A DNA stretch of 64,000 bases from Chloroflexota bacterium (GTDB taxonomy: Bacteria > Chloroflexota > Chloroflexia > Chloroflexales > Herpetosiphonaceae), in contig JAIUOC010000006.1 in assembly GCA_020161265.1 (NCBI GenBank), forward strand, positions 124,001 to 188,000. The letters run 5' to 3'. A model generated the notes under the pieces. The model did not search any database. It worked only from the letters and a program-made list of their open reading frames with translations, and was not told the origin of the DNA. The position numbers and the translations under genes were made by a program. Of this stretch, positions 1-64,000 are shown in pieces (the first letter of the stretch is position 1; every line of letters begins with the position of its first letter).

Positions 1-1933
1 CCCGACTGCCAACGATCTTGATGATCTTGATGCAGGCCCGAACAGCACCCAAAATTATCCAGTAGTCGTCAGTGTTATCGATGATGGTACAACGGTTGCA
101 GTCCAAGGGACATTCAATAGCACTGCTAGCCAAGAGTTACGTTTGGCTTTTTACAGCAATACCACCTGTGATGTTTCGGGCTATGGCGAGGGCCAACAAT
201 TCTTAGAAAGTGATTTTTTTACGGCTGATGCCGCTGGAAATGGCGCATTTACCAAGCTGTTTCCCAGCCCAGCCCCAAACATCACGATTTTAGCAACGAA
301 TACTGCAACCAACGAAACCTCGGAGTTTTCGCAATGTTGGGTTGCGCCCCCAGCGACAGCCACCCCAACCGCGACCAATACACCAACCAATACACCAACC
401 AACACAGCGACGAACACGCCAACGTTAACCCCAAGCAACACGCCAACCAATACGGCGACGAATACCCCAAGCAACACGCCAACGCCCAGCAATACCGCTT
501 TGCCGGTTACCCCAACCATTCCGCCGAGTGCATGCGTGCCAGGCAGCAATCTGCAAGTATTGTTCAGTGATAGCGTGAGCAGCGAGCCACTATGGAATGT
601 CAGTGGCACAGGCCCAACATGGGGCTTGGATAGCAGCAGTTTTAATAGCCCCAGCCTTTCGTGGCATGCCGATAATCCTGAGACGATTAGCGATCAACGG
701 CTAACGACGATGGCCGGCATCACAATTCCAGCAGGCGCGAGTGAAGTAACGTTGTATTTCAACCATAACTATAGCTTTGAGTTTGATACCGAAGGTGGTG
801 GCGGTGAACCAACCCCAATGCCCGAACGCTCAGCCAAACGCAACAACACGCCATTTGATATTTATTATGATGGTGGGGTGGTTGAATATAGCACCGATGG
901 CGTAACCTTTAACGATCTTGGTAGTTTCTTTACAAGCTCGGGCTACGATGGCGTACTGACACTTGAGAGCGATAATCCCTTAGCAGGACAATCTGCGTTT
1001 GTTGGCTTGAGCGGCGATTATCCAGTTTACATTGAAGAAACTGCTGATTTAAGCTCGTTGGCAGGTCAAACAGTTTGGTTGCGCTTCCGCATGGGCAGCG
1101 ACAGCTTGGTTAGTGCTCCTGGCTGGAATGTTGATGATATTGTGGTGGCTGGCTGTGTGCCAAGCGCCGCAACCAACACGCCAACGGCAACCGCTACGGC
1201 AACTGCCACGAACACGGCGACAGCAACGCCAAGCAATACGCCAACTAATACGGCAACACCAAGTAATACGCCAACCAGTACCGCAACAGCTACGGTCACT
1301 AATACACCAACGAATACAGCAACGGCGACACCAAGCAACACGCCTAGCCCCACTGGCACGCCATTTATTGGCACAAGCCAAAACTTCTTGCCATTGGTGT
1401 TGGGCTATTGCTATGCCGATTTACAGGTGAGCAGTATCACAGTTGACCAGCAATTGGTTGTAACAGTCACCAATCAAGGTAATTGTGCGACGAGCGAAGC
1501 ATTTTGGGTCGATTTGTATATCGCGCCCAATCCAGCACCTAGCCATGTTAATCAACAATGGTGGGATGTCGCGAACCAAGGCATTGTTTGGGGTGTGACC
1601 GAGGCGCTTGCGCCAGGTCAATCGATCACGCTTCGTCCATACGATCAATATTATTCAGCACGGCGCAGCGAGTGGGCTAACCGAATTGCAGCCCAAACTA
1701 AGCTGTATGTTCAGGCCGATGCCTACAATCTAGCAACCAGCTATGGCGCAGTTTTGGAGTTGCACGAAGCCTTCAATTTTGAATATAACAACATTGCCTC
1801 AATCACAACCAGTGCTAATTTCAGCCAACCAACTGGGTTGCGTCAGCAATTAGCAACCGAAACAGGCTTGCCGCTGCGGGCGCTGCCAAGCAATCCAAGC
1901 CCAAATCAATTTCGGTCAATTCCTGCTCGCTAA
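1..1933 (+). CDS. Large secreted/surface protein, 5'-truncated by window edge
   Basis: The reading frame is open from base 2 with no start signal, so the gene begins before the window; the first in-frame start-like codon (TTG at 143) lies inside a domain and is not the real start. Visible order: a beta-rich repeat domain of the kind found in Chloroflexota surface proteins (NYPVV then GTFNST, FYSNTTCD, GYGEG), a Thr/Pro/Asn linker (about 352-520), a MAM/immune-inhibitor-like beta-sandwich ending in PGWNVDDI (about 530-1155), a second Thr/Pro linker (about 1170-1360), and a CARDB-like domain (DLQVSSITV, VTNQGNC) to the C-terminus. It lacks an LPXTG motif or C-terminal membrane helix, so it is probably released or held non-covalently. 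Function unknown; adhesive or enzyme-scaffold roles are possible. A perfect terminator follows. Confidence 0.85.
   Translation, partial: PTANDLDDLDAGPNSTQNYPVVVSVIDDGTTVAVQGTFNSTASQELRLAFYSNTTCDVSGYGEGQQFLESDFFTADAAGNGAFTKLFPSPAPNITILATNTATNETSEFSQCWVAPPATATPTATNTPTNTPTNTATNTPTLTPSNTPTNTATNTPSNTPTPSNTALPVTPTIPPSACVPGSNLQVLFSDSVSSEPLWNVSGTGPTWGLDSSSFNSPSLSWHADNPETISDQRLTTMAGITIPAGASEVTLYFNHNYSFEFDTEGGGGEPTPMPERSAKRNNTPFDIYYDGGVVEYSTDGVTFNDLGSFFTSSGYDGVLTLESDNPLAGQSAFVGLSGDYPVYIEETADLSSLAGQTVWLRFRMGSDSLVSAPGWNVDDIVVAGCVPSAATNTPTATATATATNTATATPSNTPTNTATPSNTPTSTATATVTNTPTNTATATPSNTPSPTGTPFIGTSQNFLPLVLGYCYADLQVSSITVDQQLVVTVTNQGNCATSEAFWVDLYIAPNPAPSHVNQQWWDVANQGIVWGVTEALAPGQSITLRPYDQYYSARRSEWANRIAAQTKLYVQADAYNLATSYGAVLELHEAFNFEYNNIASITTSANFSQPTGLRQQLATETGLPLRALPSNPSPNQFRSIPAR
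352..510 (+). repeat. Coding minisatellite, Thr/Pro/Asn linker 1
   Basis: Degenerate tandem units based on accaacacg/ccaacc, mostly in multiples of 6 and 9 bases, encode TNTPTNTA-type residues. They form a flexible linker between two folded domains. The opposite strand is open here only because of the base composition. Confidence 0.8.
1174..1356 (+). repeat. Coding minisatellite, Thr/Pro/Ala linker 2
   Basis: A second block of the same repeat type as 352-510, richer in ACGGCAAC units that encode TATA and TNTP. It joins the MAM-like domain to the CARDB-like domain. Slippage or recombination between the two blocks would change linker length without breaking the frame. Confidence 0.8.
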
Positions 1934-1950
1934 AATAGGAGCGTCTAACG

Positions 1951-1987
1951 AAACGCCGATTAATCGATTGTGATTAATCGGCGTTTT
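1951..1987 (+). terminator. Intrinsic-type terminator after surface protein gene
   Basis: A perfect 15-bp inverted repeat (1951-1965 with 1972-1986) and a 6-base loop, ending in TTTT. It is 17 bases past the stop of the surface-protein gene and separates it from recJ. Confidence 0.85.
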
Positions 1988-2105
1988 GACATGCCAAAAA
2001 TTGCTTGCTTATGGCTCTATAATTTAAGTATTCAGCCAAACCAATTTGACGATTAGCCTGCTTGTCTCTACAATCGCCAAACTAATCCAGCTCGTGAGGG
2101 ATTTT

Positions 2106-3827
2106 ATGCTCAACCAACGTGTTATGCGCCATTGGCAATTGCCAACATCGGCCTCGCCCAGCCAACTTCGCAGCCTCGGCGAGTATCATCCATTGCTGGC
2201 AGCTATTTTATGGGGTCGCGGTTGGCGCGATGCAGCAGCGGTTGAGCAATTTCTCAATATCGATTGGAAACAACGCCACGATCCTTTTTTGTTGCACGAT
2301 ATGGATCGCGCGGTCGAACGGATTAAGCAGGCAGTTACTCAACAACAACGGGTCGTGGTCTACGGCGATTTCGACACCGACGGCGTGACCGGAGTTACGT
2401 TGTTGATGCAATTGTTCAAAGCCTTTGGTCTGCCAGTGCGCCCCTACATTCCCAAGCGTGAGGGCGAGGGCTACGGCCTGAATTTGGCAGCAATCGAAAA
2501 GTTGCATCAGGAAGGGCTTGATTTGCTGGTAACAGTTGATTGTGGTATTAGCAACATTGCCGAAATTAGCCGCGCCAACGAGTTGGGCTTCGATACGATT
2601 GTGCTTGATCACCACCAGCCGCCAGTCAATTTACCACCTGCCTATGCCGTGGTTGACCCCAAACGCAGCGATTGTGCCTATCCCTTCAAGGGGTTGTGTG
2701 GGGTTGGTGTGGCCTTTAAATTGTATGAAGCATTGTGGCGAGCAGGTATTCAGCCCGACAACTTGCGAGCACGTGACATTCTCGATGTGGTGGCGCTGGG
2801 CACAATCGCTGACATGATGCCCTTGACTGGCGAAAATCGGGTGTTGGTTCATTTTGGTTTGCAGGCCATGAACGAAAGCCAACGCCCAGGCTTAAAGGCG
2901 TTGTTGCGGGTGGCCGGAGTTGAACAAGGCAAAATTGATGCGAGTAGCGTTGGGTTTCGGCTTTCGCCACGCATTAATGCCGCTGGCCGTTTGGTCGATG
3001 CGCGAATCGCCTATAGTTTGTTGCTGGCTCCCGATCAAGCCCAAGCTGATGGCTTTGCCGATCAATTAAATAGCACCAATATTGAGCGTCAAGCCCTAAC
3101 CCGCGATGTGCAGCAGGCCGCCCGCGAATTGGCCCAAAATAGCGGCCAGCTTGATCAACGTATTTTGGTGATTGTGGGCGAGGATTTTCATCATGGGGTG
3201 GTGGGCTTGGCAGCTGGCAAATTGGCCGAAGAATTTGCGCGGCCTGTGCTGGTGATGGGCAAAGAAGAACAGCGCAGTCGGGGTAGCGCTCGTTCGATTC
3301 CAGGCTTCAATATTGTCAATGCCTTGACTGAATGTGCCGATTTGTTTGAAAAATATGGTGGCCATGCCGCCGCCGCTGGCTTTACGATTGCCAATGAGCA
3401 TATTCCAGCGCTAGAACAACGCTTACAAGCAATCGCCAATCAACAGATTACCGATGCGATGATGGTGCCGCAGTTGCCAATTGATACTGAGGCGACGTTT
3501 GATCAACTGAATCTTGACACGCTGGCCGTGCTCGAAAAAATGGCTCCGTTTGGGCTAGAAAATCCCCAGCCACGCTTTTGCAGTCGGCGCGTAACGGTGA
3601 TCGAGGCGCGTGGGGTTGGTGCTGAAAATCAACATTTGCGCTTGCGTTTACAACAAGGTCGCCATTATCAAACCGCAATTGGCTTTAACCTTGGCGATTG
3701 GTTGGCGGAATTACCCAATGGTTCGCAGATCGATATCGTTTATACTGTGGGCATCAACGAATGGAATGGGCGCAGTTCGGTGCAACTTACGCTGGTCGAT
3801 TTGCGCTTGAGTGAAGGGCAACGATGA
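2106..3827 (+). CDS. recJ: Single-stranded-DNA-specific 5'-3' exonuclease RecJ
   Basis: RecJ degrades single-stranded DNA 5' to 3' in recombination and mismatch/base-excision repair, using two metal ions. DHH-family motifs are plain: DFDTDGVTG near residue 88, VTVDCG, DHH near 168, and a DHHA1 half with RGSARS and GGHAAAAGF; an OB-like domain follows. I start it at ATG 2106, not the upstream in-frame TTG at 2046, because GAGGGA lies 5 bases before it and 573 residues fits the family. A TATAAT hexamer at 2018-2023 may be the -10 box, but no good -35 is seen. Its stop overlaps the next start (ATGA). Confidence 0.95.
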   Translation: MLNQRVMRHWQLPTSASPSQLRSLGEYHPLLAAILWGRGWRDAAAVEQFLNIDWKQRHDPFLLHDMDRAVERIKQAVTQQQRVVVYGDFDTDGVTGVTLLMQLFKAFGLPVRPYIPKREGEGYGLNLAAIEKLHQEGLDLLVTVDCGISNIAEISRANELGFDTIVLDHHQPPVNLPPAYAVVDPKRSDCAYPFKGLCGVGVAFKLYEALWRAGIQPDNLRARDILDVVALGTIADMMPLTGENRVLVHFGLQAMNESQRPGLKALLRVAGVEQGKIDASSVGFRLSPRINAAGRLVDARIAYSLLLAPDQAQADGFADQLNSTNIERQALTRDVQQAARELAQNSGQLDQRILVIVGEDFHHGVVGLAAGKLAEEFARPVLVMGKEEQRSRGSARSIPGFNIVNALTECADLFEKYGGHAAAAGFTIANEHIPALEQRLQAIANQQITDAMMVPQLPIDTEATFDQLNLDTLAVLEKMAPFGLENPQPRFCSRRVTVIEARGVGAENQHLRLRLQQGRHYQTAIGFNLGDWLAELPNGSQIDIVYTVGINEWNGRSSVQLTLVDLRLSEGQR

Positions 3828-4597
3828 GCTTAGTTTTAGCCTCAGCTTGGCAGCCACGCGGCGAATTAGCCCGTTTTGAACGGCTTTTACCCCAATTAAT
3901 CCAATTGTATCGAGCAATTGTGATCACCACGCCGCCAACAATTGATGCTCAATTGCTGCAAAGCCTCAACGAACTGCCAAATGTTAAGGCAGTGCCAACC
4001 ACTGAATGGTTTCAAGGCCGCCACTTGGCCTTGGCCGAAGCACTCAAAACTCAACCAAACTATATTCATGCAATTGATTTTGACCGTGCATTGCGTTGGG
4101 TCGAAACGCGCCCCAGTGAATTGACCAGCATTGCTCAACGTTCGCAAACCCATTGTTTAATTATTGGCCGCACTTGGCAAGCCTACGCCACTCACGCCCG
4201 TGCCTTGATCGAAACTGAGCGTACTAGCAATACAATGGCCTCGTTTTTCCTTGGCATGCCGATGGATATTAGTGCTGGCGCACGCGGCTTTACTCCAGTT
4301 GCGGCGCATTTTATTTTGGCCAATAGCCCGCCGCTTGATGCACTGGGCACTGATGCCGAATGGCCTGTTTTGTTGCATCGTGGCGGCTTCAAGCTTAATT
4401 ATTGCGAAGTTGATGGCCTTGATTGGGAGATACCCGACCAATTTCAGCCGCAAGCTGCCGATGCCCAAGCCCAGCAAAGCCAAGCCGAACACTATGATAG
4501 CCAGATCGAGCATTGGCGCTATCGGGTCGAAGTTGCTCAGCGCATTGTGCAGGCTGGAATTGCCGCCGCCCGCCGACCCTTGCAATTTCTCTCTTAA
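3824..4597 (+). CDS. Glycosyltransferase-like protein coupled to recJ
   Basis: A 257-residue protein whose ATG overlaps the recJ stop (ATGA), so translation is probably coupled. There is no signal peptide or membrane helix. The N-terminal half alternates short hydrophobic strands with helices, and a DFD triad (HAIDFDRAL, near residue 85) sits where GT-A nucleotide-sugar transferases have DxD. Later GARGF and LGTDAEWP resemble acceptor-side segments of that fold. I do not recognise a characterised relative. An N-acylneuraminate/nucleotidyl-transferase-like fold is possible, and its link to RecJ is unexplained. The C-terminus is helical and Gln/Ala-rich. Confidence 0.75.
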   Translation: MSLVLASAWQPRGELARFERLLPQLIQLYRAIVITTPPTIDAQLLQSLNELPNVKAVPTTEWFQGRHLALAEALKTQPNYIHAIDFDRALRWVETRPSELTSIAQRSQTHCLIIGRTWQAYATHARALIETERTSNTMASFFLGMPMDISAGARGFTPVAAHFILANSPPLDALGTDAEWPVLLHRGGFKLNYCEVDGLDWEIPDQFQPQAADAQAQQSQAEHYDSQIEHWRYRVEVAQRIVQAGIAAARRPLQFLS

Positions 4598-4600
4598 AGC

Positions 4601-4630
4601 AAAAACCGCGCTCCACCGAATGGAACGCGG
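4601..4630 (-). terminator. Terminator of purC
   Basis: Read on the minus strand it is a 10-bp stem (one G-T pair) with a 5-base loop, then TTTTTG. It lies about 20 bases past the purC stop, between convergent genes. Confidence 0.8.
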
Positions 4631-4649
4631 CGTAGTAATCAGCACTAAT

Positions 4650-5393
4650 TTAGCGGAAGCTCTCAGTAATATCGCGCACTTCCTCGTATTTGGCTTTGAG
4701 GTTTTGCAGCGCTTCCTCGGTAACAGTTTGCAAATTGCGATAAATTTGCTTATCGAGCATTTTGCTCTTATCGCCATCAGGCCACAAACGCCATGAATCG
4801 TTGTCGATCATATCGGCGACGATCAGGCTACCATCGGCAGTGCGGCCAAATTCGATCTTGAGATCAACCAATTGCACACCGCGCTCAGCCCAAGTTTGTT
4901 CAAGCAACTCAAACACCCGCGTGCCTTCTTGCTCGATAAAACTGACTTCCTCGGCAATCGCCAAGCCCTTTGCAACAATCCCTTCCAAGTAAATTTGGGG
5001 ATCGTGGTTGGCATCGTCTTTATAGAAAAACTCAACCAATGGTGGGCTAAAACGAGTGCCTTCGGGCGTTTCAGGGTGGCGGCGGCAATATGAGCCAGTT
5101 GCCAAACGGCGCATGACTACTTCCAAGGGCAACATTTCACAACGTTCAACCAGCATTACCCCAGGTTCAGGGTCGGATTGATAGTGGGTGCGCACGCCAC
5201 TGCGGTTGAGCAAGGCAAAGACATTAGCCGAGGTGCGACCGCTGATCGCGCCTTTTCCGTCGATTTCATTGCGTCGAGCCCCATCGCCAGCGCTAATCGA
5301 ATCCTTTTGGACCATATAAGCCAAGCTTTGATCTTCAGGGTGAGCATAGATAATCTTGGTTTTGCCTTCGGCTAATTTTGTGCCGTATTGCAT
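4650..5393 (-). CDS. purC: Phosphoribosylaminoimidazole-succinocarboxamide synthase (SAICAR synthetase)
   Basis: It ligates aspartate to CAIR with ATP in de novo purine synthesis in the cytoplasm. The start GTKLAEGKTKIIY, the GKGAISGRTSANVFALLN segment and the LVDLKIEFGR / DNDSWRLWPDG stretches are family signatures, and 247 residues is normal length. AAGGAG stands 8 bases before ATG 5393. It is monocistronic: it ends in its own terminator and no other pur gene is near. Confidence 0.96.
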   Translation of the reverse strand: MQYGTKLAEGKTKIIYAHPEDQSLAYMVQKDSISAGDGARRNEIDGKGAISGRTSANVFALLNRSGVRTHYQSDPEPGVMLVERCEMLPLEVVMRRLATGSYCRRHPETPEGTRFSPPLVEFFYKDDANHDPQIYLEGIVAKGLAIAEEVSFIEQEGTRVFELLEQTWAERGVQLVDLKIEFGRTADGSLIVADMIDNDSWRLWPDGDKSKMLDKQIYRNLQTVTEEALQNLKAKYEEVRDITESFR

Positions 5394-5478
5394 TGAAAAC
5401 GCTCCTTCATGCGTTGTTGAGCAAGCAAATTCAATGGCAAACTCACCAAATGGAGTCTGCCCGCCCCATTATACATGC

Positions 5479-6057
5479 TTATGCGTTTTCACTTTTGATC
5501 CCCTGCAACACAATCAAGAGGTAGCGTTCGCGTTGCTCAGCTTGATCGTCGCCGATTGGCAGGCCCGCCAACAAGGCCGATAAATCGCCAGCTCGTAAAT
5601 CTGGCCGTACCAAACCAGCCGCTTGCGCACGATCAATTAAGGCTTGAATCGCTGGATCAAAGCCGCGTTTGGCTTGACTGGTGGTTTCGATCAAATTGCT
5701 ATGTTGGTGAATCATGGTTTTAAAAGCTCGATCTTTGATTTGGCGTTTAGCCATGCCCCGCACCACCTGCTCAACCGCCCACCAAGGATCAGCCGAATCT
5801 TGCAAGCTCGCCAGAAAATCGGTCACCACCTGAAAATGCTCCTGAATCACCAAATTCAAAAGGCCTTCTTTGGAGCCAAAATGATGGTAGAGCGTGCCAA
5901 CCGCCACGCCTGCATCGCGAGCAATCGCATCCATGGCGGCGCTTGGCCCATCGCTGGCAAATCGTGCTTTGGCCGCCGCCATAATCCGGCCATGGTTTTG
6001 TTGCGCATCAGATCGTTGCGCCGAGGGTTTTTTGGGTGATTTTAAATCATCAGTCAT
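5479..6057 (-). CDS. TetR-family transcriptional repressor
   Basis: A one-component repressor. The N-terminal helix-turn-helix is clear (AMDAIARDAGVAVGTLYHHF, residues about 41-60, then GSKEGLL), and the C-terminal helical half should bind a ligand. At 192 residues it has the usual length. ATG 6057 has GAGGT 8 bases upstream. It is divergent from a metallo-hydrolase gene; two palindromes in the shared 108-bp gap sit on a strong promoter for that gene, so it probably represses the hydrolase and perhaps itself. The inducer is unknown. Confidence 0.93.
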   Translation of the reverse strand: MTDDLKSPKKPSAQRSDAQQNHGRIMAAAKARFASDGPSAAMDAIARDAGVAVGTLYHHFGSKEGLLNLVIQEHFQVVTDFLASLQDSADPWWAVEQVVRGMAKRQIKDRAFKTMIHQHSNLIETTSQAKRGFDPAIQALIDRAQAAGLVRPDLRAGDLSALLAGLPIGDDQAEQRERYLLIVLQGIKSENA

Positions 6058-6070
6058 GATTAATTACCTC

Positions 6071-6100
6071 TTGACAAATTGAACCATAGTTCAATATAAT
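6071..6100 (+). promoter_or_regulatory. Sigma-70-type promoter of the metallo-hydrolase gene
   Basis: TTGACA (6071-6076) and TATAAT (6095-6100) are both consensus, with an 18-base spacer. The spacer is occupied by a palindrome and a second palindrome covers the start-site region, which suggests strict repression of an otherwise strong promoter. Confidence 0.8.
6079..6094. promoter_or_regulatory. Palindromic operator 1 (probable TetR site)
   Basis: TTGAAC-CATA-GTTCAA, a perfect 6-bp inverted repeat lying between the -35 and -10 boxes. The palindrome is seen directly; assignment to the divergent TetR protein is by position. Confidence 0.7.
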
Positions 6101-6103
6101 CAA

Positions 6104-6121
6104 GTTGAACGTCAATTCAAC
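6104..6121. promoter_or_regulatory. Palindromic operator 2 (probable TetR site)
   Basis: GTTGAA-N6-TTCAAC, sharing TTGAA half-sites with operator 1, its centre 26 bp further on. It overlaps the predicted transcription start near 6107. Confidence 0.65.
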
Positions 6122-6165
6122 ATATTCAACAAGTATAGCATAGACCCAAACGAAAGGATTAATTG

Positions 6166-7032
6166 ATGACAACCGAGCTGCAACAGCGCACAATTCAACT
6201 TGGGCCTACCACAATTACGGCAATCGTTGATGTCACCACGCCATGGCCGATGCTGCCGGTCAGCGACGCAATTTGGGATAAGGTTCGTGCGGCCTATCCT
6301 AGCTCATTTTATAACGCTGAAACCTTGCTGGGACGAGTGCATTGCTATTTGATTCAACAGGCTGGTCGCACGATTTTGGTTGACACAGGTTTGGGCAAAG
6401 CGCCACCACCAACGCCAGCGCTGAGCAGTCAACAGCTTGAGGCTCAATTAAGTTTGATGGGAATTGATGCTACGGCAATTGATACCGTGTTCTTAACCCA
6501 TCTGCATGTTGATCATGTTGGCTTGAATACGCATTATGTTGATGACAAATTGCAAGCGCGGTTCCCCAATGCCCGCTATTTGGCCCATAAAGCTGAACAA
6601 GGCCTGATTGAATTTATGCAAACTCATACGCCCGAACGCGCTGGTTACTTGCAAGATCAGGTGTTGTGGCTAAACGAGCAGGGCTATTTAGAATTTTTTG
6701 AGGCTGATTTTGAATTGGCTGAAGGCATCACAACTTGGTTTACTCCAGGCCATAGCCCGGGCCACACTGGGCTGTTGATCGATCATGGCACTGGTGAGCG
6801 AGTGTTAATTGCAGGCGATATCTTTTTCAACCCAATTCAAATGTTTCATCCAAGTTTTGCTACTGGGTTGGATGTTGATAACAATCAAGCGCATGCCACT
6901 CGCCTAGCGGTCTTGCGGCAGGTCAGTGATGGCAAAACCTTAGTTGCCCCATGCCATTTTCCAACGCCAAGTTTTGGCTATGTCGTGCCCGATGGTGATG
7001 CCTATCGCTGGCAACCGATTGCTGAGGATTAG
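6166..7032 (+). CDS. MBL-fold metallo-hydrolase (lactonase-like)
   Basis: A metallo-beta-lactamase-fold hydrolase with the two-zinc motif THLHVDHVG (near residue 115), HSPGHTG and a later AGDIFF aspartate, as in N-acyl-homoserine-lactone lactonases and related esterases. No signal peptide, so cytoplasmic. I start at ATG 6166, with AAAGGA 7 bases upstream, not at the adjacent TTG 6163. It is controlled from the promoter/operator region shared with the divergent TetR gene. Substrate unknown; lactone or thioester hydrolysis is plausible. Confidence 0.92.
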   Translation: MTTELQQRTIQLGPTTITAIVDVTTPWPMLPVSDAIWDKVRAAYPSSFYNAETLLGRVHCYLIQQAGRTILVDTGLGKAPPPTPALSSQQLEAQLSLMGIDATAIDTVFLTHLHVDHVGLNTHYVDDKLQARFPNARYLAHKAEQGLIEFMQTHTPERAGYLQDQVLWLNEQGYLEFFEADFELAEGITTWFTPGHSPGHTGLLIDHGTGERVLIAGDIFFNPIQMFHPSFATGLDVDNNQAHATRLAVLRQVSDGKTLVAPCHFPTPSFGYVVPDGDAYRWQPIAED

Positions 7033-7038
7033 GTTGTT

Positions 7039-7157
7039 TTTAACCACGAAGAACACGAAGCGCACGAATGTTGGTTTTGAAGTGCTAGCATAGTTAAATG
7101 CAATTCAGGCATGTACTCATTACACCATTTACGTTCTTCGCGTCCTTCGCGGTTAAA
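7039..7157. repeat. 9-mer hairpin repeat element (island A)
   Basis: Two 32-base arms (7039-7070 and 7126-7157) pair imperfectly around a 55-base centre. Each arm begins TTTAACC and continues as three 9-base units of CACGAAGAA type. The element fills the gap between the convergent hydrolase and fmt genes. Similar elements occur at 23012-23124 and 25211-25323. Confidence 0.85.
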
Positions 7158-7172
7158 TATCAGCGCTTGAAG

Positions 7173-8093
7173 CTAGAGATGCTCGATATCTTTGGCTCCG
7201 CGTCGCCAATCGCTGGCAGCCATAGGGCGTTTACCTGCGGGCTGAACTTCGAGCAATTCGAGTGCACCGCTGCCAGTTGCCACCAAAATTTGGCCTTGCT
7301 GCTCGATCAACATGCCAGGTTGAGCGTTACCGCTCCAACTGGTATGAGCTTTGGCTCGCAGAATTTTAAATGGCTGATCGTTGAGTTTAACTGCTGTGCC
7401 AGGCCAAGGATCATAAGCGCGGGTCATACGTTCGATCACCAAGGCTGGCAAATTCCAATCGATCAAGCCGTCGTTTTTGCTGATCATTTGGGTATAAGTA
7501 GCTTGGCTATCATCCTGAATTTGAGCCTGAATTTGGCCCGCAGCATAGGCTGGCAACACTTGAGCCAGTAACTCGCCACCTTGGCGCATTAGTTGGGCCG
7601 TCCATTCACCAGCGCGGGCTGTTTTGGCTAACGGCATCACTACCTGCCCAAGAATTGGCCCAGCATCCATTTTGGCCGTTAGCTTGATGATTGAAACGCC
7701 AACCAAGTCATCGCCTGCCAAAATCGCCCCAGTTACGGGGGCTGGTCCACGATACAGCGGCAAAATCGACGGGTGAATATTCAAATAGCCCAAGGCTGGA
7801 ATCTGCAATACATGTTTGCGCAAAATTTCGCCATAGGCTGCCACCACCCCAACCTCAGGCTCAAACGCCCGTAAACGTTCGACCGCAGCCGGATCTTTGA
7901 GGGTTTCTGGTTGAAAAACTGGAATGCCCAAGCGTTCAGCGGCAAGTTTGACTGGCGGCGCAGTCAACACATTTTTGCGCCCAGCCGGACGATCAGGCTG
8001 GGTTACCACACCGACAATCTCATGGCCGCTAGCATGCAACAACTCAAGCGGTGCAACCGCAATCTCAGGCGTACCTAAATATAAAATGCGCAT
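7173..8093 (-). CDS. fmt: Methionyl-tRNA formyltransferase
   Basis: It transfers the formyl group from 10-formyl-tetrahydrofolate to initiator Met-tRNA. The N-terminal MRILYLGTPEIAV, the LNIHPSILPLYRG active-site loop (Asn and His) and AKMDAGPIL are characteristic; the C-terminal OB domain is present. I start at ATG 8093 (306 residues), with GTGAGGT upstream, rather than the longer frame from 8153, because the protein then begins exactly at the Rossmann strand. The usual partner def is not adjacent. Confidence 0.95.
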   Translation of the reverse strand: MRILYLGTPEIAVAPLELLHASGHEIVGVVTQPDRPAGRKNVLTAPPVKLAAERLGIPVFQPETLKDPAAVERLRAFEPEVGVVAAYGEILRKHVLQIPALGYLNIHPSILPLYRGPAPVTGAILAGDDLVGVSIIKLTAKMDAGPILGQVVMPLAKTARAGEWTAQLMRQGGELLAQVLPAYAAGQIQAQIQDDSQATYTQMISKNDGLIDWNLPALVIERMTRAYDPWPGTAVKLNDQPFKILRAKAHTSWSGNAQPGMLIEQQGQILVATGSGALELLEVQPAGKRPMAASDWRRGAKDIEHL

Positions 8094-8428
8094 CGACGCT
8101 ACCTCACGCTGAATAATGCTAGCAACCATGATACCTTGCTTGGGCGAAAACAAAAGCAGTGGTGTAATTGCTGTTAGTAAATAGATACGTTGGATACATT
8201 CACAGTCTGATGGTAACCCAATAATTGTGCTTTAGGGGGTGCAGGGGGATGAAAACCCACTGCGTTTCCCTCCGACGGAGGGACGGAAGGGTGGCGAAAC
8301 AAAAATCGAAAATGCAAAAATTCTACTGAGAGATCTACTGAATCAAGTTAAGACCTGATCGCAAGCCGCTTAAACTATGTTAAGATAGCGCTCAATTCGG
8401 CGGCAACATCAGGCGGAAGCAAATCTGT
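8094..8428. other. Intergenic region with a G-rich stretch and a short perfect hairpin
   Basis: No gene is seen. It holds the upstream regions of divergent fmt and the small membrane protein. At 8234-8250 there is a G-rich stretch (GGGGGTGCAGGGGGATG), and at 8268-8282 a perfect CCCTCC-GAC-GGAGGG hairpin followed by more purine-rich sequence. No T-tract follows, so it is not a standard terminator. Confidence 0.6.
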
Positions 8429-8818
8429 ATGCGTGGGTGGTACCAGAAAAAACGCATAACGCTATCGTGGCGCACTCTTTTAGGTTGGGCAATGATTGTC
8501 CAACTGGCTTTGGTGTGCCCATTGGGATGTGTGATTCACTGTCTGCTGCAACACCAACCAATGCCAACGATGCCAGCGGCGCATCAAGCCAGCATGTTCG
8601 TCTGCGAACTTACAACTCAGCACAATTCAACTCCAAGTGGCACGCCAAGCGGCCTAGCCCAAACCGGTATGGGCACGAGCTTGGTGGCAATGTTTGCGAT
8701 GGTTGCTTTTTGGCCAATTGCCGTCATCGCTTTGCACAGCTTGCGCCGTTTGAATTGGCTGATTCAACGCCCCTTTGATTCGTTTCAACTTCAATTGACC
8801 ACACCCCCTCCGCGCTAA
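8429..8818 (+). CDS. Small Cys/His-containing membrane protein, unknown
   Basis: A 129-residue protein with two predicted membrane helices (about residues 15-40 and 82-103). The first ends in a cluster CPLGCVIHC followed by a Met/His-rich segment (HQPMPTMP, then AHQASM). Such a Cys/His/Met pattern at the outer face could bind copper or heme, but I recognise no family. Start ATG 8429 has a weak GCGGAAG before it. It is followed closely by cytochrome c and DsbA-like genes on the same strand, which makes a redox or metal role likely. Confidence 0.7.
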   Translation: MRGWYQKKRITLSWRTLLGWAMIVQLALVCPLGCVIHCLLQHQPMPTMPAAHQASMFVCELTTQHNSTPSGTPSGLAQTGMGTSLVAMFAMVAFWPIAVIALHSLRRLNWLIQRPFDSFQLQLTTPPPR

Positions 8819-8903
8819 ACCCAACTCAACCCACAATTAATGATTTTGTGATCTCATCGTGCGCTGCATGGTGAGGGTTTTTGAGTTTGGGAGTGTTCCG
8901 AGC

Positions 8904-9371
8904 ATGACAATTCTTTTGCGTGTGCGCTATGCCTTGGTAGGTTTGGCTTTACTTGGTTTGGTTGCCTGTGGTTCGGCAGCGAAAGATTCAGAAGTAGGCG
9001 TATTTGCCGGGGTTCCAACGACCGCGCCAATAGCAAGTAATAGTGGCGCAAGCACTGGCGATGCTGTTGCTGGCAAAGCGATTTTTGATGGTACAACCGC
9101 GATTGTTGGTGGGCCGCCATGCCTGAGCTGCCATGTGGTCGAGGCCGGTAAGCCGCAAACGGTAGGCCCAAACTTGGCTGGAATTGCTGATCGCGCCGCT
9201 ACTCGGGTGGCAGGTCAGGATGCCAGCCAATATTTGCATAGCTCAATTGTTGATCCCAATGGTTTTGTGGTTGATGGTTTTGCCCAAGGCTTGATGTTTG
9301 CAGGCTATGGCGATGCCTTAACTCCACAACAGGTTGATGACGTGGTGGCCTATTTATTAAGTTTGAAGTAA
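8904..9371 (+). CDS. Lipoprotein c-type cytochrome
   Basis: A single-heme cytochrome c anchored by lipid. From ATG 8904 (GGGAG upstream) the protein has a signal peptide with lipobox LVAC (Cys near residue 20), a Ser/Thr/Ala linker, then CLSCH heme-binding motif (near residue 75) and a C-terminal helix DDVVAYLLSL; Met in GLMFAGYG is the likely axial ligand. An upstream in-frame GTG at 8859 would bury the signal peptide, so I reject it. It lies 11 bases before a DsbA-like gene and is probably an electron carrier on the outer membrane face. Confidence 0.92.
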   Translation: MTILLRVRYALVGLALLGLVACGSAAKDSEVGVFAGVPTTAPIASNSGASTGDAVAGKAIFDGTTAIVGGPPCLSCHVVEAGKPQTVGPNLAGIADRAATRVAGQDASQYLHSSIVDPNGFVVDGFAQGLMFAGYGDALTPQQVDDVVAYLLSLK

Positions 9372-9382
9372 GGCGGCCACCT

Positions 9383-10159
9383 ATGCTCTCAAGCCGTGTA
9401 ATTGTGCCTAGCCAACGCCGTTTTTTAGTTGGCGGTTTGGCTAGCATCGCGATTAGTGTGCTGGTGTTGATGCTGAGTGTTTGGCAAATGCCAGATCAAA
9501 CTGCACCAGCAACGCTTCCAACGAGCCAACCAACTGCGGTTGCCGCAGCACCAATCCCCCAATTTACCCGCGAATCGACCACCGATTGGAGCCTTGGCAA
9601 GCCAACTGCGCCAATCGTGCTCGATTTGTATACCGATTTGACTTGTAGCCATTGCCGTGACCTGCATTTGGCCATGGAATCGAAGGGCTTTCTCAGCCAA
9701 TTTATCGATTCAGGCGATGTCTACTTGCGTATTCATATGTTGGCGATGCCTGAAGTTTCGCCGTGGTCGGTCGATGTCACGGTGATGAGCGTATGTGCTG
9801 GCAGCCAAGGTCAATTTTGGCCAGCCTACGATGCGTTGATGCGGGATGCGGCTTGGCTGACCGCACCCAACCCGCGTCAACAAGCCCAAGCTCAAGTGCT
9901 GCAAGCAACCACCCTCGATCGTCAAGCGTTTGAAGCCTGTTTTCAACGCCCCGATTTTGGCCGTGAAATCGTGGCGTTTAGTCGTTGGCAAGTTGCCAAT
10001 GGCCTAGCTGGCACACCTAGCGCCTATGTCAATGGGCATGCGGTGGTTTGGCGCAGCAACCCAATCGACGATCTCATAACGGCAATTCAACAATGGTTAC
10101 CAGAGCCTGCAACCCCACAACGGCGTGATCCAGGTGGCAGTCTGCAACAACAGTATTAA
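9383..10159 (+). CDS. Membrane-anchored DsbA-like thiol-disulfide oxidoreductase
   Basis: An extracytoplasmic thioredoxin-fold protein. One N-terminal membrane helix (about residues 14-34), a Thr/Pro-rich linker, then the DsbA/thioredoxin-4 domain with active site TCSHCRD (near residue 92) and the cis-proline loop GTPSAYVNG near 212. A further Cys pair (SVCAG, EACFQ) is in the helical insert. It follows the cytochrome c by 11 bases. The likely job is disulfide formation or keeping heme/copper ligands in the right redox state for the neighbouring membrane proteins. Confidence 0.9.
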   Translation: MLSSRVIVPSQRRFLVGGLASIAISVLVLMLSVWQMPDQTAPATLPTSQPTAVAAAPIPQFTRESTTDWSLGKPTAPIVLDLYTDLTCSHCRDLHLAMESKGFLSQFIDSGDVYLRIHMLAMPEVSPWSVDVTVMSVCAGSQGQFWPAYDALMRDAAWLTAPNPRQQAQAQVLQATTLDRQAFEACFQRPDFGREIVAFSRWQVANGLAGTPSAYVNGHAVVWRSNPIDDLITAIQQWLPEPATPQRRDPGGSLQQQY

Positions 10160-10167
10160 TGTCGATC

Positions 10168-10194
10168 GCCACAGGTGGTTTAGCTGCCTGTGGC
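10168..10194. other. Perfect 8-bp hairpin without T-tract
   Basis: GCCACAGG and CCTGTGGC flank an 11-base loop between the DsbA-like and PepSY genes. No T-run follows; it may be an RNA-processing or partial termination site. Confidence 0.45.
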
Positions 10195-10223
10195 TCCAAC
10201 CAGCACCACAACGAGGTTTTTGA

Positions 10224-11678
10224 ATGACGACTACCACAACCACCAACGACGGAGCAACCACCGACGAACGCCGTTCGCAATCTGTTTTCTATCGCGCAAT
10301 CTGGCGTTGGCATTTCTATGCCGGTTTGTTTGTTGTGCCGCTGATGATTGTCCTAGCCGTAACTGGCAGCATTTATCTGTTCAAGCCCCAACTTGACCGT
10401 TTGATGTACGGCAATTTGATCAATGTCCAACACACCAGTGGCTCGGCGCAAAGCTACACTAGCCAATTGGCCGCTGCCCAAGCTGCTTATCCCGCTGCCA
10501 GCGTTGGCAAAATTCGTCCAAGCGATGCCCATGATCGCAGCACCGAAATTAGTATGAGCACCAGCGATGGCCGTAATCTGACGGTTTTCGTTAATCCTTA
10601 TACCAACCAAGTACTTGGCGAGCGCGATGAAGATTGGAATTTACAAACGGTTGCTTTGAAATTGCACGGCGAGTTGCTGATTGGCACAACGGGCGATCGG
10701 ATTATTGAATTAGCCGCTTGCTGGGCGATTTTGCTGACACTTTCGGGGCTGTATCTCTGGTGGCCTCGCTCGAAAAGTGGCATTTGGGGCACTTGGCTGC
10801 CACGCTTGCGCAGCAAAAACAAACGAATTTTCTGGCGCGATTTGCATGCCGTGCCTGGGATGTATGCCTCGTTGATTGTGTTGTTTTTGCTGATTTCGGG
10901 CTTGCCGTGGACAGGTTATTGGGGCGATAAATTTGCTAATGTTTGGAGCGGTTACCCCAATCAACTTTGGAGCAATATTCCTGAATCAACAGTGCTGACA
11001 GGCAGCCTCAACACCACGACCGACAAAGTTGTGCCGTGGGCAGTTGAACAAGCGCCATTGCCTCAATCTGACCCTGATCATGCTGAACATCGCGGTGATG
11101 GAGCGAGTGCACCTGTGCCAAGCAGCGCTACCGAAGGCCCACAAGCCGCAACCCCCGTCACGCTCGATTCGGTGATTGAAGTCGCCAAAGCGCGTGGGGT
11201 GATTGCCAGCTTTACGGTTAGCCCACCTGATGGCGAAAAAGGCGTGTACACCATTGCTGCGGTGGCCAATGATCCTGCTGATGAAGCCACAATTCACGTC
11301 GATCAATATAGCGGCGCGATTTTAGCCGACATTCGCTGGCGCGATTATGCCATGGTTCCCAAAGCTGTCAGCATGGGGATTTCGCTGCACGAAGGCAAAT
11401 ATTTCGGGCTTGCCAACCAACTTTTAGCCTTGTTTGGGGCCATGACGGTGTTGCTGCTGTCGGTTTCAGGGGTCGTGTTGTGGTGGAAGCGTCGCCCTGA
11501 GGGCCGCTTGGGTGCGCCCAATTTACCAGCCAACTTCCCTCATTGGAAGCCCGTGTTGCTGATGGTGGTGCTGGCAAGCTTGGCCTTCCCCTTGGTCGGC
11601 GCTTCGTTGTTGTTTATGCTGGTGTTGGATCTGACGGTATTTCGGTTTGCGCCAAGTCTCAAGCAACGCCTTGCTTAG
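10224..11678 (+). CDS. PepSY-associated transmembrane protein (PiuB-like)
   Basis: A 484-residue protein of the PepSY_TM family, often linked to iron/siderophore reduction or electron transfer. The N-terminal YRAIWRWHFYAGLFVVP helix with conserved His, a PepSY-type extracellular region, a second helix near residues 165-185, a third near 205-225, and C-terminal helices (about 395-420 and 450-475) are visible. Family-typical conserved His residues (LHGELL, DLHAVPGMYA, SLHEGKYFG) could ligate heme. It follows the cytochrome c/DsbA genes and probably belongs to the same extracytoplasmic redox set. Confidence 0.88.
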   Translation: MTTTTTTNDGATTDERRSQSVFYRAIWRWHFYAGLFVVPLMIVLAVTGSIYLFKPQLDRLMYGNLINVQHTSGSAQSYTSQLAAAQAAYPAASVGKIRPSDAHDRSTEISMSTSDGRNLTVFVNPYTNQVLGERDEDWNLQTVALKLHGELLIGTTGDRIIELAACWAILLTLSGLYLWWPRSKSGIWGTWLPRLRSKNKRIFWRDLHAVPGMYASLIVLFLLISGLPWTGYWGDKFANVWSGYPNQLWSNIPESTVLTGSLNTTTDKVVPWAVEQAPLPQSDPDHAEHRGDGASAPVPSSATEGPQAATPVTLDSVIEVAKARGVIASFTVSPPDGEKGVYTIAAVANDPADEATIHVDQYSGAILADIRWRDYAMVPKAVSMGISLHEGKYFGLANQLLALFGAMTVLLLSVSGVVLWWKRRPEGRLGAPNLPANFPHWKPVLLMVVLASLAFPLVGASLLFMLVLDLTVFRFAPSLKQRLA

Positions 11679-12877
11679 GGTAATTGCGGCTCGTTGCTAT
11701 GGCTGCGGGCAAAGCGGTCGAGCACCCGCCGCAACACGCGCAAGGCCAATTCCATTTGTGGCACAGAAAGTAAGCGGGTTTCATCGTCTGGTTGACGGAA
11801 GCCCGCTGCTGTGCCATCGGATTTCAAGCCAACCACGCTGACCGCGTGATAGCCCATGGCCAATAGCCGAGCACTATCCAAGCGTTCGCCTCGATAGGCC
11901 GAGCGAATCAGTGGAGCACTGGCAGATTGTAGTTCGTGGAACATTTTGGTGAGTTGCGGATCAGGTTTGCGTTCGCGCCACAACCCTTCGCCCGCTACAA
12001 TCGTGAGGTTGCCACGGCCCAGCCACGGCAGATTCACGAACCACGTTTCGGCTTTGGGGAAGGGATATGTATTCAATAAGGCTTGAATGCCCGAACCAGC
12101 GGCAGCCCCTGCGCCCAGCGCCACGACCCATAGCTCAACATCTTCACGTTGCGGCCAATCGGCTGCCAATGCGATTGCCGTGCCAACGGCGGCGGCATCA
12201 ACCGCGCCAACCGTCCAATCGGCCTTCCACTCACGCCGAATCACCACCAGCAAACTGAGCAATAAAAAGAACGCTGGAATTAACAGCACACTATGCCAAG
12301 CAGGCAGAAAAATCGCTACCCCCAGCGCAATCAGGCTCAAACTAAATCCAAATGGAATCGTTAGCAACCAAACCCGTAGCCAACTGGCACGGCGTGGCGA
12401 GAGCATGCGCGGCGAATCAAGGTGACATAATAATACGATGCGAGCACGCGGAGTACGGGTTGCCGCCCGTGTTCCAATCACATTTTGGCTTGGGCGTTGA
12501 CGTAACAAACCTGCCAAAACAGGCGGGCCATGCAATTCGCGGCCTGCCAATAACAGCAGCAGCGCAATCAAGGCGACAGAAGGATAGGGAAACCACCAGC
12601 CTAAGCCGAGTGCCAACAAACCGATCGCCGCCAATAAGCCCAAGCCTGCGGTTGGCGCAGCAGCGGCGGAGAAGGTTTGCACGCCAACTTCGAGGCCAAC
12701 TTGACGCATTTGGGCAGCGATCACGGCGGCGGCGCGAGCTTCGGCGGTTGAGGTTGCCGGACGCGCCCCTATTTCATCGGCTAAAGCGCCGGTTATTCGT
12801 TGTTGCACAGATTGTTCGCTCATTTTAACTAAGGCTATCTGAGGCCGTGAAGCGAGCAATTTTTTCTGAGTTGCCAT
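11675..12877 (-). CDS. M28-peptidase-like multi-pass membrane protein, probably inactive
   Basis: It resembles zinc aminopeptidases of family M28 interrupted by membrane helices. A helical N-terminus (ALADEIGARP, AAAVIAAQMRQVGLEV) is typical of that family, and LLCHLDS carries the first His-x-Asp. The usual metal-bridging Asp-Asn-x-x-Gly is reduced to GAVDAAAVG, and the Glu-Glu of the catalytic loop is GAGAA, so activity is doubtful. Membrane helices lie near the N-terminal third and middle. I chose ATG 12877 for the GGGGG ahead of it; ATG 12823 is a real alternative. Its end overlaps the convergent PepSY gene by 4 bases. Confidence 0.72.
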   Translation of the reverse strand: MATQKKLLASRPQIALVKMSEQSVQQRITGALADEIGARPATSTAEARAAAVIAAQMRQVGLEVGVQTFSAAAAPTAGLGLLAAIGLLALGLGWWFPYPSVALIALLLLLAGRELHGPPVLAGLLRQRPSQNVIGTRAATRTPRARIVLLCHLDSPRMLSPRRASWLRVWLLTIPFGFSLSLIALGVAIFLPAWHSVLLIPAFFLLLSLLVVIRREWKADWTVGAVDAAAVGTAIALAADWPQREDVELWVVALGAGAAAGSGIQALLNTYPFPKAETWFVNLPWLGRGNLTIVAGEGLWRERKPDPQLTKMFHELQSASAPLIRSAYRGERLDSARLLAMGYHAVSVVGLKSDGTAAGFRQPDDETRLLSVPQMELALRVLRRVLDRFARSHSNEPQLP

Positions 12878-13231
12878 GGCAACCCCCACAGGCAAAATCG
12901 TTGGTGATTGGGCGAAACCTTCAGTTCTCTGGTCAACCCACAGCTTGGGGGCGTGTTCTATTCTACACATAATCGTACTATTAGGGAAATTTAGCAAGCA
13001 CCAATGCTCCTATTTTTGGCTTTGATGCGTTAAGTATCGTTGGCCGCCTGACCACCTGCTTAACGAAATTAACACTAAGGTAGCGGGATCTTCACGCTAT
13101 TATGCCGATTTAGCCACCATGCCAGCCCCGCGATTCGATACCATTTAATTAGTGCATGTTGACTACAACCACCTAGCCAGCAAGCATCTGCGGCAGACAT
13201 TCCTACAATCCATGCTCAAGGAGTACGTCGT
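12878..13231. other. Intergenic region upstream of cydA
   Basis: No convincing gene. It carries the upstream regions of the divergent M28-like gene and cydA. A TATTAT hexamer at 13098-13103 is a possible -10 for cydA, without a good -35. I found no Rex-type or FNR-type palindrome by eye. Confidence 0.5.
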
Positions 13232-14608
13232 ATGGATGCATTGATTCTTGCTCGTTGGCAATTTGCCGTCACAACGGTTTATCACTTTTTGTTTGTGCCG
13301 CTAACAATCGGGCTTTCATTCTTTGTGGCTTTGCTGCAAACCATCTACTATCGCACTGGCGATATCACCTATAAACGTATGACCAAATTTTGGGGCCATC
13401 TGTTTTTGATCAATTTTGCGATTGGTGTGGCCACCGGGATTGTCCAAGAGTTTCAGTTTGGCATGAATTGGTCGGAATACTCGCGTTTTGTCGGCGATAT
13501 TTTCGGCGCTCCATTGGCCATCGAAGCCTTGATGGCCTTCTTTATTGAATCGACCTTCTTAGGAATTTGGATCTTTGGCTGGGATCGCATACCCAAGCTC
13601 GCTCACTTGGCTTCGATTTGGCTGGTGGCGATTGCCACGATGCTCTCCAGTTTGTGGATTTTGATCGCCAATTCGTTTATGCACCAGCCAGTTGGCTATG
13701 TGTTACGCAATGGTCGCGCCGAAATGGCTGATTTTTGGGCTTTGCTGACCAACGGCCATGTGTGGGTGCAATGGCCGCATACCGTTACCGCCGCCATGGT
13801 TACGGCAGCATTTTTCGTTTTGGGCATTAGCGCATGGCAATTGCGCAAACAGCCCAAGCCTGCCGATCGCCTGATTTTTCAGCGCTCGTTCAAATTGGCC
13901 TTGGGCTATGCCTTGGTTTCAACAATTTTGGTGATGGTGGTTGGGCATAATCAAGCTCAATATATGATCAAAGTGCAGCCAATGAAAATGGCCGCCGCCG
14001 AAGCGCTCTGGGAAACCGCTGATCCCGCGCCAATGTCGTTGTTTACGGTGGCCGATGTGCCCGAACAACGCGATCGTTTCGTGGTCAAAGTGCCAGGCTT
14101 GCTGAGCTTTTTGGCCTACAACCGCTTTGATGGCGAAGTCAAAGGCATCAAAGATCTCCAAGCTGAATTTGAGCAAACCTACGGCCCTGGCAATTACACC
14201 CCCGATGTCTTTATGACCTATTGGATGTTTCGGACTATGGTTGGCTCAGGCATGGCTATGTTTGGGTTGGCGATCATTGGCCTCTTTTTCAGCTTACGCA
14301 AGCGCTTGAACTTCCCAAATTGGTATTTATGGCTGATGACCTTGGCGCTTAGTTTGCCCTATATCGCCAACGCCAGCGGCTGGATCTTTACCGAAATGGG
14401 CCGCCAACCATGGATCGTCTATGGCTTGTTGCGCACCAGCGATGGAGTTTCGACGGCGGTTTCTGGCGGCAGCGTGCTGACCTCGTTAATCGGGTTTAGT
14501 CTGATTTATCTGGTCTTGATTGGCGTGATGGTCTTTTTGATCGTGCGCGAAGCCAATCATATTCCCGATGCTAGCCCTGCGACGGTCGAAGCTGATTTAG
14601 TGCTCTAA
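13232..14608 (+). CDS. cydA: Cytochrome bd oxidase subunit I
   Basis: Catalytic subunit of the quinol-oxidising, oxygen-reducing bd oxidase. Seen: WQFAVTTVYHF with the heme ligand His19-equivalent, the buried Glu helix (EALMAFFIESTF), GHNQAQ with the second heme His, the Q-loop start QPMKMAAAEALWET, and GRQPW. The Q-loop is short, as in CIO-type oxidases, and 458 residues fits that class. AAGGAG stands 9 bases before ATG 13232. cydB follows after 19 bases. Confidence 0.96.
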   Translation: MDALILARWQFAVTTVYHFLFVPLTIGLSFFVALLQTIYYRTGDITYKRMTKFWGHLFLINFAIGVATGIVQEFQFGMNWSEYSRFVGDIFGAPLAIEALMAFFIESTFLGIWIFGWDRIPKLAHLASIWLVAIATMLSSLWILIANSFMHQPVGYVLRNGRAEMADFWALLTNGHVWVQWPHTVTAAMVTAAFFVLGISAWQLRKQPKPADRLIFQRSFKLALGYALVSTILVMVVGHNQAQYMIKVQPMKMAAAEALWETADPAPMSLFTVADVPEQRDRFVVKVPGLLSFLAYNRFDGEVKGIKDLQAEFEQTYGPGNYTPDVFMTYWMFRTMVGSGMAMFGLAIIGLFFSLRKRLNFPNWYLWLMTLALSLPYIANASGWIFTEMGRQPWIVYGLLRTSDGVSTAVSGGSVLTSLIGFSLIYLVLIGVMVFLIVREANHIPDASPATVEADLVL

Positions 14609-14627
14609 GCTGAAAGGATGGTCTGCC

Positions 14628-15641
14628 ATGGATCTGAATAGTATCTGGTTTGTGCTGGTAGCGGTGCTGTTTATTGGCTTTTTCATCCTTGAAGGCTTCG
14701 ATTATGGCGTGGGCATGCTCTTGCCATGGCTTGGCCGCGACGATCAAGAGCGTCGCGTGGTTATCAATACAATTGGGCCATTTTGGGATGGTAACGAGGT
14801 TTGGGTGCTGACCGCAGGTGGGGCGATTTTCGCGGCCTTTCCTGAATGGTACGCGACCTTGTTTAGCGGTTTCTATTTGGCCTTGTTTTTAATGCTCTGT
14901 GCCTTGATTGTGCGGGCGGTAGCGTTTGAATATCGCAGTAAAGTCGCCGACCCACGTTGGCGCACAACTTGGGATTGGGTGATTTTCTTCGGCAGCGCCG
15001 TGCCCGCCTTGCTTTGGGGCGTGGCCTTGGGCAATTTGTTGCGCGGCGTGCCAATTGATGCCGATAAGCAATTTGTGGGCAATTTCTTTGATTTGCTGAA
15101 TCCATATGCCTTGCTGGTGGGCTTGACCACGCTGAGCATGTTTTTGCTGCACGGAGCCTTATTTCTCAATTTGAAAACCACAGACGAGCTGCGCGAGCGT
15201 TCGTTGAAATTAGCCCAGCGCATCGGGCCTGTGGCCACAGTGTTGATTTTGGCATTTATTGTGGCAACCTACACCGCAACCGACACATTTAGTCGGCTGG
15301 GCGTAAATCCAGGGATTATTCCAGTGTCGGCGTTGTTGACCTTGTTGGGTGCTGGTTGGTTTGTGCATACCAAGCAAACAGGTTGGGCTTTTATCATGAC
15401 CTGTTTAACAATTGGGCTTTCAGTGATCACGATCTTTATGGCGTTGTTCCCACGGGTGATGATTTCGAGCCTCGACCCGAATTGGAGCCTAACGATCTAC
15501 AATGCCTCATCAAGCCCTTACACGCTCAAAATTATGAGTTTTGTCGCCTTGATTTTTGTGCCGATTGTCTTGGGCTATCAGGCTTGGACCTATTGGGTTT
15601 TCCGGCAACGAGTCAGCACAAAATCGAAATTGACCTATTGA
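14628..15641 (+). CDS. cydB: Cytochrome bd oxidase subunit II
   Basis: Second structural subunit of the bd oxidase, with about eight membrane helices. Typical segments: FIGFFILEGFDYGVG, the NTIGPFWDGNEVW motif, and FPEWYATLFSGFY. At 337 residues it has normal length. ATG 14628 follows GAAAGGATGGTCTGCC. A repeat island of about 200 bases separates it from cydD. Confidence 0.96.
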   Translation: MDLNSIWFVLVAVLFIGFFILEGFDYGVGMLLPWLGRDDQERRVVINTIGPFWDGNEVWVLTAGGAIFAAFPEWYATLFSGFYLALFLMLCALIVRAVAFEYRSKVADPRWRTTWDWVIFFGSAVPALLWGVALGNLLRGVPIDADKQFVGNFFDLLNPYALLVGLTTLSMFLLHGALFLNLKTTDELRERSLKLAQRIGPVATVLILAFIVATYTATDTFSRLGVNPGIIPVSALLTLLGAGWFVHTKQTGWAFIMTCLTIGLSVITIFMALFPRVMISSLDPNWSLTIYNASSSPYTLKIMSFVALIFVPIVLGYQAWTYWVFRQRVSTKSKLTY

Positions 15642-15646
15642 ACTAA

Positions 15647-15847
15647 GGGGTCAGGGTTCAGGCTTCAGGGGCCAGTTAAGTTTTGATCCACGAAGAACAC
15701 GAAGGGCTTGAAACTGTGAAGATACGAAGTGTATGTTTAGCCACAGATTGGCACAGATTTACACTGATGTTCATCCTTCATCCTTATCAAGCCTCTGCGT
15801 TAAAGCCCGATTCCCAACCCTATGTTTTTTGCTCTATGTTCTATAAA
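15647..15847. repeat. Composite short-period repeat island B (between cydB and cydD)
   Basis: Consecutive degenerate tandem runs in exact register: four 7-mers GGNNTCA (15647-15674), three 9-mers of CACGAAGAA type (15689-15715), three 10-mers CACAGATTGG type (15742-15771), 7-mers TTCATCC (15770-15790), and four 7-mers CTATGTT type (15820-15847). The last run ends in AAAGG, which serves as the cydD ribosome-binding site. No coding function seen. Confidence 0.85.
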
Positions 15848-15855
15848 GGCAAACC

Positions 15856-17466
15856 ATGGCAACAGTTGAGGCCCAATTTAAACCGAATCTTCAGCCGAGC
15901 AAAGTTTGGTTGTGGCTGAGCATTGGCTTGCACAGCTTGGTTGGCTTGGCCACAGTCGCTATTGCCATCGGCTTAACTAGCATTATTGCAGGCGTTTTTC
16001 GCGATGGCTTGGGTTTGGCTGAGCTGTGGCCATGGTTTGGGGCGATGAGCTTGGTTGTTCTGCTGCGTTTTGGCTTGCAATGGTTGGCCGAATCGGCGGC
16101 TCAACGCTTTGCCCAAAACGTCAAGCAACAACTCCGCCAACGCCTCGTTGGGCAGATGCTGGCGCTTGGTCCAGCTCAAGGCCAACAATCTGCTAGCGAA
16201 CGAGTGCAAATTCTAGGCGAAACGGTCGAATTGCTCGATGATTATTTGGCGGGCTACTTGCCTCAACGCATGCTGGCGGCAATTGTGCCATTGTTGATGA
16301 TCGCTTGGGTTTGGCCCTATGATCGTTTATCGGCGATCGTGCTGGCTTTGACTGTGCCAGTTAGTGTCGTGATGTTGGTGCTGGTCGGCTTGCATACCCG
16401 TGATCTGAGCCAACAGCGTTGGGTGCAATTGCGTCGCCTGAATGCCCGCGTGTTGGACTTGCTGCAAGGCTTGACCACGCTCAAAGTGTTTGGCCGCAGT
16501 CGTGCCCAAATTCAACAGATTGACCAACTTAGCCGCAAGTTTACCGACGCAACCTTAGCAGTTTTGCAAATTGCCTTCGTTTCGGCTTTGGTGCTGGAAT
16601 TAACCGCCAGCCTCAGTACGGCGGTGGTTGCGGTCGAAATTGGCTTGCGCTTGCTGAATGGCAGTTTGCAGTTTTACGATGCCCTGTTGGTGCTGGTTTT
16701 GGCTCCCGAAGTGTATGCACCAATTCGGGCCTTGGGTGCGCAACATCACGCTGGCATGCAAGGGCTTGAGGCTGCCGAGCAGATTAATCATTTTTTGGCT
16801 CAGCCACGAGCAGCTGTTGCAACTATGGGCAAGATTCAGCCAGTGCTGGGCGATCTGAGCGTACACAATTTAGCAATTTGCTACGCCGAGGATGGGCCAA
16901 ACGTGCTGCAACAAGGCGATTGGCACTTTCCCCACGGCCAGCATAGCGTTATTCAAGCGCCTAGTGGTGCAGGTAAAACCAGCCTCGTATTAGCAATATT
17001 GCGCTTAATTCAGCCAACTGCTGGCGAGATCAAGCTGGGAGCTACGCCGATCGATCAGTTTGATCTTACCCAATGGCGTAGCATGATCGCCTATATTCCG
17101 CAGCACCCCTATCTTTTTAATGGCACGATTGCTCAAAATATTGCTTTAACTAAGCCCGCTGCTAGCCTTGCGGCGATTCAGCAGGCGGCAGGTTGGGCTT
17201 GTGCTGATGAATTTATTGAGCAATTGCCAGCGGGGTATGCCACATTGGTAGCCGAAGGTGGAGCCAATTTAAGTGGTGGTCAGCGCCAGCGGATCGCGAT
17301 TGCCCGCGCCATGCTCAAAGATTGCCCAATTATTCTGGCCGACGAACCGTTTGCCCATCTCGATCGAGCAACTGCCCAGCAAATTCGGCGCAATTTGGCC
17401 GAGCTATGGCATGGACGCACAATCATCGAATTTTCGCATGAGGTTGACCAAGAAATGCAAGCTTAA
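15856..17466 (+). CDS. cydD: Cysteine/glutathione ABC exporter subunit CydD
   Basis: Half-transporter that with CydC exports thiols (cysteine, glutathione) or otherwise enables heme insertion into cytochrome bd. Six membrane helices in the first 300 residues; ATPase with Walker A APSGAGKTS near residue 373, signature LSGGQRQRIAIARAML and Walker B IILADEP. Its placement after cydAB supports CydD. Start ATG 15856 with AAAGG from the preceding heptad run. 536 residues, slightly short for the family. Confidence 0.93.
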   Translation: MATVEAQFKPNLQPSKVWLWLSIGLHSLVGLATVAIAIGLTSIIAGVFRDGLGLAELWPWFGAMSLVVLLRFGLQWLAESAAQRFAQNVKQQLRQRLVGQMLALGPAQGQQSASERVQILGETVELLDDYLAGYLPQRMLAAIVPLLMIAWVWPYDRLSAIVLALTVPVSVVMLVLVGLHTRDLSQQRWVQLRRLNARVLDLLQGLTTLKVFGRSRAQIQQIDQLSRKFTDATLAVLQIAFVSALVLELTASLSTAVVAVEIGLRLLNGSLQFYDALLVLVLAPEVYAPIRALGAQHHAGMQGLEAAEQINHFLAQPRAAVATMGKIQPVLGDLSVHNLAICYAEDGPNVLQQGDWHFPHGQHSVIQAPSGAGKTSLVLAILRLIQPTAGEIKLGATPIDQFDLTQWRSMIAYIPQHPYLFNGTIAQNIALTKPAASLAAIQQAAGWACADEFIEQLPAGYATLVAEGGANLSGGQRQRIAIARAMLKDCPIILADEPFAHLDRATAQQIRRNLAELWHGRTIIEFSHEVDQEMQA

Positions 17467-17590
17467 CGCAGAGGCGCAGAGGAGAAGATGGCTTTGGGCT
17501 ATTGGCTATCGGATATCGGTTGGAATCTCACAAGCCAATAGCCTGATCCTTCGTGCGCTTCGCGGTTTCAGCCATTCTCGCATCGTGTAG
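17467..17590. repeat. Short-period repeat island C (between cydD and cydC)
   Basis: Begins at the cydD stop: two 8-mers GCAGAGGC (17468-17483), five consecutive 7-mers of TGGCTAT type (17489-17523), then an inverted copy (AAGCCAATAGCC) and reversed 9-mers CTTCGTGCG/CTTCGCGG (about 17548-17568). Confidence 0.8.
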
Positions 17591-17609
17591 ATCATAAAGG
17601 ATTAACCGC

Positions 17610-19232
17610 TTGAAGCGTTTATTACAATTATTCTATGCCGAACGTTGGCAGGTGTTCTTTGTGATTGGGCTGGGTTTTGCCACGGTTGGCAGTAGCGTTG
17701 GCTTAATTGCGACCTCGGCCTATTTGATTGCCAAAGCCGCCCTAATGCCCTCGATTGCTGAGTTGCAGGTGGCGATTTTGGGCGTGCGCTTCTTTGGGAT
17801 TGCCCGTGGCGTGTTGCGTTATGCTGAGCGTTATCTTTCGCATCGTTTGACCTTTCGGATTTTGGCTCAATTGCGTTCATGGCTATATGCAGCCTTGGAG
17901 CCGCTCGCTCCCGCCCGTTTGTTGCACTACAGCCGTGGCGATTTGCTGACGCGCACGATTAGCCATATCGATAGCTTGCAACATTTGTATGTGCGGGCGA
18001 TTGCTCCGCCATGGGTGGCGTTATTGGTCGCCTTGGCAACCAGCCTCTTGATCGGCTCGTTTGTTTGGCAATTGGGCTTGGTGTTGTTGCTCTGCCATGG
18101 CTTGATTGGGATGAGCGTGCCAGCCTTGAGCCTGTGGCAAAGCCGCCAACCTGGAGCCAAGGTTAATCAACAAAAACAGGCTTTGAATCAGGCAGTCGTT
18201 GAAGCGGTTGCGGGTAGTGCTGATATTATAGCGGCCAATGCTGAGCCATTGGTGCAGCAGCAGCTCGCTCAATTAAGCCAGCAACTCGCGACCAGCCAAC
18301 GTCGTTTGGCCAATGCACGGATTACCAGCACCAGCTTGTTGAATGCTTTGGTGTTGTTGAGCACGTTGTTGCTGTTGGCGCTGGGCAGTTGGTTTGTTGA
18401 TCAAGGCCAGCTTGATCCGCTTTATTTGGGCGTAATTGGACTAAGCACGTTGGCCAGTTTTGAGGCGTTGGGTAGCCTGATTCAAGCAGCACATATTTGG
18501 CAAAGTAGCCAACAAGCGGCGAAGGCCATGTTTGAGTTGGTCGATGCCCCGCCAGCGGTCAGCGATCCTGCTGAGCCAAGCAGCTTACCAACTTCAAGCC
18601 ATATTCGGTTTGAGCATGTGGATTTTGGCTATGTAGAAAACCAGCTTGTGCTGCGCGATTTAAGCTTTGCGCTGGCTCCAGGCGAAATTGTCGCCTTGCA
18701 AGCGCCGAGTGGAGCGGGAAAAACCACCGTTGCTCAATTGTTGCTGCGCTTTTGGGATGTTCAAGCAGGCGCGATTTATCTGGGCGATTGTGATATTCGC
18801 CAGTTGCGTTTGGCCGATCTATATCAGCAAATTGGCTATGTTTCGCAGCATACCGAGCTGTTTAACGGCAGTTTGCGCGATAATTTACGCCTTGCTAATC
18901 CCGCTGCCAGCGAAGCTGATCTAGTACAAGCTTTAGAAGTCGCCCAACTCAGTGATTTACTGGCCAAACTTCCGGCTGGCTTAGAGACATGGATTGGCGA
19001 GCAAGGAGCCAAATTAAGTGGCGGCGAACGCCAGCGCTTGGCTTTGGCGCGGGTGCTGCTTAAACCAGCCCCAATCTTAATTCTCGATGAGCCAACCGCC
19101 CAACTTGATTATGCCAACGAAGCTGCTTGGTTAGCCGCGCTCAAGCCTCTGCTGGTGGATAAAACTGTGTTGTTGATTAGCCATCGTACCGCCGTGCAAG
19201 CCTTGGCTGATCGAGTCGTTCGCTTAACATAA
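17610..19232 (+). CDS. cydC: Thiol ABC exporter subunit CydC
   Basis: Partner half-transporter of CydD. Six helices and a C-terminal ATPase with Walker A APSGAGKTT near residue 370, signature LSGGERQRLALARVL and Walker B ILILDEP, followed by SHRT. The start is TTG 17610: AAAGG is 9 bases upstream and the protein begins directly at MKRLLQLFYAERW, which fits CydC. 540 residues. It ends the cydABDC locus and meets the next gene at a shared hairpin. Confidence 0.92.
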   Translation: MKRLLQLFYAERWQVFFVIGLGFATVGSSVGLIATSAYLIAKAALMPSIAELQVAILGVRFFGIARGVLRYAERYLSHRLTFRILAQLRSWLYAALEPLAPARLLHYSRGDLLTRTISHIDSLQHLYVRAIAPPWVALLVALATSLLIGSFVWQLGLVLLLCHGLIGMSVPALSLWQSRQPGAKVNQQKQALNQAVVEAVAGSADIIAANAEPLVQQQLAQLSQQLATSQRRLANARITSTSLLNALVLLSTLLLLALGSWFVDQGQLDPLYLGVIGLSTLASFEALGSLIQAAHIWQSSQQAAKAMFELVDAPPAVSDPAEPSSLPTSSHIRFEHVDFGYVENQLVLRDLSFALAPGEIVALQAPSGAGKTTVAQLLLRFWDVQAGAIYLGDCDIRQLRLADLYQQIGYVSQHTELFNGSLRDNLRLANPAASEADLVQALEVAQLSDLLAKLPAGLETWIGEQGAKLSGGERQRLALARVLLKPAPILILDEPTAQLDYANEAAWLAALKPLLVDKTVLLISHRTAVQALADRVVRLT

Positions 19233-19238
19233 AAAAGA

Positions 19239-19271
19239 GCGGTTGGATAAGATTAATCTGTATCCAACCGC
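19239..19271 (-). terminator. Terminator between convergent cydC and ABC permease
   Basis: A perfect 11-bp stem with an 11-base loop. On the minus strand TTTTTT follows one base beyond CTC, a good end for the ABC operon; on the plus strand only a weak T-rich stretch follows, so it may act partially for cydC. Confidence 0.75.
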
Positions 19272-19288
19272 CTGATCAATTTTAATTG

Positions 19289-20101
19289 CTACACCGCCAC
19301 ATCGCGGCGCTCGAATAATTTAACCGCAGCAAATCCACACAGCACGATCACACCGCCCAAGACCAAAATTGGCAAATAATGGAAGCCGTGTTTCAATGGT
19401 TGGTTGTAATCGGCGTAATAGAATGGCGAGAGTTTTTGAAATGGCTCAAGCCAATCGATCACGCTGGCTAGCGAATTGGCAAAGTAGCCAATCACCGCCA
19501 AGATCGTTGCGACAGCCATGCTCATGGCGCGTTTGCCTGTGGCCGCCCCAATTAATAAGGCGATTGACCCAAAACACAGCGCCATCAAACTCATGTTAAA
19601 TGATGCAGCACCTAGCTCGGCAACGCCAATCTCCATATCCAGCAAAACTGCGCCAATCCACAAGCTGAGCCATGTAATCAAGCCCATAGCAATCGTAAGC
19701 ACGCTCAGCGCGGCAAAGCTTTGCCAAACAATCGTTGAACGCCGTATTGGGTGGGCCAGAATTAAATCAAGCGTGCGAGCTTCTTCCTCGCCAGCAATCG
19801 CCCGTGAGCCAAGCCCAATCGTAAAAATCATAACGATCAGCGGCAGCATAAAGCCGAATAAACGCCCTTGAATATAGCCAGCTGGCGTGATCAAATTGGC
19901 GACATCGGTTACGCCGAAGGCTGCCAACATTTCTTTGGGCATGGCTTCCATGGCTTTGGTAAGCTGTTCGCTGGTGGCGGGGTTACGCATCGCTGGATAA
20001 AACCCCATCAGCATCGCGATCAGTAGAATAATTCCTAGCCCCCACCACAAAAGCGAGCGGCGGCGTTCGTAAATGGTTTTGGTAAAAATATTACGCAACA
20101 T
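19289..20101 (-). CDS. ABC transporter permease (ABC-2 type)
   Basis: Membrane subunit of an ABC exporter with about six helices, an N-terminal TKTIYERRRSLLWWG entry, and an EEEARTLDLILAHPIRRS cytoplasmic loop typical of ABC-2 permeases. I start at ATG 20101 (270 residues) because AAAGGAG lies 10 bases upstream; the longer frame to 20179 overlaps the ATPase gene by too much. It overlaps the ATPase stop by 11 bases, so the two are co-translated. Substrate unknown. Confidence 0.9.
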   Translation of the reverse strand: MLRNIFTKTIYERRRSLLWWGLGIILLIAMLMGFYPAMRNPATSEQLTKAMEAMPKEMLAAFGVTDVANLITPAGYIQGRLFGFMLPLIVMIFTIGLGSRAIAGEEEARTLDLILAHPIRRSTIVWQSFAALSVLTIAMGLITWLSLWIGAVLLDMEIGVAELGAASFNMSLMALCFGSIALLIGAATGKRAMSMAVATILAVIGYFANSLASVIDWLEPFQKLSPFYYADYNQPLKHGFHYLPILVLGGVIVLCGFAAVKLFERRDVAV

Positions 20102-20993
20102 CGCTGACTTCTCCTTTGTAGTAGGCCAAGAAAATATCTTCCAAATCAGTGGCTTGGCTGACCAAATCGTGTAATTCAAATTGGGCCGCAGTTTTGATCA
20201 ACTGGTCAATCGAGCCAGTCACAGCACAATGCACATGGTTGCCAAGCACTTGCAAGCCATCAATATTAGGAATATGGGCAAATGCACTTGGCTCAACTGG
20301 CTGGGCAAAATAGAGATCGATGGTGCGCCGCGCCCGCTCTTTGAGCGCCTTAACTGTATCAATTGCCAACAACTTGCCGGCCCGAATAATCCCCACCCGA
20401 TCGCAAATATGGTCAACTTCCGACATCACGTGCGACGAGAGGAAAACCGTGCGGCCAGTCGCTTTGGCTTCGAGCACCAGTTGGTAAAAGGTTTGCTGCA
20501 CCAATGGATCAAGCCCGCTAGTCGGTTCATCGAGAATTAAAAGCTCAGGTTTGCCCATAAATGCCTGCACAAGCCCGACTTTTTGCTTGTTGCCCTTGGA
20601 GAGCGTGCGAATTGGTCGCTTTAAATCAAGCTCTAAACGCTCAGCCAATTGCTTAATTTCTTGCTGGCTCACATTGCCGCGTAGCTGGCCAAAATAATGC
20701 AACATCTCCATACCAGTCATTTTTTCATACATCACCAATTCGCCAGGTAAATAACTAATTTTCTGGTGAATTGCCACCGAATCGCGCTGCGAATCAAGAC
20801 CAAAAATCTGGGCTGTGCCGCTGGTTGGCCGAATAAAATCTAAAATAGTGCGAATTGTCGTCGTTTTGCCAGCGCCGTTTGGGCCTAAATACCCGAAAAC
20901 TTCACCTTGCTGCACTTGTAAATTTAAACTATCAATTCCACGATTTTTGCCATAGGTTTTCGTCAGATTCGTGGTTTGAACAACCGTGGTCAT
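20091..20993 (-). CDS. ABC transporter ATP-binding protein
   Basis: ATPase of the same exporter: Walker A GPNGAGKTTT near residue 39, signature LSKGNKQKVGLVQAF, Walker B LLILDEPTSGLDP and switch His in SSHVMSEV, with the C-terminal extension usual in the ABC-2/drug-export (CcmA-like) group. ATG 20993 is preferred because AAAGGA lies 6 bases before it; ATG 20999 would overlap the regulator stop as ATGA and is the alternative. The three genes form regulator-ATPase-permease. Confidence 0.92.
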   Translation of the reverse strand: MTTVVQTTNLTKTYGKNRGIDSLNLQVQQGEVFGYLGPNGAGKTTTIRTILDFIRPTSGTAQIFGLDSQRDSVAIHQKISYLPGELVMYEKMTGMEMLHYFGQLRGNVSQQEIKQLAERLELDLKRPIRTLSKGNKQKVGLVQAFMGKPELLILDEPTSGLDPLVQQTFYQLVLEAKATGRTVFLSSHVMSEVDHICDRVGIIRAGKLLAIDTVKALKERARRTIDLYFAQPVEPSAFAHIPNIDGLQVLGNHVHCAVTGSIDQLIKTAAQFELHDLVSQATDLEDIFLAYYKGEVSDVA

Positions 20994-20995
20994 GG

Positions 20996-21469
20996 TCATT
21001 CCTTTCGTTCGCTGCGCCATTTTTCAATGAGCAACGGTAATTCACGCTCAAAAAATGTATATAAATCACGCATTTCGCGCAGCCGTGCGCCTTCTTCGCC
21101 TTCAGGATTGGTCAATAGATCCAAGCCTTGGGTAGCTAATTCGCGAAAAGCGCCGACCGCTTGAAATTGTTGAGCCAGCAAATCGGCCCATGTCCCTTTG
21201 CGAATCTCAAAATAATCGCGACGGTCGCCCGGCACGGCAGTTTTGTTGATCAAGCCAATTTGCAACAACCAGCGCGTCATTGTGCTGATCGAGCCTTTGC
21301 TAGCGCTCAACACCTGCCCAAGCTCCGCCGCGTTTTGCTGCGGTGGATCGCAAATCAACAACCAGCCCATAATTCGACCAGCCATACGCGGTATTCCCCC
21401 AGCTTTTTCGTAAAAAACGGCAATCCGCTCGGCATAGGCTAAACGTGCTTGTAGATTATCTATGGCCAT
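20996..21469 (-). CDS. GbsR/MarR-type winged-helix regulator
   Basis: A 157-residue regulator. The N-terminal half AGGIPRMAGRIMGWLLICDPPQQ followed by ELGQVLSASKGSISTMTRWLLQ is the winged helix of the GbsR group; GDRRDYFEIRKG forms the wing and a helical dimer end follows. It is the first gene of the operon with the ABC exporter. Two inverted repeats upstream (21480-21497, 21518-21535) share GTTCA half-sites and probably are its operators, giving autoregulation and control of the exporter. Confidence 0.88.
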   Translation of the reverse strand: MAIDNLQARLAYAERIAVFYEKAGGIPRMAGRIMGWLLICDPPQQNAAELGQVLSASKGSISTMTRWLLQIGLINKTAVPGDRRDYFEIRKGTWADLLAQQFQAVGAFRELATQGLDLLTNPEGEEGARLREMRDLYTFFERELPLLIEKWRSERKE

Positions 21470-21479
21470 AGTTCATCCT

Positions 21480-21497
21480 GTTCAGTACTGATTGAAC
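21480..21497. promoter_or_regulatory. Inverted repeat upstream of GbsR-type gene (site 1)
   Basis: GTTCA-N8-TGAAC, 11 bases before the regulator start. It shares half-sites with site 2 but has a wider centre. Operator role is inferred from position. Confidence 0.55.
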
Positions 21498-21517
21498 AAG
21501 AGTAGCACGTTTAACAT

Positions 21518-21535
21518 GTTCAGTCAAGACTGAAC
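21518..21535. promoter_or_regulatory. Inverted repeat upstream of GbsR-type gene (site 2)
   Basis: GTTCAGTC-AA-GACTGAAC, a perfect 8-bp inverted repeat. Its centre is 38 bp from that of site 1. The stronger operator candidate of the two. Confidence 0.65.
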
Positions 21536-21644
21536 TTTATGAATTTGATACGTGGTCTAAAAGAAAAGGTTGCGAAATACTTGACGAGTTGTATTCGATT
21601 TGATAATTTAGCAATTGTGCAATCGTTCATTTGAGGTTTAGCGC

Positions 21645-22043
21645 ATGGTTGAACATGAAGATGGAATTAACCCGGCGATGGTTGAGCGTGGGCGGCAAAT
21701 GCTCCACGACGACGAAAGCTATTTTTTAATGGCCGAAACCTTTCGAGCCTTAGCCGATTCGACGCGGGTCAAAATTGTTGGTTGTTTGCTTGAGCAAGAG
21801 CTTTGCACCGCTGATCTGGCGGCAATTTTGAATTATTCCGAGTCGGCGGTTTCGCAGCATTTACGGGTGCTACGCCAGTTGCGCTTGGTCAAACAACGCC
21901 GCGAAGGCAAATTAGTGTTTTATAGCCTTGATGATGACCATGTGCGAGTGCTCGTGCTAGTTTGTCTGAATCATATTCGCCATGGCTCTACGCCTGATCC
22001 ATCGGTTGCGCCAATTTTAGCTGTGTTGGAGGAAGAACGATGA
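21645..22043 (+). CDS. ArsR/SmtB-family metal-sensing repressor
   Basis: Winged-helix metal sensor: FRALADSTRVKIVGCLL, recognition region YSESAVSQHLRVLRQLRLV and the wing RREGKLVFYSL. The last helix holds DDH...NHIRH with spacing D-x-H-x10-H-x2-H, the alpha-5 zinc site of CzrA/SmtB-type sensors; ELCTADL has a single Cys near the alpha-3 position. So it probably senses zinc (or cobalt). Its stop overlaps the next start (ATGA), so it is cotranslated with the CDF exporter it should control. Confidence 0.93.
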   Translation: MVEHEDGINPAMVERGRQMLHDDESYFLMAETFRALADSTRVKIVGCLLEQELCTADLAAILNYSESAVSQHLRVLRQLRLVKQRREGKLVFYSLDDDHVRVLVLVCLNHIRHGSTPDPSVAPILAVLEEER

Positions 22044-22975
22044 GCGGACATCACGACCACGGACATCATCACCATCATAGCGTGCCTGCCGATGCCGGTG
22101 GCCGCTTAATTTGGGCCTTGGCAATCACGTTTGGCTTTGTGGGAGTCGAAATTGTTGCTGGTTTGTGGGCCAATAGTTTGGCCTTGCTCACCGATGCTGC
22201 CCATAATGCTAGCGATGTGTTGGCGCTGTTGGTGAGTTGGATTGCCCTCTGGCTAACGCGCCGCCCAGCCCATGCCCGCAAAACCTTTGGCTACCACCGC
22301 GCTGGTATTTTGGCGGCCTTTGTTAATTCGCTGACCTTAGTTGGCATCGCTTTAGGCATCGGTTGGGAAGCGATTGAGCGCTTGCGCAGCCCCTTGGAAG
22401 TTGATGCTCCCGTAATGATTGGGGTTTCGTTGTTGGCGGTCTTGGTGAATGCTGGCACGGCGTGGTTGGTGTATCGTGGCAGCGAAAACGATCTGAATCT
22501 GCGCAGCGCTTTTGTGCATTTGATGGGTGATGTGCTTTCGACCATTGGCGCAACGATTGCCGGGGTTATAATCTTCTTCACCAATTGGCGCTGGCTTGAT
22601 CCCGTTGTTTCAGTATTAATTGCTGGCTTTATCATCTGGCATGCTTGGCAAATTCTGCGCGATTCGATCGATGTGTTGTTGGAAGCTACGCCACGCGATA
22701 TTGATGTTGAAAAAGTGGTCAGCGATTTACAAACCATTCCAGGCGTGCAAGCGATTCACGATTTGCATATTTGGAGCATCACCGCCAGCATGCGAGCACT
22801 CTCAGCCCACGTTGTAACCGATCAACAAGGCCCACAGCGTAGCCCTCAATTGATTAGCACCATCAACGAAGTGCTTTGCCATCGCTACAATATTGGCCAT
22901 GCCACCTTGCAACTTGAATGCTCATGTAACACGCCGCAACTCTATTGCACCCTGACTGAGCAACACCAACATTGA
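22040..22975 (+). CDS. Cation diffusion facilitator (zinc-type exporter)
   Basis: Proton-coupled Zn2+/Co2+ exporter with six membrane helices. The transport site is formed by LLTDAAHNASD (helix 2) and FVHLMGDVLST (helix 5), both with the His/Asp pairs of zinc-type CDF proteins. The N-terminus is His-rich (HHDHGHHHHHS), a probable metal-loading segment, and the C-terminal ferredoxin-like domain has HDLHIWS. 311 residues. Overlaps its ArsR regulator by 4 bases. Confidence 0.94.
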   Translation: MSGHHDHGHHHHHSVPADAGGRLIWALAITFGFVGVEIVAGLWANSLALLTDAAHNASDVLALLVSWIALWLTRRPAHARKTFGYHRAGILAAFVNSLTLVGIALGIGWEAIERLRSPLEVDAPVMIGVSLLAVLVNAGTAWLVYRGSENDLNLRSAFVHLMGDVLSTIGATIAGVIIFFTNWRWLDPVVSVLIAGFIIWHAWQILRDSIDVLLEATPRDIDVEKVVSDLQTIPGVQAIHDLHIWSITASMRALSAHVVTDQQGPQRSPQLISTINEVLCHRYNIGHATLQLECSCNTPQLYCTLTEQHQH

Positions 22976-22979
22976 GAAA

Positions 22980-23186
22980 GGATGAGGGATGAAGGATGAA
23001 GGATGAAATTTAACCACGAAGGACACGAAGGGCACTAAGTTTAGATTTATCATGCTAAGACATTTGTTGGCAATTCAAACAATGGATCAACTCAGGCTTA
23101 GCGTTCTTCGTGTTCTTCGCGGTTCCGAATTCCGAGCGTCGATCATCACTCCTATGTTCTATGTTCTTTGCTCTATGCTCTGGCAT
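22980..23186. repeat. Short-period repeat island D with 9-mer hairpin
   Basis: Four 7-mers GGATGAA (22980-23007); a hairpin with 31-base arms (23012-23042 and 23094-23124) made of three 9-mers CACGAAGGA, CACGAAGGG, CACTAAGTT each; then five 7-mers CTATGTT type (23152-23186). It lies just upstream of mnmG. Confidence 0.87.
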
Positions 23187-23250
23187 CCCCAAAATATCAA
23201 GTTTGCGGTACAATAAACTATCGTGTCCTTCACTTATGTCTTGTTGAGCT

Positions 23251-25203
23251 ATGCTAAATTTAACTTATGATGTGGTCGTCGTTGGCGGCGGGCATGCGGG
23301 CTGTGAAGCGGCTTTGGCGGCTGCTCGTATGGGTTCGCAAACCCTTTTGCTAACGATCGATCTTGATAAATTGGCGCACATGTCGTGCAATCCATCAATT
23401 GGCGGCCCAGCCAAAGGCAACCTTGTGCGCGAAATCGACGCACTCGGCGGCGCGATGGGGGTCATCACCGACCGCACTCTAATCCAGATTCGGCTGTTGA
23501 ATGAAACCAAAGGCCCAGCCGTGCAAGCCTTACGCGCTCAAAGCGATAAGCGTTTGTATGCCAAGGCCATGAAAGAGTTTCTTGAAGCTCAGCCAAATTT
23601 AGCGCTCAAACAGGCCATGGTTGAGCGCATTATTCCCTTGGCTGACCAAGCCGATGGGGCGCGTTTTGCCGTCGAAACCCAAACGGGCTGGCAATATCGG
23701 GCCAAAGCCTTGGTTTTGACCACGGGCACATTTTTACGTGGCCGCGCGATCACTGGCGAATCGATCATCCCTGCTGGGCGGATGGGCGAGCAACCAGCAA
23801 TCAATCTTTCGAGCGATCTGAGCCAGTTGGGCTTTCCACTGGTGCGCTTGAAAACTGGTACGCCACCACGGATCGATGCCCGCACTGTCGATTTTAGTGG
23901 GCTAGAAATTCAGCCAGGTTCCAGCACACCACTGTATTTTGGCTTTAATTATGATGGTCAGCGGCCTGAATCGTTGGTGCATGGCCCGCCCAACCCAATT
24001 TACCCTGAGCCAATGCTTGATGGCTGGCAACCACAATTGCCCTGCTATCATATTTACACTACGCCCGAGTTTCATCAGCATATTCGCGATAACTTGCATC
24101 GTGCCCCGATGTTTAGCGGGGTGATCGAGGGGGTTGGGCCGCGCTACTGCCCATCGATCGAAGATAAAATTGTGCGCTTTGCCGATAAAGAATCGCATGG
24201 GTTTTTCCTTGAGCCAGAAGGCTGGGAAACTCTCGAAATCTATGTCCAGGGCTGCAATACCTCGCTGCCTGAAGATGTGCAATGGGCTATGTTGCGCTCG
24301 ATTCCGGCGTTGCGCAAGGTCGAAATTATGCGGGTTGGCTATGCAATTGAGTATGATGCCGTCGCAACTGGCGAAATTACCGCCTCGCTGGAAGCCAAGC
24401 GTCTACCAAATCTCTTCTTTGCTGGCCAAATTAATGGCACAACTGGCTATGAAGAGGCTGGCGCTCAAGGCTTGATGGCGGGGATTAATGCAGCCTTGAA
24501 GGTCGCCGAGCGTGCGCCATTTATTTTGCGCCGCGACCAAGCCTATATTGGCGTGATGATCGACGATTTGGTGACCAAGGAAATTCGCGAACCATACCGA
24601 ATGTTTACCTCGCGGGCTGAGCATCGGCTGTTGTTGCGTGGCGATAATGCCGATCTGCGGCTTACCCCGTTGGCGGCTGAACTTGGTTTGGTCAGTGCTG
24701 AACGGGCTGAGCACGTTGAGCGCAAACAATGGGCAATTGATCAAACAACCCAGCAACTGCGTGGTTTGCGCTATACGCCTAGCTCTGAAACCAATGGCCG
24801 CCTGCAAAATGCTGGCATCGAGCCATTGTTGCAACCTGCTTCAGGCGAAGATATTCTGCGGCGGGTCGGGGTCAAATATGCCCAATTGGCCGAAGTCCAG
24901 CCTGATCTGCCAGCAGTTGAGGCCGATGTAGCCGAGCAAGTTGAGCTAAGCGCCAAATATGCGGTTTATATTGCCAAAGAGCAAGCCTCGGTTGAGCGAG
25001 TGCGCAAAATGGAAGATCGGCGCTTACCTGCCGATTTGAATATCGAGGCGATTCCTAGCTTGCGGATCGAAGCGCGACAAGTGCTCAAACGCTTCCGCCC
25101 AGCAACCTTGGGCCAGGCATCACGCTTGGCAGGCATCAACCCTGCCGATATTGCCCACCTGCTGATTCACCTCGAACGCCGCGAACGCGCAACCGTCGAG
25201 TAG
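23251..25203 (+). CDS. mnmG: tRNA uridine 5-carboxymethylaminomethyl modification enzyme
   Basis: With MnmE it modifies U34 of tRNAs reading two-codon boxes, using FAD, NADH and a folate one-carbon unit. The N-terminal FAD motif VVGGGHAGCEAALAAARMG, the CNPSIGGPAKG loop with the catalytic Cys, and the second GidA signature YEEAGAQGLMAG are present; 650 residues is normal. ATG 23251 is set by homology; the upstream SD is weak. It is flanked on both sides by 9-mer hairpin elements. Confidence 0.96.
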   Translation: MLNLTYDVVVVGGGHAGCEAALAAARMGSQTLLLTIDLDKLAHMSCNPSIGGPAKGNLVREIDALGGAMGVITDRTLIQIRLLNETKGPAVQALRAQSDKRLYAKAMKEFLEAQPNLALKQAMVERIIPLADQADGARFAVETQTGWQYRAKALVLTTGTFLRGRAITGESIIPAGRMGEQPAINLSSDLSQLGFPLVRLKTGTPPRIDARTVDFSGLEIQPGSSTPLYFGFNYDGQRPESLVHGPPNPIYPEPMLDGWQPQLPCYHIYTTPEFHQHIRDNLHRAPMFSGVIEGVGPRYCPSIEDKIVRFADKESHGFFLEPEGWETLEIYVQGCNTSLPEDVQWAMLRSIPALRKVEIMRVGYAIEYDAVATGEITASLEAKRLPNLFFAGQINGTTGYEEAGAQGLMAGINAALKVAERAPFILRRDQAYIGVMIDDLVTKEIREPYRMFTSRAEHRLLLRGDNADLRLTPLAAELGLVSAERAEHVERKQWAIDQTTQQLRGLRYTPSSETNGRLQNAGIEPLLQPASGEDILRRVGVKYAQLAEVQPDLPAVEADVAEQVELSAKYAVYIAKEQASVERVRKMEDRRLPADLNIEAIPSLRIEARQVLKRFRPATLGQASRLAGINPADIAHLLIHLERRERATVE

Positions 25204-25210
25204 AGTTTTT

Positions 25211-25352
25211 AACCGTGAAGGACGCGAAGATCGCTAAGTTGGGTTAAGTGGTTCTTTGTCATTTTTATAAATTTCAAGCTTCCACTTAACTCAACATTCG
25301 TGCTCTTCGTGTCCTTCGCGGTTTAATTTAATGAAAACTTCGCGATCTTCGT
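25211..25352. repeat. 9-mer hairpin repeat element (island E)
   Basis: Arms of 41-42 bases (25211-25251 and 25282-25323) pair almost fully, ending in GTTAAGTGG and CCACTTAAC around a 30-base loop; each starts with AACC plus 9-mers of CGTGAAGGA type. A further reversed 9-mer pair (CTTCGCGAT, CTTCGTGG) follows to 25352. It fills the gap between mnmG and the convergent DUF35 gene. Confidence 0.88.
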
Positions 25353-25359
25353 GGATCAA

Positions 25360-25755
25360 TTAATCAACGAGTTTTGGCCGGAATTTATAGCCATAGACCA
25401 ACAAATCATCGTCGCCGACCTTACCCCAACTGCGGGTCACGGCTTCCATCGCCATGCCAATCTGTAACTCGCTTGGCTCACAATCGGTTAATTGAGCAGT
25501 GAGCATACAACCATCAGCCAGCTTGATCATGCCGACAAGTACGATTGGCTCGTGGTCGAATTCGCTACGATTGCTGCGCTGCGCCGTCCACGAATAGAGT
25601 TCGCCAGTGCTGGCTAATTGATAAGGCTGCCAAGCGTCGCTGGCCTCGCCCAATTTGGCTGGCTGAGCCGGAAAACGCACCCGACCATCGCTATGGCGCT
25701 GGCCTTCGAGACGGTAGCGTTGGCCTTTGAGTCGCCATTGTTTTGGTAAATTCAT
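25360..25755 (-). CDS. DUF35/OB-fold acyl-CoA partner protein without zinc-ribbon cysteines
   Basis: A 131-residue DUF35 (OB-fold, Zn-ribbon) protein, the partner of thiolase/HMG-CoA-synthase-like enzymes in archaea. The helix-plus-ribbon region is recognisable (GRVRFPAQPAKLGEA) but all four cysteines that normally bind zinc or structure the ribbon are absent; the OB-fold (YSWTAQRSN, VGMIKLADG) remains. Its ATG directly follows the stop of the thiolase-like gene, so the pair is cotranslated. Probably binds CoA substrates or bridges the enzymes. Confidence 0.85.
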   Translation of the reverse strand: MNLPKQWRLKGQRYRLEGQRHSDGRVRFPAQPAKLGEASDAWQPYQLASTGELYSWTAQRSNRSEFDHEPIVLVGMIKLADGCMLTAQLTDCEPSELQIGMAMEAVTRSWGKVGDDDLLVYGYKFRPKLVD

Positions 25756-26910
25756 CTAGACCTCCGCTACTTGCAAAATATGAGTCACGGCAGTTGCCCC
25801 AACGCCACCCAAGCATTGGGCCAGCGCAGTTTTGGCATTGGCAATTTGGTTGGCTCCGGCTTGGCCGCGCAATTGGGCCACTAACTCAACTACTTGATAG
25901 ACTCCGGTCGCGCCACCAACATCACCACGAGCTTTGTAACCGCCAGCAGTTGCCAAAGGCAATGCCCCATCCTTGGCAATTACACCTTCGGCGGCCAGTT
26001 GCGTAGCTTGGCCACGTTCAGCATAACCAAGTGCCTCTAAGCTCAGAGCAGCGGCAATTCCATGCGGGTCGCTTAATTCGATAATATTGATGGCATCGCG
26101 TTTGAGTTTAGCTTGTTGCAAAGCGTTGTTACCACTGGCTGCTGCCGCTTCAAGCCACAACAAATCAGACCGTTGCGCCAAGGCAACGTTGCTGCTGCTG
26201 GTTGCGCTGCCCACAATTGCGATTGGCTGCGCTACTTCGCGGGCATAGCGTTGGCTAACCAACACCACTGCTGCTGCACCATCGGCCACGGTTGAGCAAT
26301 CGAGCATATTCAATGGCTCGGCAATTTGGCCTGCATTGGCCCATTTCTGGGCATTGATTGCAAAGCGATACAGCGCATGGCGATTGCCCGCCCCATTAGT
26401 ATGAGCATTAACCGCAAATGGCGCGAAGGCGGTGGCTGGCAATTGATATTCATGCAAATAACGTTGCATCAACAGTGCCCAAGCCCCAGTTAATGTCAGC
26501 CCAAGTGCCCGTTCAAGTTCGCCATCCAAGCCCAAGGCCAAGGCAGCTTGCAAGGCGGCATCGAGTTTGTCGGTGGCTTTTTCGACACCTAGCACGACCA
26601 CGACATCGGCTTGGCCGCTGGCAATTGCCAAATAACCTTGGCGCAACGCCAATGCGCCGCTAGCGCCAGCCGCTTCAACCCGCACAGCCTCACAGTTCAA
26701 GCCAGCCGCACCAGCGATATACGCGCCTAGTTGGCTTTGCTCGCTCAGCGTATCGCCTAGCGCATTGCCAACATACAAAGCCTGAATTAAATTTGGGTCA
26801 AGCGTCCCAACCGCGCCGTGCAGCGCCTCTAACGCCAAATCCAGTAATGAACGATCATAATGTTCGCGAACGGCGGTGCAAGCTGTGCCTGCAATAAAAA
26901 CCTGTTGCAT
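25756..26910 (-). CDS. SCP2-type thiolase-like protein with lost catalytic residues
   Basis: A 384-residue thiolase-fold protein of the archaeal acetoacetyl-CoA thiolase type. The usual VEAACASG is VEAAGASG here (Gly for the nucleophilic Cys; GGC codon read directly). The HDAF-type His motif reads ELSDPHG, and the GHP motif near the C-terminus reads ARGDVGGATG. So all three catalytic sites are altered, while the fold (EALYVGNALG-type start, GVEKATD, CLGGVGA) is kept. It may be a non-catalytic channel or scaffold, or a lyase as in Ltp2-DUF35 aldolases. Middle gene of the cluster. Confidence 0.87.
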   Translation of the reverse strand: MQQVFIAGTACTAVREHYDRSLLDLALEALHGAVGTLDPNLIQALYVGNALGDTLSEQSQLGAYIAGAAGLNCEAVRVEAAGASGALALRQGYLAIASGQADVVVVLGVEKATDKLDAALQAALALGLDGELERALGLTLTGAWALLMQRYLHEYQLPATAFAPFAVNAHTNGAGNRHALYRFAINAQKWANAGQIAEPLNMLDCSTVADGAAAVVLVSQRYAREVAQPIAIVGSATSSSNVALAQRSDLLWLEAAAASGNNALQQAKLKRDAINIIELSDPHGIAAALSLEALGYAERGQATQLAAEGVIAKDGALPLATAGGYKARGDVGGATGVYQVVELVAQLRGQAGANQIANAKTALAQCLGGVGATAVTHILQVAEV

Positions 26911-26922
26911 GCTCCTACCCCT

Positions 26923-27969
26923 TTACTCAACAATTTTGCCGCGCCACTTGGCATAGGTGGCATAATCGATTAATTGCCGACGTTTGAGATAGGCGCTGGT
27001 GGGTGGTGCTAAATGACGAGCCGTTGCCAAAGCCTCAGTTACCACCAACGAATAGGCATCGCTGCCAGCCCCACTGCCATAGGAAGCCAGCAAAATGCGG
27101 TCGCCAGCTTGAGCCACATCGAGCACAGCACATAAACCAATCATCGAGGCTGCCGAATAGCTGTTGCCAATTTCGCCCGCCAACAAGCCCGCTTGGCATT
27201 GTTCTGGAGCAAAACCCACCTGTTTCGCGACAGTTTGCGGGAATTTAACATTCGGTTGGTGAAACACAGCATATTGATAATCGGCAGCAGTGCGGCCTAA
27301 TTCGGCCAACAATTGCTTGGCCGCAGTGCTGACATGGTGAAAATAGGCTGGCTCGCCGGTAAAGCGATTGCCATGCATCGGATAAGGCCGATCGGCGCGG
27401 CGAAAGAAATCAGGGGTATCAGAAACATACGAAAGGGTGGCTTCAATGGTGGCGATCGCTTGTTGAGCTGGCCCGACGATCAACGCTCCAGCAGCGGCAG
27501 CAGCGGTATATTCCAAGGCATCACCTGGCCGACCTTGGGCCGTATCAGCGCCAATTGCCAGCACATAATCGGCCATGCCACTGCCAACCAAGCCCATGCC
27601 TGCGCTCAAGGCTTCGGTGCCAGCTTTACAGGCAAATTCCCAATCGGCGGCGCTGATCCAGCGCGATGTGCCTAGGGCTTCAGCGACCAATGTGCCGCTG
27701 GGTTTGACGCTATAGGGGTGGCTTTCGCTGCCAACCCACACAGCGGCTAATTGCTGTGGGTCGATTTGGGCGCGATTGAGCGCATTCCGACCTGCTTCAA
27801 TCGCCATGGTAATAGTATCTTCATCGGGGCCAGGCACACTTTTTGATGTAATTGGCAATGCTCCTTCGCCAGCGGCCCATACTCGAGCAATCTCTTGGGC
27901 TGCAATTCGATAGCGCGGAACATATGCTCCATACCCAACGATCCCAACTGGACGTTCAGGTTGACGCAT
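26923..27969 (-). CDS. Hydroxymethylglutaryl-CoA synthase, archaeal type
   Basis: It condenses acetyl-CoA with acetoacetyl-CoA to HMG-CoA, the entry to the mevalonate pathway of isoprenoid synthesis. The catalytic Cys ([11 protein letters not shown]), Glu ([11 protein letters not shown]), His (FHQPN) and the [11 protein letters not shown] loop are intact, unlike those of the next gene. 348 residues matches archaeal enzymes. First gene of the cluster with a thiolase-like and a DUF35 protein, an arrangement that in archaea forms one complex passing acetoacetyl-CoA directly. Confidence 0.92.
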
Positions 27970-28240
27970 GAGTTTGTCCTTTCAACAATGGTTGGTGGTG
28001 CTTCGTTGCAACCGCTGGCCGCATTGCCAACTCAATTTCTGCTAGCACTCTAGCACGCCAAAGCTGCCAAAACCTGTCAAGCCAGCCGTAAAAGCTTGAT
28101 GAAAACTCTCAACTTGGGCTAAGCTGTGGTATGCTGATGGATATTTGGGCAATTTTAATGATTGATTACGGCTGGCAAGTCAATTTGGTTTGCTGCGCTA
28201 AACCATAGGTCGCAATTGCCCTATCAGTGCGAGATGTTGT

Positions 28241-30463
28241 ATGTATTACGAATATCAGCATGAGCAAAATTTGGTTGTGAGCACCGCCGAGATGGAGCTT
28301 GGGTTTTCCACCTCAACGGGCATGCTCACCTTGCTGCGTCGCCCCAACCAAGCCAACATTTTGAATATCGGCAGCATTGGTATGTCGGTCGATGTGCAAT
28401 TAGCCGATGGTTGGGTCAGCGAAACTCATTTTCCCCGCTATTTAAGCCATCATGGCCGCGAAGTTGACGGCGTAACTGAATTAACGATCAATATTGGCTT
28501 GGGCTTTTTGCGCATCAGCGATAGCTTGCAAATTACTGGAACCTTGATTCGGCGCTCGGTCGCTGTGACCAACAGCGGTGGCAACGAGGCGCGGGTGCAT
28601 TGGGTACGGCTGAGTTGGCCCTATGCGCGAGTTGGCAGTTATAGCGAAGCTCGGTTTGAAGCGCCTAGCAATAGTTTTCGGCCACGGCTCGATATTGCCG
28701 CAGTTTCAAAATTGCGGCGTGGCGCATTACCGACTCAGGCAATTGCCCCCGCCATTCGCCGCGGACGCTTATTTGAAAATGCACCAGATCGCGGACCTGG
28801 GTTATTGGCCTTGCACAGCACCAGCGAGAGCGATAATTTGCTCTGTTGGTATTGGAGCAAAAGCCAATCGGCTTGGCCCGATATTGATGGCAACGATTTG
28901 GCATTAACAGTCGGCCACGAGCTTGAAATTGCTGGCTGGCTCGCGCCCGATGCCACGCTGAGCGGCGGCACGCAATATTGCATGTTGGTGCATGGCAATT
29001 GGTACGATGCGATGCATGCCTTTCATAACACTTGGCCTGTGCTGGGCGTGCAAACCTTGCCCGATGTGCCCGATTGGGTTTGTGCCGCCAACATCTATGA
29101 AACCCACGTTGGTTTATGGGGTGGTTTTGCCAAATTCAGCCAAGAGCTAGCCCGTTTGCGCGATTTGGGCTTCGATACGATTAATCTCATGCCAATTTGG
29201 CGCTATAACAATCTTTCGGGCCAGCCGTGGGATATGAACTGGCAGGCTTCTGGCTCGCCATACGCGATCGAAGATTTTGAGCAGCTTGAGCCAAGTTTGG
29301 GCACTGCTGAAGAATTTAAGGCCTTAGTTGAGCAAGCGCACGCTTTGGGCATGCGAATTTTATGCGATCTGGTGGTGCAAGGTTGTTCGCGCACTGCCCG
29401 CTATGTGCAAGAGCGGCCAGGCTGGTTTTGTCGCGATGAGCGCGGTCGCTTGGTTTCATCGCACGGCTGGAACGATACCTACAGTTTCGATTGGGCGAAT
29501 CCTGAAGTTCAAGATTTCTATGTTGATTGGACAACTCGTTTTGCCCAAACCTATCAGATTGATGGTTGGCGAGTTGATGCGCCACATCGCAAGGAGCCGA
29601 ATTGGGATCGGCGCTTGGAGCGCATGGCTGCTAGCACCTCATTTGGCGTATTGACGATTGTTGAGCGCATGCGCCAAGCCTTGCGCCAAATCAACCCGCA
29701 AGCAGCGTTATTATGCGAATTGTATGGCCCGTTGTTTCCAATTAATCACGATTTTGCCTACGATTATCTAGCGCATTTGATGTTTTTCCACGCTGGCTTG
29801 GGCGTGCTCTCACCCTACGAATTGGGCGAATGGCTCGAAGATCACTTTTTGGCCTTACCCAAGGGCTCGATTCGGGTTTGTTTTACCGAAACCCACGATA
29901 CACGTGATGTCAACCCGATCGCCGATGCAGTACGTGGTTCGCGTTTGGCGCGGTTGCTATTGACTGGCATGGTTGGCTGCGGCTTTGTGCCAATGCTTTG
30001 GACGGGACAAGAAGTGGGACAAGAAGCCTGGCTCAAACAATTATTCAGCATTCGCGCCAACTACCCGATTTTGCGTCATGGCAAGCAACTGTTTAATGTA
30101 ATGCCCTGCGATATGCCCTCGGTTTGGAGCGTGCTACGAGTTTGGCATGAAGAACGCTTGGCTGTGGTGCTGAATATGGGACCACATCGGCGCACTGCCA
30201 CCCTGAGCATGCCCGTTGATCGCATGCACATGGCCGAAGGTGACTATCATTTGTTTGATTTAGTGCGCGGCCAAGCAGTCGAATATGCTGGGCGCAATAC
30301 TTGGCGACGTGATGATTTGTTGAATTTGACCTTGATTCTAGAGCCATTCGATAGTTTGCTGCTGCATATTCGGGCTGGTGCGCCGCCCCAACCAGAGCCT
30401 GCTAAGGCTGAGCCAATTGCCGCCGCTGCACCAGCAATCACGAGCCGACGACGGAATCGATAA
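28241..30463 (+). CDS. Alpha-amylase family (GH13) protein
   Basis: A 740-residue cytoplasmic protein with a large N-terminal beta domain (about 1-280) and a GH13 TIM barrel. The nucleophile Asp is in DGWRVDAPH, the acid/base Glu in LLCELYG and the third Asp in ETHDTRD, so it should be catalytic; DLVVQGCSR replaces the usual DxVxNH start of the barrel motif I and is unusual. A C-terminal beta domain and a Pro/Ala-rich tail end it. No signal peptide, so an intracellular glucan or trehalose-type substrate is likely. Confidence 0.88.
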   Translation: MYYEYQHEQNLVVSTAEMELGFSTSTGMLTLLRRPNQANILNIGSIGMSVDVQLADGWVSETHFPRYLSHHGREVDGVTELTINIGLGFLRISDSLQITGTLIRRSVAVTNSGGNEARVHWVRLSWPYARVGSYSEARFEAPSNSFRPRLDIAAVSKLRRGALPTQAIAPAIRRGRLFENAPDRGPGLLALHSTSESDNLLCWYWSKSQSAWPDIDGNDLALTVGHELEIAGWLAPDATLSGGTQYCMLVHGNWYDAMHAFHNTWPVLGVQTLPDVPDWVCAANIYETHVGLWGGFAKFSQELARLRDLGFDTINLMPIWRYNNLSGQPWDMNWQASGSPYAIEDFEQLEPSLGTAEEFKALVEQAHALGMRILCDLVVQGCSRTARYVQERPGWFCRDERGRLVSSHGWNDTYSFDWANPEVQDFYVDWTTRFAQTYQIDGWRVDAPHRKEPNWDRRLERMAASTSFGVLTIVERMRQALRQINPQAALLCELYGPLFPINHDFAYDYLAHLMFFHAGLGVLSPYELGEWLEDHFLALPKGSIRVCFTETHDTRDVNPIADAVRGSRLARLLLTGMVGCGFVPMLWTGQEVGQEAWLKQLFSIRANYPILRHGKQLFNVMPCDMPSVWSVLRVWHEERLAVVLNMGPHRRTATLSMPVDRMHMAEGDYHLFDLVRGQAVEYAGRNTWRRDDLLNLTLILEPFDSLLLHIRAGAPPQPEPAKAEPIAAAAPAITSRRRNR

Positions 30464-30473
30464 CAAATGGAGA

Positions 30474-30709
30474 TCGGTTGTCGGGGATCGGGGATCAGGT
30501 TTTAACCCAGAGGCGCAGAGAATGGCTATGGGCTGAAGGCAATAGGCTAGCGGAATATTTGATGAAATTTCAACCAATCCCCGAGAGCCAAAAGCCTGTA
30601 GCCAATTTCCCTTCGTGCCCTTCGTGTCCTTCGTGGATTAAAATTAACTAACTGCTGATTCCTAACAACCACCCTCATTTTTTATGTTCTAGGCGCTTTG
30701 CTCTATGCT
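30474..30709. repeat. Short-period repeat island F upstream of rpsF
   Basis: 7-mers TCGGTTG/TCGGGGA (30474-30501), an 8-mer pair around CAGAGGCG (about 30510-30520), four 7-mers GGCTATG type (30524-30551), three reversed 9-mers CCCTTCGTG (30609-30635), and four 7-mers CTATGCT type (30682-30709). The last run supplies the -35 of the rpsF promoter. Confidence 0.85.
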
Positions 30710-30726
30710 GGCTTTTATGCTATACT
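30698..30726 (+). promoter_or_regulatory. Extended -10 promoter of rpsF operon
   Basis: TGC-TATACT (-10 at 30721-30726) with a 17-base spacer to a weak -35, TTGCTC (30698-30703), which lies inside the CTTTGCT-CTATGCT heptads. The start site would be near 30733, giving a leader of about 220 bases. Confidence 0.6.
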
Positions 30727-30732
30727 GCGGCG

Positions 30733-30954
30733 GCCTTTCTGCTCCGTAGCCTTGTGGCGACCAAACCCATGGCAAAACGGGGCAAACCCGAAGGAAGGAG
30801 TCTTCGAGTGGTTCGATTGCGAATCCTCCTCGCGCCATATTGGTGCTGGTTGCCAACGCAACCCCTTGACTCCATGCATATAACTCAATTGGATATTGGC
30901 GGCCCCGTGCCATGAAACGGTGGCAATTTAATGTTTCATGTAGGTGAAAACATC
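30733..30954 (+). promoter_or_regulatory. Structured leader of rpsF-ssb-rpsR (candidate S6:S18 autoregulatory site)
   Basis: Three structures are seen. A 5' hairpin pairs AGGAG..TTCG (30796-30806) with CGAA..CTCCT (30830-30840). Near the gene, CATGAAAC (30911-30918) pairs perfectly with GTTTCATG (30933-30940), directly before the AGGTGA ribosome-binding site. An alternative stem pairs CCCCGT (30903-30908) with ACGG..GG (30917-30923), and the two exclude each other. A C-rich bulge fits the S6:S18 binding motif known in many phyla only loosely. Confidence 0.55.
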
Positions 30955-31260
30955 GTGCGTGCATACGAAATGATGACCGTCCTGCGCCCTGATTTGGGTG
31001 GCGAGGAAGAACTCAACACGACCATCGAGACCATCCAAGGCTATATCAAAGCTCAAGGCGGCGAAGTAGCTAGCACCGAACAAGGCGCTCCTTGGGGCCG
31101 CCGCAAATTGGCCTATCCTATCGACGACTACACTGAAGGTTTCTACTTCTTGACTCACTTCAGCTTGAACGCTGATCGCGTGACTGAAGTCGAACGCCAC
31201 TTGAAGTTGGCTCCACAAATCCTGCGCTATTTGTTGATCCGCGACGAAACCAAGCGCTAA
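30955..31260 (+). CDS. rpsF: 30S ribosomal protein S6
   Basis: Small-subunit protein that binds 16S rRNA with S18. I start at GTG 30955, giving MRAYEMMTVLRPDL, the usual S6 N-terminus, because AGGTGA lies 7 bases upstream. The ATG at 30931 would add eight odd residues and sits in the leader hairpin. 101 residues is normal. It heads rpsF-ssb-rpsR; rplI, often next, is absent. Confidence 0.95.
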   Translation: MRAYEMMTVLRPDLGGEEELNTTIETIQGYIKAQGGEVASTEQGAPWGRRKLAYPIDDYTEGFYFLTHFSLNADRVTEVERHLKLAPQILRYLLIRDETKR

Positions 31261-31279
31261 AACCAACGGGGAGGAAACC

Positions 31280-31780
31280 GTGGCGAAAGATTTAAATAAA
31301 GTGATGATTATTGGTCGCTTGGGCAAAGATCCTGAAATGCGTTTTACGCCCCAAGGAACTCCTGTGACCAACTTCACTGTCGCCGCTGGTCGTCAGTGGA
31401 AAGACCCCAATGGCGAGACCCGCGATGAAACCGAGTGGTTTTCGGTCGTGGTCTGGAACAAATTGGCCGAGATCTGTAATCAGTATCTGACCAAAGGCAG
31501 CCGCGTGTATATCGAGGGTCGGCTGCAAACCCGCTCGTGGGATGACGATAGCGGCCAAAAGCGCTTTCGTACCGAAGTGGTTGCCAGCGATATGATCATT
31601 CTTGATCGTACCGACCAACAGCAAGGCCAAGGCCAGTCGCGCAGCGGCGGCTACCAAGCTGGTGGCAATCAACGCCCACCCCGCGATAACTCCGCCAATG
31701 ATTATAATCGTGGTGGCAGCTACGGCGGTGGTGGTGGTTTCAACGAGCCAGATATCGGCGATGACGATATCCCATTCTAA
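31280..31780 (+). CDS. ssb: Single-stranded DNA-binding protein
   Basis: Coats ssDNA during replication and repair. An OB-fold of about 110 residues (NKVMIIGRLGKDPEMRFTPQG, WFSVVVWNKLAE, GSRVYIEGRL), a Gly/Gln/Asn-rich linker, and the acidic tip DIGDDDIPF that recruits partner proteins. GTG 31280 is the start, with GGGGAGGAAACC before it. Located between rpsF and rpsR as in most bacteria. Confidence 0.96.
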   Translation: MAKDLNKVMIIGRLGKDPEMRFTPQGTPVTNFTVAAGRQWKDPNGETRDETEWFSVVVWNKLAEICNQYLTKGSRVYIEGRLQTRSWDDDSGQKRFRTEVVASDMIILDRTDQQQGQGQSRSGGYQAGGNQRPPRDNSANDYNRGGSYGGGGGFNEPDIGDDDIPF

Positions 31781-31824
31781 AACTGCTGAATTTGAATTAC
31801 TAGAACATACAAGGAGCCGTTCGC

Positions 31825-32085
31825 ATGTCAGATCAACGCCGTAAGTCGGCAGGTCGCCGCAAATACACACCCCGTCGCAAAGTGTGTGTCTTCACGGCTG
31901 AGGGGATTGTGCCCGATTACAAAGATATCAAGCGCTTGCAACGGATGGTCTCGGATCGCGGCAAGATTTTGCCCCGCCGCCGCACTGGCACATGTGCTAA
32001 ATATCAACGTAAATTGAATGTTGCAATCAAACGCGCTCGTCACTTGGCGCTGTTGCCATTCGTTTCTGAAAATACCCGCGGTTAG
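31825..32085 (+). CDS. rpsR: 30S ribosomal protein S18
   Basis: Pairs with S6 on the 30S platform. [47 protein letters not shown] are usual S18 features (split here into family segments); Cys residues near 21 and in GTCAKY hint at a zinc-binding or C+ type form. 86 residues. AAGGAGCCGTTCGC precedes ATG 31825. Last gene of the operon. Confidence 0.96.
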
Positions 32086-32106
32086 TTCTGCGTTGTTGGT
32101 TTAATG

Positions 32107-32158
32107 AAGCACAGGCACAGTCGCGAACTTCGCGCTGTGCCTGCTTTACTTTAGTTTT
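32107..32158 (+). terminator. Terminator of rpsF-ssb-rpsR
   Basis: A long hairpin: AGGCACAG (32113-32120) with CTGTGCCT (32135-32142), extended by CGCG-CGCG inside and AAGC/GCTT outside with a two-base bulge; followed by a T-rich stretch. Confidence 0.8.
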
Positions 32159-32181
32159 CCCCAATGGAGTAGGCAAGGATT

Positions 32182-33555
32182 ATGGCAAAACATACCGATA
32201 ATGTGCAGCACCCGAAGCCCCTGAACAAACGGCAACGTGCTCGCTCGGATCAAGAACGCAAGCAAAGCACTCGTGTATTGCTGATCGCTGCTGCGGCGGT
32301 TGGCTTGGCGGTGCTCCTGATTGGGATTGGGTTGGTCATTCAGAAGGTGATTGTCCCTAATAAAACGATTGCGAATGTTGCAGGGGTTGAAGTTACCAAC
32401 GCCGAATATCAACAATATCGCCAAATTATGCAAGCCCAACAAGCGATTAATTTGGCTCAACAAATTCAGCAATATGCCCAATATCAATTGCAAGGCACTG
32501 AGCAATTTGCTACCGATGTTACCAATTATATTGCAGGCTTGAAAGATCAGAATGCGCCGCTTGATTATGCTGTGCTTGATCAGCTGATCAATGATAAGGT
32601 GCTTGAAAACAATGCTGTCGCTGAAGGCATTACGGTCAGCGATGAAGAATTGCAACAAAGCTTGGCAACCAAGTTTGCTCCCGCCAACGAAGTGATGAAC
32701 CCAGTTGCGCCAGTAACCTCAACCACTGGTTTAACTGATACTGCTTCGTTGACTCCGACCCCAACGTCAACCCCAACTCTCAGCGAAGCTAGCAATCGGG
32801 TTGATTCGGCAGTCACGACCTATTTTGGCACGTTGCGCGAATTTATCGAAGAAACTTCGACCTATGGCTTGGCAACCTTGCCATTTGATCGCGAAGCATT
32901 TAAGGCCTTTGTGTTGCACCAAGAACGCTTGCAATTGCTACGCAAAAAACTTGGCGAAAAGTTGGTTACCGAAGATCAAGCAACCAAGGAAATTTATGCC
33001 GATGCGCAGCAAATTTTCGTAACTGCGAATATTACCGACCCAACCAACCCCATGACTGTAACCCAATGGGCGCAAGCCAAAGCCAAAATCGATGATATTG
33101 CTGCCCAGTTGACCGATACGGCTAGCTTTACTGATGTGCAAGTGTTGAATACCAACGATAATGCAGTCGATAATCCAGCCACAGGCATGCGACCACTAAC
33201 TCAATTTGATGCCTTGGGAATTACCCAGCCAATTTCAACCCAAGAAGTTGGGGTAATTGGCAAGCCCTATCAATCGACCCAAGGCTGGCACATTATTTTG
33301 GTGCATCAGCGTGAATTGCGCCCAAGTCAAACTGATTTGACCACCAAGCGCGATGAGGCTGTGCTTAAGTGGGTTGAGGAAAAACGGACTGCTGCCGCTG
33401 TGCAACGTTTCCCTGAGCCAACCGCAACGACCGTTCCCCCAACGATCGAGCCAATTCCAACCACGATTCCGCAGCCAACTACCGATCCGGCGGCAGTTAC
33501 TGCAACTCCAACTGGCGAGGCTGTTCCAACGGAAGCAGTAACGCCAACACCATAA
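32182..33555 (+). CDS. SurA/PpiC-type membrane-anchored peptidyl-prolyl isomerase
   Basis: An extracytoplasmic foldase. A cytoplasmic basic start, one membrane helix (about residues 31-54), a SurA-like helical chaperone region with an internal Thr/Pro insert (about 185-205), and a parvulin-like domain whose closing strand GKPYQSTQGWHIILVHQRE is seen. A Thr/Pro tail ends it (TVPPTIEPIPTTIPQP). The parvulin core looks reduced, with little before FDALGI, so isomerase activity is uncertain. It is likely to help surface proteins fold. Confidence 0.85.
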   Translation: MAKHTDNVQHPKPLNKRQRARSDQERKQSTRVLLIAAAAVGLAVLLIGIGLVIQKVIVPNKTIANVAGVEVTNAEYQQYRQIMQAQQAINLAQQIQQYAQYQLQGTEQFATDVTNYIAGLKDQNAPLDYAVLDQLINDKVLENNAVAEGITVSDEELQQSLATKFAPANEVMNPVAPVTSTTGLTDTASLTPTPTSTPTLSEASNRVDSAVTTYFGTLREFIEETSTYGLATLPFDREAFKAFVLHQERLQLLRKKLGEKLVTEDQATKEIYADAQQIFVTANITDPTNPMTVTQWAQAKAKIDDIAAQLTDTASFTDVQVLNTNDNAVDNPATGMRPLTQFDALGITQPISTQEVGVIGKPYQSTQGWHIILVHQRELRPSQTDLTTKRDEAVLKWVEEKRTAAAVQRFPEPTATTVPPTIEPIPTTIPQPTTDPAAVTATPTGEAVPTEAVTPTP

Positions 33556-33573
33556 GCAAAAACAGGTAGAATA

Positions 33574-33608
33574 GTGGCGGGTCAATGGCGACCCGCCACT
33601 TGTTGTTT
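33574..33608 (+). terminator. Terminator of the foldase gene
   Basis: Nine-bp perfect stem GTGGCGGGT/ACCCGCCAC with an 8-base loop, followed by TTGTTGTTT. Confidence 0.8.
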
Positions 33609-33624
33609 AATCTGAGGAGTTTCC

Positions 33625-34539
33625 ATGAATCGATGGTGGGCCAAACGAACGATGCGGGTATGGGTTGCCCTAGCAATTACCGTGCTGATCATTGGCGCAA
33701 CGATTTGGGCAACGATGCAATTGCTCGCTGATATTTCTGGCGCTGCAACCGCATGGCGCATCGATTTAACGACGTTTGCTTGGTTTGCATCAGCAGTTTC
33801 GGGCTTTTTGATTAGCGTGATTATGCTGTATCGGGTTGGCAGTGCCTTAACCTTGCACTATCGCGTTGATCGCAATGCCTTGACGATTCACTGGTTGGGC
33901 AATACTGCGGTTGTGCCGATGAACTTGATTACAGCGGTTGAGCCAAGTGTTGATGTCAAGCAAAAGCCTGGGTTGCTCACGCGTTTTGGCTATACCAGTG
34001 GCGTTGGTCAGGCCAATGATGAGCAGGTTTTGAATTTCTTTAGTACCCAACCCGCCGAACAAGCCCTGCTTTTGCGCACGACTGGCGGCAGTTATGTCAT
34101 TACCCCAGCCCAACGTGATAGCTTCATCCAAGAGGTCGAAAGCCGCCTCAATTTGGGGGTGGTGCAAGTTCAAAGTGAAGGGGTGGTGCGTTCCACGCGG
34201 ATTGCCTATGATTTTTGGTTGAATAATGCGGTGCGTTGGGCGCTGGTGGTTGGGCTATTGCTCAATTTTGCAGTTTGGGGCTTAATTGCTTGGCGCTATA
34301 ATCAACTGCCGCTTGAAGTGCCAATCCGAATTGATGCAACTGGTGCGGTTAGTGGAGTCGAAGCCCGCGAACAACTATTAGCCTTGCCCTTGGTTGGCTT
34401 GCTCGCTTGGCTGATCAATGCTGGCTTTGGGGCTTTGGTCTATCGCACGTCACGGGCTGGGGCGTTTGCTTTATTAATTGGTAGCTCGGTGGTTCAACTC
34501 TTTTTAGGGGTAGCAGTTTGGGTGGTGGTGCGCGGCTAG
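33625..34539 (+). CDS. Membrane protein with bacterial PH-like domain
   Basis: A 304-residue protein with two N-terminal helices (about 11-36 and 46-70), a PH-like domain in the middle (LTLHYRVDRNALTIHWLGNTAVVPMNLITAV), and C-terminal helices (about 195-217, 245-265, 275-302) enclosing a DUF1648-like strand PLEVPIRIDATGAVSG. Such proteins are found near membrane homeostasis genes, but no function is established. SD GAGGAG before ATG 33625. Confidence 0.82.
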   Translation: MNRWWAKRTMRVWVALAITVLIIGATIWATMQLLADISGAATAWRIDLTTFAWFASAVSGFLISVIMLYRVGSALTLHYRVDRNALTIHWLGNTAVVPMNLITAVEPSVDVKQKPGLLTRFGYTSGVGQANDEQVLNFFSTQPAEQALLLRTTGGSYVITPAQRDSFIQEVESRLNLGVVQVQSEGVVRSTRIAYDFWLNNAVRWALVVGLLLNFAVWGLIAWRYNQLPLEVPIRIDATGAVSGVEAREQLLALPLVGLLAWLINAGFGALVYRTSRAGAFALLIGSSVVQLFLGVAVWVVVRG

Positions 34540-34559
34540 CTCTAATCAACCAGCCGCGC
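34530..34559. other. 8-bp hairpin between convergent genes
   Basis: GCGCGGCT/AGCCGCGC with a 14-base loop overlaps the end of the PH-domain gene. No T-run on either strand; may act as a weak bidirectional stop. Confidence 0.4.
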
Positions 34560-34566
34560 ATTGCGA

Positions 34567-36663
34567 TTAAAGTTTGCCGCGTGAACGCCCTTTGACTTTG
34601 CGCTTGCCTGGATCTTCAGCCACGACCACTGCTCTAGCCCGTGGCTTGTGATTAACACTCTCAAGCAAGGCCGTGTTGTCGATCAAGGCTAGGGTTTGGC
34701 GCATTTCAGTCAGTTGGTCGCGCAGCAAGGCCGCTTTTTCAAACTCTAGATCTTTGGCGGCTTGTTTCATCTGCTTTTCAAGCTCGTTGATAACTTTGAA
34801 GAGTTCTTCTTTGGTCATGCTGTCGGGGTTGGCTGCGGTTTGGTAGGCTGCTGGTTTTTCAGCAACTTTCTTCATGCCTTCGGTCAAGTCGCGTACTGCT
34901 TTGACGATCCCCTTGGGTTCGATGCCATGTTGTTGATTATAGCGCTCTTGAATTTGGCGACGGCGACGGGTTTCGCTGATTGCATAATCCATGGCAGGGG
35001 TAATTGTATCGGCATACATCAGCACCGTGCCATCGATGTGGCGGGCAGCCCGCCCAATAATTTGGACCAACGATGATTCAGAGCGTAAGAATCCCGCTTT
35101 ATCAGCATCGAGAATTGCCACCAACGAAACTTCAGGCAAATCTAAGCCTTCGCGCAACAGGTTGATCCCCACCAGCACATCAAAAACACCCAAACGTAAA
35201 TCACGCAGAATGTCGATTCGCTCAATCGTATCAACATCAGAGTGGAGATATTGGGTGCGCACACCCATTTCTTTGAGATAATCGGTCAGGTCTTCGGCCA
35301 TGCGCTTGGTTAGGGTTGTGACCAATACCCGCGAGCCAGTATCAACCCGCTGTTTGATTTCGCCCAGCAAATCGTCGATTTGGCCACGGGTGCGCCGCAC
35401 TTCAACCATAGGGTCGAGCAAGCCAGTTGGCCGAATAATTTGCTCAACTACCTGTTCATGATGTTGATATTCGTAGACCCCAGGCGTAGCTGAAACATAA
35501 ATTGCTTGATGCACATGCTTGGAAAATTCATCAAACATCAAGGGGCGGTTATCAAGCGCCGAGGGCAAACGGAAGCCAAAATCGACCAAGGTTTGCTTAC
35601 GCGAACGGTCGCCATTGAACATCCCACGAATTTGCGGCACTGAAATATGCGATTCGTCGATCACCAAGAGAAAATCATCAGCAAAGTAATCGAGCAATGT
35701 CCATGGCGTTTGGCCTTCGCTGCGCCGATCCATATGCCGACTGTAGTTTTCAATCCCTGAGCAGTAGCCCAATTCTTCCATAATTTCGAGATCGTAGAGT
35801 GTGCGCTGTTTGAGCCGTGCCGCTTCAAGCACTTTGCCTTCGCCTTCGAGATGAGCTAATTGCTGCTCAAGCTCAAGCCGAATATCGCCAATTGCTGCCT
35901 GCATTTTGTCGGCGTTGGGAATAAAGTGCTTGGCTGGAAAGACTTCGATTTGCTCTTTTTGGGTCAAAATCTCGCCCGTCAAGGGATCAACCTCGACCAT
36001 GCGCTCAATTTCATCGCCCCACATCTCGATCCGAAAGGCGCTTTCAGCATTGGCCGGAAAGATTTCGAGCGTATCGCCACGCACGCGGAAAGTGCCACGG
36101 TGAAAATCAAGATCGTTGCGCTCAAATTGCAGATCGATCAGCGTTCGCAGCACTTTATCGCGATTACGAATCTCGCCAGTTTTAAGCTTGAGCGCAACTT
36201 GCCCGTAATCAGTTGGCGAGCCAAGCCCGTAGATCGCCGAAACCGAGGCCACGATAATCACATCGCTGCGGGTAAACAGCGCTTGGGTTGCTTCGTGGCG
36301 CAAACGATCGATTTCTTCGTTGATTTGCGCTTCTTTTTCAATATACAAATCCTTCGATGGCACGTAGGCTTCGGGGGTATAGGCATCGTAGTAGGAGACA
36401 AAATAGCCTACGGCATTCTCAGGAAAAAATTCTTTGAACTCAGCATACAACTGCGCTGCGAGGGTTTTGTTGTGCGCCATCACCAAGGTAGGCCGTTGAA
36501 CTTGCTCAATTACCCGCGCAATTGTATGAGTTTTGCCAGTCCCTGTTGCCCCCAATAAGGTTTGGTGGACAAGCCCGCTATTTAATCCATTGACTAATTG
36601 GGCAATCGCCTGTGGTTGATCGCCACGCGGTTCGTAGGGTGCATGGACTTTTAATGGTGGCAT
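34567..36663 (-). CDS. uvrB: UvrABC excision nuclease subunit B
   Basis: Damage-verification helicase of nucleotide excision repair. Walker [11 protein letters not shown] near residue 39, the beta-hairpin [21 protein letters not shown] (split family motif), [17 protein letters not shown] and a C-terminal UvrC-binding UVR helix pair (residues about 625-665). 698 residues. AGGAGG precedes ATG 36663, with a TATAAT -10 on the minus strand at 36688-36693 and no clear -35. Confidence 0.96.
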
Positions 36664-36776
36664 ACGACCTCCTAAATCACATCATTAATTATACTGTGCT
36701 TATGCTTATTTATGGTCGTTCTTGCGACTGATTATCGAACAATTGTGTTATTATAACGATTTTTTAGCATTGATTG

Positions 36777-36934
36777 CTAGGGGTCAGAGATCAGGCACTA
36801 GGCTTCAGGAATTAGGCTTAGGCTCTTGGATGTGGGCTATAGCAAGATCAGCCTTCGTGTTCTTCGCGGTTTCTACGCTCTTCGTGCTTGTCGTAGATCA
36901 AAACTTCTGATCCCTGACCCCTAGCTCCTAGCCT
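36777..36934. repeat. Repeat island G with inverted ends
   Basis: Ends of 18 bases (36777-36794 and 36907-36924) are inverted copies with one mismatch. Inside the left end run at least six 7-mers GGNNTCA type (36780-36821); the right end carries their reversed form CTGATCC-CTGACCC-CTAGCTC-CTAGCCT (36907-36934); between are reversed 9-mers (CTTCGTGTT, CTTCGCGG, CTTCGTGC). It lies in the uvrB-TPR intergenic gap (36664-36984), the rest of which is AT-rich. Confidence 0.85.
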
Positions 36935-36984
36935 CTTTATTAAAATCGTGGATAATAGGCCTAAATCTGGTTGGGGAGGCTCGT

Positions 36985-38379
36985 GTGGCACGGATTTGGC
37001 GTTGGCTTGGAGCCAGTTTAATCATTATTATTGGGTTGGTATGGCTTATTCGGCAGCCACCAAGTTTGGCGCGGCAAGCGGCTCAAGCGCGTTTAGCTGG
37101 CAACTGGCATCAAGCAACTCGCTTATATCAACAATTAAACCAAACCCGGCCAAGTGTGCCCAATCAATTAGCCTTGACTGAATTGTATTTGACCCGTGGC
37201 GAGTGGCAAGCGGCTGATTATCAATTAATCGAGGTATTTCGCCAACCTCTGAATGTTGAACAACACCAACAAGCTTGGCAATTCTATGGCTGGGCTGGCT
37301 TGCAACGTGGCGATCAAGCTGCGGTTCAAACAACAATCCGTACTTTAGAATCTGATCCATGGAGCCACTTGCTACGGGCTGAATTAGCGCTGCGTGTGGG
37401 CGATTTGATTAGTGCGACCAATCAATTAAATCAGGCTCAAGCCTTGCCCCAGCCTTGGCAGAATTGGGCTTGGCTGCGCAGCGTTGAGTTGGCATTGCCC
37501 AATGATCCAAACCTTGCGCAACAATTTTTAGCCCAAATTCAACCGCAAACCAACGGCCCACGCTTGGCGAATCCATGGCAGTGGCAACAACGAATTCAAC
37601 GGATGCAGCAACTTGTGCCCCAAGATCCAACCCAACGGATGCTTGGGGTGGCCAGTTTATGGAGTGAACAGGGTTTGTGGCAAGCCGCCGATCTGTTGCT
37701 TAGCCAAATTCCTGCCAGTGATCAAATGGCGAGTTTTGCCGCTAACCAACGCGCCTTGTTGCATTGGAGTGCTGGCGATAGTGCCACGGCTTTAACATTA
37801 ATCGCCACGGCCCAAGCGCAATGGCCAAATGTTGCGACCCTGCCGCGCACCCAAGCCAAAATTGCCGCTAGCAGCCAACAGCTCGATTTGGCACTTGCTG
37901 CCTTGCAACAAGCGGTTAATTTGGAGCCAGCTAGTAGCGAAAATTATTTAGTTGCGGCGACGATCAGCCTAAGCCAAGGCGATTTTAATGGCACTGTCGC
38001 TGCCTATAATCAAGCGATTGCGACTGGCCCATTAAGTGGTAGTCTGGCCCTAGAGGCTGCTAATTTTTATATCAATACACCCTTGCGCCGCTGTAGCAGT
38101 GGCTTGCAGTATGCCCGCCAAGCGCTGAATACGCCAGTGGATGGGTTGGCACGGCGGGTTGTCGCCAATACTGCGTTGCAATGCTCGTTGGCGGCTGAAG
38201 CTGAAGACTTGATTTCGCCGCTCTATCAAACGAGCCCTGATGATCCTCAATTGGCCTATTTATATGCGCTTGCCCGTTGGCAACAAGCCAAGCCCGATGG
38301 CCAAATGTTGCTCAAACAAGCTGCCAATCAGGCAATTCAAACCCCCTGGCTTCAGCAAATTGAACAATATTTGAACTGA
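36985..38379 (+). CDS. Membrane-anchored TPR-repeat protein
   Basis: A 464-residue protein with an N-terminal membrane helix (about residues 7-23) followed by at least eight tetratricopeptide-like helix pairs (ARLAGNWHQATRLYQQLNQ, NLEPASSENYLVAA, SQGDFNGTVAAYNQAI). It is likely to hold or assemble other proteins outside the membrane. GTG 36985 start with GGGGAGG upstream. Partner unknown. Confidence 0.85.
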   Translation: MARIWRWLGASLIIIIGLVWLIRQPPSLARQAAQARLAGNWHQATRLYQQLNQTRPSVPNQLALTELYLTRGEWQAADYQLIEVFRQPLNVEQHQQAWQFYGWAGLQRGDQAAVQTTIRTLESDPWSHLLRAELALRVGDLISATNQLNQAQALPQPWQNWAWLRSVELALPNDPNLAQQFLAQIQPQTNGPRLANPWQWQQRIQRMQQLVPQDPTQRMLGVASLWSEQGLWQAADLLLSQIPASDQMASFAANQRALLHWSAGDSATALTLIATAQAQWPNVATLPRTQAKIAASSQQLDLALAALQQAVNLEPASSENYLVAATISLSQGDFNGTVAAYNQAIATGPLSGSLALEAANFYINTPLRRCSSGLQYARQALNTPVDGLARRVVANTALQCSLAAEAEDLISPLYQTSPDDPQLAYLYALARWQQAKPDGQMLLKQAANQAIQTPWLQQIEQYLN

Positions 38380-38421
38380 GCCAGCGCAATCAAAAATTAA
38401 GAAGATGCACCTATCTGCGTT

Positions 38422-38450
38422 TTGGCATAATCAAAAAATCATGCTATAAT
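38422..38450 (+). promoter_or_regulatory. Strong extended -10 promoter of the DEAD-box helicase
   Basis: TTGGCA (38422-38427), 17-base spacer, TGC-TATAAT (-10 at 38445-38450). Start near 38457, giving a leader of about 165 bases before the helicase. Confidence 0.8.
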
Positions 38451-38475
38451 CGGATCTAACGCTAAGCAGAGAACG

Positions 38476-38507
38476 AAAACGCGGGCGGTGTAGCCCCCGC
38501 GTTTTTT
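38476..38507 (+). terminator. Intrinsic terminator inside the helicase leader
   Basis: A perfect 10-bp stem AAAACGCGGG (38476-38485)/CCCGCGTTTT (38496-38505) with a T-run 38502-38507, only about 50 bases after the predicted start site and before the helicase gene. It should release a short RNA unless an antiterminating state exists; see findings. Confidence 0.75.
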
Positions 38508-38539
38508 GTGTCGTGCGCGTCGCTTGCTTGCCATTCGGG

Positions 38540-38594
38540 GGGTTAGGGCGACTCCGCACGCTGCGGGACGGTAACAGCAACGGGCTGTTAACCC
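38540..38594 (+). promoter_or_regulatory. Three-way-junction fold in helicase leader
   Basis: GGGTT (38540-38544) pairs with AACCC (38590-38594), enclosing CCGCA-CGC-TGCGG (38554-38566) and AACAGC-AACGG-GCTGTT (38573-38589). This leaves the ribosome-binding site at about 38606-38612 outside. Inferred by eye pairing only. Confidence 0.5.
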
Positions 38595-38622
38595 TACATT
38601 CACCGAAAGGATACTCGTTTTA

Positions 38623-40374
38623 ATGACTACGTTTACGGAACTTGGGCTAGGCGAAGCGACGTTGCGGGCAATTACTGAACTTGGCTATGAAGAACCAACT
38701 CCAATCCAGGCCCAAAGTATTGGTTTGATGCTCAGTGGCAATGATATTATCGCCCAAGCGCAAACAGGTACCGGCAAAACCGCTGCTTTTTCGTTGCCAA
38801 CGATCGAACGGATTGATCCCAAAGCCATGGGTGTGCAAGCCTTGATCTTGACCCCAACGCGCGAATTAGCCGTCCAAGTCTCGGATGCTATTTCAGCGTA
38901 TGGCAAATATTTGAATATTCGTGCCTTGCCAGTCTATGGTGGTCAACCAATTGATCGCCAACTTCGCGCTTTGAAGCGTGGGGTCAATATCGTCATTGGC
39001 ACGCCTGGCCGTTTGATGGACCACATGGAACGTGGCACGCTTGATCTTTCGACCGTGCGCACCGTGGTGCTCGACGAAGCCGACGAAATGCTCAACATGG
39101 GCTTTGTTGATGATATTGAATATATTTTGGAACGCGCTCCCAAGGATCGCCAAACCGCTTTATATTCAGCTACCATGCCCGATGAAATCGCGCGTTTGGC
39201 TCGCAAATACTTGAAATCACCCCAAATGGTGACGATCGAACGCGAACAATTGACTGTGCCGCAAATTCGTCAAGTCTATTATGAAATTGGCGCACGCGAT
39301 AAATTTGAAGTGCTCACACGGATTCTTGACCTTGAAATGCCAACCTCGGCGATTATTTTCTGCCGCACCAAGGCCATGGTCGATGAGCTTGGTGAAAAAT
39401 TGTTGGCTCGTGGCTATGGCGCTGAATTGCTGCACGGCGATTTGAGCCAAGCTATGCGCGATCGCGTGATGAAGCGCTTCCGCGAAGAACAAGTGGAAAT
39501 CTTGGTTGCAACCGATGTTGCTGCCCGTGGTTTGGATATTGAACATGTCAGCCACGTGATCAACTATGATATTCCGCTTGATCCTGAGGCCTATGTTCAC
39601 CGGATTGGCCGAACTGGTCGGGCTGGCCGTTCGGGTGTTGCCGTAACCTTGGTAACTCCACGCGAACGCCGCCAACTGCGCACGATCGAACGCATGACTG
39701 GTGCTCCAATTCAGCGCTTGCGCTTGCCAACAATTGCCGATGTGGTTGCCCGCCGCCGCGAAGCATTCAAAGATAACTTGCGTGAATTGATCGAGCAACA
39801 CAACGAACAAGGTGGTTTGGAGCAATATTTGGTCTTGGCTGAAGAATTGGCCGAACAATATTCACCAACCGATTTGGCTGCTGCTGCCTTCAAGATGATG
39901 CTTGGCGAACCAGATTTGACCGCCGAAGATCCTTTAGAAATGGTTGAAGACGAAGCCAACTTCGATGCTCGCCGTGGTGATCGCCGCGATAGTCGCGATA
40001 ATGGTCGCCGTGGCGATCGCCGCGATAATGGTCGCGCTGGTGAACGTGGTGGCGATCGCGGTGGCGATCGTGCTGCCCGTGGGCCACGCGGTGGTGATCG
40101 CAACAACGGTGGCCGCTCGTTCCGCGAAGAAGGCATGACCCGTTTGTTTGTAGATATTGGTCGCGAACAAGGTGTGCGCCCAGCTGATATTGTTGGCGCA
40201 ATTGCCAACGAATCAGGCTTGCCAGGCCGCGCAATCGGCGCAATCGACATTTTCGATAACTTCACCTTTGTTGATGTGCCAGATGATGCTGCAAACCGCG
40301 TGTTGGCTGCCCTTGGTCGAACCCAAATTCGCGGTGTGAAAATCACCCCAACCTTGGCTCGCCCACGTCGCTAA
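38623..40374 (+). CDS. DEAD-box ATP-dependent RNA helicase
   Basis: Unwinds RNA in ribosome assembly or mRNA decay, often cold-induced. Q-motif GYEEPTPIQAQS, Walker A AQTGTGKTA near residue 47, VLDEADEML, SAT, and HRIGRTGRAGR are all present. After the core comes a segment rich in Arg-Gly-Asp (residues about 450-500; RRGDRR, GGDRGGDR) and a DbpA-type RNA-binding domain (FVDIGREQGVRP to the end). The overall plan matches CsdA/DeaD. 583 residues. GAAAGGATACTCG precedes ATG 38623. Preceded by an elaborate leader. Confidence 0.93.
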   Translation: MTTFTELGLGEATLRAITELGYEEPTPIQAQSIGLMLSGNDIIAQAQTGTGKTAAFSLPTIERIDPKAMGVQALILTPTRELAVQVSDAISAYGKYLNIRALPVYGGQPIDRQLRALKRGVNIVIGTPGRLMDHMERGTLDLSTVRTVVLDEADEMLNMGFVDDIEYILERAPKDRQTALYSATMPDEIARLARKYLKSPQMVTIEREQLTVPQIRQVYYEIGARDKFEVLTRILDLEMPTSAIIFCRTKAMVDELGEKLLARGYGAELLHGDLSQAMRDRVMKRFREEQVEILVATDVAARGLDIEHVSHVINYDIPLDPEAYVHRIGRTGRAGRSGVAVTLVTPRERRQLRTIERMTGAPIQRLRLPTIADVVARRREAFKDNLRELIEQHNEQGGLEQYLVLAEELAEQYSPTDLAAAAFKMMLGEPDLTAEDPLEMVEDEANFDARRGDRRDSRDNGRRGDRRDNGRAGERGGDRGGDRAARGPRGGDRNNGGRSFREEGMTRLFVDIGREQGVRPADIVGAIANESGLPGRAIGAIDIFDNFTFVDVPDDAANRVLAALGRTQIRGVKITPTLARPRR

Positions 40375-40397
40375 ACTCATTTATTCGTCCAGTGCTT

Positions 40398-40430
40398 CGG
40401 CTCCTTGGTTGCTGCCAAGGAGCCGTTTTT
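40398..40430 (+). terminator. Terminator of the helicase gene
   Basis: A perfect 11-bp stem CGGCTCCTTGG/CCAAGGAGCCG with a 6-base loop and TTTTT. Confidence 0.9.
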
Positions 40431-40472
40431 GATTAACGTATAATTGCGCCAATCATCTTAGTGAGGTTGGCG

Positions 40473-41363
40473 ATGCAATTCGATTTGCTTGAACGTTTGC
40501 AGCAATGGCATAACCCAGTGCTTGATCGGCTGTTTTTGTGGATTACCAATATTGGCGGCGAGGATTTTTACCTGCTGCTTGGGCCGCTGATTTTTTGGTG
40601 TGTTGGAATCAACTTAGGCGTTCGATTGTTGGTGATGTTGCTTGGCTCGTTTTATACCAATGCTTGGCTGAAAGATTGGTTTGATACTGCTCGACCTGCC
40701 GCTGCCCATCCTGAGCGATTTGTATTGAGTGAAGGCGCTAAAGCTACCGCGCTCGAAGATGATGGCTCGTGGAGTCCTTCGTTTCCCAGCGGCCATGCCC
40801 AACATACTTTGGTTTTTTGGGCGTTTGTTGGATTGTGGCTGCGCCAGCGCTGGGCTTGGGCCATGGCTGGCATTATGATTTTGCTGGTTAGCTTTTCGCG
40901 GCTCTATTTGGGTGTGCATTGGCCGATTGATATCCTTGGTGGTTGGTTTTTTGGCAGTTTAATTGTGGTTGCCAGTATCTATCTCACGCCAATTATCAGC
41001 AATTTGCCAAGCAAACAGCAAGAAGGCTTGGCCTTAGCGCTTGCCGCGATCAGTTTAATTGGCTTATTGGTCGATCCTGGTGCTGATCGAGTTAAGATGC
41101 TTGGCTTTTTGGCTGGTTCGTTGGGCACGTTGGGTTTGCAACAACGCTACGCTCAATTTCAGGTGCAAACGATTTGGTGGCGGCAATTGATCAAAATTGG
41201 GCTGGGCATTAGCATTGTATTTGTGTTGCGGGCGCTGCTCAAAAGCGTTTTGCCCGAAACGCTGATTGCTGATGGTATCCGTTATTTGATCATTGGTGTA
41301 TGGACGACTTTTGGTGCACCATTGCTATTTCGTTTGACGATCGCTAAACCTGCGGCAAATTGA
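40473..41363 (+). CDS. PAP2-family membrane phosphatase
   Basis: A lipid or inorganic-pyrophosphate phosphatase of the PAP2 superfamily. Three catalytic motifs: KDWFDTARP (K-x6-RP), PSGH, and SRLYLGVHWPID (SR-x5-H-x3-D). About seven membrane helices; 296 residues, longer than undecaprenyl-PP phosphatases because of an extra C-terminal hydrophobic third. ATG 40473 is chosen, with TGAGGT before it, over GTG 40461. Its 3' end overlaps the convergent kinase by 20 bases. Confidence 0.9.
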   Translation: MQFDLLERLQQWHNPVLDRLFLWITNIGGEDFYLLLGPLIFWCVGINLGVRLLVMLLGSFYTNAWLKDWFDTARPAAAHPERFVLSEGAKATALEDDGSWSPSFPSGHAQHTLVFWAFVGLWLRQRWAWAMAGIMILLVSFSRLYLGVHWPIDILGGWFFGSLIVVASIYLTPIISNLPSKQQEGLALALAAISLIGLLVDPGADRVKMLGFLAGSLGTLGLQQRYAQFQVQTIWWRQLIKIGLGISIVFVLRALLKSVLPETLIADGIRYLIIGVWTTFGAPLLFRLTIAKPAAN

Positions 41364-42705
41364 GCTTAATTTGTGCACCGCCCTCTGGCCGATTGCTAAA
41401 CTGGGCAGTGCCACCATGCAAGAGCGCCACATGGCGAATCAAGGGCATACCTAAGCCACTGCCACCCATTTTAGTCGTCCAGCCCAAGGCTTGGTTTAAT
41501 GATTGAGCCTGATTTAAATGATCAAGCAAATCGGCAGGAAAGCCCTTGCCCGTATCGTAGATCACAATCTGTGTTGATTGAGGCGTTTGTTCAACCTGAA
41601 TGAAGATTTGACCTTCGCCAGGGTAGCGTAACAACGCCTCAATTGCGTTTTGCAAAATCGTATGAATCGCCAAGCGCAAAAAAAGTGCATCGCCAACCAC
41701 AATACAATCAGCGGGGCAATCGATCTGAATCGTCGAATTCAAGCCATGGCGTTGCATTTCGCTTTGACATTCAGCTTGTTCAGTTTGCAGCAGCGGCAAT
41801 AATTGGATGGGCATTCGTTGCTGCGGCAGTAATTGGCCTTCGCGGGTGAGCACCAACAATTCGGTGGTTAGTTGGCGAATTGAATCGGCGGTGGTTTGTA
41901 ATACGCGCACCAACTCTTGCGGGTGAATCGCGTTGTGATCGATCACTGTTTGTTCGGCAAGATGCTGATTGAGCATTGGCAACAGCACATCAAGGCTATT
42001 GCTGTAGGAGCGCAATTCGTGCTGAAAAAAGCGCATAAATTGGCGAACTTGCTGCTCTTTGCTCAGTTGAGCTTCGGTTTTGACCCGCGCTTTGGCAAAT
42101 TGGACTGCCTGCGACGTGACCCCCCAGAGCATCAAAAACTCCAAAATGTTGAATGCGATGATTGCTGGCGTAAACACGCGCCAACCGCCAGCATGAATTG
42201 ACGCAACAATCGTGACTGAGAGCGGATAAAAGGCGATTGGCCACCAACGCCGACTCGCTAACATCGCCATCAAAATTGGCAACATCGTCAAGACCACTAC
42301 CGCCGCATCCGAGGGAATCGTCGCCAGCACATAAAAACAGGCCAGCGTGAGCACCGCAACTACAATCCAGCGTGGCCAAAGCGCATTGGGTTGGCGAAAC
42401 ATCCACCAGGCTAAGCCGCCCAAACAGAGCGTAACTCCAAAATCCAGCAAAATAACTGCGGTTGGTGCACCACCATAATCCAAATTAACTGCGCCCATAA
42501 CCCCAATTAATGCCGTAAACAAGGCCAAAATTGCCGTGAGCGTCGCAAATGGATCAGCGCCATGGACAATATCTTGCCACCATTGCTTGATCCAGTGCCA
42601 AGCACGCACTTTCCATGGGACGATTGGTTGCTCTGGCATAGGTTTGCTTTCTTGAAATGGGCTTGAGTGGTTGCTAAGGGTTTGGTCAACGTGGCTTTCT
42701 AACAC
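41344..42705 (-). CDS. Sensor histidine kinase, orphan
   Basis: A 453-residue kinase. About six membrane helices (residues 55-190), a coiled-coil linker, a dimerisation/H-box with FFQHELRSYSN (phosphoacceptor His near 232), N-box ILQNAIEALL, G1 YDTGKGFP and G2 GGSGLGMPLIR. No sensor domain outside the membrane is evident, so an intramembrane signal is probable. There is no response regulator next to it. The start is uncertain: GTG 42705 gives no clear SD; ATG 42639 is possible. Confidence 0.85.
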   Translation of the reverse strand: MLESHVDQTLSNHSSPFQESKPMPEQPIVPWKVRAWHWIKQWWQDIVHGADPFATLTAILALFTALIGVMGAVNLDYGGAPTAVILLDFGVTLCLGGLAWWMFRQPNALWPRWIVVAVLTLACFYVLATIPSDAAVVVLTMLPILMAMLASRRWWPIAFYPLSVTIVASIHAGGWRVFTPAIIAFNILEFLMLWGVTSQAVQFAKARVKTEAQLSKEQQVRQFMRFFQHELRSYSNSLDVLLPMLNQHLAEQTVIDHNAIHPQELVRVLQTTADSIRQLTTELLVLTREGQLLPQQRMPIQLLPLLQTEQAECQSEMQRHGLNSTIQIDCPADCIVVGDALFLRLAIHTILQNAIEALLRYPGEGQIFIQVEQTPQSTQIVIYDTGKGFPADLLDHLNQAQSLNQALGWTTKMGGSGLGMPLIRHVALLHGGTAQFSNRPEGGAQIKLNLPQV

Positions 42706-43075
42706 TTTTTAAGGGTTCATTTAGCCTAATTCGCTCTAGTCCTCGTTTTCAGTTTGACAAAGCTGGTTGGATATAGGCCATGCCTAGCACTTAGTCCTAT
42801 CCACAATAAGTCCTTAAGAACTGTTGTGATATATAAATAGATCGTGCTTTAATAGCGCTATCCCCAACAACTGTTATCAATTGTTACCGTCATTTTGTTC
42901 ACCAATTGTCTGCTGGCTTATTAAAATGATTGAAATAAGGAGCCTACGCTATCCCAATTTTACGAGAGAATAATTCGCGTGTGCCGCCATGTTCTGCAAA
43001 TCATCCTAGCATTACCATTTGTTATGCAGTGCAGCCGATTGTAGTAATTGAATTATGTTTAGAATGAGGCAGCAT
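42706..43075. other. AT-rich intergenic region between divergent genes
   Basis: No gene seen. It holds the upstream regions of the divergent kinase and sigma-like genes. AT-rich runs (GATATATAAAT near 42830) could be -10 elements; no operator pair or terminator stands out. Confidence 0.5.
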
Positions 43076-43915
43076 ATGACTAAGCCCGACGACTTAACTG
43101 ATATAGTAGCTGATTTGAATCAACAACAGTGCTGGAATTTGGATGGGGCGGGATGCCAGCTTCTTTGCCAGCGCAGTTGTGCAATCTTGCAACGCAACCC
43201 AATCCCCAACCCTGCCAAATTTGCTGATGTGGTGGTCAATGTCTATCACGATTATGCCACGGTCGCCGCCGCCTGCGATCCACAACATCCTAGTCATGAA
43301 CTGATTTGGGTCTCGATTATGGATGAGATTTTGAGCTGGTATCGTTGCAAGCGCTTTTCGCTGGGCAATGGCTCGCAATTGTGTGAGCATTCACCAGATT
43401 TAGTAGCCTACGAAAATGTCAAACGTTCGCTGCCTCAATTTCGCTTTGAAGCTCGTTTGCGTAGCTATATTCACACCATCGCTGATCGGGCGATTATTCA
43501 TTGGTGGCGAGCCAAGGATGCTAAAAAACATGGTGGTAGTGGTGGACGCAGAATCCACGAAAGTAGCAATGTTTATACGCCCAAGCCCCAAGATCAAACC
43601 TATTATCTTAGCCAAAGCCACGGGCGCGATCATCAACGTGAATTAGGCGACACGATTGCTTCGCCCGATCTTTCCCCCGATGAGCATGTTGAGCGCTGTG
43701 AACTTCAACGGCACATGGCGGCTGAAGTTCACGCGATGGTTGATGATCCGCTGTATCCAATTGCCCAGCAATATTGGTATGCCTTGTTGTGCGAGGATAA
43801 CAACATTACAGCTTTGGCGAAACAGCTCGGCTTGCAGGCCAATGATCTCTACAATTTGCGCGATCGGCTGCGGCGGCGTTGTAAACCATTTTTGGTGCAA
43901 TGGTTTTTGGTCTAG
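43076..43915 (+). CDS. Sigma-70-like regulatory protein
   Basis: A 279-residue protein I read as an atypical ECF-like sigma factor or relative. The FRFEARLRSYIHTIADRAIIHWWRAKDAKKHG segment looks like sigma region 2 (split), and ITALAKQLGLQANDLYNLRDRLRRR near the C-terminus like region 4's helix-turn-helix. The N-terminus is Cys-rich (CWNLDGAGCQLLCQRSC) and lacks a clear homologous domain. I start at ATG 43076 (GAGGCA 5 bases before) instead of 43055. Divergent from an orphan kinase, which may act on the same response. Confidence 0.7.
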   Translation: MTKPDDLTDIVADLNQQQCWNLDGAGCQLLCQRSCAILQRNPIPNPAKFADVVVNVYHDYATVAAACDPQHPSHELIWVSIMDEILSWYRCKRFSLGNGSQLCEHSPDLVAYENVKRSLPQFRFEARLRSYIHTIADRAIIHWWRAKDAKKHGGSGGRRIHESSNVYTPKPQDQTYYLSQSHGRDHQRELGDTIASPDLSPDEHVERCELQRHMAAEVHAMVDDPLYPIAQQYWYALLCEDNNITALAKQLGLQANDLYNLRDRLRRRCKPFLVQWFLV

Positions 43916-44289
43916 GTTTCGACCAACTGAGTTTTTAAACCAACCAAATTGCCTGCGCTATCCTTGCCCACAATATAGGCATCGATGTTAATCTCGCCCA
44001 CACGATAAACTTGGATGTCGGTTAATTCGGCCTTGAGCACTTCGACCAACTGCTGAAATTGGCTAACTGTAGCTTTTTCAGCCTCGCCATGCCAATCTTG
44101 CACGGTTGTGGCGTTGCCCAAGAATTGCTCAAGGCTAATGGTTTGGATGGGCTGGCCATTGGCGAGGGCTTCGGGGCTGAATGGGGTGGCAGCATCCCAA
44201 GCAAACGGCGTGAAGGGGGCATCGGTTTCGCTCATCATCAGCAAGCCATTGGCGGCGGCTGTAATTTTTTCTACGCTTGTTTCGGCCAC
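43912..44289 (-). CDS. Nuclease A inhibitor-like protein (NuiA family)
   Basis: A 125-residue protein matching NuiA, which in Nostoc binds and blocks the nuclease NucA. SETDAPFTPFAWD, LEQFLGN and ATTVQDWHGEAEKATV are the family's conserved stretches, followed by ELTDIQVYRVGEINIDAYIVG. I start at GTG 44289, with AAGGAG 5 bases before it; ATG 44352 (GGAG before it) would add a basic segment. No nuclease gene is near. It overlaps the convergent sigma-like gene by 4 bases. Confidence 0.85.
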   Translation of the reverse strand: MAETSVEKITAAANGLLMMSETDAPFTPFAWDAATPFSPEALANGQPIQTISLEQFLGNATTVQDWHGEAEKATVSQFQQLVEVLKAELTDIQVYRVGEINIDAYIVGKDSAGNLVGLKTQLVET

Positions 44290-44411
44290 AGAAACTCCTT
44301 GTTTACGTCGAATTGGGCTGATCCGCCCGCGACGTGGACGACGAAAGGGCATACACTGCTCCATCGACAATTGGCTGAATGGAGCTAGTATAGGGCATTT
44401 TTCGCACCAAC

Positions 44412-44442
44412 AAAAGCCCCCATCAAGCTACTGATGAGGGCT
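44412..44442 (-). terminator. Terminator of clpB
   Basis: On the minus strand, an 11-bp stem (one G-T pair) AGCCCTCATCA/TGATGGGGGCT with a 6-base loop, then TTTTG, about 15 bases past the clpB stop. Confidence 0.8.
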
Positions 44443-44456
44443 GCGATTGCTAGCAC

Positions 44457-47036
44457 TTAGTCGAAACTGAGTTTACCATTTTCAACATCAACATTGACGG
44501 TTGTGCCACCTGGGAATTTACCTTTGAGCACTTCCAAAGCCAATGGATTGAGTAATTCGCTCTGGATGGCGCGTTTGAGTGGCCGTGCGCCGAACACTGG
44601 GTCATAACCAACTTGAGCTAAGTGCTGACGAGCTGCTTCGTTCAACACCAATTTAAGTTTACGTTCGCTCAAGCGTTTGCTCAGCCGATCAACCTGAATA
44701 TCGACGATATGTTTGATTTCAGCTTGGGTCAAGGGCTTGAAGATAATCACATCATCAATCCGGTTAAGGAATTCAGGCCGTAGCTCGTCGTGCAGTTCTT
44801 CTAGCACGGCTTCGCGCATCGCTTCTTCATCATCAACCAAACTTTGAATCCGATTGCTGCCGATGTTCGAGGTCATAATCACCACGGTATTGGTGAAATC
44901 GACCAACCGACCTTGGCCATCGGTCAGGCGACCATCATCGAGCAATTGCAACAGCGTGTTGAACACATCGGGATGGGCTTTTTCAATTTCGTCGAACAGC
45001 ACCACGCTATAGGGGCGACGGCGCACGGCCTCAGTTAATTGGCCGCCTTCTTCGTAGCCAACGTAACCTGGAGGTGCGCCAATCAGCCGTGCCACGGCAT
45101 GACGCTCCATATATTCCGACATATCGATCCGCACCATCGCTGCTTCGTCATCGAACAGAAATTCAGCCAATGCCCGTGCCAACTCGGTTTTACCAACCCC
45201 AGTTGGCCCAAGGAATAAGAACGAGCCTAGTGGACGATTGGGATCTTGCAAGCCGGCCCGTGAACGTCGCACTGCATCGGAAACGGCTTTGACCGCTTCG
45301 TGTTGGCCGATCACGCGGGCATGCAAGCGTTCTTCCATCTTGACCAGTTTCTGCAATTCGCCTTCCAATAGCTTGGAAACCGGAATGCCCGTCCATTTGG
45401 CGACAACTTGAGCAATATCTTCTTCGGAGACTTCTTCGTTGAGCAACATGCCATGTTCTTGCATATCACGAACTTTGGCTTCGGCCTCGCCGAGCTGTTG
45501 CTCTAAGCTGTTGAGCGTGCCATATTGCAGCTCGGCAGCCCGGTTGTAATCATATTGGCGCTGGGCTTGCTCAATTTGCACCTTAGTTTGATCGATTTTT
45601 TCCTTTAGTTGAGCGATGGCATTGATTGCACCGCGCTCGCTGGAAAGTTTGGTATCAAGCACCGCTTGTTGTTCGCGCAAGTTGGCCAAATCACGTTCGA
45701 GCCGCTCTAAGCGCTCCTTGGATGCAGGATCTTTCTCGCGTTTCAAGGCTTCGCGCTCGATTTCCCATTGCATGCGTTTGCGCTTGATCTCATCAAGTTC
45801 AACCGGATCGCTGGTGATTTCCATGCGTAGTTTGGCAGCAGCTTCGTCGATCAAGTCAATCGCCTTGTCGGGCAAGAAGCGATCAGCGATATAACGATTG
45901 GATAAGGTTGCGGCGGCGACAATCGCTGCATCGGTAATTCGCACGTTATGATGGGTTTCGTAGCGTTCTTTCAAGCCGCGCAAAATCGAGATGGTATCTT
46001 CGACACTTGGTTCGCCGACCAAAACCGGTTGGAAACGGCGCTCCAATGCTGGGTCTTTTTCAATATATTTGCGATATTCATCAAGCGTGGTTGCCCCGAT
46101 GGTGTGCAGTTCACCGCGAGCCAAAGCGGGCTTGAGCATATTCGAGGCATCCATCGAGCCTTCGGCAGCGCCAGCCCCAACTACGGTATGTAACTCATCG
46201 ATAAACAAAATTACCCGACCATCAGCCGAGGTTACTTCGCTGAGCACAGCTTTGAGCCGTTCTTCAAACTCGCCGCGAAATTTTGCGCCTGCAACCAGCG
46301 CTCCCAAATCGAGTGCGATCAAACGTTTGTTACGCAGCGCTTCGGGCACATCGCCGCGCACAATCCGTGCTGCTAAGCCCTCGACGATCGCGGTTTTACC
46401 AACACCTGGCTCACCAATTAAGACTGGATTATTTTTGGTACGGCGTGAAAGCACCTGAATCGTGCGGCGAATTTCTTCATCGCGGCCAATGACTGGATCA
46501 AGCTTGCCGCGTTGGGCCAGCGTTGTTAAATCGCGGCCATATTTTTCGAGCGCTTGATATTTGCCCTCAGGATTTTGGTCGGTGACCCGTTGATTGCCAC
46601 GGATAGCAGTTAATGTTTTGAGAATCGCATCTTTGGTAATGCCAAACGAGGTCAGCAAGCGTTGCGATGGGCCTTTGGCGCGTTCGCTGGCCAAGCCAAG
46701 CAAGAGATGTTCGGTGGAAACATACTCATCGCCCATGCCTTTGGCTTCATTTTCAGCAGTTTGCGATACTTGATCTAAGCGTTGGCCAATGCCAGGCTGC
46801 ATTTGCGTGCCGCTAACTCGTGGCAAACGGCGAATTTCATCATTAACCGCAGCGACCAAGGCCTGCGGATCGCGATCCATTTTGGTGATAATTTGCGGAA
46901 CCACGCCATCAGTTTGTTCGAGCAAGGCCACAAGAACGTGTTCTGGTGTGATTTCGCTTTGGCCGTTGCGAGAAGCGATGCTTTGGGCATCAAAAATAGC
47001 TGCGCGTGATTTTTCGGTGTAAATATTCAAATTCAT
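44457..47036 (-). CDS. clpB: ATP-dependent disaggregase ClpB
   Basis: Hexameric Hsp100 that pulls apart protein aggregates with DnaK. N-domain, first ATPase (GEPGVGKTA near residue 203), a coiled-coil middle domain (residues about 410-530, with heptads and [13 protein letters not shown]), second ATPase (GPTGVGKTE near 605), and the small C-terminal domain. There is no P-element IGF/IGL loop, so it is not a ClpP partner. 859 residues. No CIRCE (HrcA) element was found upstream, so the mode of heat control is unclear. GGGAGG precedes ATG 47036. Confidence 0.96.
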
Positions 47037-47281
47037 CTGTGCGAAACCTCCCTATTCAGTTGTCGTTGCAGTTAGCATAGCAGAGCCTTGTTAAAAACAT
47101 AGTAGGCCAATGTTAGAAGATTGTCTGAACATAATGATTTCAGCGAAATATCATCGGTGTTTGCTAATTTAGGCGCTATGCTAAAGCGGCGTTGATCGGC
47201 TTGACAAGTAGCGTAGAGCATAGCAACCATGGCAATTGGGATGATGCCCGTTTTCAGCCAGCATATGCTACAATTGAGCCT

Positions 47282-47797
47282 ATGAAAGCACGTATTCCTG
47301 CCATTTTAGAGCCTGATAGCATCGATGTGGTTAGCCATGGGCCAGCCCACACGGTGCGAATTGGTCAGCAGATCGGCGCAGCCTTAACCGCTGGCGATTT
47401 AGTGCTGTTGTTTGGGACGTTTGGCGTGGGCAAAACCCACCTCACCAAGGGCATTGCCAGCGCATTTGGTATCCCTGAAGCAGACGTTACCAGCCCAACT
47501 TTTGTTTTAGTCAATAACTATACTGCCGATAAAACCCATGGTCGTACCCGTATTCACCATATCGATTTGTATCGACTTGAGGGCAATGCCAAGGATTTCG
47601 ATTCGATTGGTTTGGAAGAATTGTGGGACGATAGCGCTATTTGTGTGATCGAATGGGCTGAACGGGTCGCCGATTCGTTGCCCAGTGAATATCTGGAAAT
47701 TCGGATCGATCACTTAGCCGAAACCAAACGGATGATGCGACTCAAGCCGCATGGCGAGCGCTATAAGCAATTGATCCAGCGCTTACGTGGTAAATAA
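47282..47797 (+). CDS. tsaE: tRNA threonylcarbamoyladenosine biosynthesis ATPase TsaE
   Basis: Works with TsaB and TsaD to form t6A37 in ANN-decoding tRNAs. Walker A FGTFGVGKTH near residue 45, the PTFVLVNNY segment, HHIDLYRL and CVIEWAERV are hallmark TsaE motifs; 171 residues. I start at ATG 47282; the longer frame from 47192 adds about 30 residues with no homology and lies in the gap upstream of divergent clpB. Followed by tsaB, as in many genomes. Confidence 0.93.
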   Translation: MKARIPAILEPDSIDVVSHGPAHTVRIGQQIGAALTAGDLVLLFGTFGVGKTHLTKGIASAFGIPEADVTSPTFVLVNNYTADKTHGRTRIHHIDLYRLEGNAKDFDSIGLEELWDDSAICVIEWAERVADSLPSEYLEIRIDHLAETKRMMRLKPHGERYKQLIQRLRGK

Positions 47798-47834
47798 TTG
47801 GGCCTTCTGCCTGTGTTGTTAGATTGAGATTGTT

Positions 47835-48506
47835 ATGTTACTTGCCTTTGATACTGCCACCGACACCGCTGGGGTTGCCGTGTACGATGCCGCTGGATTA
47901 CGCGCTGAAGCCAATTGGTTTGCTGGGCGCGGCCATTCCAGCCAATTGCTGCCAATGGCGCAGCAATTACTCAGCAACCTTGATTTGACCCCAGCTGAAT
48001 TAACTGGGGTTGCAGTTTCGGTTGGGCCTGGCTCGTGGAGCGGCATTCGAGTTGGCATGAGCAGTGCCAAAGGCCTAGCTTTGGCCCACGATTTGCCGTT
48101 GCTTGGCATTAGCAGCCTTGAAACCTTGGCCTATCCTCATCAGCGGATCGGGCGCAGCGTGGTTGCGGTGATCAAACTTGGCCGCGATCGTTATGCCATG
48201 GCTGAATATCGCTTACGCCGAGCTTGGACGCGAATCGGGGTTGAACGCAATGTTTCGCGCGAAGAATTGTTGGCGGCAATTCCTGAATTGGCTTTAGTTT
48301 GCGGTGATGTTGACCCTCGTTTAGCGTTATCAATTAACGAAGCGCGAGGGGCTGGGGTCGTGATTCCATCGCCAGCGGTTGGTTTGCGCCGCGCTGGTTT
48401 TTTGGCCGAGATCGCTTGGAATCGGCTGCAAGCGGGCGAACGCGACGATTTGACCAGCCTAGAACCTTCATATTTGGGGGCGGCGGTCAAGGAGCCAGCT
48501 AAGTGA
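47835..48506 (+). CDS. tsaB: tRNA threonylcarbamoyladenosine biosynthesis protein TsaB
   Basis: Non-catalytic ASKHA-fold partner that binds TsaD and TsaE. The N-terminal LLAFDTATDTAGVAV strand, GVAVSVGPGSWSGIRVGMSSAKGLA and GISSLETLA are clear; the ATP site is degenerate as usual for TsaB. 223 residues. Its stop overlaps the next start (GTGA), so the following kinase gene is cotranslated. Confidence 0.94.
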   Translation: MLLAFDTATDTAGVAVYDAAGLRAEANWFAGRGHSSQLLPMAQQLLSNLDLTPAELTGVAVSVGPGSWSGIRVGMSSAKGLALAHDLPLLGISSLETLAYPHQRIGRSVVAVIKLGRDRYAMAEYRLRRAWTRIGVERNVSREELLAAIPELALVCGDVDPRLALSINEARGAGVVIPSPAVGLRRAGFLAEIAWNRLQAGERDDLTSLEPSYLGAAVKEPAK

Positions 48507-49030
48507 AAGCGATTCGACGGGTTTTGATCTTTGGCTCTATGGGTTCGGGCAAAAGTACGCTGGCCAAGCGGCTTGGGGCAGTTTTGAATTTGCCAGTGAT
48601 TCATCTCGATAGCCATTTTTGGCGACCAAATTGGGTTGAGCCAGATCGCGAGACATGGCGAGCGCAACAACGCGAATTGGTGCAAGCGTCGGAATGGATT
48701 ATGGATGGCAATTATTCAGCAACGCTCGATGAACGTTGGCCTTATGCCGATACTATTATTTTTGTTGATCAGCCACGCTTATTGTGTTTATGGCGAGTAG
48801 TCAAACGCCGAGTTATGTATCATGGGCGTTCGCGGCCTGATTTAGCGCCAGATTGCCCTGAAAAACTTGATTCTGTTGCCTTTGACTTTGTTTGGAATTA
48901 CCCAAAGGCTCGACGACCAAAGGTGTTGAAACGCCTAGCTGAGGCTAAAGCGACTAAACTGGTTTTTCATCTACGCGGCGATGCGGCGATTGAACAATTC
49001 TTGGTTGATCTATCGCAGATTGCTGCTTAG
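48503..49030 (+). CDS. Adenylate-kinase-like P-loop kinase (topology-modulation type)
   Basis: A 175-residue small nucleotide kinase: Walker A GSMGSGKSTLA near residue 11, IHLDSHFWRPNW (DHFWxPxW typical of FlaR-like proteins), and a lid region RRVMYHGRSRPDL. Role unknown; often described as a DNA-topology modulation homologue without proof. GTG start overlaps the tsaB stop. Confidence 0.85.
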   Translation: MKAIRRVLIFGSMGSGKSTLAKRLGAVLNLPVIHLDSHFWRPNWVEPDRETWRAQQRELVQASEWIMDGNYSATLDERWPYADTIIFVDQPRLLCLWRVVKRRVMYHGRSRPDLAPDCPEKLDSVAFDFVWNYPKARRPKVLKRLAEAKATKLVFHLRGDAAIEQFLVDLSQIAA

Positions 49031-49057
49031 TCAACTCCTGCGCACGGAGGAATAGCG

Positions 49058-49786
49058 ATGAGTGCATTATCACGCTTTGAACAATTTATGGAAGGAATGG
49101 TTGAGGGCAATGTGGCACGCTTGTTCCGCAGCCCAATTCAGCCAGCCGAAATTGGCAAGCGCCTTGAGCGGGCCATGGAAAGCCAACAAACGATTAGTAT
49201 GGATCGGATTTTGGTGCCGAATGCCTATAAAGCGCACTTGCATCCCGATGATTATAAGGCGTTTGAGCCAGTTAAAACCAATTTGCAGCATGAGATGGCG
49301 CGTTATTTGGCTGAGCTAGCCCGTGAGCGTGGTTTTACCATGATCAACCATCCAAATGTGGAGTTGGTGGCTGATCCGGCGGTTAAGCAGCGCTCAATTA
49401 TGATCGATGGTCAAATCAGCGAAGCGCCAGCGCACTTGGGCGGCAATACCCAAATGATCGGGCCAAATGGTGCGGCAATGAATGGCCAACCAGCTACGCC
49501 AAAAGCCAACTTAATCTTGTATACTGACCAAGGCGAACACCGGATTCCAGTTAAAAAATCGGTGACCAATTTGGGTCGTGGCCTGAACAACGACTTGATT
49601 TTAGAAGATAGTCGGGTTTCGCGCGAGCATGCCCAACTGCGCTATCGGGCGCGACGTTTTTGGGTCAGCGATGTGCGTTCGACCAACGGAACCTTTGTTA
49701 ATGGTGATCCGGTGCAAGAACGGGAACTGCGCAACGGCGATATTGTGTCGCTCGGCGGCTTGGAATTGCGTTTTGAGGAGGCCTAA
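49058..49786 (+). CDS. DUF3662 plus FHA domain protein (FhaA-like)
   Basis: A 242-residue cytoplasmic protein with an N-terminal DUF3662 module (residues about 1-115) and a C-terminal FHA phosphothreonine-binding domain (GRGLNNDLILEDSRVSREHAQ, NGTFVNGDPV) after a linker. In actinobacteria the same layout (FhaA) joins Ser/Thr kinase signalling with peptidoglycan synthesis. No kinase gene is seen next to it here. GGAGG precedes ATG 49058. The next FHA gene starts on the base after the stop. Confidence 0.92.
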   Translation: MSALSRFEQFMEGMVEGNVARLFRSPIQPAEIGKRLERAMESQQTISMDRILVPNAYKAHLHPDDYKAFEPVKTNLQHEMARYLAELARERGFTMINHPNVELVADPAVKQRSIMIDGQISEAPAHLGGNTQMIGPNGAAMNGQPATPKANLILYTDQGEHRIPVKKSVTNLGRGLNNDLILEDSRVSREHAQLRYRARRFWVSDVRSTNGTFVNGDPVQERELRNGDIVSLGGLELRFEEA

Positions 49787-50263
49787 ATGGGTCAGAGCAT
49801 CACCAGTGCTACGCTTGATTTTGTAATCTTGCTCTTACGAATTAGCGTGATCTTTTTCTTGTACTTCTTTTTGTATCAGGTAGTGCGGGTTATTCGGCGC
49901 GAATTGCAGGTAGTTGGCACAGGAACTGGTGGTGCGGGCGTGCTGGCGGGAGCGGCGCAAAATTTATATGGCAAACTGATTGTCATGTCGAGTGGCGATA
50001 CTGGTTTGCAGCGTGGCTATGCCTTTGAGCTTGGCGCGGTCAATATGATTGGGCGGCGGCCAGATAGCGATGTGGCCCTGAACGACTCATTTTTATCCTC
50101 GGAGCATGCGCTATTGGAGTGGCGTGGTGATAGCTGGTGGCTCGAAGATCAGCGCTCAACCAACGGCACCTTTATTAATGATATTGAAGTCGCTGATCCA
50201 ACCCCAATTGTCTATGGCGACATCATTCGGATTGGGCGGATCGAGCTCAAACTTTCACGTTAA
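49787..50263 (+). CDS. Membrane-anchored FHA domain protein (FhaB-like)
   Basis: A 158-residue protein: one N-terminal membrane helix (residues about 10-33), a short linker, and an FHA domain with IGRRPDSDV, SSEHA and STNGTFIND. It starts at the very next base after the FhaA-like stop. Binds phosphothreonine at the membrane; together with the previous gene it resembles the actinobacterial FhaA/FhaB pair. Ends at a terminator. Confidence 0.92.
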   Translation: MGQSITSATLDFVILLLRISVIFFLYFFLYQVVRVIRRELQVVGTGTGGAGVLAGAAQNLYGKLIVMSSGDTGLQRGYAFELGAVNMIGRRPDSDVALNDSFLSSEHALLEWRGDSWWLEDQRSTNGTFINDIEVADPTPIVYGDIIRIGRIELKLSR

Positions 50264-50270
50264 CCCTGAT

Positions 50271-50311
50271 CAGCAGCATTGACAATAGCTTGATGCTGCT
50301 GCCCCTTTTTT
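50271..50311 (+). terminator. Terminator of the tsaE-to-FHA operon
   Basis: A perfect 9-bp stem CAGCAGCAT/ATGCTGCTG with a 13-base loop, then CCCC and TTTTTT. Confidence 0.85.
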
Positions 50312-50569
50312 AGCCTCTAAAACCCGCAGTTACAGCGTTTGGCATCACCTCAGATGAGAACTTGACATAATTTTATATTTTCAAAATAGCTGATTATAAA
50401 GGGCTAAAAACCACCTCTTGAGGGTTAAAAGTTATTTGTCAGTTTAATCTGCCTGTGATATACTTCGCAATGGCTGCACGGTGTTAGTGCAATTATGTAC
50501 AGCGAGTACTGGGGCTTACCCGTCTCGCTCTTTGTGTGTTTGTAACAGGCATCACTAGGAGACCGACCT
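50312..50569. other. Intergenic region before nuoA
   Basis: No gene is seen. It holds the nuo promoter and a leader of about 100 bases (from about 50471), within which GTACAGCGAGTAC (50498-50510) is a short GTAC...GTAC palindrome. Confidence 0.55.
50436..50464 (+). promoter_or_regulatory. Promoter of the nuo operon
   Basis: TTGTCA (50436-50441), 17-base spacer and TGA-TATACT (-10 at 50459-50464). It is the only good promoter I see upstream of nuoA. An upstream TTGACA (about 50363) is without a matching -10. Confidence 0.75.
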
Positions 50570-50926
50570 ATGCTTACAAACTATGCGTTTATCGGGATCT
50601 TCGCGCTTGCCGCGATCACCTTTCCGCTCTTGCCGCTGGTGCTGTCGGCCTTTTTACGGCCCAACCGACCCACACCAGTCAAGCTTTCGACCTACGAGTG
50701 TGGTTTGGAGGCGATTGGCGATATCTGGGTCCAATTCAAAGTTCAATACTACTTGTATGCTTTGGCCTTTGTGATTTTCGATATCGAAACGGTCTTTTTG
50801 TATCCATGGGCAGTGGCTTATGGGCAACTGGGCTTGTTTGCCCTCTTTGAAATGGTGGTCTTTTTAGCAATTCTGACCATCGGTTTGGTGTATGCCTGGA
50901 AAAAAGGCGCACTTGAGTGGATTTAA
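50570..50926 (+). CDS. nuoA: NADH-quinone oxidoreductase subunit A
   Basis: Three-helix membrane subunit near the quinone site. [12 protein letters not shown] is the signature loop. 118 residues. GGAGACCGACCT stands before ATG. First gene of the operon. Confidence 0.96.
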
Positions 50927-51014
50927 GCGACGAATAGGGGAGTGACGGCGCGGAGGCGGCGCGGCTGCGCTGGGCCTTGGCCTAATTCAATTCACCATTT
51001 TGCCCGGAGGGCGT

Positions 51015-51767
51015 ATGTCTGATCTACAAACGCAAATGGATCTTGAGCAGCAGGGGGTGCTGTTTACGACCATCAATAAGCTGTACAACTGGGGTCGCCG
51101 CTCTTCGGTGTGGCCGATGCAGTTCGGGTTAGCTTGCTGCGCGATTGAGATGATTGCCGCAGCTGCTTCGCGTTATGATATTTCGCGCTTTGGCTCGGAA
51201 CTCTTTCGCGCCTCGCCCCGCCAAGCTGACGTGATGATCGTTGCTGGGACTGTGACCAAGAAAATGGTTCCACAGGTTGTTCGTTTGTTTAACCAAATGC
51301 CTGAGCCACGCTATGTAATTTCGATGGGAGCTTGTGCAACCTCTGGTGGCCCCTTCCGCGATGGTTACAATGTGGTGCGCGGCGTTGATTTATATGTTCC
51401 GGTTGATGTGTATATTCCAGGTTGCCCACCTCGCCCTGAAGCGTTGTTGCATGCCTTGATGACCTTGCAAGCGCAAATTGATGTGCAATCCTTGCAACAA
51501 GTGCGTTGGTATGGCGATGATGAAGGCGTGGTCAACGAGTTTCCAGTGCCAATTTTTGGCGCTGAAGGCTTGGAAGTGCCTGGAATTCCTGGGACGGCTG
51601 ACCCCGTGGGTGGCACGCCCAAAATGCCGCCATTTGTTAGCCCAGCCTTGGGTGGCAAAGGCGAACGCGATGCATCAACTAAAGCCTTGGAAGGCAATCA
51701 GCCCAAGCCAATGTTGCGGGCTGGCACGGTAACGATCGAGGAGGTAGCCCATGGCATTGCTGGCTAG
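51015..51767 (+). CDS. nuoB: NADH-quinone oxidoreductase subunit B with long C-terminal tail
   Basis: Carries the terminal [4Fe-4S] cluster N2: the paired Cys in LACCAIEM, one in GACATSGG, and one in [10 protein letters not shown] start at ATG 51015 (GGAGGG before it); the longer frame has no support. At 250 residues it is longer than usual by a Gly/Pro-rich tail (about residue 188 on, [14 protein letters not shown] and following). Overlaps nuoC by 17 bases. Confidence 0.95.
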
Positions 51768-52287
51768 AGGCGAACTGCGCTCGATCCTGCAAACCGAAAT
51801 GCCCAACGCCCTAGATACCCGTTGGGATACCCAAGCAACCGACCAACCCGAAGCTCATGGCGAAGGCCAAACCGTATTGCTCGATTTTGATGCAGTGGTT
51901 AAGGCTGAGGCACTTGTCGAAGTTGCCCACTTCATCCGTGATAAATTTGGCTACGATTTGCTTTCTAACATCACAGCGGTCGATTACCTCAAACAAGGGT
52001 TAATCGAAGTTGTCTATCAATTCTATAACGCTGCTGAGGGTGGCCCCGACCTACGGGTGCGGGTGCGGATTGGTCGTAGCCCAGAAGAGTGTATTGTTCC
52101 ATCGCTAACGCCCACCTGGCCTGGTGCCGATTTGCAAGAACGCGAAGCCTACGATATGTATGGCGTGGTGTTCCCTGGCCATCCAAATCTGGCACGGATC
52201 TATATGTGGGATGAGTTTAAGGGCTTTCCAATGCGGAAAGACTTCCCCAAGACGGGCGATAAATATACTCACGTCACGGGAGAATAG
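51751..52287 (+). CDS. nuoC: NADH-quinone oxidoreductase subunit C
   Basis: Soluble connecting-arm subunit. [24 protein letters not shown] and FPMRKDFP-type segments (split family motif) near the C-terminus are characteristic. 178 residues; separate from nuoD. GGAGGT before ATG 51751. N-terminus overlaps nuoB. Confidence 0.95.
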
Positions 52288-52290
52288 TCA

Positions 52291-53403
52291 ATGCTAAAGA
52301 CTGAAGAACTGCAAATTAATATTGGTCCTCAGCACCCTTCGACTCACGGTGTGTTTCGGATGTTGGTGACTGTCGATGGCGAAACCTTGGTTGACCTTAA
52401 ACCAGTGTTTGGCTATTTGCATCGTAATCACGAGCAGCTTGGTGAAGTCAATACCTATTTGCAAAATATGCCCTTCACCGACCGCCTCGATTACTTTAAT
52501 TCGATGGTCAACAATCATGCCTATGCCCGGGCTGTCGAGACGCTTGCCGGCGTTGAAGTGCCTGAACGTGCCCAATACATTCGTGTGATTATGGATGAGC
52601 TTTCGCGAATTTTGAACCACGCTACCGCAATGGGCTTTATGCTCGGCGACATGGGCGCGTGGCAAACGGCATTGCTCTGGGGTATGCGCGAACGGGAAAA
52701 AATTCTCGACATGTTTGAGTATGTGTCGGGTGCTCGTATGATGTGTAACTACTGCCGCTTTGGTGGGGTGGTACGCGATATCGACGATTGGTTCATCACC
52801 GAATTGAAGAAGTTGATGCAGGGTTTACCGCACTACTTCGACGATTTTGAAGGCTTGTTGCTCAACAGTGAAATTCTTTTGGCTCGTGCCCGTAATATCG
52901 GCGTGTTGCCCAAAGAGTTGGCGCTGGCCTATAGCGTGACTGGCCCAGTGCTGCGTGGTTCGGGCGTTGCTTATGATATTCGCAAAGCCGAACCCTACGC
53001 CGTTTATGATCGCTTCAAATTTAAAGTACCAGTTGGTACAGTTGGCGATGTGTACGACCGCTTCTTGGTACGGATCGCCGAAATGCGCGAATCGTACAAA
53101 ATTTTGGAGCAAGCGCTCGAACAATTGCCCGACGCAACTGGTGGCTTTATCAACCCCAAAGTCAAGCAACAAAGCCTCAAAGCTCCTGCTGGCGAAGCCT
53201 ATGCGCGGGTTGAATCGCCCAAAGGCGAACTTGGTTTCTACCTTGTGAGCGATGGCTCAGGTAGCGCGTATCGCTATAAAGTACGTGCTCCATCGTTTAT
53301 CAACCTTTCATCGCTGGCTGATATGTGCAAAGGCTACTCGATTGCCGACGTTGTGGTTATCTTGGGTAGTATCGATATCGTGATGGGCGAGGTAGACCGA
53401 TGA
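52291..53403 (+). CDS. nuoD: NADH-quinone oxidoreductase subunit D
   Basis: 49-kDa subunit that forms the quinone pocket with Nuo[16 protein letters not shown] (quinone-site His), [15 protein letters not shown] and the C-terminal [11 protein letters not shown] are characteristic. 370 residues. Stop overlaps the next start (ATGA). Confidence 0.97.
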
Positions 53404-54392
53404 CGTTGAGCCACTTAGCAACTGAAGACGTGTTTGTTGTTGAACGCAATGACGCGGATTTTCGGGCTGGTCAGGGGATGACCAAAGGCTTGGGAATTGT
53501 GTTTCGCAAATTCCGCAAAGCTTTGTTTGGCAAACCCAACAGCGACCGCGCCGATACCGAAGGCCAATTCAATGTGCAATATCCCGAAGAGCGGCTGGTG
53601 CTGCCTGAAGCTTATCGCAACATGCCAATTTTGCTCTACGATGATGCAACTGGCCATGAATTGTGTACTTCATGTTTCCAATGTGAGCGGATCTGCCCGC
53701 CACAGGTGATTCACATTACCCAAGCGAAAGATCCAGCAACTGGTAAGCCAGTTCCAGCCGCTGCCAACTTTGTGTTGGAATATGACACCTGTATGTCGTG
53801 TGGCTACTGTGCCGAAGTTTGTCCATTTGATGCAATCAAAATGGACCATGATTTTGAATTATCAACCGGCAACCACCCAGAGCTTGATGTGAACTACGAC
53901 CGTTTGTTGCGCCCAATCTCGTATTACGAAGCGATTGCGCCAACCATGTGGTCGGATGTCAAAGAACAAGCCATGAAGAAGTTGCAAAACAATATCAAAC
54001 GCCGCCCAGGCGCGATTGGCCGCGACCATGGCCAAAAGGTCAAGGGTGGTGCTGCGGTTGCCGTTGCTGCAACTCCCGTAGCAGGCGCAGCGCCAGCCGC
54101 TGCCGCTAAGCCACGTGGCCCTGTGGCAGCAATTGGCAAAAACATGCCAGAAGAAAAAGTTGCCAAGCTGATTTCAATTCGTGCTGCCAACGCTGCGAAG
54201 CGTGGTGGTGGCGATGCAGCTGCTGCGCCAGTCGCTGAAGCTGCGCCAATTGTGGAAACAGTTGTTGATACGCCAGCAGCCAGCGCCGCGCCAAGTGGCC
54301 CAGTTGCCGCGATTGGTCAGAACATGTCGGAAGACAAACGTGCCAAGCTTGAGGCAATTCGCGCTGCGAAACGTGCCCAACGAGGAGAATAA
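53400..54392 (+). CDS. nuoI: NADH-quinone oxidoreductase subunit I with repeated C-terminal tail
   Basis: Carries two [4Fe-4S] clusters in [13 protein letters not shown] and [13 protein letters not shown]. At 330 residues it is far longer than usual (about 160-200): after residue 200 comes an Ala/Pro-rich tail with two copies of [14 protein letters not shown] / [14 protein letters not shown] followed by AKL-x-x-IRAA and a basic end. The tail is low-complexity and likely flexible. ATGA overlap with nuoD. Function of the tail is unknown. I see no homologue of it elsewhere in the window. Confidence 0.93.
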
Positions 54393-54395
54393 TCG

Positions 54396-55637
54396 ATGGC
54401 TGATGCACTAACACAACTAGGCTTTGCATCATGGCTGAGTGTTCTGATTGCCAGCATCATTAAAGTAACCCTCATTCTCGTGGGCGGTTCGGTTGGCATG
54501 ATGTTCCTGACGTGGTATGAACGCCGCGCTATTTCGTATATGCAAGACCGCCGCGGCCCCAACCGCGTTGGTCCTCAAGGGTTGTTGCAGCCAATTTCCG
54601 AAGCGATCAAAACGATGACCAAGGAAGATGCAACGCCCCGTGAAGCAGATAGAATTGTGCACTTTTTGGCTCCAGTGGTGATGCTGGGGGCAACCGTGCT
54701 TTCGTTTGCGGTTATTCCGTGGGGCCGAATGTTCCCCGTCGATTTGAACGCAGCGGTATTGTTTGTGATCGCCACTGGCGGTTTGCACAGCATTGGCATG
54801 ATGATGGCTGGTTGGGGTTCCAACAACAAATTTGCCTTGCTGGGGGGGATGCGCGGGGTTGCGCAATTGATCAGCTATGAAATTCCCCAAGTTATGGCGA
54901 TTATCCCCGTGGTATTGATGACTGGCTCGATGTCGCTGCAAAAGATTGTCGAAGCGCAAAATGACTTTGCGGGCTTGGGCTGGTATGTCTTCTCACCAGT
55001 GGGTTTGTTGGGCTTTGCCTTGTTCTTCACGGCCAGCTTAGCCGAAGGCGAACGCACACCCTTCGATATTCCTGAAGCCGACTCAGAAATTATTGCAGGC
55101 TATATGACTGAATATAGCGGCATGAAGTTTGCGGTTTTCTATCTCTCAAACTACATGAGCAACTTAGCCGTCTGTTTTATCACCGCGACCCTCTACCTTG
55201 GTGGTGGCAACGGGCCTGGGGTTGATGCGCTGGGTGGCTTTGCTGGTGGTTTGCTTTCATTAATCTACTTCCTGCTCAAGTCCTTCGCGTTGTTCTTTAT
55301 CATGGTCTTGATCCGTGCGACAGTACCACGTTTGCGGGTTGACCAACTGATGGGCTTTGCTTGGAAGTTCTTGCTGCCCTTGGTATTGGTCAACATTCTC
55401 AGCGCCTCGTTCTGGGTAGCGCTGCTGCGCTGGGATCAACAATGGCCGAAATTGACCGAGTGGTTTGGTGCACCAAGCACTGCTGATGCCACCAATTGGG
55501 GGCGTTTGGCAATTGCCGTGGGGCTGACCCTCTTGATCAATGCTGGGGCTGTCGCGCTGATTATGCGCCTGACCAACCGCAACGTCCAGAAACACTTATA
55601 CACAACCGATGAAGAACTTGCTCTTGGATTATCGTAA
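54396..55637 (+). CDS. nuoH: NADH-quinone oxidoreductase subunit H
   Basis: Membrane subunit at the quinone entrance with about nine helices. ERRAISYMQDRRGPNRVGPQG (split) and ERTPFDIPEADSEI are hallmark stretches. 413 residues, somewhat longer than typical because of loops near its C-terminus (QQWPKLTEWFG). It is placed before nuoJ. Confidence 0.96.
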   Translation: MADALTQLGFASWLSVLIASIIKVTLILVGGSVGMMFLTWYERRAISYMQDRRGPNRVGPQGLLQPISEAIKTMTKEDATPREADRIVHFLAPVVMLGATVLSFAVIPWGRMFPVDLNAAVLFVIATGGLHSIGMMMAGWGSNNKFALLGGMRGVAQLISYEIPQVMAIIPVVLMTGSMSLQKIVEAQNDFAGLGWYVFSPVGLLGFALFFTASLAEGERTPFDIPEADSEIIAGYMTEYSGMKFAVFYLSNYMSNLAVCFITATLYLGGGNGPGVDALGGFAGGLLSLIYFLLKSFALFFIMVLIRATVPRLRVDQLMGFAWKFLLPLVLVNILSASFWVALLRWDQQWPKLTEWFGAPSTADATNWGRLAIAVGLTLLINAGAVALIMRLTNRNVQKHLYTTDEELALGLS

Positions 55638-55696
55638 AAGCGCAAGCGTGAAGGATGGGGCGATTGCTCCATCCTTCATACGGAAGGACTAGCTTG

Positions 55697-56383
55697 ATGA
55701 ACCCGATTGCGGTAGGTGTTTTTATTGTTATCGCCCTGTTGACGCTCGGTTCGGGCATTATGGTCGTGACAGTCAGAAACATCATCCACTCAGCATTATG
55801 GCTGATTGCCTCGTTTATCGGGGTGGCAGCGCTCTATTTGCTGATGGAAGCTGAATTTTTAGCAGTTGTCCAGATTTTGGTCTATGCGGGGGCTGTTTCA
55901 ATCCTCGTTTTGTTTGCTATCATGCTCACACGCCAAGTTACTGGTGAAGGTGTGCGCGTGGTGTTTGAGCGCTGGTGGGTAGCCCTGTTGATTGCCTTGG
56001 GGCTATTCGGAGTGATTGTGCCAACACTCTGGCAGCATGGCTCAACTTGGGAAGAAGCTTCGAAACTGGCTCAAGTTGGCCCAGCTCCGGTTGAAGGGGT
56101 TGCGGCTAGCTTGCAAGTTGCGACCGCTACCGAGATTGGGCGCTCGTTTATGGGTGAATACCTCTTGCCTTTTGAAGTTGTTTCAATTTTGTTGTTGATG
56201 GCTTTGATTGGGGCGATTGTAATTGCCTATGAAGAACGAACTCGCCGCCGCCGTGTGCTGACCTTGGCTGAAGAGATTGCGTTGAAAAAACGTGGGATTG
56301 TCGAGCCTCGTGACGCTGAAGGTGCGGTTATGCCGCGTGAGGCTGAAGGCGCGGCTATTCTGCTCGATTCCGAACAGGCATAA
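55697..56383 (+). CDS. nuoJ: NADH-quinone oxidoreductase subunit J
   Basis: Membrane subunit with five helices; the third helix segment LVYAGAVSILVLFAIML is typical. I start at ATG 55697; the longer frame from 55655 adds unrelated residues. GGAAGGA lies 10 bases before it. The C-terminus is a long charged tail (PRDAEGAVMPREAEG). Confidence 0.94.
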   Translation: MNPIAVGVFIVIALLTLGSGIMVVTVRNIIHSALWLIASFIGVAALYLLMEAEFLAVVQILVYAGAVSILVLFAIMLTRQVTGEGVRVVFERWWVALLIALGLFGVIVPTLWQHGSTWEEASKLAQVGPAPVEGVAASLQVATATEIGRSFMGEYLLPFEVVSILLLMALIGAIVIAYEERTRRRRVLTLAEEIALKKRGIVEPRDAEGAVMPREAEGAAILLDSEQA

Positions 56384-56393
56384 GGAGAAAACG

Positions 56394-56711
56394 ATGGTTG
56401 GTTCTGTCCCATTAGTGTGGGTGCTTACCCTCGCTGCCGGATTGTTCTGCATCGGCCTGTTTGGGGCGCTCTCGCGGCGCAACATCGTGGGGATGCTGAT
56501 GGGGATTGAGTTGATGTTGAATTCAGTTAACATTAACTTAGTCGCTTTCTGGCGCTACCTACAACCAACGGGCACAGCGGGCTTGATCTTTGCAATTTTT
56601 ACCATCGCAGTTGCCGCTGCTGAAGTGGCGGTTGGTTTGGCAATGGTGATTGCAATCTATCGTGCTCGCCTGACGATTAACGCTGACGAAATAGATACAC
56701 TTAAAGGATAG
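56394..56711 (+). CDS. nuoK: NADH-quinone oxidoreductase subunit K
   Basis: A 105-residue, three-helix antiporter-like subunit with the conserved Glu in GIELMLNSVN and AAAEVAVGLA. I start at ATG 56394, with AAGGAGAAAACG before it, because the longer frame from 56292 runs through the end of nuoJ. Confidence 0.95.
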   Translation: MVGSVPLVWVLTLAAGLFCIGLFGALSRRNIVGMLMGIELMLNSVNINLVAFWRYLQPTGTAGLIFAIFTIAVAAAEVAVGLAMVIAIYRARLTINADEIDTLKG

Positions 56712-56791
56712 TGACGCATTGCAAAGGCCGGCGAGAGTGGAAACCACTTTGACCACCCTTTGTAATTCGTCTCGAAGTAGGGGACTGATCA

Positions 56792-59005
56792 ATGCCGTTT
56801 TTTGATCTTGCGTGGTTGATTCCGCTGCTGCCATTGGCAGCATTTGTGTTGATCACCCTCGTGCCACCGATTGGGCGCTCGCGCAAAGCGTCGTATACCA
56901 CGGCGTTAGTCTTGCTTGGCCTGGCTACGGTGATTGCCTGGGGTGTTTTGGCACAATCGATCAGCGAAGGATTCCCTAATGCACCATTGGTTGCTGCAGC
57001 TAGCCAAGAACCGGCTAGCGAAGCTGCCGCTGAAGGTGGCCATGCGGAAACCGCAATTCCAACATTTGGGAATTTCTATGCTAAATCGTTTGCATGGGCA
57101 CCAGATGGCTCTGGGTTTTTTAACTTTGGCTATCGCTTAGATGGTGCTACGGTGCTGATGTTGGCAATGGTAACGCTGGCTGCATGGTGTATTCACCTCT
57201 TCTCAGTGGGCTATATGGCTCACGATGAATTCCCCGCAGGCCACCAACGCCAATCGCGCTTCTTCTCCTATATTGCGTTATTTACCGCTTCGATGTTGGG
57301 AATGACGCTGGCAGATAACTTATTGCTGTTCTTTATCTGCTGGGAGTTGATGGGTCTGTGTTCGTTCTTGTTGATTGGTTTCTGGTTCTTCAAGCCTTCG
57401 GCTCGCGAAGCTGCCAAAAAAGCCTTTATTACCACCCGGATTGGTGATGTGGGCATGATGTTGGGGATGATGTACATCTACAACAAGGCTGGCTCGTTGA
57501 CCTTCGGCCACGAATCAGGCCAAATCTACAACGGCGAATTTTTGGAAAGCATCAAAACTGCGACTAGTTTGATTCCTGGAATTAGCGCTGCTTCATTGAT
57601 GGCGGGCTTAGTGTTTCTTGGCACGGTTGGCAAATCGGCGCAGTTTCCGCTGCACGTTTGGTTGCCCGATGCAATGGAAGGCCCAACGCCAGTTTCAGCG
57701 CTGATTCACGCTGCGACTATGGTTGCGGCTGGGGTGTTCTTGGTCATTCGCACCTTCCCAATCTTTGCGGTCAGCGAAGTGTTGCCAGTGGTCGCCTTTA
57801 TTGGCGCATTCACGGCCTTGTTCGCAGCCCTGATTGCGGTGGCGCAATATGACATCAAGCGCATTCTGGCCTTCTCGACCTTATCGCAGCTTGGTTTCAT
57901 GGTGGCGGCACTGGGGATTGGCGCTTGGGTTGCAGCCTTGTTCCACTTGCTGACCCACGCTTTCTTCAAAGCACTCTTGTTCCTTGGCTCTGGCTCGGTG
58001 ATCCACGGGATGGAAGCGACCGTTGGCCATGATCCAGATAAAGCCCAAGATATTCGCAACATGGGTACCTTGCGCAAATTCATGCCAGTAACCTTCTTGA
58101 CCTATATGGCAGGCTACTTGGCCTTGGTTGGGATTTTCCCCTTCGCTGGATTCTGGTCGAAGGATGAAATTATTCTTGATGCCTTCATCAATCACCACTA
58201 TGTGATTTATGGCGTGCTGACTGCCGCTGCCTTCTTGACGGCGTTCTATATGACCCGCCAAATTGCGGTGGTGTTCTTTGGCAAGTTCCGTGGTTACGAA
58301 CCACGTAAAGCTGCCCACGCTGCGGCTCATGGTCACGACGATCACGGTCATGGCGACCACGACGATCATCACCATCATCACGAAGCGCATGATCCACACG
58401 AATCGCCACGCTCGATGACGACTCCGTTGATCATTTTGAGCTTGTTTGCGGTTGGCGCAGGCTTTGTGAATGCAGGCTTGTTCTTTGGCATTCACTGGTT
58501 TAGCGATTATGTGAATCCAGGTGGTCATATTCCTACCCCTGATCCGATGGTGGCAGGAATTGCAACCGTGGTGGCATTAGTTGGGATTGGCTTAGGCTAT
58601 TTGACCTATCGCAATGCCTTCAAAAATGCCAACGATCGTGACCCCTTGGCTGGCGCTTTGGGGCCAATCTGGACATTATTAGAAAATCGCTTCTACATTG
58701 ACCAGATTTACGACAAGACCTTTATTGCCCTAACCTATGGCGCAGGCCACGTCATGAACTGGATCGACCGCCATGTGGTTGATCGGGTGGTCAACTTGAC
58801 TGGCTTGGTAACGCTATTTATTGGCCGCGTCAACTTCATCATCGACGACTTCTCGTTGAATACCGTCACCGACGATATTGGCGAAGGTACGATTATGGTG
58901 GGCGACGGTGTGCGTCAATCGGCCACGGGCAAAATTCAAGACTACGGTGCCTACATCTTTGGTGGCGTGGTGCTGTTGGCCTTGATTTATATGTATGCCT
59001 TCTAG
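56792..59005 (+). CDS. nuoL: NADH-quinone oxidoreductase subunit L, extended
   Basis: Distal proton-pumping subunit. WELMGLCSFLLIGFW, GKSAQFPLHVWLPDAMEGPTP and the Lys-bearing helices are characteristic. At 737 residues it is over 100 longer than usual: a His-rich cytoplasmic-type loop near residues 505-537 (HGHDDHGHGDHDD...) and a C-terminal lateral-helix region whose length, from the IDQIYDKTF motif to the end, is about 30 residues above the E. coli protein as I recall it. See findings. Confidence 0.95.
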   Translation: MPFFDLAWLIPLLPLAAFVLITLVPPIGRSRKASYTTALVLLGLATVIAWGVLAQSISEGFPNAPLVAAASQEPASEAAAEGGHAETAIPTFGNFYAKSFAWAPDGSGFFNFGYRLDGATVLMLAMVTLAAWCIHLFSVGYMAHDEFPAGHQRQSRFFSYIALFTASMLGMTLADNLLLFFICWELMGLCSFLLIGFWFFKPSAREAAKKAFITTRIGDVGMMLGMMYIYNKAGSLTFGHESGQIYNGEFLESIKTATSLIPGISAASLMAGLVFLGTVGKSAQFPLHVWLPDAMEGPTPVSALIHAATMVAAGVFLVIRTFPIFAVSEVLPVVAFIGAFTALFAALIAVAQYDIKRILAFSTLSQLGFMVAALGIGAWVAALFHLLTHAFFKALLFLGSGSVIHGMEATVGHDPDKAQDIRNMGTLRKFMPVTFLTYMAGYLALVGIFPFAGFWSKDEIILDAFINHHYVIYGVLTAAAFLTAFYMTRQIAVVFFGKFRGYEPRKAAHAAAHGHDDHGHGDHDDHHHHHEAHDPHESPRSMTTPLIILSLFAVGAGFVNAGLFFGIHWFSDYVNPGGHIPTPDPMVAGIATVVALVGIGLGYLTYRNAFKNANDRDPLAGALGPIWTLLENRFYIDQIYDKTFIALTYGAGHVMNWIDRHVVDRVVNLTGLVTLFIGRVNFIIDDFSLNTVTDDIGEGTIMVGDGVRQSATGKIQDYGAYIFGGVVLLALIYMYAF

Positions 59006-59017
59006 GAGCGTGAGCGA

Positions 59018-60715
59018 ATGCTGAACGAATTTATCAAATTCAGTGATTGGAGCATCACCACGCTAATTGCCCTTTCGCCATTGGTGGGGATGTTGCTGGC
59101 CTTGGTATTCCCCAAGCCAGCCGAAAACAGCCGCACGATTGCTTGGGGGGTGTTTGCGTGGAGCTTGGTGCCACTCGGGCTCACGCTCTTCTTGTGGCTT
59201 AGCGGTGGGTTTAATCCAACTCTCGCTTCTGTCGCTGGCGATCAAGCCATGATCCAGCAAGTGGATCGGGTGCGCTGGGTTCCATTTTTCAACGCTGACT
59301 ATTTTGTTGGCCTTGATGGCCTGAACTTCCCGCTGGTGTTTTTGACCACAGCGTTAACGCCAGTCTGTATCTTGGCGGCCTTCCGCATCAAACATCGCCA
59401 AAACGTCTATTTGGCCTTGATGTTGTTGTTGGAATCGGCGATGTTGGGCTATTTCGTATCGCTCAACTTCTTGCTGTTGTTCCTGTTCTGGGAATTCAGC
59501 TTGGTGCCAATGTTCTTTATTATCAACAACTGGGGTGGTGAAAACCGCCGCTACGCCGCCTTCAAGTTCTTCGTGTATACGATGGCTGGCTCGGTAGCAA
59601 TGTTGTTGATCTTCGAATTTATCTATCTGGCAACTGGTACCTTCGATTTGGTGGTGCTCTCACGTTTGGGTCAGGGCTTGCCCGTTGATCCAGCCTTGCT
59701 TGCGCCAAAATTGGGTGCAGGCTACACCAGCGGCGCAACCTTGCAATCAATGTTGTTCAGCGCCGTCGAAGATATTGGTTTGACCAGCATTTTGGGCACA
59801 AGCAATGGTACTCCAGCAGCAATTGTCTTCTGGAGCATCTTCGTGGCCTTTGCGGTGAAATTGGCAGTTTGGCCATTGCACACCTGGCAGCCTGACACCT
59901 ACGAAAATGCCCCAACCAGTGGCTCGATGATTGTCTCAGCCGTGATGTCGAAGATGGGTGCGTATGGCATGATCCGCATTATGATTATGCTCTTCCCGCA
60001 ACAAACCAAATTCTTCGCGCCAGCCTTGGCAATCTTGGCTTTGGCCAGCATTTTGTTTGGTGCCTACGCTGGCTTGGCTCAAACCAACCTCAAGCGTTTG
60101 ATCGCCTATGCTTCGATTAACCACATGGGCTATGTTTTGCTTGGCTTGGCGGCAGTAGCTTCGGCAGCGCCCGAAAGTCTTGGCGACTTAGCCGTGAATA
60201 TTCGCGCCTCAGCAATGAATGGGGTGCAAGCACAGATGGTTGCCCACGGTTTCAGCACTGCCGCATTGTTCTTCCTCGCGGGCGAACTCTACGAACGGAC
60301 TGGCACGTACCAGCTTGATCAATTTGGTGGCTTGCGTAAAGTTATGCCAATTTTTGCTGGGATTATGGGCGTGGCGATGTTTGCCAACCTTGGATTACCT
60401 GGTTTGGCGGGCTTCGTCGGTGAATTCTTTATTTTCCGTGGCGCGTGGGGCACGCAGCCAGTAATCACCACAATTGCCGTGTTGGGCTTGATTGTGACTG
60501 CCTTGGTGCTGATCCGAATGTATCAAAAGATCTTCTACGGGCCAGTTAACCACAAGCTGACCAACTTGCCAGACATCAAAGTTGGTGATTGGGCCTTCAA
60601 CGTAACCCTACCGTTGATTATTGTACTGTTGGTGTTTGGGATTTTCCCCAAGCCACTGATGGATTTATCAAACTACGCAGCCACGGTGATGGCTCAGGTG
60701 TTTACAAACCTGTAA
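59018..60715 (+). CDS. nuoM: NADH-quinone oxidoreductase subunit M, copy 1
   Basis: Antiporter-like subunit with about 14 helices. FWEFSLVPMFFIINNWGG, KLAVWPLHTWQPDTYENAPT (split family motif), YASINHMGYVLLG and TNLKRLIAYAS mark it. 565 residues, with an insert of about 30-40 residues near 220-260. Starts 12 bases after nuoL. One of two nuoM genes in tandem, and clearly diverged from the second. Confidence 0.94.
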   Translation: MLNEFIKFSDWSITTLIALSPLVGMLLALVFPKPAENSRTIAWGVFAWSLVPLGLTLFLWLSGGFNPTLASVAGDQAMIQQVDRVRWVPFFNADYFVGLDGLNFPLVFLTTALTPVCILAAFRIKHRQNVYLALMLLLESAMLGYFVSLNFLLLFLFWEFSLVPMFFIINNWGGENRRYAAFKFFVYTMAGSVAMLLIFEFIYLATGTFDLVVLSRLGQGLPVDPALLAPKLGAGYTSGATLQSMLFSAVEDIGLTSILGTSNGTPAAIVFWSIFVAFAVKLAVWPLHTWQPDTYENAPTSGSMIVSAVMSKMGAYGMIRIMIMLFPQQTKFFAPALAILALASILFGAYAGLAQTNLKRLIAYASINHMGYVLLGLAAVASAAPESLGDLAVNIRASAMNGVQAQMVAHGFSTAALFFLAGELYERTGTYQLDQFGGLRKVMPIFAGIMGVAMFANLGLPGLAGFVGEFFIFRGAWGTQPVITTIAVLGLIVTALVLIRMYQKIFYGPVNHKLTNLPDIKVGDWAFNVTLPLIIVLLVFGIFPKPLMDLSNYAATVMAQVFTNL

Positions 60716-60733
60716 CGTGGACGGAGTTAAACG

Positions 60734-62248
60734 ATGCATTTGATCGAAAGTTTGCCAGCGGGCATTCCGTACCTGAGCCTCATCTGGTTGATTCCCTTAC
60801 TTGGGGCTTTGGTGATTATGTTTTTGCCCAAAGAGCAAAAACAAGCCATGCGGATTATCTCGGCAGTGGTTGCGACAATCTCGTTTGGCATCGCCTTGCT
60901 GGTCTTTTTTGCCTATGATCCCAATGCAACGGGCTATATGGGCACCAAGATGCAGTTTGTCGAAAAGCTAGATTGGGTTCCGCAGCTTGGCATGGCCTAT
61001 TTGGTTGGCGCTGATGGGATCAGCTTGCCCTTGCTTGTGTTGAATGGTTTGGTGATTTTCACTGGCACATTCATCTCATGGAATATCGAAGATCGGGTCA
61101 AGGAATATTTCGTCCTGCTGCTCTTGCTGGTGGTCGGCGTGTACGGCGTATTTATGGCGCTGGACTTGTTCCTGATGTTCGTGTTCTATGAATTGGCTGT
61201 GTTGCCAATGTACCTGCTGATCGGGATTTGGGGTTCGACGCGCAAAGAATATGGCGCGATGAAACTTACCATTTACTTGATGGTTGGTTCAGCAGCCTTG
61301 ATGATTGGGATGGTGGCGATTTACGTTGTGGGCGGTACCTTTAATATGGTCGAGCTTTCACAACGGGTATTCAGCCTCGAATTCCAAAAAATCTTCTTCT
61401 TGCCAGTGTTTGTTGGGTTTGCCGTGTTGGCGGGGATGTTCCCCTTCCATACCTGGTCGCCAACAGGTCACGTGGCTGCTCCCACAGCGGTTTCGATGCT
61501 CCACGCTGGGGTGTTGATGAAGCTGGGAGCCTATGGTGCATTACGGGCAGCGCTGTGGCTCATGCCAAACGGCGCACAATTCTGGTTGCCAGGTATTGCC
61601 GTGATGACCTTAATGAACGTCGTGTATGGGGCATCGATTGCGATGGTTCAGAAAGACTTCAAGTATGTGATCGGCTACTCATCGGTGAGCCACATGGGCT
61701 TGGTGATGTTGGCGCTGGCCTCAATGAACGAAACCGCACTCAACGGCGCAGTGATGCAAATGTTTGCCCACGGCGTAATGACCGCCTTGTTCTTTGCGGT
61801 GGTTGGTCGGATGGTCTATGAACGGACTCACACCCGCCAATTGCCTGAACTGGGTGGCTTGATGAAAGTTATGCCATTTGCCTTTGTGGTCTTCATTATT
61901 GCGAGTCTCTCGTCGATGGGGATGCCAGGCACGGCAGGCTTTATGGCCGAGTTCACGATCTTCACTGGCGTGATGAACCAATATCCCTTGGTGGCGGCAG
62001 TCGCAGCCTTGTCGATTCCAATTACTGCGGCCTATGTTTTGCGGGTTGGCTATATGGCGTTTATGGGCGAGGTCAAAGACCCGCACTACCATGATTTGCC
62101 ACCGCTGACTTGGCAAGAAAAATTCTCAGGCACAGTTTTGGCAATCGTCGTGGTTGGGGTTGGCTTATTCCCCAGCATCATCATGGACTACATTGCGACC
62201 GGTGTCCAGCCCATTGCCCAGCGCATGATTGATCTAGCAGGACGTTAG
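60734..62248 (+). CDS. nuoM: NADH-quinone oxidoreductase subunit M, copy 2
   Basis: A second NuoM-type subunit, 504 residues, with the family's FYELAVLPMYLLIGIWG, PFHTWSPTGHVAAPT, KFKYVIGYSSVSHMGLV-like segment and conserved Lys positions. It is more like ordinary NuoM than copy 1 in its loop lengths. Starts 18 bases after copy 1. A cluster with two NuoM copies and long NuoL is the 2M complex I pattern. Confidence 0.94.
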   Translation: MHLIESLPAGIPYLSLIWLIPLLGALVIMFLPKEQKQAMRIISAVVATISFGIALLVFFAYDPNATGYMGTKMQFVEKLDWVPQLGMAYLVGADGISLPLLVLNGLVIFTGTFISWNIEDRVKEYFVLLLLLVVGVYGVFMALDLFLMFVFYELAVLPMYLLIGIWGSTRKEYGAMKLTIYLMVGSAALMIGMVAIYVVGGTFNMVELSQRVFSLEFQKIFFLPVFVGFAVLAGMFPFHTWSPTGHVAAPTAVSMLHAGVLMKLGAYGALRAALWLMPNGAQFWLPGIAVMTLMNVVYGASIAMVQKDFKYVIGYSSVSHMGLVMLALASMNETALNGAVMQMFAHGVMTALFFAVVGRMVYERTHTRQLPELGGLMKVMPFAFVVFIIASLSSMGMPGTAGFMAEFTIFTGVMNQYPLVAAVAALSIPITAAYVLRVGYMAFMGEVKDPHYHDLPPLTWQEKFSGTVLAIVVVGVGLFPSIIMDYIATGVQPIAQRMIDLAGR

Positions 62249-62259
62249 GGAGGAATGAC

Positions 62260-63879
62260 GTGAATTTTCAAATAGCTGATTTTACGCGGCTCATCCCTGA
62301 GTTTTTGCTACTGGCGATTGCGGCCATGGTGCTGCTTGGCGATGTCCTGACGCGTTGGTCGAAGGGCAAGGAAGCATTAAACGATCGTACCGAAGAAGCT
62401 ATCAGCATGACCTTGATGGGCTTGGGTTTGGCATTTGTGATGGTGCTGATCCAAGGTGGTTTCTTCACTTGGGTGCAGTTTGGCGATTGGAAGTTCTACG
62501 ACTTCAGTATCTTCCAAAATCTGCGCAGCAGCGGCCTTGATGGCAGTATTCTGGGCGGGGCATTTGTGGTTGACCCACTGACCCACATTGGGCGCTTGGT
62601 GTTTATCGGCGCAGCCTTTGTGACAGTGATTTTGACCAGCAAAGCCAAGCCCTCGAACAACCCAGCTGAATTCTATGCTCTGATCTTATTTGCTACCCTT
62701 GGCATGATTTTCATGACCGCTGGCGGCGAATTAATTATGATTTACTTGGGCATTGAATTGACCAGTATTCCGTTGTATGTGTTGGCTGGCTACTTCCGCC
62801 GCAACCCTGTCAGCACCGAAGCTGGGGCCAAATACTACATTTTCGGGGCGCTTTCATCGGCAATCTTGCTGTTTGGCATGAGCTTGCTCTTGGGCTTGAC
62901 CTTGATGAATGGCCAGACCATGACCACAACTCCAACCAGCTTGCGTTCAGTCGCAACGGCGGTTGAATTGGCCTTTGTTAACCCCGAAGGCCCAAGCCAA
63001 GGTGTTGCCATCTTAGCGCTGTTGTTCATCCTCGCGGGGATGGCCTACAAAGTTGCGATTGTGCCGTTCCATGCTTGGTCGCCTGACGTGTACCAAGGTG
63101 CGCCAACTTCGATGACGGCCTTTATCTCGACCGCCTCAAAAACCGCTGGCTTCTTCTTGCTCTATCGGGTGTTGGTGACCGGCTTCGGCGCACCCAGCAT
63201 TCTTGGTACGGCAGCAATTGGCACGAGTACCAGTTTTGGCGGCTGGACGAGCCTGATCGCGATTTTGGCAGCCTTGACCATGCTGGTTGGCAACTTGGCG
63301 GCTTTGCCCCAAACAAATGCCAAGCGTATGCTGGCCTATTCATCAATTGCCCAAGCAGGCTTCTTGATGTTAGGCTTGGTTGGCACCCAACGCGATAGCG
63401 GCATCTCGCTCTTGATGTATTTGATTGCCTATACCGTCACCAACTTGAGTGCCTTCGGTATCTTGGCCTTGGTCGAAGATGCAGTGGGTGGCACCGACTT
63501 TAGCAACTTGAATGGCTTAGGCCGCCGTGCGCCTGGCTTGGCGTTGCTCTTAACGGTTGCAATCTTGTCGTTGGCGGGGATTCCACCACTCTCAGGCTTC
63601 TTTGTGAAGTTCTATGTCTTTATTGCTGCTTGGCAAGAAGGCGCAAAGTGGCTGGTGATCTTCGCAGTCAGCAATACCGTAATCAGCTTGTACTACTACC
63701 TGCGTTTCCTCAAGGCTGTCTATTTTGCGCCTGCGGAAACCGACGAACCAATCAAGGTTGGCTTTGGGCCTGGCATCGTCATGACCGCCATTACCCTGTT
63801 GATCTTTGGTTTGGGGATTGTACCAACCTGGTTGTACGGGGTGCTTGAACAAGCTACCATCCGGATTGCGGCTCAATAA
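62260..63879 (+). CDS. nuoN: NADH-quinone oxidoreductase subunit N
   Basis: Antiporter-like subunit next to NuoK with about 14 helices. IYLGIELTSIPLYVLAGYF, VPFHAWSPDVYQGAPT and KRMLAYSSIAQAGFL are typical. GTG 62260 is the start, with AGGGAGGAATGAC before it; 539 residues. Last gene of the operon, followed by a terminator. Confidence 0.96.
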   Translation: MNFQIADFTRLIPEFLLLAIAAMVLLGDVLTRWSKGKEALNDRTEEAISMTLMGLGLAFVMVLIQGGFFTWVQFGDWKFYDFSIFQNLRSSGLDGSILGGAFVVDPLTHIGRLVFIGAAFVTVILTSKAKPSNNPAEFYALILFATLGMIFMTAGGELIMIYLGIELTSIPLYVLAGYFRRNPVSTEAGAKYYIFGALSSAILLFGMSLLLGLTLMNGQTMTTTPTSLRSVATAVELAFVNPEGPSQGVAILALLFILAGMAYKVAIVPFHAWSPDVYQGAPTSMTAFISTASKTAGFFLLYRVLVTGFGAPSILGTAAIGTSTSFGGWTSLIAILAALTMLVGNLAALPQTNAKRMLAYSSIAQAGFLMLGLVGTQRDSGISLLMYLIAYTVTNLSAFGILALVEDAVGGTDFSNLNGLGRRAPGLALLLTVAILSLAGIPPLSGFFVKFYVFIAAWQEGAKWLVIFAVSNTVISLYYYLRFLKAVYFAPAETDEPIKVGFGPGIVMTAITLLIFGLGIVPTWLYGVLEQATIRIAAQ

Positions 63880-63899
63880 TACTAGCGATCCAATTGGTC

Positions 63900-63940
63900 A
63901 AATGCCTGCTCGCTGAGTGCGTAGCGGGCATTTGCTTTTT
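63900..63940 (+). terminator. Terminator of the nuo operon
   Basis: An 11-bp stem (one G-T pair) AAATGCCTGCT/AGCGGGCATTT, GC, then TTTTT. Confidence 0.85.
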
Positions 63941-63955
63941 AACGGAAACACAACT

Positions 63956-64000
63956 GTGCATCCAAACGTCAATTATGAAGGAACGTTTAAGCAATATTCA
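63956..64000 (+). CDS. Possible start of a downstream gene (partial)
   Basis: An open frame from GTG 63956 runs off the window (VHPNVNYEGTFKQYS). A CGGAAA lies 8 bases before it, a weak ribosome-binding site. Too short to identify; ATG 63975 in another frame is also possible. Confidence 0.25.
   Translation, partial: MHPNVNYEGTFKQYS

Follow-up and report, generated by a model that had tools for sequence, protein, structure and literature searches.

A thiolase-like protein (P0001) encoded in the archaeal-type HMG-CoA synthase (HMGS) cluster of a Herpetosiphon genome lacks the nucleophilic Cys and both catalytic His residues of thiolases, and is probably a pseudothiolase, retained beside HMGS as a non-catalytic subunit for the complex and for a shared CoA site. 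The gene lies in a 64,000-nt stretch of DNA (the window) from a genome of 6.04 Mb in 13 contigs, of which the nearest named relative was Herpetosiphon aurantiacus DSM 785 (98% identity). It is flanked by the genes for HMGS (P0002) and a DUF35 protein (P0003), all three on the same strand and closely spaced, an arrangement that places a thiolase-fold subunit with an archaeal-type HMGS and DUF35. For each of the three products, chains of the archaeal complex structure 6esq ranked first or second among PDB sequence matches. Features were located in the window as follows:

25756..26910, minus strand: P0001, putative pseudothiolase of 384 aa, a thiolase-fold subunit without catalytic residues (alignments, family matches, AF2 model).
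26923..27969, minus strand: P0002, archaeal-type HMG-CoA synthase with Glu82, Cys114 and His237 kept (TIGR00748, 6esq_I, motif table).
25360..25755, minus strand: P0003, DUF35 / ChsH2-like OB-fold protein (PF01796, 1.1e-12; 6esq_E, 3.7e-13).
26656..26679, minus strand: VEAAGASG, with Gly82 at the nucleophile Cys position (alignment to 6esq/7yvy; weighted frequency of Gly in Chloroflexales, 99%).
26479..26481, minus strand: Trp144 (100% of Chloroflexales) in place of an Asn144 that does not vary among the intact Chloroflexota relatives.
26062..26073, minus strand: S-D-P-H at residues 280-283, replacing H-D-A/C-F; His283 does not vary within the order.
25918..25932, minus strand: ARGDV, with Asp330 at the GHP His (Asp in 97% of the order).
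25813..25815, minus strand: Cys366 at the CxG position near the C terminus (intact relatives have Asn; the order has Cys, Ser, Thr or Val).
25645..25695, minus strand: DUF35 region of the lost C4 zinc ribbon (comparison of CCCC counts given below).

P0001 was matched to family PF22691 (Thiolase_C_1, 6e-37), and its best PDB sequence matches were 7yvy (7e-76) followed by 6esq (5.6e-56). In alignment to both structures, the CxS loop VEAACASG was replaced by VEAAGASG (C82G), the HDAF loop VHD[AC]F by LSDPH (H280S, A282P, F283H) and the GHP loop ARGHPVGATG by ARGDVGGATG (H330D). The nucleophilic Cys, the HD[AC]F His and the GHP His that define a catalytic archaeal-type acetoacetyl-CoA thiolase are thus Gly82, Ser280 and Asp330 here, which bears out the claim of the initial annotation that all three catalytic motifs had been lost. 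P0001 also fell below two NCBIfam cut-offs (AcCoTHIOL_METTL, 287.8 vs 600 bits; PRK06064, 342.9 vs 420 bits). At a fourth loop P0001 reads AQCLGG, whereas archaeal and intact relatives read xxNxGG, placing Cys366 at the CxG position; several relatives have Ser, Thr or Val there, Chloroflexus having Ser. Chance or sequencing error was excluded because the same letters were read in every other Herpetosiphon genome (5 of 5) and the change extends across the order, and a local pseudogene was likewise ruled out by conservation across the order together with dN/dS.

The neighbouring HMGS, described as intact from the outset, proved to be so. P0002 scored 504.8 bits against TIGR00748 (curated cut-off 353.35), as expected of an archaeal HMG-CoA synthase, and 401.6 bits (2.9e-119) against 6esq_I, and its active-site residues Glu82, Cys114 and His237 were all kept. 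HMGS columns 53, 104, 122, 125, 201, 265 and 266 differed with the state of the partner; no clear mechanism emerged from them. Strong matches to P0002-type HMGS and to P0001 were found in nearly the same set of genomes; six genomes (G040, G042, G049, G054, G055, G058) had neither, and one (G061) had HMGS with no P0001 match. Searches with PF08540 and TIGR01835 for a replacement HMGS in the genomes without P0002 returned one partial match only (G054). Three of these drafts (G049, G055 and G040, 95-100% complete) carried HMG-CoA reductase (HMGR) with no recognisable HMGS of either type and no 1-deoxyxylulose-5-phosphate reductoisomerase (DXR), and the HMGR neighbourhoods of G040 and G049 were read without an HMGS/thiolase/DUF35 block.

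HMGR was present in 77/82 genomes and lay near HMGS in most order-mates; in the Herpetosiphon genome its gene (G000:C6:325974-327083) is ~174 kb from the HMGS cluster. A search for DXR found none but two 36-residue matches, and the class has been reported to be without the DXP pathway and to run the mevalonate pathway (PMC3857490). With no MEP pathway, HMGS has to work and should be essential. The initial annotation had advised looking for another thiolase in the genome. PF02803 thiolases were found in 79 of the 82 genomes of the order, and the CxS, NEAF, GHP and CxG motifs were all kept in three of them in the window genome and in eleven from low-copy genomes. One genome (G071, 92% complete) contained the pseudothiolase gene with no PF02803 match, possibly an assembly gap. 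To judge by their motifs, these classical thiolases encoded elsewhere can supply acetoacetyl-CoA.

In the archaeal complex, as outlined for the M. thermolithotrophicus structure (PMC6392133, PMC12329534), CoA is bound at an interface formed by residues from all three proteins. We infer by analogy that P0001 remains in a complex with HMGS and DUF35 and contributes to the CoA site at their interface. On the most economical reading, P0001 would complete the CoA site of HMGS and the complex, the thiolase reaction having moved to a separate enzyme. A separate classical thiolase would make acetoacetyl-CoA, which would enter the complex from solution and be held by its CoA part at the shared site; the HMGS active site would be the only one used, and a two-site channel would have become a one-site complex. 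Loss of the catalytic residues from a gene that is kept under selection suggests that HMGS, in Chloroflexales and in many other Chloroflexota, still needs a catalytically dead thiolase as a partner in making the precursor of all isoprenoids.

A search of 158 genomes from the class turned up P0001 relatives in 98, among them every genome of the same genus. The nucleophile Cys was absent from every scorable Chloroflexales orthologue examined, among them those of Herpetosiphon, Chloroflexus, Chloroploca, Oscillochloris, Roseiflexus and Kouleothrix. Across the order the motifs read [VI]EAxGA[SA]GG, [ST]D[PQ]H and GGxKARG[DN], small deviations aside; a few orthologues retain the initial His of HDAF. 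The Chloroflexales orthologues formed one clade (SH-aLRT 100), and their frames were open and full-length except for fragments at contig ends. Ten columns had switched from one conserved residue to another between intact Chloroflexota relatives and Chloroflexales, including C82G, N144W, F181Y, A282P, F283H and H330D, and conservation of the remodelled pocket within the order was 0.99 for Gly82, 1.0 for Trp144, Tyr181 and His283, and 0.97 for Asp330.

A pocket this close to invariant counts against a pure scaffold, in which drift at these positions might have been expected. Given how little the new residues vary, there is some chance, though a small one, that Gly82, Trp144, Tyr181, Asp281, His283 and Asp330 make up a working site for a reaction novel to the thiolase fold, or a sensor of CoA or acetoacetyl-CoA that gates HMGS; if so, an early step of the order's only isoprenoid route would depend on a re-invented thiolase subunit. 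The enzymatic form of this idea, in which the same six residues run a new acyl-CoA reaction that is coupled to HMGS, such as hydrolysis, proofreading or a different C-C step, draws on the near-invariant type-II switches at active-site columns and on the SCP2-thiolase fold having repeatedly gained new chemistry (Ltp2, Sal, PhlC). It is nonetheless improbable, as there is no conserved nucleophile (Cys366 being Ser, Thr or Val in several genera), the thiolase subunit evolves faster, and the surrounding pathway is unchanged, with HMGR adjacent in most order-mates and HMGS intact.

A change overlooked in the initial annotation was found in the DUF35 protein. P0003 lacks all four Cys of the zinc ribbon that is expected of DUF35 in an HMGS/thiolase/DUF35 complex, and the C4 ribbon (CCCC) was kept in 0/19 Chloroflexales DUF35 proteins vs 29/29 from intact clusters. 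DUF35 proteins beside the Cys-less thiolases of other Chloroflexota had the C4 ribbon in 10 of 10 readable cases. P0003 was modelled by AF2 with moderate confidence (pLDDT 80, <50 for the first 13 residues), and the model gave little information on the lost ribbon. In the Sal complex the cleft on the thiolase side is shaped by the zinc ribbon of DUF35 (PMC12329534); that the ribbon is gone from the lineage whose thiolase site is the most heavily changed is in keeping with this, as a correlation.

Conservation outside the order was surveyed in 400 Chloroflexota genomes, with motifs inspected at 68 loci and a tree built of 100 rows. Other Chloroflexota yielded a further set of thiolases that are adjacent to HMGS and lack the Cys (VEAA[GD]ASGG, CEAGQASGG, IEAAEASGG), in which GHP had mostly become GFP, GNP or GFA and HDAF was kept. 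This set and the Chloroflexales sequences fell on a single Cys-less branch of 40 rows (SH-aLRT 97 in the 100-row tree), a clade that may be inflated by long-branch attraction among fast-evolving rows. A single origin for all Cys-less members was rejected by the AU test (p 0.003) once a pair of MAG sequences (L158/L165), which had lost the Cys independently, was included. The HMGS tree gave 4 changes, 1 of them forced, and bears on the 40-row clade neither for nor against. All rows of the Cys-less branch but one were beside HMGS, vs 28/56 intact members; the exception (L232) had no HMGS in a 5-kb stretch. Among non-Chloroflexales rows, 21 Cys-less members were beside HMGS and 1 was not, vs 28 and 28 for intact members (Fisher p 1.6e-4, only indicative because the rows are related and not phylogenetically independent). 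Members adjacent to HMGS were either intact or Cys-less, and five non-Chloroflexales genomes (G162, G183, G207, G250, G481) carried a Cys-less HMGS-linked copy and an intact copy elsewhere.

Further variants were recorded in the survey. Two HMGS-linked, Cys-less sequences (L213 and L235, one genome each) have YDDF and YDAY where HDAF would stand, like the Tyr motif of Ltp2/Sal. A separate thiolase-like subfamily away from HMGS (L067, L068, L069, L212, L220, L221) has Thr for Cys (V[EKR]AATATGA) with HDAF and GHP kept. Fen MAGs titled Myxococcales (L135, L136, L139, L141, L142, L144) contained an intact Chloroflexota-like HMGS/thiolase/DUF35 cluster, possibly through horizontal transfer or a binning error, and two contigs titled Thermoflexus hugenholtzii JAD2 carried a Chloroflexales-type (L150) and an Anaerolineae-type cluster (L165), so that at least one title is probably wrong.

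The initial annotation had allowed for Cys and His placed elsewhere in the active site. Cys366 does lie in the CxG loop, with His283 three residues past the lost His, and an acetoacetyl-CoA thiolase kept active by these two residues could be imagined on that basis; no conserved replacement was found, Cys366 being variable, and a relocated catalytic Cys at this position was rejected for that reason. Such an enzyme is very unlikely also because the acyl-accepting Cys of the CxS loop is Gly, the zinc ribbon of DUF35 is gone, and Cys-less kin exist that lack the new residues (HDAF kept, GFP or GNP).

The AF2 model of P0001 (pLDDT 94.7) fitted the thiolase of the archaeal complex best (6et9/6esq; Z 62.6, rmsd 1.2-1.3 Å, 380 residues aligned to 6et9_C), the thiolase fold extending over the whole chain. 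The model also matched the DUF35-bound aldolases Ltp2-ChsH2 and Sal-Shy (6OK1, 9MYR; Z 48), which share with the Herpetosiphon cluster a thiolase fold bound to DUF35 and altered thiolase catalytic residues. A retro-aldolase of this type is scarcely credible for P0001, for the fit to 6esq is far better, the partner genes differ, and the cluster contains HMGS and, in order-mates, HMGR. The catalytic Tyr (motif YDHF in Ltp2, YDCY in Sal; PMC12329534) is missing from P0001, which has SDPH at the YD[HC][FY] column, and is mostly Ser or Thr in the order; an Ltp2/Sal aldolase was rejected on this residue. It had been suggested that the protein is either a scaffold or the site of a new C-C bond reaction. 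The scaffold half fits the linkage to an intact HMGS that has to work, the thiolases elsewhere and purifying selection at a faster rate of change than in HMGS; the retro-aldol half found no support, given the absent Tyr and HMGR nearby in most of the order.

Within Herpetosiphon, dN/dS was 0.061 for P0001, 0.062 for DUF35 and 0.026 for HMGS; P0001 is under purifying selection and is evolving faster than HMGS. The thiolase/HMGS divergence ratio was 1.66 in altered clusters vs 0.94 in intact ones, and the DUF35/HMGS ratio 1.63 vs 1.06; at equal HMGS distance, divergence in altered relative to intact clusters was ~1.5 to 2x for the thiolase and ~1.2 to 1.7x for DUF35. Constraint on the thiolase and DUF35 has relaxed in step and has not been lifted. 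A decaying, functionless gene carried along in the operon would explain the accelerated divergence, but is the least credible reading, given that dN/dS is 0.06 within Herpetosiphon, that the orthologues keep open, full-length frames, that the new residues are near-invariant and that the gene stays with HMGS across the order.

The reading of P0001 as a non-catalytic partner of HMGS was set beside known systems. The archaeal HMGS/thiolase/DUF35 complex (6esq), a model case of channelling via a shared CoA site, has the same three genes and folds; since the Herpetosiphon thiolase is without the Cys and both His and its DUF35 is without the zinc ribbon, thiolase-to-HMGS channelling as in the archaeal complex cannot work there. 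The closest PDB sequence relative of P0001, the Pyrococcus furiosus thiolase PFC_04095 (7YVY, 43% identity), keeps the Cys, HDAF and GHP, unlike P0001. The multicomponent acyltransferases PhlABC and MucABC (5M3K, 9VBO) have the same architecture of HMGS-like, thiolase-like and DUF35 subunits, and in PhlABC one enzyme-fold subunit stands outside acyl transfer, only PhlC residues acting (PMC6392133). The HMGS-like PhlA has Gly for Cys (FACKAGT to FAGKSGT), and PhlABC is thus the mirror image of the Herpetosiphon cluster: there PhlA is without its Cys and the thiolase-like PhlC is active, whereas here the thiolase would be silent and HMGS is intact. Taken with PhlABC, the cluster suggests that either half of a paired-enzyme scaffold can fall silent and yet stay in the complex.

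A literature search that covered few subscription papers returned no earlier account of a thiolase without activity in HMGS complexes or Chloroflexi. The survey provides a natural series of one cluster, with an intact thiolase in Anaerolineae and Thermoflexia, a Cys-less thiolase with the ribbon kept in other Chloroflexota and, in Chloroflexales, complete remodelling of the thiolase together with loss of the ribbon. With this series one can test whether HMGS depends on the thiolase as a protein or on the reaction that it catalyses. The label 'acetyl-CoA acetyltransferase' is probably wrong as a functional description of the Cys-less thiolase genes. In Chloroflexus islandicus a gene for a 210-aa hydrophobic protein (L133 5356-5988) lies between the pseudothiolase and DUF35 genes, and a similar gap was seen in several order-mates.
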